A DNA stretch of 64,000 nt from Herbidospora yilanensis. Its GTDB lineage: Bacteria > Actinomycetota > Actinomycetes > Streptosporangiales > Streptosporangiaceae. The position numbers and the translations under genes were made by a program. Positions 1-64,000 of the stretch are shown piece by piece. The stretch is from NCBI RefSeq assembly GCF_001570565.1, contig NZ_BBXE01000023.1, forward strand, positions 124,001 to 188,000, written 5' to 3'. Under the pieces are notes generated by a model. It was not told the origin of the DNA. It worked only from the letters and a program-made list of their open reading frames with translations, and ran no database searches. Each line of letters opens with the position of its first letter. Positions within the stretch are counted from its first letter, which is position 1.

Positions 1-257
1 ACCTGCGAACGGACCGCCGAGGTGTTGGTCGTGGTGAACCAGCGGCCCTGCGGCACGGCCGCGATGCGGTCGCGGATCACGGCGGTCTTCGAGTCGTTCG
101 GGTTGGCGGCCACCCAGCGGGCGGCGCCGGTGTCGGGGTCGACCCAGAACACCGAGTCCGCGGCGTTGGCGGCCGACGTGCTGAGAACGGCGGTGCCCAC
201 CCCCAGGGCGATGACGGCGGCGGCGAATGCGGCCGTCAGAGTCCTTCTTCGAAACAT
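1..257 (-). CDS. Secreted glycoside hydrolase family 6 cellulase (N-terminal part)
   Basis: Only the first 85 codons lie in the window; the gene runs off the left edge. The ATG at 257 (minus strand) opens a typical Sec signal peptide: MFRRR, a hydrophobic Ala/Val/Leu stretch, then an AxA site near residue 33. The mature start reads DSVFWVDPDTGAARWVAAN and continues with NDSKTAVIRDRIAAVPQGRWF. This is the usual beginning of actinobacterial GH6 endoglucanases and cellobiohydrolases, which hydrolyse beta-1,4-glucan outside the cell. Family knowledge supports the call, but the catalytic Asp residues are not visible. A cellulose-utilisation operator lies directly upstream, which fits cellobiose-induced expression. 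Confidence 0.8.
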   Translation of the reverse strand, partial: MFRRRTLTAAFAAAVIALGVGTAVLSTSAANAADSVFWVDPDTGAARWVAANPNDSKTAVIRDRIAAVPQGRWFTTTNTSAVRSQ

Positions 258-277
258 GAGATACTCCGTCCCAGAAT

Positions 278-293
278 GTGGGAGCGCTCCCAC
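278..293. promoter_or_regulatory. CebR-type operator
   Basis: A perfect 16-bp palindrome, GTGGGAGCGCTCCCAC, whose 14-bp core TGGGAGCGCTCCCA is identical to the box bound by the cellobiose-responsive LacI-family repressor CebR in Streptomyces. It sits 21 to 36 bp upstream of the GH6 start codon, where it would block the promoter. No cebR gene is visible in the window. Confidence 0.8.
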
Positions 294-544
294 CAGGTTG
301 CGGCGATCTAATCACCAGTTGGCGGGCACCTGAAGGCCCAGGCCGAATAAGGCGGGGTTCCCAACGTGAAACACCCAGGCAACGCGGTGGAAACGGCTAT
401 CCGGGCATCTGAAACTTTCAGTGCGAACGTGCTAGATCAATCCATCGCACGAAATATCCCGTAACGCAACGTGCCCAAGCGGTTTCGCGAAGTGGCCCGT
501 AGGCCGTACCCTCCCATAGTGACCTCTTGGGGGGTTTCTCAACG

Positions 545-2662
545 ATGACTGCAATTGCGCGCCATCTCATGCCATGTCCTGAGATCGGTGACTCGACCGG
601 ACCTATTGACCGCGCCCCCGCGCCGCCCGACACTCGGGACGCCGGGCCGCGGCCCGGCTCGCCCCTGTGGATCTACTTCGCGTCGATCATCACGATCGGG
701 TTCACCGCCCTCGTCGTCGCGACCGTCCGGCTCGGCGGCCCCGAGCTGGGGCTGCTCGGCGCCGACCCGCTCTTCTGGGTGCTGGTCGTGCTCGTCTTCC
801 TGGGCGAACTCCGGCCCGTGATGGTGAGCTCGTCCGCCCTCGTCGGAGGCACCCCCACCTCGACGATGTTCACCTTCGCGGTGCTGATGCACTACGGGTT
901 GTCCGCCGCCGCGATCATGCAGGCCGTCGCGATGCTGGTCAGCGGGCTGGTGCACAGACGGGCCTGGCATCGCATCGCGTTCAACATCGCCCAGGTCACC
1001 CTCGCGTGCCTGGCCGCCGCCGTCACGTTCGGCATGTTCGGCGTGCACTCCCGGCCCATGAACACCTGGACGCCCACCGGTGCCGACATCCCGGCCATCG
1101 TGCTCGCCGGCCTGGCCTACTTCCTGGTCAGGGGCCTGCTGGTGTGCGGCGCGGTGGCGCTGCACGAGCGCAAGACCGTGCTCCGCGTGCTGAAGACCTC
1201 GCTCCTGCCGCAGGGCCTCGTCTACGGGGCGCTGCTGGGCCTCGCGCCGCTGGTCGTCGTGGTGATGGAGCACTCCGCCGGGCTGGTGCCGCTGTTCGTG
1301 GCGCCGCTCGCGGCCGTCTACTTCACCGCGACGCTCTCGATGCGCCGCGACCACCAGGCGATGCACGACGGCCTGACCGGCCTGCCCAACCGCAAACTGC
1401 TCATTCTCCGTACGGAGGAAGCGCTCGCCGAAGCCCGCCACGACGAGCGGGTGGGCCTGCTGCTGCTCGACCTCGACCGGTTCAAAGAGGTCAACGACAC
1501 CCTGGGACACCCGGTCGGCGACCTGCTGCTCAAGATCGTGGCCCATCGGCTGACCCACTCCGTCCGGCCCGGCGACGTCGTCGCGCGGCTCGGGGGCGAC
1601 GAGTTCGCCGTGCTGCTGCCGCAGATCCGCGACGCCCAGGCGGCCAAAGAGGTGGCCTCCCGCCTGCGGGTCGCGCTGACCGAACCGGTGCGGCTCGAAG
1701 GGATGACCTTCGACCTCGACGCGTCCATCGGCATCGCGCTCTACCCCGACCACGCGCCCGACTTCGAACTGCTGCTCCAGCGCTCCGACGTGGCGATGTA
1801 CATGGCCAAGGAGGCCCGCTCGGGCGTCGAGTTCTACGTCGCCGAACGCGACCGCAACTCCCCGGAGCGGCTCAGCCTGCTCGGCGACCTGCGCAGGGCC
1901 ATCGACGGGGCCGAACTCGACCTGCACTACCAGCCCAAGGTGGCCCTCCAGGACGGCAGCGTCGAAGGCGTCGAGGCACTGCTGCGCTGGTGGCATCCGG
2001 TCCGCGGCCCCGTCTCGCCCGGCGAGTTCATCCCGCTGGCCGAGCAGTCCTACCTGATGCGCGAGCTCACCCAGTACGTCATCGCCAAGGCCCTCGACCA
2101 GGCCGCCCGCTGGTGGCATTCGGGCCTGGAGGTGCCGATCTCGGTCAACGTGTCGGCCCGCGACCTGCTCGACTCGGGGCTGCCCGACCAGCTCTCGGCC
2201 GGTCTGGCCCACTACTCGCTGCCCGCGAACGCCATCCACCTGGAGGTCACCGAGCGCATCCTGATGACCGACCAGGCCTATTCGGCCGACACCATCCGCA
2301 CGCTGGCGACCCTGGGCGTGCCCCTCGCGCTCGACGACTTCGGCACGGGCTATTCGACCCTCGTACGGCTGCAGCGGCTCCAGGTCGACGAGGTCAAGAT
2401 CGACGCCTCGTTCGTCCGGAAACTGGGGGAGTCGGCCGACGACGAGCGGATCGTGCGCTCGATCATCGATCTGGTCCGTTCCCTCGGATTGCGTGCCGTG
2501 GCAGAAGGTGTGGAATCGGTCGACATCGCCGCGCAATTGCGGGGCATGGGGTGCCATGCCGGGCAAGGCTGGTGGCTCGCCGAGCCCATGCCGGCCGAGG
2601 AGGCCGCCGTGTGGTTGCGGTCGCGGCTGCGGCTGCCGATGGCCACGGTCAGGGTCGATTGA
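545..2662 (+). CDS. GGDEF-EAL cyclic-di-GMP turnover protein (RmdB-like)
   Basis: Predicted membrane protein that makes and/or breaks cyclic di-GMP. Residues about 45 to 265 form several hydrophobic helices. The GGDEF domain begins at HDGLTGLPNRK and has an intact RLGGDEF with an inhibitory-site RxxD (RPGD) five residues before it. The EAL domain has GVEALLRW, SVNVS, LEVTE, DDFGTGYS, VKIDASF, AEGVES and GQGWW, so its catalytic set looks complete. I chose ATG 545 because a G-rich Shine-Dalgarno (about 529-534) fits it; a TTG at 527 is an in-frame alternative. Its place just upstream of gatC matches Streptomyces RmdB (SCO5495, from memory), a developmental phosphodiesterase. Confidence 0.88.
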   Translation: MTAIARHLMPCPEIGDSTGPIDRAPAPPDTRDAGPRPGSPLWIYFASIITIGFTALVVATVRLGGPELGLLGADPLFWVLVVLVFLGELRPVMVSSSALVGGTPTSTMFTFAVLMHYGLSAAAIMQAVAMLVSGLVHRRAWHRIAFNIAQVTLACLAAAVTFGMFGVHSRPMNTWTPTGADIPAIVLAGLAYFLVRGLLVCGAVALHERKTVLRVLKTSLLPQGLVYGALLGLAPLVVVVMEHSAGLVPLFVAPLAAVYFTATLSMRRDHQAMHDGLTGLPNRKLLILRTEEALAEARHDERVGLLLLDLDRFKEVNDTLGHPVGDLLLKIVAHRLTHSVRPGDVVARLGGDEFAVLLPQIRDAQAAKEVASRLRVALTEPVRLEGMTFDLDASIGIALYPDHAPDFELLLQRSDVAMYMAKEARSGVEFYVAERDRNSPERLSLLGDLRRAIDGAELDLHYQPKVALQDGSVEGVEALLRWWHPVRGPVSPGEFIPLAEQSYLMRELTQYVIAKALDQAARWWHSGLEVPISVNVSARDLLDSGLPDQLSAGLAHYSLPANAIHLEVTERILMTDQAYSADTIRTLATLGVPLALDDFGTGYSTLVRLQRLQVDEVKIDASFVRKLGESADDERIVRSIIDLVRSLGLRAVAEGVESVDIAAQLRGMGCHAGQGWWLAEPMPAEEAAVWLRSRLRLPMATVRVD

Positions 2663-2738
2663 CCGCGTCGAGGAGGGGCGGCGGCTCGCCCTAGGATGAG
2701 GTGTCCACACTCCATCCAGGAATCGGGTTAAACGACTT

Positions 2739-3034
2739 ATGTCTGCCATAACCCGCGAAGAGGTCGCTCACCTCGCCCGGCTGTCCCGGCTGGCGCTGGC
2801 CGACGAGGAACTCGACCACTTCGCCGCCCAGCTCGACCAGATCGTCGGCGCGGTCGCCCGCGTCGCCGAGGTCGCGACCGCCGACATCCCGCCGTCGTCA
2901 CACGCGCTGCCGCTGACGAACGTGTTCCGGCCCGATGTCGTCGCGCCCAGCCTCACCCCCGAGCAGGCCCTTTCCGGCGCGCCCGCCGTCGAGGACGACC
3001 GCTTCCGCGTGCCCCGCATCCTCGGGGAGGAGGC

Positions 3035-3038
<4 letters not shown>
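2739..3038 (+). CDS. gatC: Asp-tRNA(Asn)/Glu-tRNA(Gln) amidotransferase subunit C
   Basis: 99 residues, the normal GatC length. The N-terminus [22 protein letters not shown] and the C-terminal [11 protein letters not shown] are family signatures. GatC is a small belt subunit that wraps GatA and GatB and stabilises the complex that converts mischarged Glu-tRNA(Gln) to Gln-tRNA(Gln). It overlaps gatA by 4 bp (GTGA), so the two are translationally coupled. A possible -10 (TAGGAT) lies at 2692. Confidence 0.96.
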
Positions 3039-4528
<1,490 letters not shown>

Positions 4529-4548
4529 AAACAGGGAAGGAGGGCGGC

Positions 4549-5781
4549 ATGATCACTCGCATCGAGATCGACGGCTTCAAGTCGTTCGAGAACTTCGCGC
4601 TGGATGTGCCGCCCTTCCTGGTCCTCATCGGCACCAACGCCAGCGGCAAGTCGAATCTCCTCGACGCGTTGACCTTCCTGTCGTGGGCTTTCGCCTTCGA
4701 TCTGGATGTCGCCGTCGATAATGTTCGCGGCGATGCCCGAAGCCTCTTTAGGCGCCGAGGTGACGGTTCGACGGTTGATCGGATTCGTTTCGCCCTAGAG
4801 GGCGAATTCTTCGGTTCGGAGGGCGACGAATACCGTCTCCGCGTCCGCTACGAGTTGGAACTGGTCTGGGGAGTCCGAGACGATCTTCTCGATGGGTTGG
4901 TGATCGCGAGCCACCGCATCGCCCCTGAACTGATTCCGTCGGAAGGGGAACCCAGCCGTCCAGGTTGGATGAGTTTGCCTGTCCAGGCCGGTGCGCAGGT
5001 CATTCCCTCGCAGAAGGGTCTGCGCGACAAAGCCGATCTGTTTCCGGCTCACGGCGAGGCGGAAGCCTCCATTGGTGCGTTCGCCCTGCGGCGCATCGAG
5101 GTCGAGCTTATGCGCATGCGTGTCCTCCATCTGGAAGCGGCGGCATTGCGGCAGGTCAGCAGAGTCGGCGATGCATCGAAACTCGACCCGACGGGACTTC
5201 GGCTGCCCAATTACCTTCGTCGTCTCGCCCGCAGGTCGGCATCGCCCGACCGGCCGAAAGGTGTCTTGAACGACATCACCATCGAACTCGGTGGATTGGT
5301 TCGGGAGGTCACAGGTTTCGACGTGGTGGTCGACGAAGCCCGGAGAGATGTGCGGATCGAATTCTCGTCTCCTTATCAGCAGGGGATAGCCGCCGAATCG
5401 GCGTCTGACGGAACTCTGCGGATTTTGGCGATGCTGGCCGCGATGCATGACGAGGGGCTTACCGCCGCCGAGGAGCCGGAGAACGGAGTGTTCCCCGAGC
5501 GGCTCCGTCAGTTGCTCGGGATCGCGCAGGAATTGGAGGGGGACCGGCAAGTCCTGTTCACCAGTCACTCTCCAGTGGTTCTCGATGCCGTCCCACGCGA
5601 GAACATCGCCTACTTCGACATGACCACGGTGATCGAGAACGGCAAGCCCAGCCGAGTCACCCGAGTCCGTCGTCTCCGCGACGAAGGCGGGCCCTCCTCC
5701 GTCGACGGCGAGCGGTGGGCCCGGGTCACCGACTCCGAACTCGATCGGTTCCGCGCCGGAATCGAGGAGCCGGTCGGGTGA
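4549..5781 (+). CDS. AAA/ABC-type ATPase (RecF/OLD-like, AAA_21) in the gat operon
   Basis: 410 residues from an ATG with a strong GGAAGGAGGG ribosome-binding site. Visible parts: N-terminal FKSFENF strand typical of RecF/SMC-like ATPases; Walker A GTNASGKSN at residues 28-36; an ABC-signature-like SDGTLRIL near 285; Walker B with double Glu (EEPENG) near 307; and a switch His in FTSHSPVVLD near 338. The central region (about 80-260) is helical and matches nothing I know by name. The next gene starts in its stop codon (GTGA), so the two should be co-translated. Codons end in A/T visibly more often than in gatA or gatB, suggesting acquisition. ATPases of this kind paired with a TOPRIM-like partner are known anti-phage modules (PARIS, OLD/Gabija); that role here is inferred. 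Confidence 0.8.
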   Translation: MITRIEIDGFKSFENFALDVPPFLVLIGTNASGKSNLLDALTFLSWAFAFDLDVAVDNVRGDARSLFRRRGDGSTVDRIRFALEGEFFGSEGDEYRLRVRYELELVWGVRDDLLDGLVIASHRIAPELIPSEGEPSRPGWMSLPVQAGAQVIPSQKGLRDKADLFPAHGEAEASIGAFALRRIEVELMRMRVLHLEAAALRQVSRVGDASKLDPTGLRLPNYLRRLARRSASPDRPKGVLNDITIELGGLVREVTGFDVVVDEARRDVRIEFSSPYQQGIAAESASDGTLRILAMLAAMHDEGLTAAEEPENGVFPERLRQLLGIAQELEGDRQVLFTSHSPVVLDAVPRENIAYFDMTTVIENGKPSRVTRVRRLRDEGGPSSVDGERWARVTDSELDRFRAGIEEPVG

Positions 5782-6416
5782 GAAGTGTGAGTTGCGTCCT
5801 CATCCGCGAAGGCCCCACCGACGACTGGTTCCTGCCGATCCTGCTGCGCCGCGCCCTGGAGACGATGGTCATCGAGAACTTCCCGTCCTGCCGGGAAGTG
5901 CAGGAGATCCGCAGTCTGCCGAGAGCGGGGAACCAGCATCCCGACTCGGTGCTGAAGGCACTCGACGCCGAGAGGGGCACCTTCGATGTGGTCCTCTACC
6001 ACCACGACGGCGCCCCTCCCGCGAAGTCGGAGGAGACCATCAGCCGTATGACCCAGGCGTGGGCGTCCGCGAAGTCGCCTGAGCCCATGGTCACGGTGGT
6101 CCCGATGAAGGAGACCGAAGCCTGGATCCTCGCCGACCAGGCGGCGGTCGCACGGGTCTTGTGCGTGCGGAAGTTCACCACGATCATCCCTGCCGGTCCC
6201 GCCGCAGAGGGGTGTCCCGACCCCAAGGCGACTCTGGCGGCGTTGTTGAAGAATGACGCTGGAATGAACCCCAGTAAGACCGGCGTTGTTCGCAATTTCT
6301 ACGTAACCATGGCCGAAGCTGCTGATATCGCCGTGCTGAAGAAGGTGCCGTCCTTCCAGCAGTGGTGGGCCGACATGATCAAAGCTCTGGAAGGACTGGG
6401 TTATCAGCATGGCTGA
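5778..6416 (+). CDS. DUF4276-like (TOPRIM-like) partner of the ATPase
   Basis: 212 residues from GTG 5778, which overlaps the ATPase stop. The N-terminus [20 protein letters not shown] has the EGxxD motif seen at the start of DUF4276 and TOPRIM-like proteins. It is followed by a strand ending in an acidic turn ([12 protein letters not shown], near residue 75) and by [14 protein letters not shown] (near 110), which matches the EaWlLAD motif of DUF4276. The family assignment is from motif memory, not a search. In related two-gene systems such a protein is the effector or nuclease regulated by the ATPase. Its stop overlaps the gatB start by 8 bp, tying it to an essential gene. No HNH, PD-(D/E)XK or HEPN motif is apparent. 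Confidence 0.65.
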
Positions 6417-7917
6417 CACGCCGACACTCATGCCCTACGACGAGGCGTTGGAGAGGTTCGAGCCGGTGCTCGGCCTGGAGACCCACGTCGAACTCGGCAC
6501 CGACTCGAAGATGTTCTGCGGCTGCCCGACCACCTTCGGCGCCCCGCCGAACACACACGTCTGCCCGACGTGCCTGGCCTTCCCCGGCGCGCTGCCGGTC
6601 GCCAACGCGGTGGCGATCGAGTCGACGATCCGGATCGGCCTCGCGCTCAACTGTTCGATCGCCGAGTGGTGCAGGTTCGCCCGGAAGAACTACTTCTATC
6701 CGGACATGCCGAAGAACTACCAGATCAGCCAGTACGACGAGCCGCTCTGCTTCGACGGCCACCTCGACATCACCGTCGATGGGAAGACGGTCCGGATCGA
6801 GATCGAGCGGGTCCACCTCGAAGAGGACACCGGCAAGTCCACTCACGTCGGTGGCGCGACCGGACGCATCCACGGCGCCGACCACTCGATCGTCGACTAC
6901 AACCGGGCCGGCATCCCGCTGGTCGAGATCGTCACCAAGCCGATCGTGGGCGCCGACCGGCTCGCTCCTGAGGTCGCCCGCGCCTACGCCACCGAGCTGC
7001 GCGAGGTCATGCGGTCGCTGGGCGTCTCCGACGTCCGCATGGACCAGGGTTCGATGCGTTGCGACGTCAACGTCTCGCTGATGCCGCGGGGCTCCAGCGA
7101 GTGGGGCACGCGTACCGAGACCAAGAACGTCAACTCCTTCCGCAGCGTCGAGCGGTCGGTCCGCGGCGAGATCGAGCGGCAGGCCGCGATCCTGGCCGAG
7201 GGCGGCCGGATCATCCAGGAGACCCGCCACTTCCACGAGGACACCGGCCTGACCACGTCGGGCCGCTCGAAGGAAGAGGCGCAGGACTACCGCTACTTCC
7301 CCGAGCCCGACCTGGTCCCGATCGCGCCCGACCCGGCGTGGGTGGCCCGGCTCAAGGCCGAGCTGCCCGAGCTGCCGTCGGTGCGACGCGCTCGCCTCCA
7401 GGCGGAGTGGGGGGTCAGCGACCTCGACATGGCCGCGATGCACAACGCCGACGCGTTCGGCCTGGTCGAGGCGACCGTCGAGGCGGGCGCTCCGGCGGCC
7501 GACGCGCGCAAGTGGTGGATGGGCGAGCTGGCCCGCCGCGCCAACGAGAACGGCGTCGCGCTGGCCGAGTTGCCGATCTCCCCGGCGCAGGTCGCGCGGG
7601 TGACCGAACTGGTGAAGTCGGGCGCGCTGAACGACAAGCTGGCCCGCCAGGTCCTCGAAGGCGTGCTCGCCGGTGAGGGCTCGCCCGACGAGGTCGTCGA
7701 GTCGCGCGGCCTGAAGATCGTCAACGACGAGGGCGAACTGTCGGCCATCATCGACCAGGTCATCGCCGACAACGCCGACGCCGCCGACAAGATCCGCAGC
7801 GGCAAGATCGCCGCCGTCGGCGCCCTCGTGGGCGGGGTCATGAAGGCCAGCCGGGGCAAGGCCGACGCGGGCCGCGCCCGCGCGCTCATCTTCGAGAAGC
7901 TCGGCGTCAGCGAATAG
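6409..7917 (+). CDS. gatB: Asp-tRNA(Asn)/Glu-tRNA(Gln) amidotransferase subunit B
   Basis: 502 residues, full length. GatB phosphorylates and amidates the misacylated tRNA. Typical motifs are GLETHVEL near the N-terminus, the zinc-ligand cysteines MFCGC and CPTC, the LVEIVTKP motif, and the C-terminal YqeY-like tail with [11 protein letters not shown] and [16 protein letters not shown] 6409 lies inside the end of the upstream DUF4276-like gene (8-bp overlap), so gatB translation probably depends on coupling to that gene. Followed by a strong terminator. Confidence 0.97.
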
Positions 7918-7920
7918 CTC

Positions 7921-7961
7921 GAAGTCGCCCGGGCCTGCCCAGGCCCGGGCACTTCTCTTTT
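7921..7961 (+). terminator. Rho-independent terminator after gatB
   Basis: An 11-bp perfect stem, GCCCGGGCCTG / CAGGCCCGGGC (7927-7937 with 7940-7950), extended by GAAGT/ACTTC with one bulged C. It is followed by TCTTTT and ends the gatCAB operon. Confidence 0.9.
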
Positions 7962-8054
7962 CCGCTACGGCTCCGCCCACCAAGGCCCCGCCCGCCGCCT
8001 CCGCCTCCCGCCGCGTCCGGCGCCCATCACCCGCTCCCGGATCCCGCCGCGACG
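7959..8054 (+). repeat. Dispersed GC-rich intergenic repeat, copy A
   Basis: About 96 bp beginning TTTCCGCTACGGCTCCGCCC and ending CCCGCCGCGACGG. It is close to identical to copy B at 35911-36007 and related to inverted copy C at 61430-61509; a short piece recurs at 18823. Each copy lies just 3' of a conserved gene or operon. No coding potential is evident. Confidence 0.75.
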
Positions 8055-8384
8055 GACCACCTCTGACGAAACGCCGCGGCCTTTGACACGCCCGCCAATA
8101 CTCGCCATATGACATAGCGCTAAAAAATCACCGCACAAATCCTTGATCTGTTTCATCCGCACTCATGCCCGTGCTGAATGTGCCATGACAGATCCCTGAC
8201 AGCCCCGTCCTCGTGGCACCTGGCTCTGTTATAAGAAGTCCGACGTCTCGCGCCAGAACGTCCTTCCACGGTCGCTTGACATGACCCCTGACAGGGCGAA
8301 CCTCATGTTTTCGCGACATATCCAGAAGAGGGTGCTTTAGGGTTAACTGAAGGGAGTTTCCCCTGAGCCGGAGGAGAGCAAGGC
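8055..8384. other. Intergenic region upstream of the VanW gene
   Basis: 330 bp without a convincing gene. It is less GC-rich than its surroundings. A TTGACA hexamer at 8276-8281 could be a -35 element, but no good -10 follows at the expected distance. CCCTGACAG occurs at about 8194 and again at about 8286. A GGAGGAG ribosome-binding site (8370-8376) precedes the next start. Nothing else stands out. Confidence 0.4.
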
Positions 8385-10331
8385 GTGCGGAACGCCGAAG
8401 CGTCCATCGACCCGCCGACGGATCCGTTCGGGACGGACTCTGAGGCGGTCTCCGCACGTAAACACCCGGTTCGCGCGGGCGGTTCGTTGCCCCCGGGCGT
8501 GACGTCCGACATCTTCGGCAGCGCCCCCCTCGTCAAGTCGCCGCCGTCCGACGCCTCGTTACCGCCGCCGGCCAAGGTCGAGGTCTGGCCGGTCGCCGCG
8601 CCGCGCAAGGTCACCATCGCGCCGCTGCCCGCCGAGGTCGAGGATCTGCCCGAGGAGGGGCCGGGGTTCCGCTGGGTGCGGCCCGCCCTGTTCGCCGTGG
8701 CGGGGCTCCTGGTCCTGCTGTACACCGTCCCCGCCTTCCTCATGGCCGGCAACGTCTATCCGGGCACGACCGTGCTCGGCGTCGACGTGGGCGGGCTGAA
8801 CGCCCGCGAGGCCGCCGACCGGCTGACCACGGGGCTGGTCAGCGCGGCCACGAACGCCATCGTGGTGCGCCACGGGACCAAGAGCGAGCGCATCAGCCCC
8901 GAGCGGAGCGGCCTGTCGATCGACATCCCGGCCACCGTGCGGGCCCTGCCCATGGGGTTCCCCAGTCCGGCCGACATCTGGCGGGCGATGACCAACGGGC
9001 GTGAGGTGACGCCGGTCGTCCGGGCCGACAGCGGACGGCTCGGCGAGGTCGTCTCCACCCAGGTGGCGCAGGCCATGGAACGGCCGATGGTCGAGGGCGA
9101 CGTCACCTTCGACGGCCTGCGGCCCCAGCCGGTCTACCCGAAGGAGGGGAGCACGCTCGACGTGCCCCGAGTGGTCGAGGCGGTGCGCGACGCCTACCTC
9201 AACCCCGACGTCATCGTCGACGTCAAGCCCGTCCAGGCCGCTCCGCGCGCCACGCGCGAGGGCGTGAACCGGGCGGTGGCCTGGGCGCGCAGGGCGGTCG
9301 CGGCGCCGGTCACGCTGACCTACGGGGGCGTCTCCCTGGAGCTCGCGCCGGTCGACATCGCGGCGGCGCTGAGCTTCGTGCCCGGCGAGACCGGCGGGCT
9401 GGAGGCCCGGTTCGACGCCGCCGTGGCGACGCGGGGCATGCGGTTCGTGCCCGTGCAGGAGGCGCCCCGCGACGCGACCTTCGTCATCGAGGGCGGGCGG
9501 CCCAAGCTGGTGCCCGGACGGCCCGGCATCGGGATCGACACCTCCAAACTGGGCGCCCAGATCATCGCCATCCTCGGCCGCCAGAGCAGCCGGACGGTGA
9601 CCGTGCCGATGACCCTGCTGAAGCCCGGCCTCGACGACAAGGAGGCCGCGGCGATCGGCATCGAGACCGAACTGGTCAGGGTCGACATGAGCTACAGCTG
9701 CTGCCAGCCCCGCGTGACCAACATCAAGGAGACCGCGCGGCGCGTCAACGGCCTGATCGTCCGGCCCGGCGAGACGTTCTCCCTGAACCAGGCGACCGGG
9801 CTCCGCGAGGGACGACCCGGATACGCAGGGCCCGCCGAGCCGGTCGAGATCCGCGGGGAGCAGGGCCGGGACGTGCCGGGGGTCTCGGTCGCCGGGACCG
9901 TCCTCTACAACGCGGCCCTCCGCGGCGGCCTCGACATCGTCGAGGCGGTGCCGCACGAGTCGTTCCTGCCGCCCTACCCGGCCGGGGTCGAGGTGGCCGT
10001 CTCCTACCCGGGGCCCGACCTGGTCTGGCGCAACAACACCGACTACGGGGTGCTGATCCAGGCCTCCGCCACCGACACGGTCATGACGGTGTCGTTGTGG
10101 GGGACCAAGACCTACGACGTCACGATCACCCAGAGCAGCCGCACCCGGTTCACCTCCACCCCGGCGCTCCAGGGCCCCGAGTCGGGCTGCGTGGCCTCGG
10201 TGGGCAGCGCCGGGTTCACGATCGTGACGACCCGCGAGCGGGTGCGTCTCGACGGCACCGCCGAGACGCCGGAGGACTGGAAGACGGTCTACCGGCCGCG
10301 CCCCGAGATCGTCTGCTCCGACGCCGACTAA
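8385..10331 (+). CDS. VanW-family membrane-anchored wall protein
   Basis: 648 residues from GTG 8385 (GGAGGAG site). A proline-rich cytoplasmic N-terminus of about 100 residues leads to one membrane helix (ALFAVAGLLVLLYTVPAFLM, near 105-125), then an extracellular part. That part has peptidoglycan-binding-4-type repeats beginning NVYPGTTVLGVDVGGLNAREAA and ends in a VanW domain (VNGLIVRPGETFSLNQATG, then SVAGTVLYNAALRGGLDIVE and YPAGVEVAVSYPG). These proteins are linked to peptidoglycan in Gram-positives; the biochemical role is unknown. No L,D-transpeptidase HxGT/SxGC motif is seen. Its TAA stop shares the CTAA tetranucleotide with the convergent gene. Confidence 0.85.
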   Translation: MRNAEASIDPPTDPFGTDSEAVSARKHPVRAGGSLPPGVTSDIFGSAPLVKSPPSDASLPPPAKVEVWPVAAPRKVTIAPLPAEVEDLPEEGPGFRWVRPALFAVAGLLVLLYTVPAFLMAGNVYPGTTVLGVDVGGLNAREAADRLTTGLVSAATNAIVVRHGTKSERISPERSGLSIDIPATVRALPMGFPSPADIWRAMTNGREVTPVVRADSGRLGEVVSTQVAQAMERPMVEGDVTFDGLRPQPVYPKEGSTLDVPRVVEAVRDAYLNPDVIVDVKPVQAAPRATREGVNRAVAWARRAVAAPVTLTYGGVSLELAPVDIAAALSFVPGETGGLEARFDAAVATRGMRFVPVQEAPRDATFVIEGGRPKLVPGRPGIGIDTSKLGAQIIAILGRQSSRTVTVPMTLLKPGLDDKEAAAIGIETELVRVDMSYSCCQPRVTNIKETARRVNGLIVRPGETFSLNQATGLREGRPGYAGPAEPVEIRGEQGRDVPGVSVAGTVLYNAALRGGLDIVEAVPHESFLPPYPAGVEVAVSYPGPDLVWRNNTDYGVLIQASATDTVMTVSLWGTKTYDVTITQSSRTRFTSTPALQGPESGCVASVGSAGFTIVTTRERVRLDGTAETPEDWKTVYRPRPEIVCSDAD

Positions 10332-11431
10332 CGTCCGGGGATGACCAGGATGCGGTCGTCGCCGTTCTTCGGGTCGCCGCGGCCGTCGCGGTTGCTCGTG
10401 CCGACCCACAACGAGCCGTCGGGCGCCGTCGCGACCGACCGCAGGCGGCCGAACTCGCCCTCGTAGAGCGCCTCCGGGCGGCCCGCCGCCCCGTCTTGGG
10501 TCACCGGGACCTTCCACAGCCGCTCGCCCCGCAGCGCCGCCGCCCACACCGCGTGGTCGGCGTAGGCCAGGCCCGAGGGGGACGCCTCGTCGGTCGACCA
10601 CGTCACCAGCGGGTTGACGAAACGGTCGTCGGCGGCGACGCCCTCGACCTCCGGCCAGCCGTAGTTGCCGCCCGCCCGGATCAGGTTGAGCTCGTCGAAG
10701 GTGTTCTGGCCGAACTCGGTGGCGTACATGTTGCCGCTCTCGTCCCAGGCCAGGCCCTGGACGTTGCGGTGGCCCATGCTCCAGACGAGGGTGCCGAACG
10801 GGTTCTCGGGGGCCGGGTCGCCGTCGACCGTCATGCGGAGGATCTTCCCGGCGAGGGAGTCGCGGTCCTGGGACAACCCCCGATCGCCGATCTCGCCGGT
10901 GGAGGCGTACAGGAAACCGTCGGGGCCGAAGGCCAGCCGGCCGCCGTTGTGGTTGCCGCCCTTGGGGATGCCGGTCACGATCGGCTCGGGGTCGGACAGG
11001 GCGCCGTCGTAGCGGTAGCGGACGATGCGGTTGTCCTGGGCCGAGGTGAAGTAGACGAAGATCTGCCTGTCGCGCTCGTACTCGGGGGAGACCGCGAGGC
11101 CCAAAAGGCCGCCTTCTCCCGACGCGGCCACCCCGGCCACGGTGCCGACCTCGGTCTTCCGGCCCGACGGGGCCACCTGGACGATCTGGCCCGAGTCGCG
11201 CTCGGTCACCAGCGCCTCGCCGGTGGGCAGGAACGCGATGGCCCACGGCACCTCCAGGCCCTCGGCCAGCGTGCGCGGACCGTCCGCGGGAGCGGAGGTC
11301 TCCGACGCCGTCGCGGCCAGCGGGGTCGGCGTCACGCCCGTGCCCACTCCGGTCTCCGCCGTGCAGGCGGCGGTGCAGCCCACCGTCAGTGCCGCCGCCA
11401 GCGTGAGCAGCCCGGTCCGGCCTACGCGCAT
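10328..11431 (-). CDS. PQQ-dependent sugar dehydrogenase (GSDH family), secreted
   Basis: 367 residues. The signal sequence ends in a Cys-containing stretch (LTVGCTAAC), so it may be a lipoprotein, although the lipobox is not canonical. Mature motifs fit the glucose/sorbosone dehydrogenase beta-propeller: LEVPWAIAFLPTGEALVTERDSG, GEGGLLGLAVSP, GGNHNGGRLAFGPDG, GEIGDRGLSQD, NPFGTLVWSMGHRNVQGLAWD, and E(F)GQNTFDELNLI. These include the His and Arg residues that bind PQQ or substrate in characterised members. Many actinobacterial homologues have no proven substrate. Convergent with the VanW gene, stops overlapping in CTAA. Confidence 0.85.
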   Translation of the reverse strand: MRVGRTGLLTLAAALTVGCTAACTAETGVGTGVTPTPLAATASETSAPADGPRTLAEGLEVPWAIAFLPTGEALVTERDSGQIVQVAPSGRKTEVGTVAGVAASGEGGLLGLAVSPEYERDRQIFVYFTSAQDNRIVRYRYDGALSDPEPIVTGIPKGGNHNGGRLAFGPDGFLYASTGEIGDRGLSQDRDSLAGKILRMTVDGDPAPENPFGTLVWSMGHRNVQGLAWDESGNMYATEFGQNTFDELNLIRAGGNYGWPEVEGVAADDRFVNPLVTWSTDEASPSGLAYADHAVWAAALRGERLWKVPVTQDGAAGRPEALYEGEFGRLRSVATAPDGSLWVGTSNRDGRGDPKNGDDRILVIPGR

Positions 11432-11471
11432 CAGTTACACCCTTCTGTACCGGTCATTAGGGTTGTCCCCT

Positions 11472-12383
11472 GTGAAGATCTGGGTGGCCCCGCAGGCCGA
11501 GTCCGCTGTCCCGACTGACCTGGCCGACGTCGAATACACGCTCTTCGACGGGCGCGACCATCCCGAGCCGCCCGGGGCCGAGGACGTCGAGGTGTGGGTT
11601 CCCCCGCTCATCCCGGTGCCGGACATCTCGGAGCTGCTGTCGCGGATGACACGTTTGCGCCTCATCCAGACGGTTACCGCCGGGGTCGAACCCTACCTGC
11701 CTCACGTCCCCGATGGTGTGTTGCTGTGCAACGCCAGGGGCGTGCACGACGCCGGAACCGCCGAGTGGGCGGTCGGCGCGATGATCGCGATGCAGCGCGA
11801 GTTCCCCCTGTTCGTGCGCGCCCAGGAACAGGGCCGCTGGGCCTATCGGCACACGGGTGTGCTGGCCGACTCCACCGTGCTCATTCTCGGGTACGGCTCC
11901 ATCGGCGCCGCCCTCGAACGACGGCTGGCCGGGTTCGAGGTCGACGTGATCAGAGTCGCCAGGAGCGCCCGCGACGGCGTCCACGCCGAATCGGAACTGC
12001 CCGACCTGCTGCCCCGGGCCGACGTCGTGGTGCTGCTGGTGCCGGCCACGGCCGGCACCAAGGGCATGGTCGACGCCGCGTTCCTGGCCCGGATGAAGGA
12101 CGGCGCCCTGCTCGTCAACGCCGCCCGCGGGCCCGTGGTCGACACCGGAGCGCTGCTGGCCGAGCTCGAATCGGGCCGGCTGCGGGCGGCGCTCGACGTC
12201 ACCGACCCCGAGCCGCTGCCCGAAGGGCATGCGCTCTGGAAGGCGCCCCACCTGTTCATCACCCCTCACGTCGCGGGCAGCACCCCCGCCTCGACCAGGC
12301 GCGCACTCGTCTATGTCGAGGCACAGCTGCGAAGGCTGCACGACGGCCGTCCGCTGACCAATATCATCAGCGGGGGCTACTGA
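11472..12383 (+). CDS. D-isomer-specific 2-hydroxyacid dehydrogenase
   Basis: 303 residues from GTG 11472 (VKIWVAPQ). The Rossmann motif is GYGSIG (about 137-142). The catalytic Arg is in NAARGPVVD, the Glu in DVTDPEPLPEG and the His in ITPHVAGS, so the enzyme looks active. It should interconvert a 2-oxoacid and a D-2-hydroxyacid with NAD(P)H. The substrate cannot be told; it is shorter than SerA and lacks an ACT domain. It starts 40 bp from the divergent sugar dehydrogenase, and the first codons may be nearly leaderless. Confidence 0.85.
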   Translation: MKIWVAPQAESAVPTDLADVEYTLFDGRDHPEPPGAEDVEVWVPPLIPVPDISELLSRMTRLRLIQTVTAGVEPYLPHVPDGVLLCNARGVHDAGTAEWAVGAMIAMQREFPLFVRAQEQGRWAYRHTGVLADSTVLILGYGSIGAALERRLAGFEVDVIRVARSARDGVHAESELPDLLPRADVVVLLVPATAGTKGMVDAAFLARMKDGALLVNAARGPVVDTGALLAELESGRLRAALDVTDPEPLPEGHALWKAPHLFITPHVAGSTPASTRRALVYVEAQLRRLHDGRPLTNIISGGY

Positions 12384-12533
12384 ATCTGGTTCCGGACCGT
12401 AGCGAGGCCGTGACCTCGGGTCCGTACCGTGAATTCCTGTTTATCAGATCGGTGACGACTGGGCCGATGTCTCCATCAGGGGCGGCACCGGCGCGCAAAC
12501 TGACGATGTGACCGGAAGTAAAGGGCGACGAGC

Positions 12534-15203
12534 GTGAACGGCACGCGTGACCCCAGGGTCTCGCTCATCGCCGCTGCCGGGCTCGGCGCGGCGGTCATCG
12601 CCGCTGCCCTGATAGCGGGGGGATCGGCCTCCGCGGTGACGGCGGTGGCGGGCCTGGTGACCGGCCTGCTGGCGGCGGTCTCCCTCGTGGTGGCCTCGGG
12701 CCGCGTCATCTCGGGCGAGCGCGACACGGGCGACAGCGCGAGCGACCGCCGAGAGGCCGTGGGCTGGCGCTGGCTGGCCGGCGGCGCGCTCACCTGGCTG
12801 GCCGGGATCGGCGTGCGGCCGGTGGCCGAGGGCACCGCCTTCGTGCTCACCTTCGCCGACCTGATGCTGCTGGTCGGGGCGCTGCTGCTGATGATCGGCT
12901 GCTGGCTGACCTCGTTGCCGCCGCCGCAGAGCCGCGGCCTGTTCCGCCAGATCAGCGACGGTTACCTGTCGGCCGCCTCCCTGTTCGCGATCACTTGGGC
13001 GCTGCTGCTCGCGCCGATGTTCGCCAAGGCCGAGGAGCCGGGCGCCTTCTACACGACCCTCGCGCTGCCGCTGCTGTGCCTGCTGGCGACCTGCGCGGCG
13101 GCCCCGTTCGTCGCGGTCTCCCGGGCGGCCAACCGGGCGGTCGGACTGGCCGGGCTCGGGGTGTTGTCCGCGGTCACGGTGGCCGAACTGGCCACCGCCG
13201 TCTCCCGCCTCAACGGCGTCGACCCGGTGATCCCGGCCGGGCTGGTCGCCCCCCTGGGATTCCTCGCCCTGGCCGTCGCTCCGTGGATCGAGGAGGCCGG
13301 ACGCCGCCGGGTGCCCTCGGATCAGCGCAACGCCGCCACGCCTCCCGTGGTGGTCACCGTCACCCCCTACGCGCTCGTGCTCGCGGCCGTGGCCGTGGTG
13401 GCCGTCAAGGCCGTCGGCGCCACCGGCGACGTGCTGATGCCGGTCGTCACCGTGTCGGCCGTGGCCGTGTTGCTGGCCCGGCTGCTGATCGTGATGTTGT
13501 CGGCCGACGGCATGCGGCGGCAGATGGTCGTGAGCGAGCGGCAGCTCCGGCAACTGGCCGAGAACACCGGCGACGTCGTGCTGATGGTCGACCTCGAAGG
13601 GGTCGTACAGGAGATCAGCGACGGCGTCGAGACCACCTACGGCTACCCGCCCGCGAGCCTGCTCGGCCAGCCGATCGTCGACTACGTCCACCCTGAGGAC
13701 GTGCCCGTCATCCAGGCGCTGCTGCGCCAGCTCGCCGAAGACGACGGCAACATCGAGCGCTACGGCACCTGCCGGCTGGCCTGCCGGGTCCGCGCCGCCG
13801 ACGGCACCTGGCGGCCCACCGAGTCGGTGGCGACCCGCGACGTCCGCCGCGAAGACCTGATCCTGGTGACCACCCGCGACGTCTCCGACCAGGTGGCGCT
13901 ACGCAACCAGGTCACCCACCTGACCTTCCACGACGGCGTGACCGGGCTGCCCAACCGGGCCTACTTCGAGGAGCGCACCCGCGAGGTGCTCGCCCGCTCG
14001 GCCGGCACCGCCGTGATCTTCCTCGACCTCGACGGCTTCACCGGCGTCAACGACTCCGTCGGCCACGCCAGCGGCGACTACCTGCTCGGCCAGGCCGCCC
14101 GGCGGCTGCGCCAGGCCCTGCGGGCCGACGACACGCTCGCCCGGTGGGGCGGCGACGAGTTCGCCGTGCTACTGGAGGCCGGGGCCGACGCGCAGATGGT
14201 CGTCGACCTGGCCGAACGCCTGGTCCGGGCGGTCTCCCAGGAGCCCTTCCGGGTCGCCGACCGCGACATCGCGCTGACCGCGTCCGTCGGGGTGGCCTTC
14301 ACCGAAGACGACACCTCGGCGGCCGACCTGCTGCGCAACGCCGACGTGGCCATGGCGCGGGCCAAGGGCCTGGGCGGACGCCGGGTCGAGGTCTTCGCCG
14401 CCCACATGCACGCCGAGGCCGTACGCCGGCTCGAAACCGCCGCCGACCTCCAGCGGGCCCTGCTCGACCAGCAGTTCGCGATCGAATACCAGCCCGTGGT
14501 CGACCTGGCCACCTCCCGCGTCACCGCCGTCGAGGCGCTGGTGCGCTGGTGCCGGGGGAGCGGCGTGTTCACCCCGCCCGAGCAGTTCCTCGGCACGGCC
14601 GAGGACACCGGCCTGATCGTGCCGCTGAGCGAGTGGATACTGCGCGAGGCCTGCCGCGAGGTCGCCGAATGGCGCGCGGCCAACTGGGACATCGGCCTGT
14701 CGGTCAACCTGTCGAAGCGCCAGATCATGGCGGCCGGCTTCGTCGAGACGGTGTCGGAGGCCCTGACCGACAGCGGCCTGCCCCCCAGCGCCCTCACCCT
14801 CGAAGTGATCGAGGAGATGCTGGTGGAAGACGCCGAAGACACCATCGGCAAATTGTCCGACCTCCGCGCGCTGGGCGTCCGTTTGGCGATCGACGACTTC
14901 GGCACCGGCTACGCCTCGCTGGCGCTGCTCCGGCAGCTCCCCGTCGACATCATCAAGATCGACCCCTCGTTCGTCAGCGGCCTGGGCCGCGACGAGACCC
15001 TCAGCCTCCTGACCCGCACGATCGTGCGCCTCGGGCACGACCTCGGCCTGATCGTGGTGGCCGAGGGCATCGAGCGCCCCGAGCAACTCGACCTGCTGCG
15101 CGAGATGGGCTGCAGCCGCGGCCAGGGCTACCTGGTCGGCCGCCCGATGGCCGCCCAGGGAGTGAGCTCCCTCATCCGCACCAGCCTGACGGCCTCGGCC
15201 TGA
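12534..15203 (+). CDS. Membrane PAS-GGDEF-EAL cyclic-di-GMP protein
   Basis: 889 residues from GTG 12534. Residues 1 to about 325 hold roughly ten hydrophobic segments. A PAS domain follows (LRQLAENTGDVVLMVDLEGV to the ATRDVRRED region, about 335-440). The GGDEF domain has intact WGGDEF near 539, preceded by I-site RADD. The EAL domain has VEALVRW near 665, SVNLSK, LEVIEEM, DDFGTGYASL, IIKIDPSF, AEGIERPEQ and GQGYLVGRPM. All key residues of both domains are present. Its position just before ilvB matches S. coelicolor SCO5511 (from memory). The membrane/PAS input suggests a sensed signal, unknown. Confidence 0.88.
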   Translation: MNGTRDPRVSLIAAAGLGAAVIAAALIAGGSASAVTAVAGLVTGLLAAVSLVVASGRVISGERDTGDSASDRREAVGWRWLAGGALTWLAGIGVRPVAEGTAFVLTFADLMLLVGALLLMIGCWLTSLPPPQSRGLFRQISDGYLSAASLFAITWALLLAPMFAKAEEPGAFYTTLALPLLCLLATCAAAPFVAVSRAANRAVGLAGLGVLSAVTVAELATAVSRLNGVDPVIPAGLVAPLGFLALAVAPWIEEAGRRRVPSDQRNAATPPVVVTVTPYALVLAAVAVVAVKAVGATGDVLMPVVTVSAVAVLLARLLIVMLSADGMRRQMVVSERQLRQLAENTGDVVLMVDLEGVVQEISDGVETTYGYPPASLLGQPIVDYVHPEDVPVIQALLRQLAEDDGNIERYGTCRLACRVRAADGTWRPTESVATRDVRREDLILVTTRDVSDQVALRNQVTHLTFHDGVTGLPNRAYFEERTREVLARSAGTAVIFLDLDGFTGVNDSVGHASGDYLLGQAARRLRQALRADDTLARWGGDEFAVLLEAGADAQMVVDLAERLVRAVSQEPFRVADRDIALTASVGVAFTEDDTSAADLLRNADVAMARAKGLGGRRVEVFAAHMHAEAVRRLETAADLQRALLDQQFAIEYQPVVDLATSRVTAVEALVRWCRGSGVFTPPEQFLGTAEDTGLIVPLSEWILREACREVAEWRAANWDIGLSVNLSKRQIMAAGFVETVSEALTDSGLPPSALTLEVIEEMLVEDAEDTIGKLSDLRALGVRLAIDDFGTGYASLALLRQLPVDIIKIDPSFVSGLGRDETLSLLTRTIVRLGHDLGLIVVAEGIERPEQLDLLREMGCSRGQGYLVGRPMAAQGVSSLIRTSLTASA

Positions 15204-15244
15204 CCCGGCCTGTCTCATTTCCTGAGACGTCCGTCCCACCGGAT

Positions 15245-15274
15245 TTGACGACTGCCCGTTTCATCGGACAAGGT
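15245..15274 (+). promoter_or_regulatory. Probable promoter of the ilvB leader
   Basis: TTGACG (15245-15250), an 18-bp spacer, then CAAGGT (15269-15274). This spacing would place the transcript start at or next to ATG 15281, giving a leaderless leader-peptide mRNA, a common arrangement in actinobacteria. Confidence 0.5.
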
Positions 15275-15280
15275 GGTTCC

Positions 15281-15328
15281 ATGCATCGCGGTGGGATCCT
15301 CCTCGTAGTACTTCGCAGGCGCGCCTGA
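15281..15328 (+). CDS. Branched-chain leader peptide of the ilvBNC operon
   Basis: Sixteen-codon ORF encoding [15 protein letters not shown] and TGA. The run Ile-Leu-Leu-Val-Val-Leu is what a transcription-attenuation leader needs: ribosome stalling at these codons would report shortage of charged tRNA-Ile/Leu/Val. The last codons AGG CGC GCC lie in a 12-bp palindrome (CAGGCGCGCCTG) that can also pair with GCGCGCGCC at 15345-15353. A U-tailed terminator follows before ilvB. The cimA leader (28812) has the same design and the same AGG CGC GCC codons. Confidence 0.82.
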
Positions 15329-15353
15329 CGAAGTCCGAAGTCCTGCGCGCGCC

Positions 15354-15389
15354 GCCCCAGTCCCGCTTCAGCGGATGGGGCATTTTTTA
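15354..15389 (+). terminator. Attenuator terminator in the ilvB leader
   Basis: Stem GCCCCA (15354-15359) with TGGGGC (15376-15381), an inner stem TCCCGC/GCGGA with a bulge and TTCA loop, then ATTTTTT. It lies 40 bp before ilvB and 26 bp after the leader stop, where it can switch expression of ilvBNC. Confidence 0.85.
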
Positions 15390-15428
15390 TGCCGGAACAC
15401 GCCCAGCTCAGCCTCAAGGAACGAGCCG

Positions 15429-17165
15429 ATGACCGAACAGATGACAGGTGCTCAGGCCCTCGTGCGGGCCCTGGAGCAGGTCGGGGTCGACACCGTGTTC
15501 GGGATCCCCGGCGGTGCGATCCTCCCCGCCTACGATCCCCTTTACGACTCCAAGAAGGTCCGGCACGTGCTCGTGCGTCACGAGCAGGGCGCCGGGCACG
15601 CCGCCGAGGGATACGCCCAGGCCACCGGCCGGGTCGGGGTCTGCATGGCGACCTCGGGTCCCGGCGCCACCAACCTGGTGACCCCCATCGCCGACGCCTA
15701 CATGGACTCGGTGCCGATCGTGGCGATCACCGGCCAGGTCGCGTCGGCCGCCATCGGCACCGACGCCTTCCAGGAGGCCGACATCTCCGGCATCACGATG
15801 CCGATCACCAAGCACAACTTCCTCGTCACCGACGCCGCCGACATCCCCCGCACGATCGTCGAGGCCTTCCACATCGCGGCGAGCGGGCGCCCCGGCCCCG
15901 TCCTCGTCGACATCTCCAAGGACGCGCTCCAGGCGACCACCACGTTCACCTGGCCCGTCCAGATGCAGCTTCCGGGCTACCGCCCGGTCACCCGCCCGCA
16001 TTCCAAGCAGATCAGGGAGGCGGCCCGGCTCATCGCCGAGTCCAAGCGCCCGGTCCTGTACGTCGGCGGAGGCGTCCACAAGGCGCAGGCGTCGGCGGAG
16101 CTGTTCGAACTGGCCGAACTGACCGGCATCCCGGTCATCACGACCCTGATGGCCCGGGGCACCTTCCCCGACAGCCACCGGCAGCACCTCGGAATGCCCG
16201 GCATGCACGGCACGGTCGCGGCGGTCGGCGCGCTCCAGCGCACTGATCTGATCATCGCGCTGGGCGCCCGCTTCGACGACCGCGTCACCGGCCGGCTCGA
16301 CACCTTCGCCCCGTACGCGAAGGTCGTCCACGCCGACATCGACCCGGCCGAGATCTCCAAGAACCGCCACGCCGACGTGCCGATCGTCGGTGACTGCAAG
16401 GAGGTCATCGCCGACCTGGTCACGGCGATCAAGGCCGGTTCCGCCCGGGGCGACTACACCGAATGGTGGCGCCACCTCGACGCCTACCGCGAGACCTACG
16501 CCCTCGGCTACGAGACCTACGAGGACGGCTCGCTCGCGCCGCAGTACATCATGGAGCGCATCGGCGCCCTGGTCGGGCCCGACGCCATCTACACCGCGGG
16601 CGTCGGCCAGCACCAGATGTGGGCCTCGCAGTTCATCGGCTACGAGAACCCGGGCTCGTTCATCAACTCCGGCGGCGCGGGCACGATGGGCTTCGCCGTC
16701 CCGGCCGCGATGGGCGCCAAGATGGGCCGTCCCGACAAGGACGTGTGGGCCATCGACGGCGACGGCTGCTTCCAGATGACCAACCAGGAGCTCGCGACCT
16801 GCGCGCTCGAAGGCGTCCCGATCAAGGTCGCGGTCATCAACAACGGCAACCTCGGCATGGTGCGCCAGTGGCAGACGCTCTTCTACGAGGAGCGCTACAG
16901 CAACACCGACCTGCAGTCGGCCCGCCGCATCCCCGACTTCGTCAAGCTGGCCGAGGCCTACGGCTGCGTCGGCCTGCGTTGCGAACGGCCGGAAGACGTC
17001 GACGACACCATCCGCAAGGCGATGGAGATCACCGACATGCCCGTCGTGATCGACTTCGTGGTGCACCAGGACGCCATGGTCTGGCCGATGGTCGCCGCCG
17101 GCACCAGCAACGACGACATCAAGTACGCCCGTGACATGGCGCCGAAGTGGGAGCACGAAGACTGA
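15429..17165 (+). CDS. ilvB: Acetolactate synthase large subunit
   Basis: 578 residues from ATG 15429 (AAGGA site upstream). This thiamin-diphosphate enzyme makes 2-acetolactate or 2-aceto-2-hydroxybutyrate, the first common step to Val, Leu and Ile. It shows [13 protein letters not shown], the activating Glu in [15 protein letters not shown], and the diphosphate-binding stretch [12 protein letters not shown] ending in [12 protein letters not shown]. It overlaps the regulatory subunit gene by one base (TGATG) and lies behind the attenuator. Confidence 0.97.
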
Positions 17166-17689
17166 TGAGCAGGCACACCCTGTCCGTTCTGGTCGAGAAC
17201 AAGCCTGGCGTGCTCGCCCGGGTCTCGGCCCTGTTCAGCCGCCGCGGATTCAACATCGACTCGCTCGCGGTCGGTCCGACGGAACACGCCGACGTCTCCC
17301 GCATGACGATCGTCGTCAACGTCGAGGACCTGCCGCTGGAGCAGGTCACCAAGCAGCTCAACAAGCTGGTGAACGTCCTCAAGATCGTCGAGCTCGACAC
17401 CGCCCAGTCGGTGCAGCGCGAACTCATGCTGATCAAGGTGCGGGCCGACGCCGACTCGCGCAGCCACGTCCTGGAACTGGTCAACCTGTTCCGGGCGCGC
17501 TGCGTCGACGTCGCCCCCGACGCGGTCACCATCGAGGTCACCGGTACGGTCGACAAGCTGGAGGCGTTCGTGCGCGTCCTTGAGCCGTTCGGCATCAAGG
17601 AACTCGTGCAGTCGGGCATGGTGGCCATCGGCCGCGGTGCCCGGTCGATCACCGACCGCTCGCTCCGGGCCCTGGACCGGACCGCTTAA
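17165..17689 (+). CDS. ilvN: Acetolactate synthase small (regulatory) subunit
   Basis: 174 residues. The N-terminal ACT domain ([31 protein letters not shown]) binds valine in this family and confers feedback inhibition; the C-terminal half is the ALS_ss_C domain. The start overlaps the ilvB stop, indicating coupled, stoichiometric synthesis. Full length for an actinobacterial IlvN/IlvH. Confidence 0.96.
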
Positions 17690-17712
17690 GAAACCCTGAA
17701 AGGTTTATCGAA

Positions 17713-18711
17713 GTGACTGAGATCTACTACGACAACGACGCCGACCTGTCGATCATCCAGGGCCGCCACGTCGCCGTCCTGGGCTACGGCAGCCAGGGCC
17801 ACGCGCACGCCCTGAGCCTGCGCGACTCCGGCGTCGACGTCCGCGTCGGACTCCCCGAGGGCTCCAAGAGCCGGGAGAAGGTCGAGGCCGACGGCCTGCG
17901 GGTGCTCAACCCGTCCGAAGCGGTCGAAGAGGCCGACCTGACCATGATCCTCGCGCCCGACCACATCCAGCGCCACCTCTACGCCGAGCACGTCGCGCCG
18001 AACCTGGTCGAGGGCGACGCCCTCTTCTTCGGCCACGGCCTCAACATCCGCTACGGCCTCATCGAGGCCCCCGAGGGCGTCGACGTCGCCATGGTCGCCC
18101 CGAAGGGCCCGGGCCACCTGGTCCGCCGCCAGTTCGCGGCCGGCCGCGGCGTGCCCTGCCTGGTAGCCGTCGAGAAGGACGCCACCGGCAACGCTTGGCC
18201 GCTCGTGTTGTCGTACGCGAAGGGCATCGGCGGCACCCGCGCCGGCGCGCTCAAGACCACCTTCACCGAGGAGACCGAGACCGACCTGTTCGGCGAGCAG
18301 GCCGTGCTCTGCGGCGGCGTGTCCGAGCTCATCAAGGCGGGCTTCGAGACCCTGATCGAGGCCGGCTACCAGCCGGAGGTCGCCTACTTCGAGTGCCTCC
18401 ACGAGATGAAGCTGATCGTCGACCTCATGTACGAGGGCGGCATCCACAAGATGTACTGGTCGGTCTCCGACACCGCCGAGTACGGCGGCTACAGCCGCGG
18501 CCCGCGCCTCATCAACGACGAGACCAAGAAGGAGATGCGCCGCATCCTCGACGAGGTCCAGTCGGGCGAGTTCGCGCGTGAGCTCGTGGCCGAGTTCGAC
18601 GGCGGCCAGAAGCGCTTCCAGCAGTACCGCGACGAACTGGCCGAGCACCCGATCGAGAAGACCGGCGCCAAGCTCCGCCCGATGATGTCCTGGCTCCAGA
18701 ACCAGGCCTGA
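17713..18711 (+). CDS. ilvC: Ketol-acid reductoisomerase (class I)
   Basis: 332 residues from GTG 17713, the short class I form. It isomerises and reduces acetohydroxy acids with NAD(P)H and Mg2+. The N-terminal Rossmann motif is [18 protein letters not shown]; the C-terminal knotted helical domain has [19 protein letters not shown], and the metal-binding [17 protein letters not shown] and SDTAEYGGY. Third gene of ilvBNC, 23 bp after ilvN, ended by a strong hairpin. Confidence 0.97.
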
Positions 18712-18718
18712 GCCGATC

Positions 18719-18770
18719 ACGGCCCCCTTCTCCTCCGAGGACGTCTTCGGGATGAAGGGGGCCGTTCTGC
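18719..18770 (+). terminator. Terminator after ilvC
   Basis: Perfect 12-bp stem ACGGCCCCCTTC (18719-18730) with GAAGGGGGCCGT (18754-18765), a 23-nt loop, and TCTGCTTTCTC downstream. Confidence 0.75.
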
Positions 18771-18822
18771 TTTCTCGCCGCGCGGAACCTCTCGCCGTCC
18801 ATGGTGAAAAGCTCGATTCTCC

Positions 18823-18850
18823 GTTACGGCTCCGCCTGGCCGGCCATATG
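18823..18850 (+). repeat. Short fragment (copy D) of the dispersed GC-rich repeat
   Basis: CTCCGTTACGGCTCCGCC repeats the first part of copies A to C (7959, 35911, 61509 reversed). It again lies just 3' of a conserved operon terminator. Only about 20 bp match, so it may be a remnant. Confidence 0.4.
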
Positions 18851-18892
18851 GGCGACTCTGGCCTCATCACCCGCCGAGCCGAAGGAGGACCG

Positions 18893-19123
18893 GTGAGCAC
18901 GTATCACGTGGCGGCGCAGAAGTGCGGGACCTGGTGGGCGCTGACGGTGGAGGGGCCCGGGCTGTCCCGGCCCGCGCACACTCAGGTCCATCGGCTCGAC
19001 GAGGCCGAGGACATGGTGCGTGACCTGCTGGCTTTGTCGGCCCTGCCGGGTTCCGGCGACGTCATCGTGGCAGTGCCCCCGGACTCAAGGCCAGACCCAG
19101 CCGACCGGAACCGGTTCCCGTAA
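18893..19123 (+). CDS. HicB-like small protein
   Basis: 76 residues from GTG 18893 with a GAAGGAGG ribosome-binding site. The pattern YHVAAQKCGTWWALTVEG, then VHRLDEAEDMVRDLLAL, resembles the partial RNase-H-like fold of HicB antitoxins and their solitary actinobacterial relatives. No HicA toxin gene is next to it. The last 39 bp overlap the 3' end of the convergent Clp_N gene. Function not known. Confidence 0.6.
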   Translation: MSTYHVAAQKCGTWWALTVEGPGLSRPAHTQVHRLDEAEDMVRDLLALSALPGSGDVIVAVPPDSRPDPADRNRFP

Positions 19124-19546
19124 CACGTCGACGACCTGCCGTCGGAAGGCGGCCGGATCCGCCCCGAGGCGGGCAAGAAGATCCGCAGCTCCACCTGCGG
19201 CCTCCTCCGCCAATCCCAGCAGGAGGTGTTCGGTGCCGATGTACCGGTGGCCGAGGAGGTGGGCCTGACGCCGTGCTTGTTCCAGAACCGCAGTGATCCC
19301 GGTCGCCGTCGGCGGATCGTCGGCCCGGGGCGGGTGGGCCAGGTCTTGGGGACCGGCGCCGAGCTTGTGCAGGCACAGGACCGCGACCCCGTTTCCGTTC
19401 TTCAGCAGAGCGGCCATGAGGTGCTCGGGTGCCACCTGGGGAGCATGTGCGGCGACCGCCGCCTGATCGGCCAGTGCGAGCACTCTTTCGGCGTTGGTGG
19501 TGAGAAACCGCTCGACAGGCCCTCGCAGCACTCCGCGCGGGAACAT
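19085..19546 (-). CDS. Stand-alone Clp N-domain protein
   Basis: 153 residues from ATG 19546, preceded by GAGGAG. It has two Clp_N repeats like those at the N-terminus of Clp[31 protein letters not shown], then ITAVLEQARRQAHLLGHRYIGTEHLLLGLAEE. No AAA ATPase module follows, so it may act as an adaptor or decoy for Clp machinery, or as an unrelated binding protein. Its 3' end overlaps the convergent HicB-like gene by 39 bp. Confidence 0.75.
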   Translation of the reverse strand: MFPRGVLRGPVERFLTTNAERVLALADQAAVAAHAPQVAPEHLMAALLKNGNGVAVLCLHKLGAGPQDLAHPPRADDPPTATGITAVLEQARRQAHLLGHRYIGTEHLLLGLAEEAAGGAADLLARLGADPAAFRRQVVDVLREPVPVGWVWP

Positions 19547-19578
19547 GGGGACTCCTCTCGTAACGGTGGAAACCAGGA

Positions 19579-19613
19579 AAGCCCGGCTCCCTTGATCAGG
19601 AGAAGCCGGGCTT
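19579..19613 (-). terminator. Terminator after the FHA gene
   Basis: Ten-bp perfect stem AAGCCCGGCT/AGCCGGGCTT (19579-19588 with 19604-19613). Read on the minus strand it is followed by TCCTGGTTTCC. It separates the FHA gene from the Clp_N gene. Confidence 0.65.
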
Positions 19614-19660
19614 GTGTTCGACTGAGAGCGGACGAACCCGCCCGTGCGGAGCACGGGCGA

Positions 19661-20197
19661 TTAGACGGGCACTGAGACCAGGAAGGCGCAGTCGCCGAAG
19701 CTGATCTCGTCACCGCTGCGGATGCGGGCCGGGCCCACCAGCCGCCACCCGTTCAGGCGGGTGCCGTTCAGTGAGCCCAGGTCGACCAGCAGCCAGTGGT
19801 CTTCTTCTCGTCGCAGTTCCGCGTGGATCCGCGACACGGTCAGGTCGGCCAGCACCAGGTCGCAGGCTGAGCCGCGCCCCACGACATATCGGATCCGGGT
19901 GTCTGCCGGCAGTGCGAGGCGGGGGAGCTTGGGGCGGCGCCAGGCCGCCCGCAGGCGGGTGCTGAAGTCGGACACCGAGCCGACGAGGTCGGTGGCCCGT
20001 CGCCGGAACCTGCCCCGCTGGGGCAGGTCGGCGACGAGTTGTTCGAGCTCTGCGGCGCTGCGGGCGCGCAGGGCCTGGTCGACCCTGCCGACGAACGTCT
20101 CCATGGAGAGGTGGCCTTCGGCCGCCCGTTCACGTAGCTCGTTGAGCGCACGCTCGCGGTCCTCGTCAGAGGCGCGCACGTGTGGCTCGGAGCTCAT
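19661..20197 (-). CDS. DUF1707 and FHA domain protein
   Basis: 178 residues. The N-terminal part RASDEDRERALNELRERAAEGHLSMETF is a DUF1707 domain. The C-terminal FHA domain has VVGRGSACDLVLADLTVSRIHAELR and LVDLGSLNGTRLNG, the phosphothreonine-binding motifs (GR, SRxHA, NG). Such proteins usually bind a target phosphorylated by a Ser/Thr kinase; no kinase gene is in the window. Cytoplasmic, no membrane segment. Minus-strand gene ending at its own terminator. Confidence 0.85.
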   Translation of the reverse strand: MSSEPHVRASDEDRERALNELRERAAEGHLSMETFVGRVDQALRARSAAELEQLVADLPQRGRFRRRATDLVGSVSDFSTRLRAAWRRPKLPRLALPADTRIRYVVGRGSACDLVLADLTVSRIHAELRREEDHWLLVDLGSLNGTRLNGWRLVGPARIRSGDEISFGDCAFLVSVPV

Positions 20198-20247
20198 GTC
20201 TGGAGTATCCGCTTTCCGTCAGGCCGGTGTCCAGATAGCCCCTAACC

Positions 20248-21114
20248 TCAGGGCTTCGCGAAGTCTTGGGTCCAGTATGGCCCACCCGCGACCACGTGAC
20301 CCACGCCGATGTGCGTGTAGGTGCAATTCATGATGTTGGCCTTGTGGCCGGGGCTGTTCATCCAGCCCTGAACGACCTGGGCGGCCGTCTGGTAGCCCTT
20401 GGCGATGTTCTCGCCGGCGGCGCGGAAGCTGAAGCCGGCCTGCTTGAGGCGGTCGCCGAACGAGCGGCCGTCGGCCGAGTCGTGGCTGAAGTAGTTCTTC
20501 GCCGACATGTCCGCGGAGTGGTTGAACGCGGCGGTGCGGAGCTTGGCGTCGTGCGTCAGGGGGCCGCAGCCGCCCTTGGCGCGCTCGGCGTTGGTCAGCC
20601 GCACGACCTCGTTCTCGACCGCCGTGCCGACGGTGGAGCCGGTGGGGGTGGCCGACGGGGTGGCGCTGGGCGTGGCGCTCGGCGACGTGCTGGGCGAGGC
20701 CGACGGCGACGGGGACGGCGCGGGGGCCGGGGTGCACGTGGTGATGTTCACCCGGCGCGAGTTGACGACCTGGCCGAAGCGGCCCGTCACCTGGGTGTAG
20801 TAGACGCCGGGGGCGCAGGTCGTGCGGACCCGTAGCTTGGCCGTGCGGACCACCTTGGAGCCGCTCTTGAGCGTCTTGTCCGGTCCGGCGACGAACTGCT
20901 TGATCCGCACCCGGACCCGGGTCTTGCCGAAACAGTTGCCGGTGCGGGAGCCGACGGCGGTCAACTGGCCGAGCTGGTTCACTGCCGGCTTGGAGGCGAC
21001 GATGCGGCAGCGCGCGGTATGTGCCTGCGCCGCCGCCGCGGAGGCGGTCGTCGCCGGGAGCGTCGCTGCCAGCAGCACACCGGCGCAGAAGAGCGCGCGG
21101 AGTGAAGTCTTCAT
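20248..21114 (-). CDS. Secreted CAP-domain (SCP/PR1-like) protein
   Basis: 288 residues from ATG 21114 (GGAAGG upstream). Signal peptide to about residue 28 (MKTSLRALFCAGVLLAATLP, then TASAAAA). A beta-type domain with paired cysteines (about 35-130) is followed by a Ser/Pro/Thr linker of repeated SPSASPSTSPSATPSA units. The C-terminal CAP domain runs from ENEVVRLTNAERAKGGC through NYFSHDSADGRSFGDRLKQAG and GENIAKGY to GWMNSPGHKANIMNCTYTHIGVGH. The linker and two-domain build suggest a wall-surface or exported binding protein. Substrate unknown. Confidence 0.88.
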   Translation of the reverse strand: MKTSLRALFCAGVLLAATLPATTASAAAAQAHTARCRIVASKPAVNQLGQLTAVGSRTGNCFGKTRVRVRIKQFVAGPDKTLKSGSKVVRTAKLRVRTTCAPGVYYTQVTGRFGQVVNSRRVNITTCTPAPAPSPSPSASPSTSPSATPSATPSATPTGSTVGTAVENEVVRLTNAERAKGGCGPLTHDAKLRTAAFNHSADMSAKNYFSHDSADGRSFGDRLKQAGFSFRAAGENIAKGYQTAAQVVQGWMNSPGHKANIMNCTYTHIGVGHVVAGGPYWTQDFAKP

Positions 21115-21277
21115 GAACTTCCTTCCAGGGGTGGGGGTTCCGAAGCTCTGGAATGGAACCGAAGTATGGCCTGGTCGGAAGTGCTGTGTGAGGAAAACCG
21201 TCATATTCGGTGACCTGGCCGAGATCATCCTGTTACGGAATCCCTGATGGCCACGTTCCAGCCGATGGTTCTGTGAT

Positions 21278-22603
21278 TTAGGTCACATCATGTGAAAGCT
21301 GGGACATCTTGGCACTGGTGAGGTCGTACTTGAAGGTCATCAGGACGCCCAGGAGGATGATGATCGCCGGCACGATCGTGATGCCGATGAGCACCGCGAA
21401 CTCGGCGCTCTCGGGCTGGGTGACCGGGTTGGCGGGGTCCGACTCGCGGAAGCCGCCGATTGCCAGGGTCACGCCGTAGATGGTCGCGCCGAAGGCGGCC
21501 ACCGCGCTCTCCACCGCCGTCCACAGGCCGGTGAACACCCCGCCGCGCCGCTTGCCGCTCACCATGCCGTCGTACGCGATCACGTCCGCCAGCATCGAGA
21601 ACTGGAGGAGCTGGAGGCCGGCGTACCCGACGCCGACCACGACGATCACCGCGTGGGCGTAGACCGGTCCGAACAGGGGGGTGGCCACGGCCGCGACCGC
21701 CCCGCTCATGAACAACACCCCGGAGAGGATCATCGCGCCGCGCTTGTCGAGCTTCTTCGCCAGCCACACCCAGAGCGGCATCGTCACGAGCATCGGCCCG
21801 ACCAGCGCCGCGAACAGGGTCGTCGTCGCGCCGGTGCTGCCGATCGTGTACGCCGCGAAGTAGGGGGCGCCGGCCAGCATGACGTACGCGCCGAGGGTCT
21901 GCGCGCTGCTCAGGCCCAGCAACCACATGAACGGCCTGGAGGTGCGGGCCGCCCTGAGCTGGGCCTTCAGGCTGGCCTCGGGCTCCGACTGGCCGGTGTA
22001 GGGCGCGCCCGCGGTGCCGAAGAAGGAGGCCAGCATCGCGAGCAGCAGGATCACGCCGAAGACCAGGCCCATGAGCCGGTAGCCCTCGACGGTGTCGCCC
22101 GCGAGGATCGGCGCCAGGATGCCGCTCATGCCGATGCCGATGGCGATGAAGATCATGCGCCACTGGAGCAGCGACGTGCGCTCGTGGTAGTCGTGGGTCA
22201 TCTCGGCGGGCATCGCCTTGTAGGGGACCTCGTAGAGGGCGTACCCGCTGGCCGCGACCAGGAAGGCGGCCCCGACGAAGAGCGCGGCCGGGACGCCCGT
22301 GAGCGGCGGGCCGATGAACATCACCACGAACGCGACCGGCAGGATCGCCGCCCCGCCGAGCAGCCACGGCCGCCGGGGGCCCCACCGCGACACCGTCCGG
22401 TCGGACCACTGGCCGACGAGCGTGTTGGCGACCAGGTCCCACGCCTTCGGCAGGAACACCACGACACCGGCCAGCAGCGGATCGACGGCCAGCACGTTGG
22501 TCATGTAGATGAGCAGCAGGAGGCCGGGGATCGTGGTGAAGTTCGCCGTGCAGAAGGAGCCGACGGCGTAGCCGAGGCGCACTCGGGTGGGGACCGTGAC
22601 CAT
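21278..22603 (-). CDS. MFS transporter of the GPH (glycoside/pentoside:cation symporter) type
   Basis: 441 residues with about 12 membrane helices. The N-terminal VGSFCTANFTTIPGLLLLIYMTNVLAV, the loop GQWSDRTVSRWGPRRPWLLGG and the mid region YEVPYKAMPAEMTHDYHERTSLL are typical of MFS_2/GPH sugar symporters such as MelB relatives. It probably carries a sugar or glycoside with a cation. No sugar-hydrolase gene is beside it, so the substrate is open. Confidence 0.8.
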   Translation of the reverse strand: MVTVPTRVRLGYAVGSFCTANFTTIPGLLLLIYMTNVLAVDPLLAGVVVFLPKAWDLVANTLVGQWSDRTVSRWGPRRPWLLGGAAILPVAFVVMFIGPPLTGVPAALFVGAAFLVAASGYALYEVPYKAMPAEMTHDYHERTSLLQWRMIFIAIGIGMSGILAPILAGDTVEGYRLMGLVFGVILLLAMLASFFGTAGAPYTGQSEPEASLKAQLRAARTSRPFMWLLGLSSAQTLGAYVMLAGAPYFAAYTIGSTGATTTLFAALVGPMLVTMPLWVWLAKKLDKRGAMILSGVLFMSGAVAAVATPLFGPVYAHAVIVVVGVGYAGLQLLQFSMLADVIAYDGMVSGKRRGGVFTGLWTAVESAVAAFGATIYGVTLAIGGFRESDPANPVTQPESAEFAVLIGITIVPAIIILLGVLMTFKYDLTSAKMSQLSHDVT

Positions 22604-22648
22604 GGCCGCAATTCAAGCCCAATCACGGTAAATCGGATAGGGAATCGA

Positions 22649-23545
22649 TCAGTCCGTTACGTCGGCACAGACGACGTGCGCGCCCAGTTCGATCATGCGC
22701 CGCTCGGTGAACGCGTCGGCCACCCGCGCCATCAGCACCGGAGCCTCGCTGGCGGCCAGTTGCGGCAGCCTGGCGCGCACCCCGCGATGGAGGTCGCGGA
22801 CGATGTCCTCGGAGTTGGCGGTGTGCACCTTCACATGCAGCATGATCCCCTGCGACCCCGAGACGGTCCGCGCGGCGGAGATCCACACGTGGTGGACGAC
22901 CGGGATGTCACGCAGCAGCTCGGCGATGGCCACCCGCAGGGCGGGCAGGATCGGGTGGTTCGTGCGCTGGTATCCGGGGTCGACGACCTGCATCGCGCCC
23001 GACAGGTGCTGGCGCGGCTGCGGGATCCACGGCGCGGGCGCGGCCGGGGCGTGCTGCTGCACCGGCGGGACCGGCGCGCCCAGCGGCATCGGCGCCGCGG
23101 TGCGGACCGGCGGCTTGGGGATCCGGTCCATGCTGCCGGTCGCGTAGGCGTTCGGCGTGGCGCCCGACAGGACGGGATGCGGTCCGCTGCGGGTCTGGCG
23201 GAGGTATCGCTGGAGGTCGTCGATCGGCACGGCCGCGGCGGCGGGGCCCGCGGCGTCGATGACGATCTCGCGGACCCCGGTCACCCGCTGGATGTCCAGG
23301 ATGGTGTCGGCGTCGCACACCGACAGCGAGTGGCTGCCCCGGTGGCGCGCGTAGGTCGCCGGACCGGTGTAGCCGAGCAGCACCCGTTCGCCACTCTGGG
23401 TGGTGCCGAGCACCACGGAACGATCGGGCCGGACGGCGACAAGGATGCCCCAATCCGCCAAAGCGGCGAGAAGTTGGTGCGGACTGCCGTGCTGGGCGAG
23501 CACTTCGCCGAGAGCGGGATTCCCGATGCTCATATGCTGAACCAT
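22649..23545 (-). CDS. SseB-family protein
   Basis: 298 residues from ATG 23545 (a second ATG at 23533 is possible; neither has a clear ribosome-binding site). The N-terminal 110 residues (LGEVLAQHGSPHQLLAALADWGILVAV to VLLGYTGPATYARHRG) resemble the SseB N-terminal domain common in actinobacterial proteins of unknown role. A Pro/Ala-rich linker follows, then a second globular domain from TNHPILPALRVAIAELLRDIPVVHHVWIS. No signal peptide. Function unknown. Confidence 0.65.
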   Translation of the reverse strand: MVQHMSIGNPALGEVLAQHGSPHQLLAALADWGILVAVRPDRSVVLGTTQSGERVLLGYTGPATYARHRGSHSLSVCDADTILDIQRVTGVREIVIDAAGPAAAAVPIDDLQRYLRQTRSGPHPVLSGATPNAYATGSMDRIPKPPVRTAAPMPLGAPVPPVQQHAPAAPAPWIPQPRQHLSGAMQVVDPGYQRTNHPILPALRVAIAELLRDIPVVHHVWISAARTVSGSQGIMLHVKVHTANSEDIVRDLHRGVRARLPQLAASEAPVLMARVADAFTERRMIELGAHVVCADVTD

Positions 23546-23850
23546 AGGTACCGAACCACGATTTAGCAGGCTAATCGGCAAGATTAGGTGCGATCAATAC
23601 CAAGTTGGCGGCTGTGGGGATTGGCTCGGTCCAACCCGGGTATGCCGATGAATCCGCCGTTTACGTGAGGGATTCTCACGACTCCCCTGGGTAACAGCCG
23701 TCTCGTATGGCGGATCCTCCGAGGGCTCTCCGAACGGCGTGGATAGACTCGTCGGCGACCCATGAAGCGAGACGCGGCGGCCTGGGGCCGGCTGCGGCTC
23801 GCGCTCGTGAATCTGCCCTTAGAGTCGTCACGTTCGAAGGAAATCATCCA

Positions 23851-25440
23851 GTGAACAAGCCCGTCGTACTGGTCGCAGAGGAGCTCTCCCAGGCCGGTCT
23901 CGCCGTCCTCGGAGCGGACTTCGAGGTCCGTCAGGTCGACGGAGCCGACAGGTCCGCGTTCCTTCCGGCTCTCTCCGACGTCGACGCTCTGATCGTGCGC
24001 AGCGCCACCCAGGTCGACGCCGAGGCCGTGGCCCACGCGCCGAAGCTGCGTGTGGTGGCCCGCGCGGGCGTCGGCCTCGACAACGTCGACGTCGACGCGG
24101 CCACCAAGGCCGGCGTCATGGTCGTCAACGCGCCCACCTCGAACATCACCAGCGCCGCCGAGCACACCGTCGCGCTCATCCTCGCCTCGGCCCGCAACGT
24201 CGCCCAGGCCCACACCGCCCTCAAGGGCGGCGAGTGGAAGCGGTCCAAGTACACCGGTGTCGAGCTCGACGAGAAGGTCGTCGGCATCCTCGGCCTCGGC
24301 AAGATCGGTCAGCTCGTCGCCCAGCGCCTCGCGCCGTTCGGGGTGGAACTGATCGCGTACGACCCCTACCTCCCGGCGGCCCGCGCGGCGGCCATGGGCG
24401 TCCAGCTCGTCTCGCTCGACGAGGTGCTGGCCAAGGCCGACTTCATCACCGTCCACCTGCCGAAGTCCAAGGAGACCATCGGCCTGATCGGGGAGCGAGA
24501 GCTCCACATGGTCAAGCCGAACGTCCGCCTGATCAACGTGGCGCGCGGCGGCATCATCGACGAGAACGCCCTCTACTCCGCCATCAAGGAGGGCCGGGTC
24601 GCCGGCGCCGGCATCGACGTGTTCCCCAAGGAGCCCGTCACCGACAGCCCGCTGTTCGAGCTCGACCAGGTCGTCGTCACGCCCCACCTCGGCGCCTCCA
24701 CCCACGAGGCCCAGGAGAAGGCCGGCACCCAGGTGGCCCGCAGCGTGAAGCTCGCCCTCGGCGGCGAGTTCGTGCCCGACGCGGTGAACGTCCAGGGCGG
24801 CGCGGTGGCCGAAGAGGTCAAGCCGGGCCTGCCGCTGACCGAGCGGCTCGGCCGGGTCTTCACCGCCCTCGCGGGCGAGGTCGCCACCCGCCTGGTCGTC
24901 GAGGTCCGGGGCGAGATCGCCTCGCAGGACGTGCGGGTGCTGGAGCTGGCCGCGCTCAAGGGCGTCTTCACCGACGTCGTCGAGAACGGCGTCACCTACG
25001 TGAACGCGCCGCTGCTGGCCCAGGACCGGGGCACCGTCGTCGAGCTGGTCACCAGCCCCGACAGCCCCGACTGGCGCAACGTGATCACCGTCCGCGGCGT
25101 GCTGGCCGACGGCCGCACGGTCTCGGTCTCCGGCACGTTGTCGGGCCCGCGCCAGATCACCAAGATCGTCGAGGTCAACGGCTTCGCGATGGAGATCGAG
25201 CCCACCGACCACCTGGCGTTCTTCACCTACACCGACCGCCCGGGCATCGTCGGCATCGTCGGCCGCCTGCTCGGCGAGCAGAGTGTCAACATCGCCTCCA
25301 TGCAGGTCGCCCGTGGCGCCAAGGGCGGCAAGGCCCTGATCGCGCTGACCCTCGACTCGGCGGCCCCGGCCGACGTGGTCGACCAGATCGCCAGCGAGAT
25401 CGGCGCCGACAGCGGCCGGGTCGTCGACCTCGAAGGCTGA
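23851..25440 (+). CDS. serA: D-3-phosphoglycerate dehydrogenase
   Basis: 529 residues from GTG 23851; an in-frame upstream extension exists but is not conserved-looking. It oxidises 3-phosphoglycerate, the first step of serine synthesis. Rossmann motif GLGKIGQLVAQRL; catalytic Arg in NVARGGIID, Glu in DVFPKEP, His in VTPHLGAST. The long form has an intervening domain (about 315-450) and a C-terminal ACT domain (LAFFTYTDRPGIVGIVGRLLGEQSVNIASM), which binds serine in this family. Followed by a terminator. Confidence 0.96.
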   Translation: MNKPVVLVAEELSQAGLAVLGADFEVRQVDGADRSAFLPALSDVDALIVRSATQVDAEAVAHAPKLRVVARAGVGLDNVDVDAATKAGVMVVNAPTSNITSAAEHTVALILASARNVAQAHTALKGGEWKRSKYTGVELDEKVVGILGLGKIGQLVAQRLAPFGVELIAYDPYLPAARAAAMGVQLVSLDEVLAKADFITVHLPKSKETIGLIGERELHMVKPNVRLINVARGGIIDENALYSAIKEGRVAGAGIDVFPKEPVTDSPLFELDQVVVTPHLGASTHEAQEKAGTQVARSVKLALGGEFVPDAVNVQGGAVAEEVKPGLPLTERLGRVFTALAGEVATRLVVEVRGEIASQDVRVLELAALKGVFTDVVENGVTYVNAPLLAQDRGTVVELVTSPDSPDWRNVITVRGVLADGRTVSVSGTLSGPRQITKIVEVNGFAMEIEPTDHLAFFTYTDRPGIVGIVGRLLGEQSVNIASMQVARGAKGGKALIALTLDSAAPADVVDQIASEIGADSGRVVDLEG

Positions 25441-25454
25441 TCGTCACGACATCG

Positions 25455-25489
25455 AGGCCGCATCCGTTCCCGGAACGGGTGCGGCCTTT
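25455..25489 (+). terminator. Terminator after serA
   Basis: A 15-bp stem (25455-25469 with 25473-25487) containing AGGCCGCA and TGCGGCCT, one G-U pair, a 3-nt loop, then TTT. Confidence 0.8.
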
Positions 25490-25510
25490 GCCGTCTCATG
25501 GGGTGAGATG

Positions 25511-25543
25511 GTAGGTCGTCCTACGAGATGGCTGGGGTACTGT
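25511..25543 (+). promoter_or_regulatory. Palindrome and -10 element before the leuB leader
   Basis: GTAGGTCGTCCTAC (25511-25524) is a perfect 5-4-5 inverted repeat. TACTGT (25538-25543) lies 7 bp before ATG 25551, the spacing of a leaderless actinobacterial promoter. The palindrome would overlap the -35 area and could be an operator. Confidence 0.45.
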
Positions 25544-25550
25544 GGCAGGG

Positions 25551-25592
25551 ATGCGTCGGGTACTCGTAATTACCTGCCGCGGCGGGGTCTGA
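25551..25592 (+). CDS. Candidate leader peptide upstream of leuB
   Basis: Fourteen-codon ORF encoding MRRVLVITCRGGV and TGA, probably leaderless. Val-Leu-Val-Ile in a row resembles the branched-chain leader peptides before ilvB (15281) and cimA (28812). The 3' part lies in one arm of a strong hairpin: CCGCGGCGGGGTC (25577-25589) with GACCCGCCGCGG (25607-25618). Unlike the other two, no U-tailed terminator follows, so any control may act on translation of the next small gene or by a different mechanism. Confidence 0.5.
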   Translation: MRRVLVITCRGGV

Positions 25593-25667
25593 CCCAGCAG
25601 GCCGGCGACCCGCCGCGGAGTCGTGGCGTGCCGACCTCCTTTCTCCTCCCAGAGCCTGGAGACCCTC

Positions 25668-25778
25668 ATGTACGACATGTATCCGTGGAACCGTCCCGAA
25701 GACACCGACGACGAGGTCGCCGAGGCGCTGCAGATCGCCCTCGACCGGCGCGACAACGGCGGCTCGCCCGAGCGCTGA
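25668..25778 (+). CDS. 36-residue small protein between serA and leuB
   Basis: ATG 25668 with GGAGA upstream opens a 37-codon ORF, stop included. The product begins MYDMYPWNRPEDTDDEVAEA and ends in a basic/Ser tail (DRRDNGGSPER). It is acidic in the middle, probably one helix (DEVAEALQIALDRR). Codons strongly favour G/C at position three, as in real genes nearby. It lies between the leader hairpin and leuB, all in one direction. Function unknown; a conserved actinobacterial microprotein is plausible. Confidence 0.6.
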   Translation: MYDMYPWNRPEDTDDEVAEALQIALDRRDNGGSPER

Positions 25779-25840
25779 CGCGACATTCCGTATGGTGAGA
25801 TCGTTGTTCGATCTCCGAGACAGCCCGCTAAGGTACCCCC

Positions 25841-26887
25841 ATGGATTCGAGCAACATCCGCCTGGCAGTGATCCCCGGCGACGGGATCGGCACCGAGGTC
25901 GTCGCGGAGGGCCTCAAAGTTCTCGACGCGGTCGGCGTCAAGGTGGAGTCCACCCACTATGACCTGGGTGCGGCGCGCTACCACGCCACGGGTGAGACCC
26001 TGCCGGACTCGGTGCTCGCCGAGCTGCGCGGCTTCGACGCGATCCTGCTCGGCGCGGTGGGCGACCCGAGCGTGCCGCCGGGGGTGCTGGAGCGCGACCT
26101 GCTGCTGCGCCTGCGCTTCGAGCTCGACCACTACGTCAACCTGCGCCCGGTGAAGCTCTTCCCGGGCGTGGAGACCCCGCTCGGCAAGGCCCGCCCCGAA
26201 GACATCGACATGGTCGTCGTCCGCGAGGGCACCGAGGGCCCCTACGCCGGCGCGGGCGGCGTGCTCCGCAAGGGCACCCCCCACGAGATCGCCACACAGG
26301 ACTCGGTGAACACGGCCTACGGCGTCGAGCGGGTCGTCCGCTACGCCTTCGAGAAGGCCGCCGGCCGCGAGCGCCGCCACCTCACGCTGGTCCACAAGAC
26401 CAACGTGCTGACCTTCGCCGGCGACCTGTGGTCGCGCACGGTCAAGCGGGTCGCCGAGGAATACCCGCAGGTCACCACCGACTACTGCCACGTCGACGCC
26501 GCGTCGATGTTCTTCGTCTCGCAGCCGCAGCGGTTCGACGTGATCGTCACCGACAACCTGTTCGGCGACATCATCACCGACATCGGCGCCGCCATCGCGG
26601 GCGGCATCGGCCTGTCGGCCAGCGGCAACGTCAACCCCGACCGCACCGCGCCGAGCATGTTCGAGCCGGTCCACGGCTCCGCCCCCGACATCGCCGGGCA
26701 GGGCAAGGCCGACCCGAGCGCGACCATCCTGTCGGTCGCCATGCTCCTCGACCACATCGGCCAGCCCGAGGCCGCCGCCCGCGTCGAGCAGGCGGTCGCC
26801 GACGACCTGGTCGAGCGCGCCGGCGCGTGGGCGGCCCGCACCACCCGGGAGATCGGCGACGACATCGCCGCCCGAGTAGCCGGCTGA
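25841..26887 (+). CDS. leuB: 3-isopropylmalate dehydrogenase
   Basis: 348 residues. It oxidatively decarboxylates 3-isopropylmalate in leucine synthesis using NAD+ and Mg2+. Markers: [20 protein letters not shown], substrate-binding [34 protein letters not shown], and the metal-binding [20 protein letters not shown] with [17 protein letters not shown]. This is the actinobacterial type, closer to tartrate-dehydrogenase-like LeuB in spacing. It ends at a perfect terminator. Confidence 0.95.
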
Positions 26888-26912
26888 TCGCCGGCCACCT
26901 TCGACGTTCCCT

Positions 26913-26953
26913 AGCGCACAGTGGCCCGTGTTGGGCCACTGTGCGCTTTTTCG
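26913..26953 (+). terminator. Terminator after leuB
   Basis: A 15-bp perfect stem, AGCGCACAGTGGCCC with GGGCCACTGTGCGCT, a 5-nt GTGTT loop and TTTTT after it. Confidence 0.93.
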
Positions 26954-27004
26954 TGCCCCGCGACATGCCCTAGGTTTTCATCAGTAGCGTAGAGAGGAAC
27001 CCGC

Positions 27005-28096
27005 ATGACCAGCCAGCTCAGCTTTGAGGTGCGCGCCAACCCCCAGGCGCGCAGCACGTCGGAAAGAGAGCGGGTGCTGGAGGCGCCCGGCTTCGGGCAG
27101 ACGTTCACCGACCACATGGTGTCGATCGACTTCACCGAGGGCGAGGGCTGGCACGACGCCCGGCTCGAACCCTACGGCCCGCTCGTGCTCGACCCGGCCA
27201 CGTCGGTGTTCCACTACGCCCAGGAGCTGTTCGAGGGGCTGAAGGCCTACCGGCAGGCCAACGGCTCGATCGTCGCGTTCCGCCCCTACGCGAACGCGGC
27301 CCGGTTCAACACCTCGGCCGCCCGCATGGCGATGCCCGAGCTGCCCGAGGACGTGTTCGTCGAGTCGCTCGAACTGCTCGTGCAGACCGACCGCGAGTGG
27401 GTGCCCACGACCGAGGGCCATAGCCTCTACCTGCGCCCCTTCATGATCGCCACGCAGGCCGGGCTGGGTGTCAACTACCCCTCGAAGACCTACCGCTACA
27501 TGGTGATCGCCTCACCGGCGGCCTCCTACTTCGCGGGCGGCGTGAAGCCGGTGTCGGTGTGGTTGTCGACCGAATACACCCGCGCGGCCCCCGGCGGGAC
27601 CGGCTTCGCCAAGTGCGGCGGCAACTACGCGGCCGCCTTCGTGGCCCAGCGCCAGGCCGTCGCCGAGGGCTGCGACCAGGTCGTCTGGCTCGACGCCGTG
27701 GAACACCGCTACGTCGAGGAGATGGGCGGGATGAACCTGTTCTTCGTCTTCGGCGACCGCCTGCTCACCCCGGCGCTCACCGGCACCCTGCTACCGGGCA
27801 TCACCCGCGACTCGATCCTCACCTTCGCGGCCGACCTCGGCCTGACCGCCGAGGAGGGCCGCATCTCGATCGAGGAGTGGCAGGCCGGGTGTGAGTCGGG
27901 CGAGCTCACCGAGGTCTTCGCCTGCGGCACCGCCGCCGTCGTCACCCCGGTCGGCTCGGTGAAGGGCGCCGACCGCGCCTGGACCGTCGGCGACGGCACC
28001 CCCGGGCCGGTCACCCTGAAGATCAGGGAAGAGCTCATGGGCATCCAGTACGGCACCCGCCCCGACCCCCACAACTGGGTGCACAAGATCGCCTAA
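27005..28096 (+). CDS. ilvE: Branched-chain amino-acid aminotransferase
   Basis: 363 residues, fold-type IV PLP enzyme that transaminates the oxo-acids of Val, Leu and Ile. Markers: FHYAQELFEGLKAYRQANG, the long-form SLYLRPFMIATQAGLGV, the PLP lysine in GGTGFAKCGGNYAAAF, and VEEMGGMNLFFVF. GTAAVVTPVGSVKG marks the C-terminal cofactor site. AGAGAGGAA precedes the ATG. Its TAA overlaps the TAG of the convergent methyltransferase in CTAA. Confidence 0.96.
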   Translation: MTSQLSFEVRANPQARSTSERERVLEAPGFGQTFTDHMVSIDFTEGEGWHDARLEPYGPLVLDPATSVFHYAQELFEGLKAYRQANGSIVAFRPYANAARFNTSAARMAMPELPEDVFVESLELLVQTDREWVPTTEGHSLYLRPFMIATQAGLGVNYPSKTYRYMVIASPAASYFAGGVKPVSVWLSTEYTRAAPGGTGFAKCGGNYAAAFVAQRQAVAEGCDQVVWLDAVEHRYVEEMGGMNLFFVFGDRLLTPALTGTLLPGITRDSILTFAADLGLTAEEGRISIEEWQAGCESGELTEVFACGTAAVVTPVGSVKGADRAWTVGDGTPGPVTLKIREELMGIQYGTRPDPHNWVHKIA

Positions 28097-28743
28097 CGCT
28101 TGCGCGCCAGCGTCAGACCGTCGGCCACCGGGAGCAGCACCGAATCGACCCGGGGGTCGGCGGTCACCATGTCGTTGAACTCGCGCAGCACCGGCACGTT
28201 GCCGTCCGCGTCGGGGTCGGTGATCCGGCCGCCCTGGATCGTGTTGTCGCAGACGATCAGGCCGCCCGGACGCATACGCGGCAGCAGCGCCTCGTAGTAG
28301 GCCGGATAGCCGGCCTTGTCGGCGTCGATGAACGCGAAGTCGATCTCCTCGCCGCCGGGCAGCGCGCCCAGGGTCTCGACGGCGTCGCCGAGCCGCAGTT
28401 CGATGCGGTCGGTGAGCCCGGCGCGTTCCCAGTACCTGCGGGCCATCGACGTCCATTCCTCGCTGACGTCGCAGGCGATCAGCCGCCCGCCGGGAGCCAG
28501 GCCCCGGGCGATGCAGATCGAGGAGTAGCCGGTGAACGTGCCGACCTCGACCGCCAGTCTCGCGCCGGTGAGCCGCACCAGCATGGTCATGAACGTGCCC
28601 TGCTCGGGCGCGATCTGCATGCCGGCGAAGTCGGCGTGCAGAGCCGTCGTCTCGGCCGCGAGATCACGAAGGACCTGGTCGGGCTGGGTGGCGTGGGCGG
28701 AGAGGTAGGCGGGCAGCGCTTCGCCCAGATAGGAACCCTTCAT
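28093..28743 (-). CDS. O-methyltransferase (family 3, CCoAOMT-like)
   Basis: 216 residues from ATG 28743 (GTG 28749 possible). SAM-binding motifs: AVEVGTFTGYSSICIARGL, then ACDVSEEW, and the metal-site-like FIDADKAGYPAYYE with CDNTIQGGRI, as in cation-dependent catechol O-methyltransferases. Many actinobacteria carry one here with unknown substrate. The start faces the cimA leader. Confidence 0.88.
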   Translation of the reverse strand: MKGSYLGEALPAYLSAHATQPDQVLRDLAAETTALHADFAGMQIAPEQGTFMTMLVRLTGARLAVEVGTFTGYSSICIARGLAPGGRLIACDVSEEWTSMARRYWERAGLTDRIELRLGDAVETLGALPGGEEIDFAFIDADKAGYPAYYEALLPRMRPGGLIVCDNTIQGGRITDPDADGNVPVLREFNDMVTADPRVDSVLLPVADGLTLARKR

Positions 28744-28811
28744 GATCACTATCTTACTTGGTGAGATCGATGTGCCAGAGGGTGGTTCCGGCGGGTAAGC
28801 TCGGCTTCACC

Positions 28812-28853
28812 ATGTTCAACGGTCTGCTCATTATTGGCAGGCGCGCCGGCTGA
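28812..28853 (+). CDS. Branched-chain leader peptide of cimA
   Basis: Fourteen codons encoding MFNGLLIIGRRAG and TGA. Leu-Leu-Ile-Ile would stall ribosomes when charged Leu/Ile tRNAs are scarce. The AGG CGC GCC codons also occur in the ilvB leader. GCGCGCCGGCTG (28841-28852), spanning the stop codon, can pair with CAGCCAGGCGCGC (28864-28876), which touches the terminator stem. This is the geometry expected of an attenuator. TAAGCT (28796-28801) may be the -10, giving a short 5' leader. Confidence 0.8.
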   Translation: MFNGLLIIGRRAG

Positions 28854-28876
28854 CGGATCATTCCAGCCAGGCGCGC

Positions 28877-28906
28877 AGACCTCTCACGCCCGTGAGGGGT
28901 CTTTTT
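28877..28906 (+). terminator. Attenuator terminator in the cimA leader
   Basis: AGACCTCTCACG (28877-28888) pairs with CGTGAGGGGTCT (28891-28902), one G-U pair, with TTTT directly after. It lies between the leader peptide and cimA. Confidence 0.82.
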
Positions 28907-28937
28907 GTTTGTCTCGCAATCACCCCAAGGAACCGAG

Positions 28938-30512
28938 ATGGCCGACGACCGCTTCCACGTGTACGACACCACGCTCCGCGACGGCGCTCAGCAGGAGGGC
29001 CTCAACCTCTCCGTGGCCGACAAGCTCGCCGTCGCCCGTCACCTGGACGCCCTGGGGGTCGGTTTCATCGAGGGCGGTTGGCCGGGCGCCAACCCCAAGG
29101 ACACGGAGTTCTTCCGGCGCGCTCAAACAGAGCTCGACCTGAAGCACGCGCAACTCGCCGCGTTCGGCGCGACCCGCCGGGCCGGAGTGAAGGCCGCCGA
29201 CGACCCACTGGTGGCCGCCCTGCGCGACTCCGGCGCGCCCGTCGTGACCCTTGTCGCCAAGAGCCACGACCGGCACGTCGAACTGGCCCTCCGCACGACT
29301 CTGGAGGAGAACCTCGCGATGATCCGCGACACGGTCTCCCACCTGCGTGCGGAGGGCCAGCGGGTGTTCCTCGACGCGGAACACTTCTTCGACGGCTACA
29401 AGTCCAACCCCGCCTACGCCCTGGAAGTGCTCCGGACGGCGGCCGAGGCCGGGGCGTCGGTGATCGCCCTGTGCGACACGAACGGCGGGATGTTGCCCGA
29501 CGAGCTGGCGGACGTCGTCCACAACGCGGTTCAGACCAGCGCCCGGATCGGCATCCACTGCCACGACGACACCGGCTGCGCCGTCGCCAACACCCTGGCG
29601 GCCGTGCGGGCCGGGGCGACCCACGTGCAGGGCTGCGCCAACGGCTACGGCGAGCGCTCGGGCAACGCGAACCTGTTCACCGTGGTGGCGAACCTGCAGC
29701 TCAAGCGGGGCTTCGACCTCGTGCCGCCGGAGGCGCTGCGCGACCTGACCCGCATCGCCCACGCCATCACCGAGGTCACCAACGTGACCCCCAACTCCCA
29801 CGCCCCCTACGTCGGCGCCTCCGCCTTCGCCCACAAGGCCGGCCTCCACGCCTCGGCGATCAAGGTCGACCCGAACCTCTACCAGCACATCGACCCCGCC
29901 GAGGTCGGCAACGACATGCGCATGCTGGTCTCCGACATGGCCGGCCGCGCCTCGGTCGAGCTGAAGGGCCGCGAGCTCGGCTACGACCTGACCGGCGACC
30001 AGTCGCGGGAGCTCGTCGACCGGGTGAAGGACCTGGAGTCGCGCGGCCACACCTTCGAGGCCGCCGACGCGTCGTTCGAGCTGCTGCTCCGCGACACCCT
30101 CCACGGCGAGAGCCGCCGCCACTTCACCGTGGAGTCGTGGCGGGTGATCGTCGAACGCCGCCCGACGGGCGAGGTCGTCAGCGAGGCGACCGTGAAGGTC
30201 CACGCCAAGGGCGAGCGCATCGTCGCCACCGGCGAGGGCAACGGCCCCGTGAACGCCCTCGACCGGGCCGTCCGGCTGGCGCTGGAGAAGCTCTACCCCG
30301 AGCTGGCGACCGTCGAGCTGATCGACTTCAAGGTCCGCATCCTGGAGGGCACCCACGGCACCGACGCGGTGACCCGCGTCCTGGTGACGTCGAGCGACCC
30401 GAAGGGCGACTGGAGCACGGTCGGCGTCGACGAGAACATCATCGAGGCGTCCTGGCACGCCCTGGAGCAGGCGGTGACGTTCGGCCTGCTCCGCGCCGGA
30501 TACGAAATCTAA
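28938..30512 (+). CDS. cimA: (R)-citramalate synthase
   Basis: 524 residues from ATG 28938 (AAGGAA upstream). It condenses pyruvate with acetyl-CoA to citramalate, the threonine-independent entry to isoleucine. Markers: YDTTLRDGAQQEGLNLS, GFIEGGWPGANPKDTEFF, metal-binding HCHDDTGCAVANTLAAV, GCANGYGERSGNANL, and the C-terminal LeuA-type regulatory domain (VIVERRPTGEVV to ILEGTHGTDAVTRV). GWPGANPKD is characteristic of CimA rather than LeuA. Leader-peptide attenuation is expected. Confidence 0.93.
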   Translation: MADDRFHVYDTTLRDGAQQEGLNLSVADKLAVARHLDALGVGFIEGGWPGANPKDTEFFRRAQTELDLKHAQLAAFGATRRAGVKAADDPLVAALRDSGAPVVTLVAKSHDRHVELALRTTLEENLAMIRDTVSHLRAEGQRVFLDAEHFFDGYKSNPAYALEVLRTAAEAGASVIALCDTNGGMLPDELADVVHNAVQTSARIGIHCHDDTGCAVANTLAAVRAGATHVQGCANGYGERSGNANLFTVVANLQLKRGFDLVPPEALRDLTRIAHAITEVTNVTPNSHAPYVGASAFAHKAGLHASAIKVDPNLYQHIDPAEVGNDMRMLVSDMAGRASVELKGRELGYDLTGDQSRELVDRVKDLESRGHTFEAADASFELLLRDTLHGESRRHFTVESWRVIVERRPTGEVVSEATVKVHAKGERIVATGEGNGPVNALDRAVRLALEKLYPELATVELIDFKVRILEGTHGTDAVTRVLVTSSDPKGDWSTVGVDENIIEASWHALEQAVTFGLLRAGYEI

Positions 30513-30533
30513 CTGCCGCGCCTCCGGCGCGAT

Positions 30534-32201
30534 CTAGACGAGGTCCTTGCCCGAAACCTTGAAGGTGACCGGCCCGTTCGGGGTGTGCGCGATGACCGTG
30601 CGCCCCGAACAGGTCACCGACCCCTCGGCGGTGCCCGGCACGACCACGGTCAGCAGGCCCTTGGCCGACGGTGACACGATCACCGGGGCGGCGGTCTTCT
30701 GCATGTAGGTCTGGGAGATCCACCCCTGGAAGGGCTTCGGCCGGCCGGAGACGATCTGCTGGCCCTTCACCGGCTTGCAGCCCGGCAGCACGAACTGCAC
30801 GACGGAGGCCCGCCAGTCGTTGTCCTTGACCACGACCCGGCCGCCGCCGTTGCCGGCGACCGACATGCGCGGATCGAGGTGCCACAGGTTGCGCACCTTC
30901 CCGGACGCGACCGTGTCGAGGACCGCCATGACGTCCTTCTTGTCGTGGTTGACCAGCACGGCCCTGGTCCGGCTGACGCCGTAGGCCCGGTCGGTCAGCG
31001 TGTACGACTGGCGGTCGTCCTTGACGGTCTTCTTCGTCAGCGACGACGGCGTGCCCGGCCGCAGCCTGCGCCCCTGGGGGATCGGGACGTTGTGGGCCTC
31101 GGGGCTGAGGGTCCAGTTGCGGTAGGGGCTCGGCTCGTAGGAGTGGAACCCGGCCTCGGTCAGGATCGGCCGCCCCTGGGCGTAGTAGGTGACGCCGAGG
31201 TGGTCTTCGTGGCCGTGGAACTTCATGCCGGGGCCGTACCGGATCGAGTAGTAGGAGGCCTCTTTGGAATCCCAGGCGGACCGGCCGAAGACGTACCCGG
31301 CCTTGTAGATCTGGACCTTCGAGTCGGGCCGCGCGTAGGCGGAGGGCTGCACGTCGGCCGCGCCGTCGCCGATCGGCACCAGGAAGCCGTTGGGCATCGT
31401 GGCGGCCGAGATGTGCTCGGGCATCAGGTCGAAGCGGGCGGCCATCTCGGCGGGCACCTTCTGGCCGCACTCGCGGATCCGGTCCATGGCGACCTTGAGC
31501 CGCTCGTGGAAGTAGATCGCGTAGCGGGGCGACTGCTCCAGCAGGGCGCCCTGGGAGTCGACGTCCATCTTGGTGGTCGTCGTCATCCGGCTCAGCGCCT
31601 TGGACTTCCAGGCCGCCTTGCCCATGCGGCACCCGACGCCCAGCAGGGCGATGTCGGCGTCGAGCCCGTGGTTGTGCCCCCACTTGTAGTTGGAGTTGTC
31701 GTTGAGGAACCGCGCGTGGCCGTTGAGGCTGTCGGTCAGCCACTTGGCCGAGACGTGCTTCGACAGGCACACCAGCACCGGAGTCCGCAACGAGACGGTG
31801 TGCTCCGCCCACGCCAGCTTCGGGGTGTTCCGCCCGTGGTAGGGGTTCTTCTCGACCCAGTCCTTGATCACGGCGGTGCCGCGGGCCAGGTAGGAGGCCT
31901 TGCCGGTGGTCTCGTAGTCGGCCACCAGCCGCCCGGCCCAGCGCAGCGACTGGAACACCATGACCCACGACCGGTTCTTGTACGGGTCGAGCTTCCAGTC
32001 GACCCTGTCGCCGATCTTGACCGGATCGAGATCGAGGAAGCCCAGCTCACCGTCCATGACCTCGGGGGAGGTCGGCGTCGAGGGCAGCCACTCACCCTGA
32101 CACTCCGTCGTCTTCGCCACGGCATGGGCGGGCCCGGCCTGAATCAGGCTGCCTAACACGACAAGAACGGCGAACACGCCGAATCGGATACGGCGCGTCA
32201 C
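30534..32201 (-). CDS. Secreted alginate-lyase/heparinase-type polysaccharide lyase
   Basis: 555 residues from GTG 32201 (GGAAGGAAC upstream; ATG 32216 is an alternative). The signal peptide ends near QAGPAHA. An alpha-toroid domain follows with WVEKNPYHGRNTPKLAWAEH and NYKWGHNHGLDADIALLGV, including conserved Asn, His and Tyr positions of the alginate_lyase fold. The C-terminal heparinase II/III beta domain has RYGPGMKFHGHEDHLGVTYY and EAGFHSYE. It should cleave a uronate-containing polymer outside the cell. There is no carbohydrate operon around it, so the polymer is unknown. Convergent with cimA, 21 bp apart. Confidence 0.85.
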   Translation of the reverse strand: MTRRIRFGVFAVLVVLGSLIQAGPAHAVAKTTECQGEWLPSTPTSPEVMDGELGFLDLDPVKIGDRVDWKLDPYKNRSWVMVFQSLRWAGRLVADYETTGKASYLARGTAVIKDWVEKNPYHGRNTPKLAWAEHTVSLRTPVLVCLSKHVSAKWLTDSLNGHARFLNDNSNYKWGHNHGLDADIALLGVGCRMGKAAWKSKALSRMTTTTKMDVDSQGALLEQSPRYAIYFHERLKVAMDRIRECGQKVPAEMAARFDLMPEHISAATMPNGFLVPIGDGAADVQPSAYARPDSKVQIYKAGYVFGRSAWDSKEASYYSIRYGPGMKFHGHEDHLGVTYYAQGRPILTEAGFHSYEPSPYRNWTLSPEAHNVPIPQGRRLRPGTPSSLTKKTVKDDRQSYTLTDRAYGVSRTRAVLVNHDKKDVMAVLDTVASGKVRNLWHLDPRMSVAGNGGGRVVVKDNDWRASVVQFVLPGCKPVKGQQIVSGRPKPFQGWISQTYMQKTAAPVIVSPSAKGLLTVVVPGTAEGSVTCSGRTVIAHTPNGPVTFKVSGKDLV

Positions 32202-32306
32202 GCCTGTTCCTTCCATACGGGGGGCGCGGCTCATGCTGGCCGACGGTGCGTGACAGGTCAAGTCGGTCGGCTGAGCCTGGGAAACCCCTGAGAGGCCGGG
32301 AACGTG

Positions 32307-32966
32307 CTAATCGGCGATCTCGTGGGCCAGCCGGAGCGAAAGATCCTTGTACCAGTCCAGAGCGAACTGCCGGATCTCCGCGAGGTGATCGTCGCTGAGA
32401 TCGTACTGCGCGAAGATCTGGTCATCGAGATATGTCGCCGTCTCCAGCCGCTCGACGAGGTGCGTGAGGCTGAAGCGGTCTTCGAAGACCGCCCCGAGGC
32501 GCTCCAACTGGCCGAAACTGTAGAACTCCCGAACCGACGCCACATCGATGAGGTCACGGGCGACGCTGCGTCCGTGGAGCGCGGCCACCTTCATGCCCAC
32601 CATGTCGTCGAGGCTGGCCACCGGCAGGTCGTGCTTCCGGACGGGTTCCTTCTGGAGCGGTTCCTTCATGAGGTCTACGGCGCAGGTCTGCTCGGTGATC
32701 GGATCGATGACGATCAGGCGACCGAGAAGGGGAGTGCCGCGAACCTCTTCGACGGTGAAGCCGTGCCGCCGGAAGGCTTCGGCCATCGCTCGCGTGGCCA
32801 CGGGGATGGACGGGGCGTCGAAGGTGGCGAAATCGAGGTCCTGGCTCGGCCGATCGACCAGACCATGGGCTCGCATGGCGTATCCGCCGGCCAGGACCAG
32901 GCGATGCTCGTCGCACACTTCGAGTGCGACCGACAGGACGCGCCGATGAAAATCGGGCATCTCCAT
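32307..32966 (-). CDS. AbiEii-like nucleotidyltransferase
   Basis: 219 residues. LVLAGGYAMRAHGLVDRPSQDLDFATFD matches the Gly-Gly and DxD core of the nucleotidyltransferase fold used by AbiEii/MenT toxins. A third acidic position is in TCAVDLMKEP, and the helix with LDDMVGMKVAALHGRSVARDLIDV is also typical. AbiEii-type toxins transfer nucleotides to tRNA or another target. The gene overlaps its upstream partner by one base (TGATG), as toxin-antitoxin pairs often do. Part of an accessory patch; base composition is a little less GC-rich than its flanks. Toxicity is inferred. Confidence 0.75.
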   Translation of the reverse strand: MEMPDFHRRVLSVALEVCDEHRLVLAGGYAMRAHGLVDRPSQDLDFATFDAPSIPVATRAMAEAFRRHGFTVEEVRGTPLLGRLIVIDPITEQTCAVDLMKEPLQKEPVRKHDLPVASLDDMVGMKVAALHGRSVARDLIDVASVREFYSFGQLERLGAVFEDRFSLTHLVERLETATYLDDQIFAQYDLSDDHLAEIRQFALDWYKDLSLRLAHEIAD

Positions 32967-33358
32967 CAGGCGGAACGCCTCGCCTCGATCGTCTCCCGGG
33001 CACGGCGCATCTCGGCCTTGAGTGCGGGCGCCGCCTGCTCGGCCACCTCACGAAGGACAGGGAAGCGCCCTTCCCAGGTCTCGATGTATGCGGGTCCGAG
33101 CATCCGGTGCAGCAGGGGCCAGACCTCAAGCAGGTGCTCAGCCGTCAGGTAGTGCTCGACGTCGGCCCGGACGCCCTCGGTGATCACGATCTGGTACATC
33201 ATCAGGCACTGCGTGGGATCTCCCAGGTCGAAACTGCGGAGACCTGACCAGCAGAGCTTCAGCGGGAGATCGACGACTCCGTCGGCGGGGCCGCGCAGCG
33301 CCGCCAATGAGGTGGGCGCGCGGTCCGGGACGTCCGCGTAGCGACTCGGAAGGGCCAT
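32966..33358 (-). CDS. Unknown partner of the AbiEii-like protein
   Basis: 130 residues, first gene of the pair. No helix-turn-helix of the AbiEi antitoxin type is apparent. The middle reads DLPLKLCWSGLRSFDLGDPTQCLMMYQIVITEG and the rest is mostly helical with a basic C-terminus (MRRARETIEARRSA). Its first-gene position and one-base overlap suggest an antitoxin or regulatory subunit. I do not recognise the family. Confidence 0.65.
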   Translation of the reverse strand: MALPSRYADVPDRAPTSLAALRGPADGVVDLPLKLCWSGLRSFDLGDPTQCLMMYQIVITEGVRADVEHYLTAEHLLEVWPLLHRMLGPAYIETWEGRFPVLREVAEQAAPALKAEMRRARETIEARRSA

Positions 33359-33419
33359 GTCCTCAGTATCCCCCGCCCCGCCTCGTCGCGCAGGGGATTG
33401 GTTCAGATCCTGTACAGGA

Positions 33420-33701
33420 CTAGACTGCCGCCGGGCCGGTGCTCTGGACCACGTCGAACGTCCATACCTCCGCCTGTCCCTGCCCGTGCCCCTGCCCCGC
33501 CCATCGCTGGAAGTCCTCCTCGCTGCGCCACCGCGTGTAGACCAGGTACTTGTCCGTCCCCTCGACCGGGCGCAGCAGTTCGAACCACTCGAAGCCGTCG
33601 GCCGTCTCCACCATTCCGGCCCGGCCGGCGAACCGCCGTTCGAGGTCGTCGCGCATCTCCGCCGGGATGGTCAGGACGTTGATCTTCACTACCGATGCCA
33701 T
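33420..33701 (-). CDS. MhuD/IsdG-like antibiotic-biosynthesis-monooxygenase domain protein
   Basis: 93 residues. VVKINVLTIPAEMRDDLERRFAGRAGMVE, GFEWFELLRPVEGTDKYLVYTRW and DFQRWAG follow mycobacterial MhuD closely, including the active-site Asn near residue 8 and the conserved Trp. The segment that carries the haem-ligand His in MhuD appears about ten residues shorter here and reads GQGHGQGQAEVW. It may be a haem-degrading oxygenase with an altered pocket or a related dimeric ABM protein. Divergent from the FAH gene. Confidence 0.75.
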   Translation of the reverse strand: MASVVKINVLTIPAEMRDDLERRFAGRAGMVETADGFEWFELLRPVEGTDKYLVYTRWRSEEDFQRWAGQGHGQGQAEVWTFDVVQSTGPAAV

Positions 33702-33733
33702 GGCGCCACCTTACGAGGCACTAGCCTGGGACG

Positions 33734-34504
33734 GTGCGTATCGCGAGGTTCTCCACTGGTGGCGGGGTCGCCTTCGGTGTGGTCGAAGAGGGCGAGCAGG
33801 TGCTCGCGAGGATCGACGGTCATCCCTTCGGCGGGGTGTCGCTGACGGGGGAGCGGTTCCCCGTGGCCGAGGTGCGCATGGTCGCGCCGATGTTGCCGTC
33901 CAAGGTCGTGGCGATCGGGCGCAACTACGCCGACCACGCCAAGGAGATGGGCAACGACGTGCCGTCCGAGCCGATGATCTTCCTGAAGCCGTCGACCTCG
34001 GTCATCGGGCACAACGAACCCATCGCCTATCCCGAGAACCTCACCCAGCACGTCGACTACGAGGGCGAGCTCGCCGTCGTCATCGGGCGGTTGTGCCGCG
34101 ACGTGCCGGCCGAGCGGGCCGGCGACGTCATCCTCGGCTACACCTGCGCCAACGACGTGACGGCCCGTGACCTCCAGCGCAAGGACGTCCAGTTCACCCG
34201 GGCCAAGGGGTTCGACACGTTCTGCCCGCTCGGGCCGTGGATCGAGACCGACCTCGACGCGTCCGACCTCGCGCTGACCACCACGGTCAACGGCGAGTTG
34301 CGGCAGAGCGGGCGCACCTCCCAGCTGATCTTCGACATCCCGGCGCTCATCGCCCACGTGACCGCCGTCATGACCCTCCTGCCGGGTGACGTCATCCTCA
34401 CCGGCACCCCCGCCGGCGTCGGGCCGGTCAAGCCCGGTGACGAGGTCTCCGTGGGCATCGAAGGCATTGGAACTCTCACCAACAGGGTTGTCTCTCGTGA
34501 CTGA
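33734..34504 (+). CDS. Fumarylacetoacetate hydrolase family protein
   Basis: 256 residues from GTG 33734. [17 protein letters not shown], then [15 protein letters not shown], the metal ligands in [13 protein letters not shown] and [14 protein letters not shown], and [17 protein letters not shown] define the FAH fold with Mg2+/Mn2+. The family includes oxaloacetate decarboxylase/acylpyruvase-like enzymes; substrate not determined. Its last 8 bp overlap gltX, a pairing common in actinobacteria. Confidence 0.9.
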
Positions 34505-35864
34505 GGTACGTGTTCGCTTCGCGCCGTCCCCCACCGGCATGTTCCACGTGGGCGGCGCCCGGTCGGCCCTCTTCAACTGGGCCGTCGCCGAGCAGACCGG
34601 CGGAAAGTTCGTGCTCCGGATCGAGGACACCGACGCCGCCCGCAACCGCCCCGAATGGACCGACGGCATCATCTCGGCGCTGGCGTGGATCGGCATCCAC
34701 AGCGAGTCGCCGCTGTTCGAGGGCCCCTACTTCCAGTCGGCCTACGCCGACCAGCACCGCGAGACGGCCGCCCGCCTCCACAAGGAGGGCCGCGCCTACC
34801 ACTGCACGTGCACCCGCGACGACGTGAAGGCCCGCACGGGCTCGGAGCACAAGGGCTACGACGGCTACTGCCGCGACCGCGGCCTGACCGAGGGCGCGCT
34901 GCGCTTCCGCACCCCCGACACCGGCATCACCGTGGTCGAAGACCTGGTCAGGGGCACGGTCGAGTTCCCCAACGACGCGATGGAAGACTTCGTGATCTCC
35001 CGCGCCGACGGCTCGCCGCTGTTCGTGCTGGCCAACGTGGTCGACGACGTCGAGATGGGCATCACCGAGGTCGTCCGCGCCGAGGAGCACCTGTCGAACA
35101 CGCCGAAGCAGCAGTTGTTGTGGGAGGCCCTCGGCCACACCCCGCCCGTGTGGGCGCACCTGCCGGTGATCGTCAACGAGAAGCGCCAGAAGTTGTCGAA
35201 GCGGCGCGACAAGGTCGCCCTGGAGTCCTACCGCGACGAGGGCTACCTGGCCGAGGCCATGGTCAACTACCTGATGCTGCTCGGCTGGGGCCCCGGCGAC
35301 GACCGCGAGATCATGCCGTGGTCCGAGATGGCCCCCCTGTTCGACCTGCGCAAGGTGAACCTGTCGTCCGCCTTCTTCGACGAGAAGAAGCTGCGCGCCT
35401 TCAACGGCGAATACATCCGCAGGCTGACCCTCGCCGAGTTCGTCGAGCGCTGCGACCCGTTCCTCGACCCCGCGTGGGACCGCGCGACGTTCCTGAAGGT
35501 CGCCGAACTGGCCCAGACCCGCGTGGCGGTCCTGTCGGAGATCGCCCCGAACGTCGACTTCCTCTTCCTCGACGAGCCCGTCCACGACCAGCAGTCGTGG
35601 GAGAAGGCCATGAAGGCGGGCGCGACCGAGATCCTGACCGGCTACGCCGGCCGCCTGGCCACCGTCGACTGGACCCCCGACGCCCTCAAGACCGCCCTGG
35701 AGGAGGTCGGCGCCGAACACGGCCTCAAGCTGGGCAAGGCCCAGGCCCCGGTCCGCGTGGCGATCACCGGCCGCACGGTCGGCCTGCCGCTGTTCGAGTC
35801 CATCGAGGTCCTCGGCCGCGAGAAGTCGATCGAACGCGTCAACGCGGCCCTGTCCAAGCTCTGA
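34497..35864 (+). CDS. gltX: Glutamyl-tRNA synthetase
   Basis: 455 residues from GTG 34497 inside the end of the FAH gene. Class I signature [22 protein letters not shown] (HIGH-like) and KLSKRRDKV (KMSKS-like) are intact. With GatCAB in this window and no glutaminyl-tRNA synthetase seen, it is probably non-discriminating: it charges both tRNA-Glu and tRNA-Gln with glutamate, and GatCAB corrects the latter. tRNA genes for both lie 3 kb downstream. Confidence 0.96.
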
Positions 35865-35870
35865 CCGCGC

Positions 35871-35905
35871 CGGCCGCCTGCCCGATCACGGCAGGCGGCC
35901 GTCTT
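35871..35905 (+). terminator. Terminator after gltX
   Basis: A 12-bp perfect stem, CGGCCGCCTGCC with GGCAGGCGGCCG, a 7-nt loop and TCTTC after it. Confidence 0.75.
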
Positions 35906-35910
35906 CAAGC

Positions 35911-36007
35911 CCTTCCGTTACGGCTCCGCCCACCCCGGCCCCGCCCGCCGCCTCCGCACCCCGCCGCGACCGGCGCTCCTCACCCGCTCCCGCCTCCCGC
36001 CGCGACG
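35911..36007 (+). repeat. Dispersed GC-rich intergenic repeat, copy B
   Basis: Begins CCTTCCGTTACGGCTCCGCC and ends CCGCCGCGACG. By eye it matches copy A (7959-8054) almost throughout, differing at scattered positions. It lies directly after the gltX terminator in the same orientation as the gene. Confidence 0.75.
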
Positions 36008-36078
36008 CGGGCACCCCAGGGTCGCCGGCCGAAAAGACCAGGGTCCACACGTCGTCACGTCAGCCGCACACTGGGCGC

Positions 36079-36657
36079 ATGTCCTTACGCTCCAGGTTGG
36101 CCCGCGCGTTCGTCGCGGTCACGGTCGCCGCCACCGTCGTGCTGGCCCCGGCCGGACCGGCGTCCGCCGGGATCTGGCAGATCACCGACGGGTTCGAGCC
36201 CGGCAGCAATCCGGCGTCCCGGTGGTCGCCCACCGTCGTGGGCACCTGCTGGGGGCCCTACTACACGGGCGGCATCGGGCCCGCCCGCACCGGCACCGGC
36301 TTCGCCCACTGGCGGGTGCTCTATCGGCCCGACTGGTGCTCGATCGGGCGCACCATCACCCTCACGCCGGTGGTGACCCGCCCGGGGCCCATCAGGTGCA
36401 GCGCGGGCGTCTGGGCGCGGCTGCGCGGCGGGGACCCCCAGTTCGCCCTCGAAGTGATCGATCCCGACACCTGGACGTACATCGCGCTGAAGACGGTGCC
36501 CTATCCGGGCTGGAGGGCCGACTACACCCTCCACACGGTGAGCTGGACCGCGCAGCGCGCCGACGTCGTGCTCCGGCTCACCCTGGGGGCCATGGGGAAC
36601 GGCCCTTATCCGGCCGAGATCGAACTCGACGACGTCGTCGTGCAGTGCACCTACTGA
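36079..36657 (+). CDS. Small secreted protein of unknown function
   Basis: 192 residues. A clear signal peptide ends at ASAGIW (near 30). The mature part has four cysteines (TCWGPYY, DWCSIG, IRCSAG, VQCTY) and alternating strands such as ADYTLHTVSWTAQRADVVLRLTLG and AEIELDDVVV. This looks like a jelly-roll, carbohydrate-binding-type beta sandwich. I cannot name a family. Four bp separate its stop from the convergent peptidase stop. Confidence 0.65.
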   Translation: MSLRSRLARAFVAVTVAATVVLAPAGPASAGIWQITDGFEPGSNPASRWSPTVVGTCWGPYYTGGIGPARTGTGFAHWRVLYRPDWCSIGRTITLTPVVTRPGPIRCSAGVWARLRGGDPQFALEVIDPDTWTYIALKTVPYPGWRADYTLHTVSWTAQRADVVLRLTLGAMGNGPYPAEIELDDVVVQCTY

Positions 36658-36660
36658 TCG

Positions 36661-38631
36661 TCAGAGGAGCCCGCGCCTTTCCAGCAGCGGTTCGATGCGC
36701 GGATCGCGGCCGCGGAAGGCGCGGAAGGCCTCCATCGGGTCGGCGCTGCCGCCCTTCGACAACAGGCGAGACCGGAAGACGTCGCCGTTCTCCCTGGTCA
36801 GCCCGCCGTTCTCGGTGAACCAGTCGACCGTGTCGGCGTCGAGGACCTCGCTCCAGATGTAGGAGTAGTAGCCCGCCGCGTATCCGCTGGCCCAGATGTG
36901 CGCGAAGTAGGTGCTGCGGTAGCGCGGCGGGATCGCCGGCAGGTCGAGCCCGGCGCCGCGCAGGGCGGCCACCTCGAAGGTCTCGGCGTCGCCGCCCTCG
37001 TAGTCGGTGTGCCAGGCCCAGTCGAGGAGGGTGGCGGCCAGGTATTCGACCGTCGCGTAGCCCTGGTTGAACTTCTGGGCCTCCAGCATCCGGTCGACCA
37101 GTTCGCGGGGCATCGGCTCGCCGGTCTCGTGGTGCCTGGCGTAGTTGGCCAGGATCTCCGGGTGGGTCGCCCACATCTCGTTGACCTGGGAGGGGTACTC
37201 GACGAAGTCGCGCGGCACCGACGTGCCGGAGAAGCGGGGGAAGCGCACGTCGGAGAACAGGCCGTGGAGGGCGTGGCCGAACTCGTGGAACATCGTGTTG
37301 ACCTCGTCGAAGGTCATCAGGGTCGGTTCGCCCTTGACGATGTTGAGGTTGTTGACCACGACCGGGCGGTGGCCCGTCAGGCCCGACTGGTGGACGAGGC
37401 TGTTCATCCACGCCCCGCCGCGCTTGGACGCCCGCGCGTGGAAGTCGCCCAGGAACAGGCCCAGCGGGGAGCCGTCTTCGTTGGCGACCTCCCAGACCCG
37501 CACGTCGGGGTGGTAGCCGACGAGGTCGGGGCGCTCGGTGAACGAGAGCCCATAGAGGCGGTGGGCGGCGTGGAAGACGCCGTCGACCAGGACGCGGTTC
37601 AGCTCGAAGTAGGGACGCATCGCGGCGCTGTCGATGTTGTAGCGGGCCTGGCGCACCTTCTCGGCGTAGAACGACCAGTCCCAGGCCTCGATCGGGAAGC
37701 CGGCCTGCTCCTCCAGCGCCTCCTGCTCGCGGCGGGCGTTGGCGACGGCGGGGGTGACGAGCTTGTCGAGCATCTCGGTGACCGCGCCGGTGGTGCCGGC
37801 GGTCTGGTCGGCCAGGACGTATTCGGCGTGGTTCCGGTAGCCGAGCAGGTCGGCCCGTTCGCGGCGGAGCCGGGCGATGCGGGTGATCAGGTCGGCGTTG
37901 GCGGCGCCCCGGCCGGTGGAGGCGCGGTGGACGCGCTCGCGCAGCGACCGGTCGGTCAGCGACGACAACGCGGGCTGGCCGGTCGGGAGGACCAGGGTGA
38001 TCAGGTATCTCCCGTCGAGGCCGCGCTCGTTCGCGGTCTCGCGCAAGCCGGCGATCTCGTCGGGGGACAGGCCGTCGAGGGCCGACTCGTCGTCGACCGC
38101 GACCGCGCGCTCGTTGGTGTCGGTGAGCAGGTTCTGCTGGAAGGCGGTGGCCAGGCCGGACAACTCCTCGTTGATCGCCCGGAGCCGGGCCTGCTGCCCT
38201 TCGTCGAGCTCGGCCCCGGCGCGCACGAAGTCGGTGAGGTAGCGCTGGAGCAGCCACTGCTCCTCCGGCACATCGGTCTGGACGGCCTTGAGCCGCCCGT
38301 AGAGCGCCGCGTTGAGGTGGATGGAGTCGCCGTGGGCGGCCAGCTTCGGCGTGATCTCCTTCTGGATCTCCTGGATCCCGGGCGTGGTGTCGCTGCCCGC
38401 CTGGTTGAAGAAGACGATGGAGACCCGCTGGAGCGTCTCGCCGGCCCGTTCGAGCGCCTCGACGGTGTTGGCGAAGGTGGCGGGGGCCGGATCGCACGCG
38501 ATGGCGTCGACTTCGGCGAGGTGGTCGGCCATGCCCCGCTCGAACGCCGGAACGTAGTGCTCCTCCCTGATCTCCGCGAACGGCGGCAGCAGATAGGGGA
38601 GGTCGCTGGGCGTGAGGAACGGGTTGGTCAT
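36661..38631 (-). CDS. M3-family metallopeptidase (Dcp/oligopeptidase A-like)
   Basis: 656 residues, cytoplasmic, no signal peptide. Zinc motif FHEFGHALHG near residue 447 (HExxH plus the downstream Glu), preceded by LMTFDEVNTM and followed by PRDFVEYPSQVNEMWATHPEIL. SYIWSEVLDADTVDWF is the C-terminal family signature. It degrades short peptides. Length matches peptidyl-dipeptidase Dcp. Confidence 0.92.
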   Translation of the reverse strand: MTNPFLTPSDLPYLLPPFAEIREEHYVPAFERGMADHLAEVDAIACDPAPATFANTVEALERAGETLQRVSIVFFNQAGSDTTPGIQEIQKEITPKLAAHGDSIHLNAALYGRLKAVQTDVPEEQWLLQRYLTDFVRAGAELDEGQQARLRAINEELSGLATAFQQNLLTDTNERAVAVDDESALDGLSPDEIAGLRETANERGLDGRYLITLVLPTGQPALSSLTDRSLRERVHRASTGRGAANADLITRIARLRRERADLLGYRNHAEYVLADQTAGTTGAVTEMLDKLVTPAVANARREQEALEEQAGFPIEAWDWSFYAEKVRQARYNIDSAAMRPYFELNRVLVDGVFHAAHRLYGLSFTERPDLVGYHPDVRVWEVANEDGSPLGLFLGDFHARASKRGGAWMNSLVHQSGLTGHRPVVVNNLNIVKGEPTLMTFDEVNTMFHEFGHALHGLFSDVRFPRFSGTSVPRDFVEYPSQVNEMWATHPEILANYARHHETGEPMPRELVDRMLEAQKFNQGYATVEYLAATLLDWAWHTDYEGGDAETFEVAALRGAGLDLPAIPPRYRSTYFAHIWASGYAAGYYSYIWSEVLDADTVDWFTENGGLTRENGDVFRSRLLSKGGSADPMEAFRAFRGRDPRIEPLLERRGLL

Positions 38632-38704
38632 CGGCCGGACTCCTTCGCGAATCGGGACTTTCAGCTTGTCACACCGGTCATCGGCGAGGCGATCGGCTTT
38701 CGTT

Positions 38705-38734
38705 TTGGCAGTGGGCCCGGAGCTGGGCTATTCT
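38705..38734 (+). promoter_or_regulatory. Probable promoter of the tRNA cluster
   Basis: TTGGCA (38705-38710), 18-bp spacer, TATTCT (38729-38734). It lies 45 bp before tRNA-Gln. Confidence 0.5.
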
Positions 38735-38779
38735 TTCGGAGTCGCGAGCGGTAAGCCCCCCGGGGAACAAGTTCGCTGA

Positions 38780-38851
38780 TGGGGTATGGTGTAATTGGCA
38801 ACACGACTGATTCTGGTTCAGTTATTCTAGGTTCGAGTCCTGGTACCCCAG
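38780..38851 (+). tRNA. tRNA-Gln (CTG anticodon)
   Basis: 72 nt with a full cloverleaf: acceptor TGGGGTA/TACCCCA, anticodon loop TTCTGGT reading CAG codons, T loop GGTTCGAGTCC, discriminator G. The first pair is U1-A72, the identity element used by bacterial GatCAB on tRNA-Gln. CCA is not encoded. Confidence 0.95.
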
Positions 38852-38869
38852 CGCACGCAGTGCAGCTTT

Positions 38870-38942
38870 GCTCCCGTCGTCTAGTGGCCTAGGACGCCGC
38901 CCTCTCAAGGCGGTAACGGCGGTTCGAATCCGCTCGGGAGTA
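38870..38942 (+). tRNA. tRNA-Glu (CTC anticodon), copy 1
   Basis: 73 nt. Acceptor GCTCCCG/CGGGAGT (G1-U72 wobble), D arm TCTAGTGGCCTAGGA, anticodon stem GCCGCC around CTCTCAA, T loop GGTTCGAATCC, discriminator A. Anticodon CTC reads GAG. CCA is not encoded. Confidence 0.95.
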
Positions 38943-38973
38943 CGAGAATTTCCCCTCTCACCAGTAGTTACAT

Positions 38974-39046
38974 GGCTCCGTCGTCTAGTGGCCTAGGACG
39001 CCGCCCTCTCAAGGCGGTAGCGGCGGTTCGAATCCGCTCGGGGCTA
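38974..39046 (+). tRNA. tRNA-Glu (CTC anticodon), copy 2
   Basis: 73 nt, identical to copy 1 from position 8 to the T arm except A to G in the variable region. The acceptor differs: GGCTCCG/CGGGGCT, with paired changes that keep the stem. Same anticodon, discriminator A. Confidence 0.95.
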
Positions 39047-39051
39047 CTTTG

Positions 39052-39086
39052 AAGCGGGCTCCCTTCTCGGGAGTCCGCTTTTTTGT
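39052..39086 (+). terminator. Terminator of the tRNA cluster
   Basis: A 12-bp stem, AAGCGGGCTCCC with GGGAGTCCGCTT (one G-U pair), a 5-nt loop, then TTTTG. Confidence 0.92.
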
Positions 39087-39099
39087 TGTTCTCAGATTG

Positions 39100-39131
39100 G
39101 ATAGTGCTACTATCGATAGATGAGCTATCTA
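39100..39131. promoter_or_regulatory. Operator-like GATAG array around a start codon
   Basis: GATAGTGCTACTATC (39100-39114) is a perfect 6-3-6 palindrome. It is followed at once by GATAGATGAGCTATC (39115-39129), a 5-5-5 palindrome that contains the ATG at 39120. TACTAT within the first box could be a -10 a few bases before ATG, so the mRNA is likely leaderless and the site would repress it. Confidence 0.55.
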
Positions 39132-40055
39132 CTAGTCGACGGGCGCGAAGAGACCATCGCCGGGGCCGTGGTGCCGCACGGCGTACCGCTGATGGGCTGG
39201 GAGCGCAAGCCGCACGGGTGGTGCCGGGGAGACGCCTGCATCCCGGCGTTCCGCGCCGCCGCGGCCGAATCGGCCGAGGGTGTCGATGTGGTCAAGTTCG
39301 CCGAGCTGCTCGGACGTCCCGTGGTGGCGGGCGACGGGGTCATCGCGGTCGGCGAGCCCGCCATAACCGATCCGGGTGCGGCGCCCGATTTCACCCTCGA
39401 CGGGTTCACCCTGTCGTCGCTGCGGGGGAGGAAGGTCGTCCTGGTCTTCTGGGCGTCGTGGTGCGGGTGCCGCTACGACCTGCCGGCCTGGCTGGCGCTC
39501 GGCGCCGAGTTGCCCGTGGAGATCGTCCCGATCTCGCTCGACCGCGACCGCGCCGACGCCGCGGCCTGGCACGACGGGCCCGTCGACGCCGAGGGCGTCG
39601 TGGCCGAGTTCTACAACGTCGTCAACGTGCCGACCGTGGTCTGGATCGACGAGGACGGCCGCGTCGCCCGCCCCCAGGACACCATGACCGCGACCGACAC
39701 CTTCCGCTCCATGAACGGCCTCTCGTCGGAGGCCGCCGTCGCGGCGCTGCGCCACTGGGCGCTGACCGGCGAGTCGGGCGCCTCGGGCCGGAGCCTGCGC
39801 CGGGCCACCGACGAGGAGCGCGCCGCCCGCCTGCACGCCCGGATCGCCGCCTGGGCCTTCCGCGAGGGCCGCCCCGACCAGGCTCGGCACCATCTGGCGG
39901 CCGCCGCCGAACTGGCCCCCCACGACATCGCGATCAGGCGCGGGCTGATGCCGCTCGACGGGGTCGACCCCTTCGGTGACGCCTACTTCGCCCTCAAGGG
40001 TGAGCTGGAGGACGCGGGCATCGCGATCTACCGCCCGCTGCCCGATTGGTCGTGA
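39120..40055 (+). CDS. Thioredoxin-like (AhpC/TlpA-type) protein with CxC motif
   Basis: 311 residues. An N-terminal 85-residue region with two cysteines (HGWCRGDACIPAF) precedes a thioredoxin-like fold: APDFTLDGFTLSSLRGRKVVLVFWASWCGCRYDLPAWLAL. Redoxin enzymes normally have CxxC; here it is WCGCR. Then VVNVPTVVWIDEDGRV supplies the cis-Pro. The C-terminus (LHARIAAWAFREGRPDQARHHLAAAAELAPHD) is TPR-like. No signal peptide, so cytoplasmic. Expression is probably set by the GATAG array at its start. Confidence 0.75.
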   Translation: MSYLLVDGREETIAGAVVPHGVPLMGWERKPHGWCRGDACIPAFRAAAAESAEGVDVVKFAELLGRPVVAGDGVIAVGEPAITDPGAAPDFTLDGFTLSSLRGRKVVLVFWASWCGCRYDLPAWLALGAELPVEIVPISLDRDRADAAAWHDGPVDAEGVVAEFYNVVNVPTVVWIDEDGRVARPQDTMTATDTFRSMNGLSSEAAVAALRHWALTGESGASGRSLRRATDEERAARLHARIAAWAFREGRPDQARHHLAAAAELAPHDIAIRRGLMPLDGVDPFGDAYFALKGELEDAGIAIYRPLPDWS

Positions 40056-40096
40056 CGATTTGCCTCCGGCCACCCCTGAGTTCCAAAATTAGACTC

Positions 40097-40594
40097 ATGA
40101 CGACCACGACGCAGAGCCGGACCCACTCCTGGGCGCCACCGACGATTCCCGCCGACGTCGCCGAGATGTCGGGGCTGGAGTTCCTCCAGGCCATGCTCGA
40201 CGGGAAGATCGCGGCGCCGCCCATCGCGGGCACCCTGGGCTTCACCATGGTGAAGGTCGAGAAGGGGCTGGCCCTGTTCGAGGGCGAGACGGGGGAGCAC
40301 CAGTACAACCCGATGGGCACCGTGCACGGCGGCTACTTCGCCACCCTGCTCGACTCGGCCCTCGGGTGCGCGATCATGACGGCCCTGCCGGCCGGGCGGG
40401 CGTACACGACCGTGCAGCTCAACGTCAACATGATCAGGCCCGCGTTCGCGCACACCGGCCCGCTGCGCTGCGAGGCGAAGACCCTGCACGTCGGCCGGAC
40501 CACCGCCACCGCGGAAGGGTCGCTCGTGGGCGTGAACGACGGCAAGCTCTACGCCCACGGCACGACGACCTGCGCGGTCTTCCCCCTCAGATAG
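40097..40594 (+). CDS. PaaI-type hotdog thioesterase
   Basis: 165 residues from ATG 40097, with TAGACT six bases upstream suggesting a leaderless mRNA. The hotdog signature MGTVHGGYFATLLDSALGCAI and YTTVQLNVNMIRPAFA place it in the 4HBT/PaaI family that hydrolyses acyl-CoA or aryl-CoA esters. The substrate is unknown. It ends one base from the stop of the convergent gene. Confidence 0.85.
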   Translation: MTTTTQSRTHSWAPPTIPADVAEMSGLEFLQAMLDGKIAAPPIAGTLGFTMVKVEKGLALFEGETGEHQYNPMGTVHGGYFATLLDSALGCAIMTALPAGRAYTTVQLNVNMIRPAFAHTGPLRCEAKTLHVGRTTATAEGSLVGVNDGKLYAHGTTTCAVFPLR

Positions 40595-40595
40595 G

Positions 40596-42287
40596 TCAGC
40601 CGCCCGACCGGGCCTTGAACAGGGCGCGCTTGGCGGCCTTGCCGACGTTGCGGTCGGGGTGGGCCTCGGCGATCGCCTCAAGGAGTTCGTCGAGGTGAGG
40701 GTGGCGGACCTTCCAGATCACGTCGAGCAGGCTGATCAGGTCGGTCGCCGGGCCGATGTCCTCCAGGCTGCTGACGAACTCGGCGCGGCCCAGGCCCGCC
40801 GAGATGGTCCACATGTCGAGGATCAGCCAGTGGGTGTCGGCCTGGGTCGGCTCGGGCGCGCCCTCGACCTCAAGCTGGGTGAGGTGGGTCGCGGCGTAGG
40901 AGCGCAGCGACTCCTCGGCCAGGGCCTTCTTCCAGGCCGGGATCGCCACCTCGCCGAGCTGACCGACCAGGGAGGCGGCCTGGACGCGGACGAGCGCGTC
41001 GGACTCGTCTTCCACGGCGGCGCCGAGCAGTTCCTCGGCGGCCTGGGCCGGCTCGCGCAGGCGCATCCAGGCGGCGAACTCGGCGTCGGCCTCCTCTTCG
41101 GACATGTCGGCGCTCAGCGACAGCAGGTCGTGGGCGGTCATGGCGTCGATCGCCGGGCGGGCGTCGATGTCGAGGTCGGCCTCGTCGACCAGGTGGACGA
41201 CGCCCTCGGTGCCCAGGGAGGTCAGCCTGACCGTCTGGCCGTCGACCTCGGCCATGCCGTAGCCGGTCAGCCAGTCGAGGACGGGGACCAGCGGGTCGCC
41301 GGCCGCCTCCCACGCGGCGTCGCCCAGGTCGTCGTAGTCGCGGACCGCCTCGGCCAGCTCCTCGCGCAGCTCGTCGAGCGCCTTCTGGCCGCCGCTCAGC
41401 AGGACGCGGACCAGGGTCTCGCGGGTCAGGCCCGACAGGGCCAGGGTCAGGTCGTCGTCGTCGAGCTCGGGGTCGCCGTAGTCGACCGAGCCGAGACCGA
41501 GCATCCAGGCGTCGAGGACGTCTTCGTCGTCGTCGAACGGCCAGGCGGCGGTGTCGGAGTCGATGCTGACGGTGTCGTCACCCGAGGGGGTGACGAACTC
41601 CAGGTCGATCGCCAGGTTCCACAGGTTCCACAACTTCTGCGGGCCGGCCAGCCCCAGGGCCGTCACGGCCTCGTCGACCTCGGCGTCGGTCAGCAGCGTC
41701 GACTGGCCGACCTTGCGGTCGGTGCCGATCCAGACCGACAGGTCGCGCGCGGCGGCGATCAGCGGCACCCGGCGGGCGTCGGCGGCCAGCTCGGCGTCGG
41801 GACGCAGCCGCAGGGTCGGCAGCTCGGCGAGCTCGTCGGCGAAGGGCTCGAAGTCGCCGAGGCCCTCGTCCTCCTCGCCGTCTTCCTCGTCGTCCCAGTC
41901 GGTCTCGCCGATGGCGTCCTCCATGCGGTCGACGAAGTCGTCCTCAAGCGCGTCGAGCTCGTTGAGCAGCAGCTCCAGGCGGTCGGAGGCGGCCGTCAGG
42001 CGGCCGGTCTCGTCGAGGAAGGTCAGGTAGGACCGCAACGACGGCACCATCGCGTCGGCGGCGGCGTCGGGGTCTTCGACCACCTGTGGCAGACGATCGA
42101 GCATGAGGGGGCGCAGATCGTCGCGGCGCCAGTGGCCCACGTCGGAACGCTGGCTCAGGCGGTGCCACAACGCGGCCGAGCCGACCAGGTCGGGGTCGCT
42201 TTCGGGGGCGTGGACGGGCACCCAGAGAAGGAACTCCTGGAGCAGTGGACGCAGTTCAGCCGCAGCTGCCTCAATGCGATCTGTCAC
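40596..42287 (-). CDS. Large acidic protein of unknown function
   Basis: 563 residues, very rich in Asp/Glu, with a stretch DWDDEEDGEEDEGLGDFEPF near residue 130 and no membrane segments. The N-terminal half has helices (LPLLQEFLLWVP-like). The C-terminal 120 residues, SDALVRVQAASLVGQLGEVAIPAWKKALAEE to EAHPDRNVGKAAKRALFKA, look like HEAT-type helical repeats. Found at this place in related actinobacteria as far as I recall, but I know no function. Confidence 0.6.
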   Translation of the reverse strand: MTDRIEAAAAELRPLLQEFLLWVPVHAPESDPDLVGSAALWHRLSQRSDVGHWRRDDLRPLMLDRLPQVVEDPDAAADAMVPSLRSYLTFLDETGRLTAASDRLELLLNELDALEDDFVDRMEDAIGETDWDDEEDGEEDEGLGDFEPFADELAELPTLRLRPDAELAADARRVPLIAAARDLSVWIGTDRKVGQSTLLTDAEVDEAVTALGLAGPQKLWNLWNLAIDLEFVTPSGDDTVSIDSDTAAWPFDDDEDVLDAWMLGLGSVDYGDPELDDDDLTLALSGLTRETLVRVLLSGGQKALDELREELAEAVRDYDDLGDAAWEAAGDPLVPVLDWLTGYGMAEVDGQTVRLTSLGTEGVVHLVDEADLDIDARPAIDAMTAHDLLSLSADMSEEEADAEFAAWMRLREPAQAAEELLGAAVEDESDALVRVQAASLVGQLGEVAIPAWKKALAEESLRSYAATHLTQLEVEGAPEPTQADTHWLILDMWTISAGLGRAEFVSSLEDIGPATDLISLLDVIWKVRHPHLDELLEAIAEAHPDRNVGKAAKRALFKARSGG

Positions 42288-42350
42288 CCCGCCAGCCTAG
42301 GGCCAACGGGCGGAGCCATCTAACCGGTTGGCCCTTGTTGCGAACCCCGT

Positions 42351-43079
42351 TCAGGACCCGTTCGCACCGGCCCTGCGCATCGCCTCGGTGATGCGGTCGG
42401 CGGCGCTCACGACGGGCGCGGCGTGGAGGCGGCCGGGGGTGCGGGTGAGGCGCTCTATGGGGCCGGAGACCGACACGGCGGCGATCACCTTGCCGCCCAC
42501 GCCCCGGATGGGCGCCGAGACCGAGGCGACCCCCTGCTCGCGCTCGCCGACGCTGTGGGCCCAGCCGCGCCGGCGGACGCTGGCCAGGGTCGCGGCGGTG
42601 AACTTGGCGCCGCGCAGACCCCGGTGCAGCCGGTCGGGCTCCTCCCAGGCCAGCAGGATCTGGGCGGCCGACCCGGCGCTCATCGGCAGCGCCGACCCGA
42701 CGGGAACGGTGTCGCGCAGGCCGCTGGCGCGTTCCGCCGCCGCGACGCACACCCGTTCGTCGCCCTGGCGGCGGTAGAGCTGGGCGCTCTCGCCGGTGAG
42801 GTCGCGCAACTGGGTCAGGACGGGACCCGCGACCGCGAGCAGGCGGTCTTCGCCCGCCGCGGTGGACAACTCGGACAGACGCGGGCCCAATATGAAGCGG
42901 CCCTGCGTGTCGCGGGACACGATCCGGTGATGCTCCAGGGCCACCGCCAGGCGGTGGGCGGTGGGTCGGGCCAACCCGGTGGCCTGGACCAACTGCGCGA
43001 GCGACGCCGGTCCGGCCTCCAGGGCGTTGAGCACGAGGACGGCCTTGTCGAGAACGCCGACTCCGCTAGAGTTGTCCAT
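42351..43079 (-). CDS. ndgR: IclR-family regulator NdgR
   Basis: 242 residues. Winged helix-turn-helix VGVLDKAVLVLNALEAGPASLAQLVQATGLARPTAHRLAVAL, then an IclR effector domain with GESAQLYRRQGDERVCVAAAERASGLRDTVPVG and SVSAPIRGVGGKVIAAVSVSGPIERL. Divergent from leuC exactly as NdgR/AreB in Streptomyces, which controls leuCD and other amino-acid genes. CAGTAT lies six bases before its ATG, so it is probably leaderless. Confidence 0.92.
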   Translation of the reverse strand: MDNSSGVGVLDKAVLVLNALEAGPASLAQLVQATGLARPTAHRLAVALEHHRIVSRDTQGRFILGPRLSELSTAAGEDRLLAVAGPVLTQLRDLTGESAQLYRRQGDERVCVAAAERASGLRDTVPVGSALPMSAGSAAQILLAWEEPDRLHRGLRGAKFTAATLASVRRRGWAHSVGEREQGVASVSAPIRGVGGKVIAAVSVSGPIERLTRTPGRLHAAPVVSAADRITEAMRRAGANGS

Positions 43080-43182
43080 ACCCCGATACTGCCGTCTCGC
43101 TATCCGAGATGCAACCGAAGCAGTGGCGGTTAGAAGATACAGTGTCCATATCCCGATATTTCAGTCTCATGATGAGAGACGG
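43071..43182. promoter_or_regulatory. ndgR-leuC control region with two repeats 70 bp apart
   Basis: TGTCCATACCCCGATACTGC at 43073 recurs as TGTCCATATCCCGATATTTC at 43143, exactly 70 bp on; 22 of the first 26 positions agree. Each copy leads into an inverted GTCTC/GAGA pair (CGTCTCGCTATCCGAGATG; AGTCTCATGATGAGAGAC). These are good candidates for NdgR operators. Copy 1 includes the ndgR start codon and -10. Confidence 0.55.
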
Positions 43183-43211
43183 GACGATAACGCGAGGAGG
43201 CGTTGGAGACC

Positions 43212-44600
43212 ATGGGACGCACACTGGCCGAGAAAGTATGGGAGCAGCACGTCGTCAGGCGCGCCGACGGTGAGCCCGACCTGCTCTTCATCGACCTCCA
43301 CCTCATCCACGAGGTGACCAGCCCGCAGGCGTTCGACGGGCTCCGCATGGCCGGGCGGCCGGTGCGCCGCCCCGAGCTGACCATCGCCACCGAAGACCAC
43401 AACGTGCCGACGGTCCGCGGCCCGATCGCCGACCCGGTGTCCCGCACCCAGGTCGAGACGCTGCGCAAGAACGCCGCCGAGTTCGGCATCCGGCTCCACC
43501 CGATGGGCGACGCCGGCCAGGGCGTGGTGCACATCATCGGCCCGCAGTTCGGGCTCACCCAGCCGGGCATGACGATCGTCTGCGGCGACAGCCACACGTC
43601 CACCCACGGCGCCTTCGGCGGCATCGCGTTCGGCATCGGCACCTCAGAGGTGGAGCACGTGCTGGCCACGCAGACGCTGCCGGCTTACCGGCCGAAGACG
43701 ATGGCGATCGAGGTCAAGGGCGCGCTGCCGTTCGGCGTCACGGCCAAGGACCTGATCCTGGCGATCATCGCCGAGATCGGCACCGGCGGCGGCCAGGGCT
43801 ACATCGTCGAATACCGGGGCGAGGCGATCCGGAACCTCTCGATGGAGGGCCGGATGACGGTCTGCAACATGTCCATCGAGGCGGGCGCCCGCGCGGGCAT
43901 GATCGCCCCCGACGAGACGACCTTCGCCTACCTGAAGGGCCGTCCCCACGCCCCCGAGGGCGAGGCGTGGGACACCGCGGTCGAATACTGGAAGACGCTG
44001 CGCACCGACGACGACGCCGTCTTCGACAAGGTCGTGGAGATCGACGCCGCGACGCTCACCCCGTTCGTCACATGGGGCACCAACCCGGGCCAGGGTGCGC
44101 CGCTGAGCTCGGTCGTCCCGGCTCCCGAGCAGTTCGGCGACCCGATCGAGCGGTCGGCCGCCGAGCGGGCGCTGGAGTACATGGGGCTGACCGCCGGCAC
44201 CCGGCTCACCGACGTCGAGGTCGACACGGTGTTCGTCGGCTCGTGCACCAACGGCCGGATCGAAGACCTGCGGGCCGCCGCCGAGATCCTCCAGGGCCGC
44301 CAGGTCCGCACCCGCACGCTGATCGTGCCGGGCTCGATGATGGTCAAGCTCCAGGCCGAGACCGAAGGGCTCCACGAGGTGTTCAAGGCCGCCGGGGCCG
44401 AGTGGCGGGAGGCCGGGTGCTCGATGTGCCTGGGCATGAACCCCGACACCCTCGCGCCGGGGGAGCGCAGCGCCTCCACGTCCAACCGCAACTTCGAGGG
44501 CCGGCAGGGCAAGGGTGGCCGCACCCACCTGGTGTCGCCGCAGGTCGCCGCGGCGACCGCCGTCACCGGCAAGCTGACCGCCCCCGCCGACCTCGTCTGA
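43212..44600 (+). CDS. leuC: 3-isopropylmalate dehydratase large subunit
   Basis: 462 residues from ATG 43212, with GAGGAGG at 43194-43200; a TTG at 43203 is too close to that site. A [4Fe-4S] enzyme of leucine synthesis: cluster cysteines in VGSCTNGR and [12 protein letters not shown], and substrate motifs [21 protein letters not shown] and [21 protein letters not shown]. leuD follows after 14 bp. Confidence 0.96.
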
Positions 44601-44614
44601 TCCGGAGACCTCTG

Positions 44615-45202
44615 ATGGACGCCTTCGTCACCCACACCGGCACCGCCGTCCCGCTGCGGCGCAGCAACGTCGACACCGACCAGATCATCCCGGCCGTCTG
44701 GCTCAAGCAGGTCAGCCGCACCGGCTTCGAGAAGGGCCTGTTCGCCGCCTGGCGCGAAGACCCCTCGTTCGTGCTGAACGACCCGGCCTACGCCGGCGCC
44801 TCGATCCTGGTCTCCGGGCCCGACTTCGGCACCGGCTCCTCCCGCGAGCACGCCGTCTGGGCCCTGCAGCAGTACGGCTTCCGCGTCGTCGTCGCCGCCC
44901 GCTTCGGCGACATCTTCCGCAACAACTCCACCAAGATGGGCCTGCTCCCGGTGGTCCTGTCGCCCGAGGCGGTCGAGACGCTCCAGAAGGCCGTCGAGGC
45001 CGACCCCACGACCGAGATCACCGTCGACCTGGCCGAGCGCCAGGTGCGGGCGGCCGGCGAGACGTGGTCGTTCGAGATCGACGACTACACCCGCTGGCGG
45101 CTGATGGAGGGCCTCGACGACATCGGCCTGACCCTCCGGCACGCCGACGCCATCGCGGCGTACGAGAGCGAGCGGCAGCCGTGGCTGCCGAAGACGGCCT
45201 GA
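44615..45202 (+). CDS. leuD: 3-isopropylmalate dehydratase small subunit
   Basis: 195 residues from ATG 44615. Markers: [55 protein letters not shown]. Pairs with LeuC to isomerise 2-isopropylmalate to 3-isopropylmalate. Its last 22 bp overlap the next small gene. Confidence 0.96.
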
Positions 45203-45423
45203 CCGGCCCCGAAGAAGAACTGGCGCGGCGGCTGCGCGACGCGCAGCGCCGCGTTCGGGACCTACCCTTGACAGGGGAGGAGCGGGAACGTGTCGCTCGG
45301 AGGCTGCTCGCGATCTGTGATGCGGCAAAGCGCGACATTCCCCACGCAACCACCCGGCTGGAGGGCTTCATCGCCTTCCTGGACGGCGAATTCGACACGC
45401 CGAGTGGCGGTGAATTCACGTAA
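45181..45423 (+). CDS. Small hypothetical protein between leuD and HU
   Basis: 80 residues from GTG 45181, overlapping leuD. Largely helical and charged: [42 protein letters not shown], then [20 protein letters not shown]-ending codons continue through the frame, which supports a real gene. I do not recognise the family. The HU promoter lies just after it. Confidence 0.6.
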
Positions 45424-45428
45424 GGTGA

Positions 45429-45457
45429 TTGAGTCGCGCGCGTTCCTCCCCTACTTT
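45429..45457 (+). promoter_or_regulatory. Probable HU promoter
   Basis: TTGAGT (45429-45434), 17-bp spacer, TACTTT (45452-45457), followed by a GGGGGAGG ribosome-binding site before ATG 45484. Confidence 0.55.
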
Positions 45458-45483
45458 CAAAGCGCGTAAGGGGGAGGAACCAC

Positions 45484-45783
45484 ATGAACAAGAAGGAACT
45501 CGTCGACGCCATCGCCGACCGTGTCGGCGACAAGAAGACGGCGACCGAAGCGATCAACGCCGTCATCGACGCAATTCAGCACGCCGTGGCCAGCGGCGAC
45601 AAGGTCTCGATCACCGGCTTCGGCGCTTTCGAAATGGCGCACAAGCCGGCCCGCACCGCGCGCAACCCTTCCACGGGGGAGCCGATCAAGGTCGCCGAGA
45701 GCTGGGCGCCGAAGTTCCGTCCGGGGGCCGATTTCAAGGAACTGGTCAACGCGGGCGGGAAGAAGGCGCACAAGAAGAAGTAG
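45484..45783 (+). CDS. hup: HU-family DNA-binding protein
   Basis: 99 residues. MNKKELVDAIADRVGDKKTATEAI, KVSITGFGAFE, and the DNA-binding arm RTARNPSTGEPIKVAESWAPKFRPGADFKELVN are canonical. The C-terminus KKAHKKK is a short basic tail, as in the smaller actinobacterial HU (HupA type) rather than the long Lys-rich HupS. Nucleoid protein that bends DNA. Strong GGGGGAGG site; own terminator. Confidence 0.95.
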   Translation: MNKKELVDAIADRVGDKKTATEAINAVIDAIQHAVASGDKVSITGFGAFEMAHKPARTARNPSTGEPIKVAESWAPKFRPGADFKELVNAGGKKAHKKK

Positions 45784-45797
45784 TCACACCTGCGGAA

Positions 45798-45845
45798 AAC
45801 GGCGCACCCGATGCACGATCGTTTCGGGGGCGCCGTTCCTTTTTA
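45798..45845 (+). terminator. Terminator after the HU gene
   Basis: AACGGCGCACCCG (45798-45810) pairs with CGGGGGCGCCGTT (45825-45837), one mismatch, then CCTTTTT. Its right end touches the stop of the convergent TetR gene. Confidence 0.85.
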
Positions 45846-46760
45846 CGGCACCGGAAATGTGCTGAGCGTAATGAACGAGATCGTGCCGTCGGTCAGCACG
45901 ATGTTGACCCGCTGGCCCGGCCGGAGCAGCCGCAGCGGGCCCGCGTCGAAGGCCGCGGCCGGGAACGGCACCTCGGTGCCGTCGTCGAGGTAGACCGACC
46001 CTGAGCGGGTGTCGTCGTCGAAGGTCTTCACCGTCGCCTGCACGCCGTCAGGGTAGTCGATGTAGGACGCCAGGCCTCTGAGGATGACGTCGAGCCCGAG
46101 GTCGAACCGGTAGTCGTTGGTCTCGCCGGTCATGTAGGGCGCCATCGCCGTCAGGTTCGGGTAGTCGTCGGCCGGCAGGTCGCGGAAGTAGCCCTCCAGT
46201 TGTTCCATGACCTCGGCCCACTCCTCCGGGGTGGAGGCCTTGAAACGCTGCTCCCAGGTGCTCTCCTCAAGGGTGAAGCCTTCGAGGAAGGTCGACAGCA
46301 GGTCGCCCGCGATGGCGGCGACCCGGTCGGGCAGGCCGCCGGAGCGCAGGATCGCCATCAGCCTCTCGACGTTGGGCATCAGCTCGGGCGTGAACGGCAC
46401 GTGCTGCATCGAGATCCAGGCCAGGTCGCGATGGGCGCGCAGGCGCTCCCGGCCGGCCCGCGCGAAGTCCTTGACCTGCCGCATCCAGTTCGCCGGGTCG
46501 GGCTCGGGCAGGCCGTCGCCGACGAACATGCGCTCGTACATGAGCTTGAACAGCTCTTCCTTGTTCTGCACGTGGGCGTAGAGGGCCGAGACCGCGACGC
46601 CGAGTTCGGCGGCGACCTGGCGCATGCTCAGGCGGTGGTAGCCCTCGCGGTCGAGCACGACGTAGGCCGCGTCGACGATGCGGTCGCGGCTGAGCGGGAC
46701 CTTGGCCGGACGCTTGGGCTCCTGCTCGTTCTTCTCCCATGGGGGCGTCGGCATGGTCAT
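45843..46760 (-). CDS. TetR-family repressor fused to a C-terminal cold-shock-like domain
   Basis: 305 residues. N-terminal helix-turn-helix LSRDRIVDAAYVVLDREGYHRLSMRQVAAELGVAVSALYAHVQNKEEL, then a TetR_C-type ligand domain to about 225. The last 75 residues are an extra domain: GVQATVKTFDDDTRSGSVYLDDG, then FDAGPLRLLRPGQRVNIVL and ISFITLSTFPVP. That resembles the small cold-shock-like OB domains of actinobacteria. TetR repressors normally end before this point. It is divergent from an MFS exporter with four palindromic boxes between them, so it likely represses the exporter and itself. Confidence 0.82.
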   Translation of the reverse strand: MTMPTPPWEKNEQEPKRPAKVPLSRDRIVDAAYVVLDREGYHRLSMRQVAAELGVAVSALYAHVQNKEELFKLMYERMFVGDGLPEPDPANWMRQVKDFARAGRERLRAHRDLAWISMQHVPFTPELMPNVERLMAILRSGGLPDRVAAIAGDLLSTFLEGFTLEESTWEQRFKASTPEEWAEVMEQLEGYFRDLPADDYPNLTAMAPYMTGETNDYRFDLGLDVILRGLASYIDYPDGVQATVKTFDDDTRSGSVYLDDGTEVPFPAAAFDAGPLRLLRPGQRVNIVLTDGTISFITLSTFPVP

Positions 46761-46778
46761 GGCCCAAGCCTTTCAGAT

Positions 46779-46847
46779 GAACAGTGTTCTTGATTACTGA
46801 ACACTGTTCATGCTAGAACAGTGTTCACTTCATTATGAACACTGTTC
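46779..46847. promoter_or_regulatory. Four-box TetR operator array
   Basis: Four perfect 11-bp palindromes, GAACAGTGTTC or GAACACTGTTC (same box, either strand), at 46779, 46799, 46816 and 46837. Centre spacings are 20, 17 and 21 bp. Boxes are often flanked by T and A (TGAACACTGTTCA). They fill the whole divergent promoter region. Confidence 0.88.
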
Positions 46848-46866
46848 TCCTCCCGGGGGTAATCGC

Positions 46867-48309
46867 ATGTCCCACCCGACGGTCACGGAGGTGACGGAGG
46901 GCTACCGGTGGCGCTGGCCCGCCCTCTTCGTCATCCTCGGCGCCGAGATCATGGACCTGATCGACGCCATGGTCACCAACATCGCCGGCCCGCACATCCA
47001 GGCCGAGCTCGGCGGTTCCGAGACGCTGCTCCAGTGGCTCGGCGCCGCCTACACCCTGGCCATGGCCACCGGCCTGCTCACCGGCGGCCGGCTCGGCGAC
47101 GTCTTCGGCCGCCGCCGCATGTTCCTCGTCGGCGCCGTCGGCTTCACCGTCAGCTCGTTGCTCTGCGGCCTGGCGATGTCGCCCGAGATGCTCGTCGCCG
47201 CACGCGCCCTCCAGGGCCTGTTCGCCGCCGTCATGCTGCCGCAGGGGCTCGGCATGTTGCGCGAGATGTTCCCGCCCGCGGAGATGGGCAAGGCGTTCGG
47301 CATGTTCGGGCCGGTCATGGGCCTGGCGTCGGTCGGGGGGCCGATCCTGGCCGGGTGGCTGGTCGACGCCGACTTCTTCGGCACCGGCTGGCGCATGATC
47401 TTCCTGATCAACCTGCCCGTCGGGCTGCTGGCCGTCGCGGGCGGCCTGCGCTACCTGCCCGAGTCGAAGTCGCCCACCCCGCCCTCGCTCGATCTGCTGG
47501 GTGTCGTGCTCGCGTCGGTCGCCGGGCTGCTCGTCGTGTTCCCGCTGGTCCAGGGCCGTGAGCACGACTGGCCCGCGTGGGCCTTCGTGATGCTGGCCGC
47601 CTCGGTCGCGGTGTTCGGATTGTTCGGGTGGTACCAGGGCCGGCGCACCCGCACCGGGCGCGACCCGCTGATCGAGGGCAGCCTGTTCCGCAAGCGCGCC
47701 TTCAACGGCGGCCTGGTCACCGGGCTCGTCTTCTTCTCCGGCATGTCGGGCTTCATGCTCGTCTTCAACCTCTACACCCAGATCGGGCTGCACTACTCGC
47801 CGCTGAAGGCGGGCCTGGCCGGCGTCCCGTGGTCGATCGGCATGATCATCGGCTTCGGGCTGGTCCAGCCGCTCATGAAGCACGGCCGGGCCTGCCTCCA
47901 GGGCGGCGCGCTGCTGATGACCCTCGGTGTCGTGCTCGTCTGGGTGACCCTCCGGCTCGCCGGGCTCGGCGTCACCCCCTGGCAGCTCACCCCCGCCCTG
48001 ATCGTCACCGGCGTCGGCATGGGCTTCCTGATGGCGCCCTTCTTCAACCTGGTGCTCGCCGGGGTGGAGCCCCACGAGACCGGCTCGGCCTCGGGCACGC
48101 TCACGGCGGTGCAGCAGCTCGGCGGCGCGTTCGGGGTGGCGCTGCTCGGCACGGTCTTCTTCGACCTGCTCGGCGACGTGCCCAGCCCCGGCACGTTCGA
48201 GACCGCGATGGAGACCACGCTCTGGGTGGTGGCCGGGATGTTGCTGCTCACCTTCGTGGTGTCGTTCCTGCTGCCCACGCACGTCAGGGAAGAGGACCTG
48301 CAGCACTAA
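46867..48309 (+). CDS. MFS multidrug exporter (DHA2/EmrB-QacA type)
   Basis: 480 residues from ATG 46867, about 14 membrane helices. N-terminal MDLIDAMVTNIAGPHIQAELGGSETLLQWLGAAYTLAMATGLL, motif A-like GGRLGDVFGRRRMFLVG, motif C-like GMFGPVMGLASVGGPILAGWLV. It probably exports a drug or natural product by proton antiport. Repressed, by inference, through the four-box array. Its stop overlaps that of cofC in CTAA. Confidence 0.9.
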   Translation: MSHPTVTEVTEGYRWRWPALFVILGAEIMDLIDAMVTNIAGPHIQAELGGSETLLQWLGAAYTLAMATGLLTGGRLGDVFGRRRMFLVGAVGFTVSSLLCGLAMSPEMLVAARALQGLFAAVMLPQGLGMLREMFPPAEMGKAFGMFGPVMGLASVGGPILAGWLVDADFFGTGWRMIFLINLPVGLLAVAGGLRYLPESKSPTPPSLDLLGVVLASVAGLLVVFPLVQGREHDWPAWAFVMLAASVAVFGLFGWYQGRRTRTGRDPLIEGSLFRKRAFNGGLVTGLVFFSGMSGFMLVFNLYTQIGLHYSPLKAGLAGVPWSIGMIIGFGLVQPLMKHGRACLQGGALLMTLGVVLVWVTLRLAGLGVTPWQLTPALIVTGVGMGFLMAPFFNLVLAGVEPHETGSASGTLTAVQQLGGAFGVALLGTVFFDLLGDVPSPGTFETAMETTLWVVAGMLLLTFVVSFLLPTHVREEDLQH

Positions 48310-48938
48310 CCGGGCAGCACCAGCCTCGCCACGGCGGCGGTGTGGGGCCCCAGGCCCAGCGCCGCCGCCGCGGCCAGGTCCTCGATCGTGTCGACGTCGC
48401 GGCGGACCGAGTCGACGCCGGCCAGGCAGAGCTCCTTGGCGCCGCCCGACAGGTGCCGCGCCCGCGACTCGCCGCCGAACCCCGGCCGGAAGGCCACCCC
48501 GGGGCGTGCCGCGTAGAGGACGGTCCCCACGTCGGCGGCGTCGGGCAGGAACGACTGGTCGAACTCGGCCGCCGCCGCCAGCACCCTGGTCAGCTCGCGG
48601 GGGCGCAGCGCGGGCAGGTCGGCCTGGAGGGCGGCCACCGCCCCGGTGGCGCTCGCCGCCCCGGCCCGCAGGGCCGCGTTCAGCCCGACGTCGGGGTCCG
48701 GTACGACGTCCGCACCCAACCCCGCCAGCACGGCCGCCGGTCTCGGGTCGGCCGTCACCACGATCACCCGGGCGACCCCCTCGGCCGACAGCGCGGCCGT
48801 CACCGTGTCGGCGGCCACCGCCACCGCCAGGTCCTCCCGATGGGGCCCCGCCGCGGCGGCCAGCCGGGTCTTGGCCCTGATCAGGGTCTTGACGGGGATG
48901 ACGATCGTCCATCCGAGCCGTTGCATGACACCAAGCAT
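48306..48938 (-). CDS. cofC: 2-phospho-L-lactate (phosphoenolpyruvate) guanylyltransferase
   Basis: 210 residues from ATG 48938 (a second ATG at 48926). It activates 2-phospholactate or phosphoenolpyruvate with GTP for cofactor F420. Markers: WTIVIPVKTLIRAKTRLAAAAG, DVVPDPDVGLNAALRAG, AALQADLPALRPREL, FGGESRARHL and RRDVDTIEDLAAA. Divergent from plsC, a common actinobacterial arrangement. Confidence 0.9.
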   Translation of the reverse strand: MLGVMQRLGWTIVIPVKTLIRAKTRLAAAAGPHREDLAVAVAADTVTAALSAEGVARVIVVTADPRPAAVLAGLGADVVPDPDVGLNAALRAGAASATGAVAALQADLPALRPRELTRVLAAAAEFDQSFLPDAADVGTVLYAARPGVAFRPGFGGESRARHLSGGAKELCLAGVDSVRRDVDTIEDLAAAAALGLGPHTAAVARLVLPG

Positions 48939-49007
48939 CGCGCCTCGACATCCGCTCCGGCCAACCGGGACACTAGGGGTCCTTACCGTGACAGACCGAG
49001 GTGTTCG

Positions 49008-49682
49008 ATGAGCCGCCGCCCCGGGCGACCGTCCCGATTCTGGGAGACGGTCGCCGTCGTGATCATCAAGCCGCTTTCCCTGCTGCTCGTGAAGCACGAC
49101 TGGCGCCGCCTCGACCGCATCCCCCGGACCGGCGGCGTGATCGTCGTCGCCAACCACCTGTCGTGGACCGATCCGGTGCTGCTCGGCCACCTGCTCTACG
49201 CCTCCGGGCGCTGGCCGGTCGTGCTGGCCAAGTCGGGGGTGTTCGCCGTGCCGGTCCTGGGCAAGGTGATCGCCGCGCTGCGCGCCATCCCGGTCTATCG
49301 CGGCAGCTCCGAGGCCACCCGCTCGCTGCACGACGCCGAGGAGCGCCTGGCCGAGGGCGCCTCGATCCTGTTCTATCCCGAGGGGACGATCACCCGCGAC
49401 CCCGACCTGTGGCCGATGGCCGGCAAGACCGGCGCGGCCCGCCTGGCGCTGGCGACGGGCACCCCGGTGATCCCGATCGCCCACTGGGGGGCGCAGGAAC
49501 TGCTGCCGTACGGCGAGAAGAAGCCCCGGCTGTTCCCCCGCAAGACCTTCAAGGCGATCGTCGGCGAACCGGTCGACCTGTCGGGGTTCGAAGACCGCCC
49601 GACAGAGGCGACGGCCGAGATCATGCGCGCCGTCACCCTGCTCCTCGCGGAGCTGCGGGGCGAGAAGGCGCCTGACGCCTAA
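49008..49682 (+). CDS. plsC: 1-acyl-sn-glycerol-3-phosphate acyltransferase
   Basis: 224 residues from ATG 49008. The acyltransferase motifs are NHLSWTDPVLL (HxxxxD), AIPVYRG and FYPEGTITRD. A hydrophobic N-terminus (FWETVAVVIIKPLSLLLV) anchors it to the membrane. Makes phosphatidic acid from lysophosphatidate. gpsA, which supplies glycerol-3-phosphate, follows in the same direction. Confidence 0.92.
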   Translation: MSRRPGRPSRFWETVAVVIIKPLSLLLVKHDWRRLDRIPRTGGVIVVANHLSWTDPVLLGHLLYASGRWPVVLAKSGVFAVPVLGKVIAALRAIPVYRGSSEATRSLHDAEERLAEGASILFYPEGTITRDPDLWPMAGKTGAARLALATGTPVIPIAHWGAQELLPYGEKKPRLFPRKTFKAIVGEPVDLSGFEDRPTEATAEIMRAVTLLLAELRGEKAPDA

Positions 49683-49703
49683 TCACCGCGTACGGTGAGC
49701 ACC

Positions 49704-50708
49704 ATGACCAAGGCTGCCGTTTTCGGGTCCGGTTCGTGGGGCACCATGTTCGCGCTCATTCTCGCCGAGGCGGGCACGAAGACCACGCTGTGGGGCCGCC
49801 GGCCCGATCTCATCGAGGCGATCAACCAGCGCCACGAGAACCCCGACTATCTGCCCGGACTGCGGCTGCCCGACACGGTGCGCGCGACCACCGACCCGGC
49901 CGAGGCGATGGACGGCGCGGAGTACGTCGTGCTGGCCGTGCCCTCGCAGACCCTGCGTGCCAACCTGGAGGTCTGGCGGCCCTGGTTGCCGCCGCGGGCG
50001 GTGCTGGTCAGCCTGATGAAGGGCATCGAGTTGTCCACGACCAAGCGGATGAGCGAGGTCATCGAAGAGGTCGGCGGGGTGCCGCGGGAGCGGATCGCCG
50101 TCGTGTCCGGCCCCAACCTGGTGGGCGAGCTGGCCCAGCGGCAGCCGGGGTCGACGGTCGTGGCGTGCTCCGACGAGGCGGTGGCCGCCCGGTTGCAGGA
50201 GGCGATCCACCTGCCGTGGTTCCGGACCTACACCAACACCGACGTGGTCGGCGTCGAGGTCGGGGGCGCGGTCAAGAACGTGATCGCGCTCGCGGTGGGG
50301 GTGTCGGCCGGCATGGGCATGGGCGACAACCTGGCCGCGACGCTGATGACCAGGGGCCTGGCCGAGATCTCCCGGCTGGGCGTGGTGCTGGGCGCCGATC
50401 AGCACACCTTCGCCGGACTCGCCGGGATGGGCGATCTCATAGCCACATGTACTTCTCCGTTGTCCCGTAACCGCACTTTCGGTGAGAATCTTGGGCGCGG
50501 TATGACCTTCGACGAGGTCGTCTCCGTGACCAAGCAGACCGCCGAGGGGGTCAAGTCGTGCGAGTCGGTGCTGGAGCTCGCCAGGAAACACGACGTCGAG
50601 ATGCCCATCACCGAGGTGGTGGTCGGGGTCGTGCACGACGGGATGACCCCCGGCGAGGCGGCGATGCTCCTGATGTCCCGCACCCCGAAACCAGAGCGCT
50701 ACGTGTGA
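49704..50708 (+). CDS. gpsA: Glycerol-3-phosphate dehydrogenase [NAD(P)+]
   Basis: 334 residues from ATG 49704 (GTG 49695 is an in-frame alternative). Rossmann motif FGSGSWGTMFALILAEAG, catalytic Lys in EVGGAVKNVIALAVG, and GMGDLIATCTSPLSRNRTFG near the C-terminus. Produces sn-glycerol-3-phosphate for phospholipids, in line with plsC next door. Confidence 0.96.
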   Translation: MTKAAVFGSGSWGTMFALILAEAGTKTTLWGRRPDLIEAINQRHENPDYLPGLRLPDTVRATTDPAEAMDGAEYVVLAVPSQTLRANLEVWRPWLPPRAVLVSLMKGIELSTTKRMSEVIEEVGGVPRERIAVVSGPNLVGELAQRQPGSTVVACSDEAVAARLQEAIHLPWFRTYTNTDVVGVEVGGAVKNVIALAVGVSAGMGMGDNLAATLMTRGLAEISRLGVVLGADQHTFAGLAGMGDLIATCTSPLSRNRTFGENLGRGMTFDEVVSVTKQTAEGVKSCESVLELARKHDVEMPITEVVVGVVHDGMTPGEAAMLLMSRTPKPERYV

Positions 50709-50724
50709 GAGCGGGGGACGCCCG

Positions 50725-51996
50725 GTGAGACGAGCTCGTGAACCACAACGCGGGCCGCAGCTGTCCTCCGGCCGCCCCCCGGTCGCTCTCGGAGAGAACA
50801 CCCGCGCCGTGCACCTGCCCAAGCCTCCGTCGCCCGGGCAGGAGCCCATCGGGCAGCCCGTCTGGCGGTCGGCCTCGTGGGCCTTCGACTCCTCGGGCGA
50901 CCACGCCGACGTGATCGCCGAACACCGGCCGGGATACGCGTACAGCCGCATCGACAATCCGACCGTCGACGCCTTCGCCGCCGCGGTGGCCGCCCTTGAG
51001 GGGGCCGCCGCGCCGGAGGACGTCGCCGGCCAGGCCTTCTCCTCCGGGATGGCGGCGATCACCGGGACCCTGCTCACCTTCCTGGGCAACGGCTCCCACG
51101 TCGTCGCCCCGGCGCCGGTGAACGGGGCCACCCACAAGCTGCTCGCCGGCGTGTTGTCGCGTTTCGGGGTGTCGGCCGACTTCGTCGACTACGCCGACCT
51201 GCGCGGGGCGCGGGCCGCGATCCGGCCCACCACCAAGATCGTGTACGCCGAGACGCTCGCCGACCCCACCATGGCGGTGGCCGACATCCGGGGCCTCTAC
51301 CAGGTCGCCCGGGAGGCGGGCGCGCTGCTGGTGGTCGACTCGACGTTCGCCACCCCGGTCGTCTGCCGCCCGCTCGAACACGGCGCCGACCTCGTCATCC
51401 ACTCGGCGACCAAATACATGGGCGGCCACGACGACTGCGCCGGCGGCGTGGTGGTCGGCCGCCCCGACCTGGTCGCCAAGGTCCGCCAGACCCGCATCGA
51501 CACCGGCTCGGCGCTCTCGCCCGACGAGGCCTTCCTGCTGCGCCGGGGCCTGGAGACCCTGCCGCTGCGGGTCCGCCGCATGTGCTCGACCGCCATGGTC
51601 TTCGCGGCGTCGCTGGCCAGGCATCCGCACGTCCGGCGGGTCGACTACCCGGGCCTGCCCACCCATCCGGGCCACCAGACCGCCCGGCACCTGTTCGACT
51701 CCGGCCCCGAGGGCACCCGGTTCGGCGCGGTCGTCACCCTCATCCCCCACGGCGGGTTCGAGGCCGGGGTGGCGCTGACCGACCGGCTCCGCACCGCCGC
51801 CATCGCGCCCTCGATGGGCGGCACCCACACCAAGGCCGTCCATCTGGCCTCGGTGGCGCGCTCCGACGAGGCCCCGCCGGGGGGCGACGCCGGGGCCGTG
51901 CGGTTCGCCATCGGGCTCGAAGACGCCGAGGACCTGATCGCCGACGTCACCCAGGCGCTCGACGCATTGGGCTCTTTGCCCCGAGCTCGGACCTGA
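50725..51996 (+). CDS. Cys/Met-metabolism PLP-dependent enzyme (trans-sulfuration family)
   Basis: 423 residues from GTG 50725. PLP lysine in IHSATKYMGGHDD; also GYAYSRIDNPTVDAF, FSSGMAAI, and YAETLADPTMAVADI where the family has ET.xNP. It is related to cystathionine gamma-synthase/lyase; the exact reaction cannot be read from sequence. The Asn-to-Asp/Thr changes near TLADPT depart from typical members. Lies between gpsA and ddl as in other actinobacteria. Confidence 0.85.
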   Translation: MRRAREPQRGPQLSSGRPPVALGENTRAVHLPKPPSPGQEPIGQPVWRSASWAFDSSGDHADVIAEHRPGYAYSRIDNPTVDAFAAAVAALEGAAAPEDVAGQAFSSGMAAITGTLLTFLGNGSHVVAPAPVNGATHKLLAGVLSRFGVSADFVDYADLRGARAAIRPTTKIVYAETLADPTMAVADIRGLYQVAREAGALLVVDSTFATPVVCRPLEHGADLVIHSATKYMGGHDDCAGGVVVGRPDLVAKVRQTRIDTGSALSPDEAFLLRRGLETLPLRVRRMCSTAMVFAASLARHPHVRRVDYPGLPTHPGHQTARHLFDSGPEGTRFGAVVTLIPHGGFEAGVALTDRLRTAAIAPSMGGTHTKAVHLASVARSDEAPPGGDAGAVRFAIGLEDAEDLIADVTQALDALGSLPRART

Positions 51997-52036
51997 CGAG
52001 GCGTTTTTCCACCTCGACAGGATAGATTCGGACCTC

Positions 52037-53131
52037 ATGAACCGGATTCGAGTCGCCGTCGTCTTCGGCGGGCGCAACTCCGAGCACGCGGTGTCGCTGA
52101 TGGGTGCCGGGAGCGTCCTGTCGGTGATCGACCGTGAGCGATATGAGGTCGTGCCGATCGGCATCGCACCGGACGGCCGCTGGGTCATCGCGGCCGACAC
52201 CCAGAGCTTCACGATCGAGGACGGCGCCCTGCCGGTCGTCGACACCAGCGGATCGGCGCTGGCCATCCCACCCGGCGACGGCTCCCTGGTCGCCCTCGAC
52301 CCGGGCGACGTCCCGCGCTCGCTCGGCGCGGTCGACGTGGTCTTCCCGGTCATGCACGGCCCCTTCGCGGAGGACGGCACCATCCAGGGCCTGCTGGAGA
52401 TGGCCGGGGTCCGGTACGTCGGCTCGGGGGTGCTCGCGAGTGCCGTTGGTATGGACAAGGCGTACATGAAGGCCGTCCTGAATTCGGCCGGGCTGCCGGT
52501 CGGGCCGTACGTCGTGGTGGCCGACCGGACCTGGCGGACCGACCGCCACCGGGTGCTCAAGGAGGTCGAGGAGCTCGGCTGGCCGGTCTTCGTGAAGCCC
52601 GCGCGGGCCGGGTCGTCGCAGGGCATCTCCAAGGCCGCGACGCCCGAGGAACTGGAGACCGCGATCGAGTTCGCCCGCGAGCACGACCCGAAGGTCCTGG
52701 TCGAGGCCGCCATTCCCGGCCGCGAGATCGAGTGTGCCGTGCTGCAGGGCCTCGGCGACGAGCCGCCGGCCGCGAGTGTGCCCGGCGAGGTGCTGGTCAT
52801 GGGCGGGCAGGAGTTCTTCGACTTCGAGGCCAAGTACTACCCCGACCAGATGGCCCTGCGGGTCCCCGCCGACCTCCCAGAAGAGGTGGCCGAGGAGATC
52901 AGGGCCATGGCGGTGCGCGCGTACGAGGCCCTGGGCTGCGAGGGGTTGTCGCGGGTGGACTTCTTCTACACGCCCGACGGCCGGCTGATCCTCAACGAGA
53001 TCAACACGATGCCCGGGTTCACGTCGCTCTCGGTGGCGCCCCAGCTCTGGGCGGCGACCGGGCTGCCCTATCCGGAGCTCGTCGACCGGCTGATCCGGCT
53101 GGCCCTGCAGCGCCCGCTGGGCCTGCGCTAG
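52037..53131 (+). CDS. ddl: D-alanine-D-alanine ligase
   Basis: 364 residues, ATP-grasp enzyme of peptidoglycan synthesis. Markers: VVFGGRNSEHAVSLMGAGSVL, VFPVMHGPFAEDGTIQGLLEMAGVRYVGSGVLAS, MDKAYMKAVL, FVKPARAGSSQGISK and FFYTPDGRLILNEINTMPGFTSLS (metal ligands E and N). TAGATT at 52023 may be the -10. Its stop overlaps that of the convergent DUF3515 gene (CTAG). Confidence 0.96.
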   Translation: MNRIRVAVVFGGRNSEHAVSLMGAGSVLSVIDRERYEVVPIGIAPDGRWVIAADTQSFTIEDGALPVVDTSGSALAIPPGDGSLVALDPGDVPRSLGAVDVVFPVMHGPFAEDGTIQGLLEMAGVRYVGSGVLASAVGMDKAYMKAVLNSAGLPVGPYVVVADRTWRTDRHRVLKEVEELGWPVFVKPARAGSSQGISKAATPEELETAIEFAREHDPKVLVEAAIPGREIECAVLQGLGDEPPAASVPGEVLVMGGQEFFDFEAKYYPDQMALRVPADLPEEVAEEIRAMAVRAYEALGCEGLSRVDFFYTPDGRLILNEINTMPGFTSLSVAPQLWAATGLPYPELVDRLIRLALQRPLGLR

Positions 53132-53550
53132 GGGATCGTGGCCTTGATCGGTTCGGCGAGGTCGACCAGGACGCTGCCAGGCTGATGGTTCGCCGAGATC
53201 GTCACCTCGACGTAGGCCTCGCGGTTGACCGAGGTGAACAGGGTCGGACGCGCGGGATCGGCGAACCAGCCGACCCCGTTGACGTCGCTCACCTCGGCCG
53301 TCGGCTCCATCGCGGCCGGGCGGGCCACGCCGCAGCGCAGCGCGATCTCCCCGGCCCCCCACACGGCCGTGTAGGGGGACACCGGATCGGTCTCGGTGCG
53401 GGCCAGGCCCTCGATGGTGGCGGGCAGTTTCGCGGCCAGGGCCTGGCAGGCGGTCGCGGCGGCCCCTTCGGGGGCCGGTGGGTCGAGGCGCACCGTCTGG
53501 GCGCACCCCGCCGCCGCCAGCACCGCCACGATCAACCAGCCACGCTTCAT
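53128..53550 (-). CDS. DUF3515 lipoprotein
   Basis: 140 residues. Lipoprotein signal MKRGWLIVAVLAAAGC with lipobox AAGC. The mature part has TACQALAAKLPATIEGLAR, then ALRCGV and VGWFADPARPTLFTSVNREAYVEVTI. This family is regularly found beside ddl in actinobacteria, hinting at an envelope role, but no function is known. Overlaps the start of the AsnC-type gene stop by 4 bp. Confidence 0.88.
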   Translation of the reverse strand: MKRGWLIVAVLAAAGCAQTVRLDPPAPEGAAATACQALAAKLPATIEGLARTETDPVSPYTAVWGAGEIALRCGVARPAAMEPTAEVSDVNGVGWFADPARPTLFTSVNREAYVEVTISANHQPGSVLVDLAEPIKATIP

Positions 53551-53780
53551 ATGTGGACGATAGGGCAGGTCAGCGTGCGGGTGATGCCCTTGACGGACTG
53601 GATCTGGGCGACCACCAGCTTGCCGAGCTCGTCGACGTTGTTGGCCTCGGCCCGGACGATCACGTCGTAGGGGCCGGTCACGTCTTCGGCTTGGGTGACC
53701 CCTGGGATCTTCGCGATGGTCTCGGCCACCGCCGCGGCCTTGCCGACCTCGGTCTGGATAAGGATGTAGGCCTGCACCAT
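53547..53780 (-). CDS. Stand-alone Lrp/AsnC ligand-binding (RAM) domain protein
   Basis: 77 residues. VQAYILIQTEVGKAAAVAETIAKIPGVTQAEDVTGPYDVIVRAEA and GITRTLTCPIVHI match the RAM domain of Lrp/AsnC proteins. No DNA-binding domain is present, so it may oligomerise with full-length Lrp proteins or simply bind a ligand. Located upstream of DUF3515 with a 4-bp overlap, and divergent from thiL. Confidence 0.9.
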   Translation of the reverse strand: MVQAYILIQTEVGKAAAVAETIAKIPGVTQAEDVTGPYDVIVRAEANNVDELGKLVVAQIQSVKGITRTLTCPIVHI

Positions 53781-53844
53781 CAGGTCCTCCCGGGATTGAT
53801 CACCACCGAAAGGTCAAGGTACCCCGAACACCAGGAGGTGTGAC

Positions 53845-54777
53845 ATCACAGTCGGAGAACTCGGCGAATTCGGTGTTGTTAGCCGGATATCGGGGCGTCT
53901 GCCCCAAGGCGCGACAGTCCTCCTCGGCCCAGGCGACGACGCGGCGATCCTGCGCGCTCCGGACGGCAGGGTCGTCGTCACGACGGACATGCTTCTTGAG
54001 GGTAGACACTTCCGCCGCGATTGGTCCAGCCCATACGAAGTAGGTCGAAAAGCGGCAGCACAGAATCTTTCCGACATTTCGGCCATGGGGGCGGTGGGGA
54101 CGGGGCTTTTCGTGGGCCTCGGCATACCCGCCGACCTGCCCGTGGCCTGGCTCGACGCGTTGATCGACGGGCTCCGCGACGAGTGCGCCCTCGTGGGGGC
54201 GAGCCTGGCCGGAGGAGACGTGACACGCTCGGCCTCCGTGGTGCTGGGCGTGACCGCCCTGGGGGATCTCCAGGGCCGCTCCGCCGTGTTGCGGTCGGGG
54301 GCCCGGCCGGGTGACGTCGTGGCCGTGACGGGCTCTCTGGGGCGTTCTGAGGCCGGTTTGCGACTGCTTCTGGCGGGATTGTCAGGTTTTGACGATCTGG
54401 TGGCGGCGCATCGGCGGCCCAGACCGCCCTACCCGGAAGGGCCACGCGCCGCCGCGCTGGGCGCCACGGCGATGCTCGACGTCAGCGACGGGCTCCTGCA
54501 AGACCTCGGGCACATCTGCGCGGCCAGCGGCGTGGCGATCGTGCTCGATCCCGTCGAGGTGCCCGGCGATCTCGCGGCGGCCGCCAAGGCCCTCGGGGCC
54601 GATCCCGTCGACTGGATCCTCGCCGGAGGAGAGGACCACGCGCTCGCCGCGACCTTCCCATCAGGTGTTGTCCTGCCTTCGGAGTGGCGGATTGTAGGAA
54701 ATGTGGCCGAAGGGGATGGAGTACAGGCCGGAGGGCGCGAGAATGTCCCGGGGGGCTGGGACCACTTCCGAGGATGA
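53845..54777 (+). CDS. thiL: Thiamine-monophosphate kinase, apparently starting at ATC
   Basis: About 310 residues if translation starts at ATC 53845. ThiL phosphorylates thiamin monophosphate. Homology to the family begins right there: TVGELGEFGVVSRISGRLPQG, the Mg-ATP motif LGPGDDAAIL (near residue 27), TTDMLLEGRHFRRDWSSPYEVGRKAAAQNLSDISAMGA, and DVSDGLLQDL. The frame has no ATG, GTG or TTG between its upstream stop (53797) and 53989, and starting at 53989 would delete the GDD motif. AGGAGG (53833-53838) lies six bases before the ATC, an ideal distance. So either a non-canonical start is used or there is a local frameshift/base error. Confidence 0.82.
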   Translation: MTVGELGEFGVVSRISGRLPQGATVLLGPGDDAAILRAPDGRVVVTTDMLLEGRHFRRDWSSPYEVGRKAAAQNLSDISAMGAVGTGLFVGLGIPADLPVAWLDALIDGLRDECALVGASLAGGDVTRSASVVLGVTALGDLQGRSAVLRSGARPGDVVAVTGSLGRSEAGLRLLLAGLSGFDDLVAAHRRPRPPYPEGPRAAALGATAMLDVSDGLLQDLGHICAASGVAIVLDPVEVPGDLAAAAKALGADPVDWILAGGEDHALAATFPSGVVLPSEWRIVGNVAEGDGVQAGGRENVPGGWDHFRG

Positions 54778-54848
54778 CGGGAACTTTGTGACAGCGGCAG
54801 CGTGACCTGTTAAGAAGGTTGGCGGGTGCAGATCAGGAAGGACCAGGA

Positions 54849-56267
54849 ATGGGGCGCCACCGGGCCGGACGGACGGCCACGACCCCGGGCAAGAAAACCA
54901 AACCGAAGGTTGACGAGACCGGCGCCCCCGTAACGGGCCCGGTTCCACCTGCACCGATCCCGAACCCGGGCGATCCCCAGCCGACCGGCCCCCTCGCCGC
55001 CCCGGTCCAGGCCCCGGCCGACCCTCAGGGCGACCTCTCCACCGGGCCGTTCACCGGGCCGTTCACCGGGCCGTTCACCGGGCCGACGCAGCGGATCGCA
55101 CCGCCGTCGACGGGCGCTTTCGCGGCCCCCGTCCAGGCGCCCGGCAGGCCGATGCCCGACCCGCCGCCCCCCGGCGCGGCCCCGCCTCCCGGCGGCCCGC
55201 CTTCGACGGGCGCCTTCGTGGCTCAGGGCGGCCTCACGGCCGACCCCACGACCGGCCCGTTCACGGGCCCGGTCGCCGGCGGTCTCATCGCCGATTCCCA
55301 GGCAGGTCCCGGGCCGACGGGCCCCTTCACGGGCCCCGCTTCCGGCCGTCCGTTCCCAGGTCCTTCGACAGGTCCGGTCGGGGTGCCTTCGGTTGATCCT
55401 TCGACGGGTCCGTTCACCGGGCCGGTTGGCATGCCTTCGGGTGGTCCTTCGACGGGGCCGTTCACGGGTCCGGTCGGGGTGCCTTCGGGTGGTCCTTCGA
55501 CGGGTCCGTTCACAGGCCCAGTCGGGGTGCCTTCCGGCGGTCCCTCGCCAGGTCCGTTCACCGGGCCGATCGGCATGCCTTCGGGTGGTCCCTCGACCGG
55601 ACCGTTCACCGGGCCGGTCGGGCCGCCCTTCGGTGACGATCCTCTGGGTGCTCCGAGCCGGGCGTCCGGGGCCGACGATCCGGCCACCGGGCCGATCACG
55701 GCCCCCGTCCGGGCGGCTCTCGGGACGGCCGCGGGCTCAGCCGACGCGGCGGCCGGGCAGCAGCAGGCGCAGGGGACGGCGCAACTGACCTACCGGTGGC
55801 CCGACGACGACGAGGCCGCCACCGGGGAGATGCCCGAGGCCACCACCGAGGCGCCGCTGCCCGGCGGGCCGAGGCCGGGTCGCCGGCGGCGGAACCGGGA
55901 GGCGGTGCCGATCGCGCGGTCGCGGCGGATGGCGGTGATCTCCGGGGTGGCCGTGGCCGCGGCGGTGTGTCTCACGCTGCTGGGCATTCGGCTGGCGTCC
56001 GGCGGAACCGAGCTGGTCGTGGTGCCCACGCCCAGCGAGACCGCGCCGCCGTCGCCGTCGCCGACGCCCAGGAAGGCCTCGCCGAGCCCGACGCCCAAGG
56101 CGTCCGAGTCGGCGCAGGCGACCTCGCGGCCGCATCCGCAGCCGGTGGTCACCAAGCCGAAGCCGAGCCCGAAGCCCAAGCCCACCACGCCCACGCCCGA
56201 ACCGCCTCCCGTCGAGGTCGACCTCGACACCGGGCCGACGCAGAACCAGCCGGGGTTCGGGTTCTAG
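54849..56267 (+). CDS. Pro/Gly/Thr-rich single-pass membrane protein with 16-residue repeats
   Basis: 472 residues from ATG 54849 ([11 protein letters not shown] 54819 is possible). Residues 1 to about 340 are low-complexity and contain many TGPFTGP units, including five near-identical 16-residue repeats. A basic segment ([18 protein letters not shown]) precedes one membrane helix ([20 protein letters not shown], near 360). A Pro/Ser/Thr/Lys-rich tail outside the cell ends [16 protein letters not shown]. It is orphan in family terms. Lies between thiL and thiD but need not belong to thiamin synthesis. Confidence 0.7.
55386..55625 (+). repeat. Five 48-bp tandem coding repeats
   Basis: Five consecutive 48-bp units from 55386, each encoding 16 residues of the form [16 protein letters not shown] with small changes (PSVDP in the first, [10 protein letters not shown] in the fourth). 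Earlier, [15 protein letters not shown] occurs around 55040. Confidence 0.85.
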
Positions 56268-56295
56268 CCGGGAAGGCAACTGATTGGATGTCAGC

Positions 56296-57099
56296 ATGAC
56301 CCCACCGCGTGTGCTGACGATCGCGGGCTCGGATTCCGGCGGGGGCGCCGGGATCCAGGCCGACCTGAAGACGATGCTGGCCAACGGTGTCCACGGCATG
56401 AGCGTGATAGCCGCGGTGACCGCGCAGAACTCCCTGGGCGTGCAGGGCTACTGGGAGTTGCCGCCCGAGGCGGTCAGGGCCCAGCTCGACTCGGTGCTGA
56501 GCGACATCGGCGTCGACGCCGTGAAGACCGGCATGCTGGCCTCGCCGATCCTGGTCCAGACCGTCGCCGAGGTGCTCGCGGGGGTCGACGCGCCGATCGT
56601 GGTCGACCCGGTCGGCGTGTCGAAACACGGCGATCCGCTGCTCGAACCGGCGGCGGTCGACGTCGTCAAGACCCGGTTGCTGCCGCTGGCCACCGTCGTG
56701 ACGCCCAACCTGTGGGAGGTCGAGCAGCTCACCGGCGTGAAGGTCGAGGCCGAGGAGCAGATGATGACGGCGGCCGAGGCCGTGCTCGCACTCGGGCCCG
56801 AGTGGGTGCTGATCAAGGGCGGCCATCTGCCGGGCGAGCCGGTCGACCTGCTGACCGACGGCCAGACCGAATATCGCTACAGCGCCGAACGCCACGACAA
56901 CCACCACACCCACGGCACCGGCTGCACCCTGGCCTCGGCCATCGCCTCCCACCTCGCCCACGGCGAGGACGTGCCCGACGCGGTCAGGATCGCGAAAGAC
57001 TACGTGACCGGCGCCATCGCCCACGGGTTCGGGCTGGGGGCGGGCATCGGCCCGGTCGACCACGCCTGGCAGTGGCGGCCCCTCGACGTCGTGCAGTGA
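56296..57099 (+). CDS. thiD: Hydroxymethylpyrimidine/phosphomethylpyrimidine kinase
   Basis: 267 residues from ATG 56296; TTG 56284 has the better-placed GGAAGG site and adds four residues. Ribokinase-fold enzyme that makes HMP-PP for thiamin. Markers: [60 protein letters not shown] and the anion hole [15 protein letters not shown]. No TPP riboswitch is visible upstream. Confidence 0.94.
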
Positions 57100-57114
57100 G
57101 GGCGGGGAGAACAC

Positions 57115-57146
57115 GAAAAGGCCCGCCTCGTGAGGCGGGCCTTTTC
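57115..57146. terminator. Bidirectional terminator between thiD and rpmB
   Basis: A 15-bp perfect stem with a 2-nt GT loop: GAAAAGGCCCGCCTC paired with GAGGCGGGCCTTTTC. Runs of T follow on both strands, so it can serve both convergent genes. Confidence 0.93.
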
Positions 57147-57155
57147 TGAACAGCT

Positions 57156-57347
57156 CTAGCGGGTGACCTTCCCGGCCTTGATGCAGGAGGTGCACACGTT
57201 CAGCCGCTTCGGCGTCCCATTGACCGTCGCGCGCACGGTCTGGATGTTGGGCTTCCAGTTACGGCGGGTTCGGCGGTGCGAGTGGGAGACGTTGTTGCCG
57301 AAGATCGGCTTCTTAGCGCAGACGTCGCAGACGGAAGCCACGGTCAT
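57156..57347 (-). CDS. rpmB: 50S ribosomal protein L28 (zinc-binding form)
   Basis: 63 residues. [29 protein letters not shown] is typical of L28. CDVC and CTSC form the Zn-ribbon of the C+ type, so this is probably the zinc-replete version; a zinc-free paralogue would be elsewhere. Minus strand, opposite to thiD and the DAK2 gene. Confidence 0.95.
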
Positions 57348-57464
57348 CGCTCCTTCGGAGAATCAGGGAGCCCGGGTCGTATCGGGCAGAAAGGCCAGGC
57401 CGAACGGCTGGCCATATGAGGATAGCCGATGTCGGCCAATGCATGTTAAACGAAGGGATCACCC

Positions 57465-59015
57465 ATGCTGGACGTCCTCGATCCTCCCGCGGTGCGGGAG
57501 TGGGCCAGGCGGTCGGCGCAGGCGCTCGGCGCGGCCCGCGCCCAGATCGACGCGCTGAACGTCTATCCGGTCCCCGACGGCGACACCGGCACCAACCTCC
57601 ACCTGACGCTCCTCGCGGCGGCCGACGCCCTCGACGCGCTGCCCGACACCGCCGATCACGACGCGACCTGGCGGGCGCTCGCCCACGGCGCCCTCCTCGG
57701 GGCCCGGGGGAACTCGGGGGTGATCGTCAGCCAGGCGCTGCGCGGGCTGGCCGAGGTCCTCCGCACGGCCGAGGGCCGCGCCGCCGACCTGCGGACCGGC
57801 CTGGTCAGGGCGGCCGAACTCGCCACGGCGGCGGTGTCGCGGCCGGTCGAGGGCACCGTGCTGAGCGTGCTGGCCACGGCCGCCGCGGCGGTCCGCGACC
57901 TGCCCGGCGACCTCGCGGCGATCGCGGCGAAGGCCGCCGAGGAGGCCCGCGGGGCGCTCGCGCGCACCACCGCCCAGCTCGACGTGCTGGCCAGGAACGG
58001 GGTCGTCGACGCGGGCGCGGCCGGGCTGGTGATCATCCTCGAAACGCTCGTGGACGTCGTCACGGGCGTGCACGGCCGCCACGAGGTGCCCGCGCCGGCC
58101 CGGCCGGTGATCCGCGAGGACGAGCAGGACGCCCACGGCTACGAGGTCATGTACCTCCTGGACGCCCCCTCGGTCGGCCGGCTGCGGGAGGAGCTCGACG
58201 CGTTGGGCGACTCGCTGGTGATCGTGGGCGGCGACGGGCTCTGGAACGTGCACGTCCACGTCGCCGACGCCGGGGCCGCGATCGAGGCCGGGCTGGCGGC
58301 CGGGCGGCCGCACCGGATCAGGGTCACCTACCTCGGCGGGCGGGCCCACGTCACGGGCGGGCGCGGGGTCGTCGCGGTGGCCGCCGGAGACGGGCTCGCG
58401 GCCCTCTTCCGCGACTCGGGGGCCGTGGTGGTCACCCGGGAACCGGGGTCGTCGCCGCCGCTGGCGGCGGTGCTCGCGGCGATCAGGGCGGCCGGGTCGG
58501 AGGTCGCGGTGCTGCCCAACGACGCCGCGGTGCGGTCGGTCGCCACCGCGGCGGCGGAGATCGCCCGCGAGGAGGGCACGGTGGTCGGCGTGCTGCCGAC
58601 GCTCGCCTCGGTGCAGGGGCTGGCGGCGCTCGCGGTGCACGATCCGGCCCGGCGGTTCGACGACGACGTGCTGGCCATGGCCGAGGCCGCCGCCCACACC
58701 CGGCACGGGCACGTCTGGGTGGCCAACCGGGAGGCGATGACGTCGGCGGGGGTGTGCCGGCCCGGCGACGTCCTGGGCGTGGTCGACGGGGACGTCGCGC
58801 TCATCGGGGCCGGGCTGCGGGAGGTGACCGAGGACGTCGTGCGGCGGCTGGTGTCGGCCTCCAGCGAGCTGGTGACCCTGGTGACCGGAGGTGAGACGGG
58901 GGAGGGGCTGGCGAAGGCCGTACGGGACCTGCTGGCCGTCGAGCGGCCCGACGTCGAGGTGGTGGTCTACGCGGGCGGGCAGGGCGGCTACCCGCTGCTC
59001 ATCGGTGTCGAGTGA
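57465..59015 (+). CDS. DAK2-domain protein (FakA-like)
   Basis: 516 residues. The N-terminal DAK2/DhaL domain has ALNVYPVPDGDTGTNLHLTL (Mg-ATP ligands) and GARGNSGVIVSQALRG, then NGVVDAGAAGLVIIL. The C-terminal part resembles the DUF1949/DegV-like region (YEVMYLLD, LGDSLVIVGGDGLWNVHVH, GLREVTEDVV). In Firmicutes FakA phosphorylates fatty acids carried by FakB; no DegV/FakB gene is here. Conserved partner of recG across Gram-positives. Confidence 0.88.
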   Translation: MLDVLDPPAVREWARRSAQALGAARAQIDALNVYPVPDGDTGTNLHLTLLAAADALDALPDTADHDATWRALAHGALLGARGNSGVIVSQALRGLAEVLRTAEGRAADLRTGLVRAAELATAAVSRPVEGTVLSVLATAAAAVRDLPGDLAAIAAKAAEEARGALARTTAQLDVLARNGVVDAGAAGLVIILETLVDVVTGVHGRHEVPAPARPVIREDEQDAHGYEVMYLLDAPSVGRLREELDALGDSLVIVGGDGLWNVHVHVADAGAAIEAGLAAGRPHRIRVTYLGGRAHVTGGRGVVAVAAGDGLAALFRDSGAVVVTREPGSSPPLAAVLAAIRAAGSEVAVLPNDAAVRSVATAAAEIAREEGTVVGVLPTLASVQGLAALAVHDPARRFDDDVLAMAEAAAHTRHGHVWVANREAMTSAGVCRPGDVLGVVDGDVALIGAGLREVTEDVVRRLVSASSELVTLVTGGETGEGLAKAVRDLLAVERPDVEVVVYAGGQGGYPLLIGVE

Positions 59016-59049
59016 TTTCTGTCGGCCGGGCGCGGTAGAACTGGGTGTC

Positions 59050-61212
59050 GTGACCAGGTTCGACGAGCCGTTGAAGCGGGTGGTCGGCGCCAAGACCGCC
59101 GCGCCGCTCGAAAGCGCCCTCGGCGTCGCCACCGTCGGCGAGCTGCTGCGCCACTATCCGCGCCGCTACGCCGAGCGGGGTGAGCTCACCTCGATCGCCT
59201 CGCTGGAGCACGACGAGATCGCCACCGTGCGGGGGCGCGTGTCGGCGGTGCAGCGGCGGCCGATGAAGAACCGCCAGGGCACTTGGCTCGACGTCGAGGT
59301 CACCGACGGCAAAGACCGCATCCACCTGGCCTTCTTCGGCAAGGGCGCGTTCGTGGCCGAGCAGCGGCTGCTGCCGGGCACCGAGGCGACGTTCTCCGGC
59401 AAGGTCAACGTCTTCGTCTCCCCGAAGGGCGCCAAACGCCGGTCGCTCACCCATCCCGACTACGTCACCGACGACGAGGAGACCAGCGAGGAGTTCGCCA
59501 CCGCGCCCGTGCCGATCTACCCGTCGGCGCAGAACCTGGCGAGCTGGAAGATCGGGCGCGCGGTCCGGCTGATCCTCGACACCCTGTCCCTCGACGACCC
59601 GCTCCCGGCTCCGATGCGCGAGCGCCACGGGCTGATCGGCCTGGCCGAGGCGCTGACGCTGATCCACCGCCCGCGCGACCAGGGCGACATCGCCCGCGCG
59701 AAGAAGCGGCTCAAGTTCGACGAGGCGTTCAACCTCCAGGCCGTCCTGGTCCGCCGCCGCATGGCCGCCGACGCCCTGCCCGCCCAGCCCAGGCCCGGCA
59801 GCGCCGACGGCCTGCTGGCCGGCTTCGACGGGCGGCTGCCGTTCCAGCTCACCGAGGGGCAGCGGGCGGTGGGCGACGAGATCGCCGCCGATCTCGGGCG
59901 CGACCATCCGATGCACCGCCTGCTCCAGGGCGAGGTGGGCGCCGGCAAGACCGTGGTGGCCCTGCGCGCGATGTTGCAGGTCGCCGACTCGGGCGGCCAG
60001 GCGGCCCTGCTGGCCCCGACCGAGGTGCTGGCCCAGCAGCACCACCGCTCGATCACCGCCATGCTCGGAGACCTCGCCGGCGGCGGCATGTTCGGCGGCA
60101 CGTCGGTGGCCCTGCTGACGGGCTCGATGGGCGCCGCCGCGCGGCGGCAGAACCTCCTCGACGCCGCCTCCGGGGCCGCCGGGATCGTCGTCGGCACCCA
60201 CGCGCTGCTACAGGACAAGGTCCAGTTCGCCGACCTGGGGCTGGTCGTGGTCGACGAGCAACACCGCTTCGGCGTCGAGCAGCGCGACGCACTGCGGGAG
60301 AAGTCGGCGTCCGGGCGTCCCCACGTGCTGGTGATGACGGCGACCCCGATCCCCCGCACGGTCGCCATGACGGTGTTCGGCGACCTGGAGGTCTCGACCC
60401 TCTCCCAGCTCCCCTCGGGCCGCGCGCCGATCACCACCCACGTGGTGCCCGCCGCCGAGAAGCCCCACTACCTGGAGCGCACGTGGGAACGGGTGCGCGA
60501 GGAGGTCGGGCTCGGGCGGCAGGCCTACATCGTGTGCCCGCGCATCGGCGACCTGGAGGGCGACGAGGGCGACCTGACGAAAGACGCCGACGAGCGCCGC
60601 CCGCCGCTGGCGGTCCTCGACGTCGCCGAGATGCTGGCCTCCGGCCCGCTGGCGGGCCTGCGGGTCGAGGTGCTCCACGGCAAGCTGCCGCCCGAGGAGA
60701 AAGACGCGATCATGCGCGCCTTCACCCGGGGCGAGATCGACGTGCTGGTGGCCACCACGGTCATCGAGGTCGGCGTCGACGTGCCGAACTCCTCGGTGAT
60801 GATCATCATGGACGCCGACCGCTTCGGCGTCTCCCAGCTCCACCAGTTGCGCGGCCGGGTCGGGCGTGGCGGCCTGCCGGGCCTGTGCCTGCTGGTCAGC
60901 GAGACCATGCCCGGCACCCCGGCCCGCGAGCGGCTCGACGCGGTGGCGAGCACGCTCGACGGCTTCGAGTTGTCACGCGTCGACCTCGAACAGCGCCGGG
61001 AGGGCGACGTGCTCGGCGCGGCCCAGTCGGGGCGCAAGTCGTCGCTGCGCATGCTCCAGCTCCTCCGCGACGAAGACGTCATCGCCGAGGCCCGCGAAGA
61101 GGCGCAGAACCTGCTGGCCCGCGACCCGGAACTGGCCGATCATCCGGCGCTGAAGGCCGAACTCGACGCCCTGGCGGCGGGGGAGCGCGCGGAGTACCTG
61201 GAGAAGACCTAG
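59050..61212 (+). CDS. recG: ATP-dependent DNA helicase RecG
   Basis: 720 residues from GTG 59050. Wedge/OB domain at the N-terminus (VGELLRHYPRRYAERGELTSIA, IATVRGRVSAVQRR). Helicase motifs: QLTEGQRAVGDEI, Walker A QGEVGAGKTVVAL, VVVDEQHRFGVEQR (DEQH box), MTATPIPRT, VATTVIEVGVDVPNSSVMIIMDADRFGVSQLHQLRGRVGRGG. Remodels stalled replication forks. Starts 34 bp after the DAK2 gene. Confidence 0.96.
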   Translation: MTRFDEPLKRVVGAKTAAPLESALGVATVGELLRHYPRRYAERGELTSIASLEHDEIATVRGRVSAVQRRPMKNRQGTWLDVEVTDGKDRIHLAFFGKGAFVAEQRLLPGTEATFSGKVNVFVSPKGAKRRSLTHPDYVTDDEETSEEFATAPVPIYPSAQNLASWKIGRAVRLILDTLSLDDPLPAPMRERHGLIGLAEALTLIHRPRDQGDIARAKKRLKFDEAFNLQAVLVRRRMAADALPAQPRPGSADGLLAGFDGRLPFQLTEGQRAVGDEIAADLGRDHPMHRLLQGEVGAGKTVVALRAMLQVADSGGQAALLAPTEVLAQQHHRSITAMLGDLAGGGMFGGTSVALLTGSMGAAARRQNLLDAASGAAGIVVGTHALLQDKVQFADLGLVVVDEQHRFGVEQRDALREKSASGRPHVLVMTATPIPRTVAMTVFGDLEVSTLSQLPSGRAPITTHVVPAAEKPHYLERTWERVREEVGLGRQAYIVCPRIGDLEGDEGDLTKDADERRPPLAVLDVAEMLASGPLAGLRVEVLHGKLPPEEKDAIMRAFTRGEIDVLVATTVIEVGVDVPNSSVMIIMDADRFGVSQLHQLRGRVGRGGLPGLCLLVSETMPGTPARERLDAVASTLDGFELSRVDLEQRREGDVLGAAQSGRKSSLRMLQLLRDEDVIAEAREEAQNLLARDPELADHPALKAELDALAAGERAEYLEKT

Positions 61213-61429
61213 GGTTCCCGCCGCGGATGTGCGCCGAGGACGCAGGTGACCCCTCTCGCCGCGTCGGCGCTTGGACCACCACCGGCGAACCCTCGATCCG
61301 GCACGGCTGGGTGGCGGCCGGCTGGGTGGGCGTGTCGTTCGGTGGCGTCGGCGGCTCGGTGGGGAGGCGTGGCGGCGCCGGTTCTGGCGTGTCGTTCGGC
61401 TGCGCTGGCGGCGTGGCGGTGCGGTGCGG

Positions 61430-61509
61430 GAGCGGGGGGTTGGCGCCGGTTACGGGTGAGTCGCGGGGGCGGTGGGCGGGGCCGGGCAGGCGGGAGCCGT
61501 AACGGAAAG
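61430..61509 (-). repeat. Dispersed GC-rich repeat, copy C (inverted)
   Basis: On the minus strand it begins CTTTCCGTTACGGCTCCCGC at 61509 and continues GGCCCCGCCCACCGCCCCCG. This matches the first half of copies A and B with small indels; the second half has drifted. Confidence 0.55.
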
Positions 61510-61564
61510 AGTTGCGAAACGGCGGAGATCTGGGAGCGATCCGTGCAGAGGGCTGCCGGGCTTG

Positions 61565-61596
61565 GGGCCCTGGGTCATAGAAATGACCCAGGGCCC
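61565..61596. other. Perfect 14-bp hairpin
   Basis: GGGCCCTGGGTCAT (61565-61578), AGAA loop, ATGACCCAGGGCCC (61583-61596). No T run on either side. It overlaps the end of a small minus-strand ORF, so it could be that ORF's terminator or an RNA element. Confidence 0.6.
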
Positions 61597-61793
61597 AGCC
61601 ATGGGACGGCCTCCCCCCGAATGCCGTCCCCGGCTGGGCCCACCCTCGGGTCAGGTGCCGAGGGCGCCGGCGTGCGGAAGGGCTCACGATCACGCCGGCC
61701 GGCCTTCCCCTGGGTCACCTTGAAGGCCGCACGTTCATAGTGCAGGGCCGCGACCACGAACGGAACGACCCTGGCCGTTCCTTCGCCAGGCAT
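61575..61793 (-). CDS. Doubtful small ORF upstream of rsmD
   Basis: 72 codons. The first half (GTARVVPFVVAALHYERAAFKVTQGKAGRRDREPFRTPAP) looks protein-like with mostly G/C-ending codons; the second half is Pro/Gly-rich and less convincing. It ends inside the hairpin at 61565-61596. No good ribosome-binding site. May be real, but evidence is thin. Confidence 0.3.
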   Translation of the reverse strand: MPGEGTARVVPFVVAALHYERAAFKVTQGKAGRRDREPFRTPAPSAPDPRVGPAGDGIRGEAVPWLGPGSFL

Positions 61794-61834
61794 TACCGAG
61801 CTTTTCCATTCCGGCTCTCCGGGACAATGGGCCG

Positions 61835-62401
61835 GTGACGCGTCTCATCGCCGGAACCGCCGGTGGCAGGCGGATCGAGGTCCCGCCCGGCAGGGGAACC
61901 CGGCCCACCAGCGACCGCGCCCGTGAGGGCATCTTCTCGACCGTCGGGTCGCTCGTCGGCGTGCCGGAGCGGGTGGCCGACCTCTACGCCGGGTCGGGCG
62001 CCATCGGGCTGGAGTCGCTGAGCCGGGGGTCCGGCCACGCGCTGCTGGTCGAGTCGGACGCCAAGGCTCTGCGAACGATCAGGGCCAACGTCGCCGCCCT
62101 GAACCTTCCCGGGGCCGTGGTGCGCGCCGAGAAGGTCGAGCGGCTCGTCGCGCGCCCCTGCGAGGGCGAGCCCTACGACTTCGTCTTCGCCGACCCGCCC
62201 TATGCCGTCTCCGACGACGTGGTCCACAGGGTGCTGGTCCAGTTGCTGGAGAACGGCTGGCTCGCCGACGGGGCCCTGGTGGCGGTCGAACGCGAGACCA
62301 GAGGGAATGATCTGCGGTGGCCCCCCGGCTTCGAGGAGGCCAGGGCGCGTCGTTACGGTGAAGCGACCGTTTGGTACGGTCACGCCAACCGGGCCGAGTA
62401 G
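61835..62401 (+). CDS. rsmD: 16S rRNA (guanine966-N2)-methyltransferase
   Basis: 188 residues from GTG 61835. RLIAGTAGGRRIEVPPGRGTRPTSDRAREGIFS is the RsmD N-terminus; ADLYAGSGAIGLESLSRG is the SAM motif; VFADPPYAV carries the catalytic DPPY. It methylates G966 of 16S rRNA. coaD follows 9 bp later, the usual pairing. Confidence 0.94.
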   Translation: MTRLIAGTAGGRRIEVPPGRGTRPTSDRAREGIFSTVGSLVGVPERVADLYAGSGAIGLESLSRGSGHALLVESDAKALRTIRANVAALNLPGAVVRAEKVERLVARPCEGEPYDFVFADPPYAVSDDVVHRVLVQLLENGWLADGALVAVERETRGNDLRWPPGFEEARARRYGEATVWYGHANRAE

Positions 62402-62410
62402 GGGGTTGTT

Positions 62411-62887
62411 GTGCGCAGAGTCGTCTGCCCCGGATCGTTCGATCCCGTGACGAACGGCCATCTCGACATCATTGGCCGAACGTCGCGTCTGTACGACGAG
62501 GTCGTCGTCGCGGTGTTGATCAACATCGAGAAGACGAGCCTGTTCACCGTCGAGGAGCGCATCGACATGCTCCAGGCGGTGACCAAGGAATACGGCAACG
62601 TCCGCGTGGAGAAGTTCCACGGCCTCCTGGTCGACTTCGCCCGCCAGCAGGGCATCCCGACGATCGTCAAGGGCCTGCGCGCGGTCAGCGACTTCGACTA
62701 CGAGTTGCAGATGGCCCAGCTCAACTACCGCATGTCGGGGGTCGAGACGCTGTTCATGTCGACCAACCCCGAATACTCCTTCCTGTCCTCCAGCCGGCTG
62801 AAGGAGATCGCCCGCTACGGCGGCGACGTGTCGGGCCTGGTGCCCGACCTCGTGCTGAAGCTGCTGGTGGAACGCGTGCGCGGCTGA
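62411..62887 (+). CDS. coaD: Phosphopantetheine adenylyltransferase
   Basis: 158 residues from GTG 62411. CPGSFDPVTNGHLDIIGR holds the HxGH-type (NGHLD) motif, with VKGLRAVSDFDYELQMAQLN and EYSFLSSSRLKEIARYGGDV. Makes dephospho-CoA from 4'-phosphopantetheine and ATP. Operonic with rsmD. Confidence 0.96.
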   Translation: MRRVVCPGSFDPVTNGHLDIIGRTSRLYDEVVVAVLINIEKTSLFTVEERIDMLQAVTKEYGNVRVEKFHGLLVDFARQQGIPTIVKGLRAVSDFDYELQMAQLNYRMSGVETLFMSTNPEYSFLSSSRLKEIARYGGDVSGLVPDLVLKLLVERVRG

Positions 62888-62962
62888 GCCCCCCGGCGGG
62901 CTGGTATTCTTGCGTTTCGGCCTTGCACGACGGCGGTGATTCGCCATGCCTAAGAGACCAGG

Positions 62963-63520
62963 ATGAAAGTGCACACCCTCGACCCTCGCGCTCCATGGGT
63001 AATCTCGACCCATGACCTCGGGCGCCGCCCGGGGTCGATGCGCACGATGAAGCCCGTTCTCCCGGCTCCGGCGGATGTCGCGGTCGGCTTGATCGGCGTC
63101 CCCAAAGACGCCGACGTCGAGCTGGATCTCCGGCTCGAAGCAGTGATGGAGGGCGTGCTCGTCACGGGCACGGCGCTGGCTCCTCTCACGGGAGAGTGCT
63201 CGCGCTGCCTGGAACCCCTGACCTCGGATGTCGAGGTCGACTTCCAGGAGCTCTTCTTCTACACGGCGGAAGACGCCGGAGAGGACGACCAGATCCTCGA
63301 CGGCGAGCTACTGGATCTTGAGCCGACATTCCGTGACGCGGTGGTGCTCGCGCTGCCGCTGAGCCCGGTCTGCAGCGACGACTGCGCCGGTCTCTGCGCG
63401 GAGTGCGGGGTCAGGCTGGCCGAGGCCGGTCCCGACCACCGTCACGAGACGCTCGATCCCCGCTGGGCATCACTGCGGGGCCTGGTTTCCAACAACGACG
63501 AAGACGATCAGGAGGCCTGA
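62963..63520 (+). CDS. DUF177/YceD family protein
   Basis: 185 residues from ATG 62963 with AGGA close upstream. Core: [33 protein letters not shown], then acidic [12 protein letters not shown]-like text and [16 protein letters not shown], a probable metal-binding cysteine set. YceD is always coupled to rpmF; in E. coli and plants it is linked to 23S rRNA accumulation. Ends one base before rpmF. Confidence 0.9.
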
Positions 63521-63521
63521 C

Positions 63522-63701
63522 GTGGCCGTTCCCAAGAGGAAGATGTCGCGGGCCAACACGCGCGCCCGCAGGTCCCAGTGGAAGACCAGTGCGGTCGCGC
63601 TCGTGAGCTGCCCCCAGTGCCGCTCCCCCAAGCGCCCCCACATGGCCTGTGGCGAGTGCGGCACCTACAACCGCCGCCAGGTCATCGAGCCCAACGCCTG
63701 A
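63522..63701 (+). CDS. rpmF: 50S ribosomal protein L32
   Basis: 59 residues from GTG 63522 (GGAGG at 63511). [20 protein letters not shown] is the invariant N-terminus; CPQC and CGEC form the zinc ribbon of the C+ form. One base separates it from the DUF177 gene, so they are co-translated. A hairpin terminator follows. Confidence 0.96.
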
Positions 63702-63724
63702 CCGCCCCGGCGGCTCAGGTGACC

Positions 63725-63765
63725 GCCGGCCGGGATCGTCAAACGACCCCGGTCGGCGTTATTTT
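63725..63765 (+). terminator. Terminator after rpmF
   Basis: GCCGGCCGGGATCGT (63725-63739) with ACGACCCCGGTCGGC (63743-63757), one mismatch and one G-U, CAA loop, then GTTATTTT. Confidence 0.75.
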
Positions 63766-63826
63766 GCTCCACAGACGCGTCAAAAGGCGCGGCTCCACTG
63801 CGTGCGGCGGCGGTCGTGCCCGCGGT

Positions 63827-63863
63827 CGTGGTGGACGCCGGGTTCAACCCGGCGTCCACCACG
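63827..63863. other. Perfect 17-bp hairpin upstream of the last gene
   Basis: CGTGGTGGACGCCGGGT, TCA loop, ACCCGGCGTCCACCACG. No T run. It lies 74 bp before ATG 63937 and could be an RNA structure in that gene's 5' leader. Confidence 0.65.
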
Positions 63864-63936
63864 CCTTCGGGGCTTCGCCAGAAGTTCACTCCTGCCACCG
63901 TGCCGGCGGTCCGCCATGCACGAGGAGGAAAACTTC

Positions 63937-64000
63937 ATGATCGGTAAGCCCGTCGCCGTCGAGGCCGTCCGCGACGAGCTGGAGGGCGTCCTCCAGGTCC
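63937..64000 (+). CDS. Start of a probable ribonuclease III gene (partial)
   Basis: Only 21 codons are visible: MIGKPVAVEAVRDELEGVLQV, after a GAGGAGG ribosome-binding site. In relatives, rnc (absB) follows rpmF, and DELEGVLQV resembles the first helix of RNase III before the ALTHRSY motif. The diagnostic part is beyond the window, so the identity rests on position. ATG 63916 is in frame but lies before the ribosome-binding site. Confidence 0.4.
   Translation, partial: MIGKPVAVEAVRDELEGVLQV

Follow-up and report, generated by a model that had tools for sequence, protein, structure and literature searches.

The interval between gatA and gatB in the Streptosporangiaceae is probably an immune locus with interchangeable alleles, occupied by a candidate defence pair of the HEC-01 type for which a PARIS-like mode of action serves as the working model. 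Islands, prophages and other mobile elements are the usual home of defence genes; this pair, an ABC ATPase followed by a DUF4276 protein, occupies the same position within an essential operon across many genera. The pair was located in a stretch of 64,000 nucleotides from Herbidospora yilanensis, here called the window. In the scheme that we favour, a single ancestral pair would have come to the gatA–gatB junction and diverged into superclades I and II, which comprise several subtypes. Homologous recombination in the conserved flanks, gatA and gatB, would then let lineages swap alleles, and the pair would be lost by deletions that often retain the last DUF4276 codons together with the likely ribosome-binding stretch of gatB. 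Flanking gat genes can act as arms for allele exchange in such an arrangement, and the overlap of reading frames can hinder clean loss.

All of the genes concerned lie on the forward strand of the window. An open reading frame for gatC (2739..3038), whose orthologue adjoins gatA in L031 and L032, is followed by gatA (3035..4528; Amidase, PF01425, 530 bits), the product of which ends in LLSKAPAL before the stop and the tail of which has no strong Shine–Dalgarno stretch. A spacer of 20 nt (4529..4548), read from the sequence and from an alignment of Herbidospora junctions, carries AAGGAGG as the ribosome-binding stretch for the gene of the ATPase (4549..5781; 410 aa; AAA_21, 92 bits). The gene for the DUF4276 protein (5778..6416; 212 aa) begins inside the ATPase stop, the joint being GTGA with a 4-bp overlap; its start is taken as the GTG at 5778, the list of open reading frames beginning further upstream at 5715. 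It overlaps gatB (6409..7917; GatB_N, 371 bits; GatB_Yqey, 145 bits) by 8 bp (6409..6416), and GGAAGGA in its tail (6389..6395), 13 nt before the ATG and of moderate strength at −5.5 kcal/mol, is the likely ribosome-binding stretch of gatB. A sequence-only reading of the window had described such a pair between gatA and gatB, with translational joints throughout and codon use less biased towards GC than that of its neighbours, and the description holds: third-position GC is 73.9% in the ATPase gene and 81.6% in the DUF4276 gene versus 97.0% in gatA and 95.0% in gatB. As other genomes have the same pair at this junction, its position is not a matter of chance. No Rfam match over the cut-offs was found in 2500–8400.

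The motifs recognised in that reading are present. The ATPase has the Walker A motif GTNASGKSN (aa 28–36; 4630..4656), the ABC signature SDGT (aa 286–289; 5404..5415), EEPENG in the Walker B and D-loop region (aa 308–313; 5470..5487) and a switch histidine, H340 (5566..5568). In an alignment of 28 sequences G28, G33–N36, S286–G288, E308, E309, E311, G313 and H340 are invariant, and N30 and T289 are conserved in at least 90%. In its partner the EGxxD motif takes the form EGPTD (5808..5822), with E11 and D15 conserved in at least 90% of 30 aligned sequences; in the second motif, ETEAWILAD (E112–D120; 6111..6137), L118 and D120 are invariant and T113, E114, W116 and A119 reach at least 90% in the same alignment.

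By the match of both proteins to PADLOC models, the pair is a member of the known candidate defence family HEC-01, in agreement with its first description as a candidate defence system. The ATPase matches HEC-01A (PDLC04184) at 287.6 bits (E 4.6e-86); the partner matches HEC-01B (PDLC04210) at 143.6 bits and DUF4276 (PF14103) at 43.9 bits, the cut-off being 30.2. All 28 aligned ATPases are matched by PDLC04184 and all 30 aligned DUF4276 proteins by PDLC04210. The subfamily is not confined to gatA–gatB, because a pair situated away from gatB in G091 (L178) also matches these two models, at 342 and 82 bits. HEC stands for Hma-embedded candidate, and several HECs, HEC-06 among them, showed antiviral activity in assays, as described in the available part of PMC12988326. 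The pair here is not embedded in an Hma system, its neighbours being gatC, gatA and gatB, and its membership of HEC-01 therefore rests on the models; embedding in Hma is the route by which the HEC group was discovered and is not known as a required part of it. HEC-01 appears in the open-licence literature as present in one strain, and no antiviral test of HEC-01 itself was found in the available parts of that literature, preprints excepted. A full-text search of the open-licence literature gave no paper on DUF4276, and a search of it conducted partly by title gave neither a defence gene pair in the gatCAB operon nor gatA/gatB as a defence hotspot. As far as these searches show, a fixed operon site, a site-linked clade, switching, an exchange footprint and scars, taken together, are undescribed in open-licence papers. 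Among PHROGs, nine families match the ATPase and none matches the DUF4276 protein, which also has no match in the phage collection; in viral contigs neither alignment gave a confirmed one. In the plasmid collection DUF4276 occurs in two records: one is a replicon of Shinella, the other a Nonomuraea record (11.85 Mb) whose copy also sits at gatA–gatB.

Presence of the pair was surveyed with one genome per species throughout. Of 120 Streptosporangiaceae genomes sampled, 116 yielded GatB and 115 were read at the junction, G014 being left out with its GatB split over two contigs. An intact pair stands at 28 of these 115 junctions, a broken pair at 5, and at least 5 more have a scar with the last DUF4276 codons. 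The full set of 121 junctions, which adds five further genomes and Nonomuraea gerenzanensis, comprises 33 intact, 6 broken, 14 short and 41 empty junctions and 27 with another insert. ‘Empty’ denotes gatA and gatB abutting or overlapping, with at most 12 nt and no profile hit (one of the 41, G038, is a scar), and ‘other’ a different insert of 1.8–6.4 kb. G099, in which two ATPase hits share one open frame of 350 aa, is counted as intact (before it was moved the figures were 32 intact and 7 broken). G060 is kept as broken: its ATPase reads as a single open frame (357 aa), but a stop lies near the end of its DUF4276 match, and 1.76 kb separates this match from gatB. Overlap between the ATPase and DUF4276 genes is seen in 31 of the 33 intact loci; the genes are fused in G004 and lie 49 nt apart in G044. 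Searching the 120 genomes with the DUF4276 protein of the window, a query that favours the site-linked type, gave 39 places in 36 genomes, 33 of them at gatA–gatB (one a scar) and 6 elsewhere; the Pfam model finds further DUF4276 genes of the family elsewhere. Class-level scans of 246 and 394 genomes yielded DUF4276 in 16 genomes that do not belong to the family. In G242, outside the family, a weak DUF4276 match lies about 10 kb downstream of gatB. The pair was found within 1.5 kb before gatB in none of the 16 outside genomes (gatA went unrecognised there in two).

Presence and absence of the module require at least 15 changes on the flank tree of the 121 rows. This bears on the idea that the pair is an ordinary housekeeping or regulatory one for the expression of gatB, with no part in defence. 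Its seat in an essential operon and its overlap with gatB in 24 of the 33 intact loci would suit such a role, but presence is patchy, the pair is deleted and disrupted in nature, the middle of the ATPase is hypervariable and the best matches are defence-candidate families, so that we consider the idea very improbable. A vertically inherited housekeeping pair is rejected, the module tree conflicting with the flank tree. The sequence-only reading had named universal presence with vertical phylogeny and ordinary codon use, or a match to a housekeeping family, as outcomes contrary to defence; what was found is patchy presence, trees at odds with each other, unusual codon use and no housekeeping-family match.

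The modules form superclade I (17 rows, including the window) and superclade II (21 rows), with support of 100/100. Both superclades occur within each of the genus codes g1, g65 and g68; these codes came from the search tool and are independent of the gat genes, and they give the same mixing as the flank tree. A single module clade was rejected for g1, which is Herbidospora, at p 1e-119 and for g68 at p 2e-75; g65 gave p 0.168 in the AU test, so that one clade was not rejected there, though its likelihood was 1019 lower. Among seven Herbidospora species, the GatA and GatB of which are about 94–100% identical to those of the window, three carry superclade I, three carry superclade II and one (G033) has a type I scar. 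The nearest relative of the window by flanks, G486 (98% over 693 columns), carries superclade II. Compared as DNA, the two are 93–98% identical over the last 900 bp of gatA and 96–97% identical in the first part of gatB, and the switch between them falls in the first codons of the ATPase gene and near the start of gatB. One site, conserved flanks and divergent homologous modules are found together, a feature of an allelic defence locus with fixed anchors.

How far the alleles follow descent was read from the flank tree, a quick tree with 38 of its 118 inner branches open and with flank genes that may themselves recombine with the module. On it the I/II label changes 8 times over 36 rows, or 11 times over 43 rows when scars are included, and shuffled labels (36 rows, 200 shuffles) change 12.1 times on average and 7 times at the lowest. 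Part of the pattern follows descent, because 8 changes fall below the shuffled mean. The 34 site-linked ATPases form one clade versus 16 fetched relatives from elsewhere (97/88; 94% of 200 bootstrap trees), the damaged rows G084, G269, G097 and G060 being left out. Such a clade fits a single entry followed by exchange among the copies at the site. Silent divergence (dS) within the trio of type-1 Herbidospora modules is 1.0–1.4 for the ATPase and 0.53–0.87 for DUF4276; in the flanks of the same trio it is 0.22–0.28 for gatB and 0.36–0.61 for gatA. Alleles of the same type are consequently either older than the species or have moved between them, since the dS of the ATPase exceeds that of gatA and gatB and the dS of DUF4276 exceeds that of gatB.

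The first of these two options, taken alone, amounts to trans-species polymorphism: balancing selection would have carried old alleles through speciation, genera would have exchanged little, and the switching would be ancestral sorting. It accords with the one site-linked clade, with a type 1 module dS above that of gatB and mostly above that of gatA, and with switching somewhat below random. Two features of the junctions, however, point to recombination at the junction itself. Both states of a 12-bp indel in the spacer before the ATPase gene occur with each of the superclades in Herbidospora. G034 has a tandem of two modules, one of superclade II, on a long branch, and one of superclade I; the DNA that separates them contains a gatB 5' fragment of a type II junction (identical to G397 over 29 nt) and a stretch of about 60 nt that resembles the 3' end of gatA with the spacer. 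These gatB and gatA fragments score 32 and 37 versus 17 and 20 for the best of 200 shuffles, the real stretch having been compared with 120 references and each shuffle with 60. Judged by their sequence, the fragments are the remnants to be expected from recombination between arms in gatA and gatB. Polymorphism of this kind with little exchange is accordingly a serious alternative, and one that we think rather unlikely.

One region of the ATPase is hypervariable. Three type-1 Herbidospora ATPases are 77–85% identical over aa 1–82 and 74–78% over aa 193–410, and only 29–41% over aa 83–192 (4795..5124 in the window). Within superclade I, dN/dS in this middle region is 0.60 and 0.66 (one pair being saturated) versus 0.12–0.18 in the other parts. 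A superclade II trio is 26–47% identical in the middle, with dN/dS of 0.38 and 0.68 (again one pair saturated), and has 0.10–0.14 in the C-terminal and 0.19–0.39 in the N-terminal part. The ratios for the middle are rough, as it aligns poorly, with 16–44 gapped columns of 110 in superclade I and 25–27 of 115 in superclade II, and none exceeds 1 in any region of the ATPase. Some 110 residues of the ATPase are marked out as the part of this HEC-01 type that is likely to act in recognition. We suggest that the ATPase would be a constitutively made sensor, in which aa 83–192 recognise a phage trigger, and that it would hold or activate a nuclease-like DUF4276 effector with the result that phage growth is stopped. 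These roles of sensor and effector are proposed because of the analogy with AriA and AriB of PARIS, as set out in the accessible portions of the literature on that system.

A hypervariable region also has a bearing on whether the pair is a selfish module of toxin–antitoxin-like character, which would persist by its embedding and bring the host no benefit. Pfam describes AAA_21 as ‘putative AbiEii toxin’, and an embedded position may hinder clean loss. Scars and clean junctions nevertheless show that loss is frequent, and the raised dN/dS of the hypervariable region is more in line with recognition; a selfish module is in our judgement unlikely.

In a scar test of 62 junctions with 100 shuffles each, in which a lone 0/100 at a low score is weak, both ends of a scar, the ATPase start and the DUF4276 end, scored above all 100 shuffles in G033, G077, G104 and G009. 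The DUF4276 tail alone did so in G038, G039, G050 and G114, and the ATPase head alone in G025 and, among the loci then classed as broken, in G060 and G099. In G038 GatA runs from LLTKAPAL on into EGLGYQHG, the last 8 DUF4276 residues, and then into the same overlap with gatB. The stretch retained in scars contains GGAAGGA or GAAGGGA before the gatB start, and a need to retain the ribosome-binding stretch of gatB may shape which deletions survive. In 9 of the 33 intact loci gatB lies 35–133 nt after the pair and has its own Shine–Dalgarno-like stretch, and for this reason tight coupling between the pair and gatB is not universal. The sequence-only claim that the module cannot be silenced without lowering GatB is in keeping with the 8-bp overlap in the window and with the ribosome-binding stretch kept in scars, but does not extend to these nine loci. 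A strong Shine–Dalgarno stretch in the tail of gatA (−7 kcal/mol or below, with junction classes as before G099 was moved) is found in 32/41 empty, 0/32 intact, 0/7 broken, 1/14 short and 3/27 other junctions. With independent pairs, and with a motif call instead of energy over the 94 junctions outside ‘other’, the negative association with the module fell short of significance (median p 0.125, with no result of opposite sign), and the stretch is a weak candidate for a switch.

The position in a tRNA-amidation operon could itself be taken as a clue to function. The pair might be tied to GatCAB, either sensing or acting on the charging of tRNA-Gln and tRNA-Asn or guarding the amidotransferase. 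The site is fixed across many genera, and AriB, the effector of PARIS, which has a similar architecture, cleaves tRNAs according to the part of PMC12409363 available. Exchange through the flanks can, however, account for the fidelity to the site; gatA and gatB adjoin without the pair in many relatives (41 of the 121 junctions are ‘empty’, with G038 a scar); and DUF4276 precedes gatB in none of the 16 genomes outside the family. A functional tie, like the guarding of tRNA or translation integrity that the sequence-only reading had suggested, is for us a doubtful proposition of low probability, and the site can be explained with no link to tRNA amidation. Much the same low probability attaches to the related view that the site is functional, with the pair made in step with GatCAB and acting on or watching its tRNAs while the ATPase middle diversifies and two ancient allele classes persist. 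For an immune locus with interchangeable alleles, the junction offers a natural series at one site, running from the two alleles, I and II, through a fusion and broken copies to scars and clean junctions, in which one could test how specific an immune module is and how it is exchanged and lost.

The sequence-only reading had called the presumed effector TOPRIM-like. In favour of this, the hhalign score of DUF4276 with the OLD-like Toprim, 24.5, is above the best of 40 column shuffles, 17.5; the match is weak, at 7% probability. Models made with AF2 from three-sequence alignments have a mean pLDDT of 44 for this protein and 38 for the ATPase. In the low-confidence model with pLDDT 44 the order of strands and helices is compatible with Toprim, and EGPTD ends the first strand; neither by profile nor by a fold search with this model was a PDB match found at E 0.001. 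D77, the acid expected after the third strand, is not conserved in superclade II. A possible Toprim reading thus draws on EGxxD at a predicted strand end and on the weak OLD Toprim match, and a nuclease-like chemistry of the effector may be supposed. The comparison with RloB that had been proposed alongside came out negative, with 0.4% probability and a score of 16.9 versus 21.9 for the best shuffle, and RloB is absent from the Pfam hits of the partner. L195, L206 and L208, fragments of 22–30 aa in the wrong strand or frame, were left out of the Toprim and RloB profile comparisons.

Among known systems the closest is HEC-01 itself, with the same two-gene order and with models that match both proteins; the pair here differs in being fixed in an essential operon, in forming one site-linked clade and in behaving as alleles do. 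PARIS (AriA/AriB, ‘class 4 OLD’) is alike in combining an ABC ATPase with a small effector encoded by separate genes. AriA and AriB are sometimes fused, as stated in the portions available of PMC12409363 and PMC10568477, and the fused AriAB described in the latter is paralleled by the natural fusion in G004. As described in PMC12409363, AriB is retained by a hexamer of AriA up to the binding of a phage protein, after which AriB cleaves tRNA. The ATPase here matches the AriA model PDLC02980 at 94.5 bits, but HEC-01A at 287.6. The partner in PARIS is a DUF4435 AriB and here a DUF4276 protein, and DUF4435 is absent from the Pfam hits of the partner, from the genome of the window and from 118 genomes. 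Membership of PARIS, a kinship that the sequence-only reading had raised, is rejected on this account. The ATPase model of MADS, MAD3, matches at 108 bits, far below its cut-off of 420. In the profile alignment the ETEAWxLAD motif falls on the FExWLLLH motif of RloB, with a match that as a whole does not exceed column shuffles. The site as a whole may be compared with the immigration control region yjiA–yjiN of enteric bacteria, in which, as related in the available sections of PMC12707154, conserved anchors enclose strongly varying defence genes and an empty version also exists. Both are chromosomal sites with fixed anchor genes and empty versions. At yjiA–yjiN the gene content varies, with several defence families in the text accessible from PMC12707154; at gatA–gatB, by contrast, it is one homologous pair that varies, within a single essential operon and with overlapping reading frames.

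In some genomes of the family, the junction between gatA and gatB carries remains of a lost module or tandem copies. Two complete modules belonging to different superclades lie in tandem between gatA and gatB in genome G034 (locus L039, positions 3160-7001 as oriented), separated from one another by fragments of gatB and gatA. In G038 (locus L040), a DUF4276 gene has been lost except for its final eight codons, which are read in frame as an extension of gatA, and the GatA protein of this genome thus bears a foreign tail. The gatA gene of H. mongoliensis (L031, 3306-4796) may itself have been exchanged in part, because its third-position GC is 81.1%, whereas two congeners have 97.0% and 94.0%, and because its last 900 bp share 86-91% identity with the window.

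In a distinct clade within the family, inserts of 1.8-6.4 kb separate gatA from gatB, and no ATPase or DUF4276 match was found in these inserts (27 of the 121 junctions read). Five of them (L076, L081, L082, L085 and L089) encode, on the minus strand, proteins that we take to be secreted from their appearance and that share a TQAAIWH-SNG motif; an end that we would presumptively call LPxTG-like is visible in those of L076, L081 and L089. Outside the family, a weak DUF4276 match in G242 (C1:1909297-1909803) lies ~10 kb downstream of gatB (1919967-1921442), a proximity that is probably due to chance.

Motifs in translation mark two large GGDEF/EAL-like proteins in the window, one upstream of gatC (527-2662) and the other further downstream (12534-15203). 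The tRNAs that depend on GatCAB in many bacteria include tRNA-Gln, and a cluster of tRNA-Gln (CTG), tRNA-Glu (CTC) and tRNA-Glu (CTC) is found in the same window at 38780-39047, but more than 30 kb distant from the gat genes. Elsewhere in the window's own genome, the RloB family is represented by three matches (C25:118942-119457, C27:135026-135505 and C33:81957-82265), two of them above the Pfam cut-off and one weak and partial.
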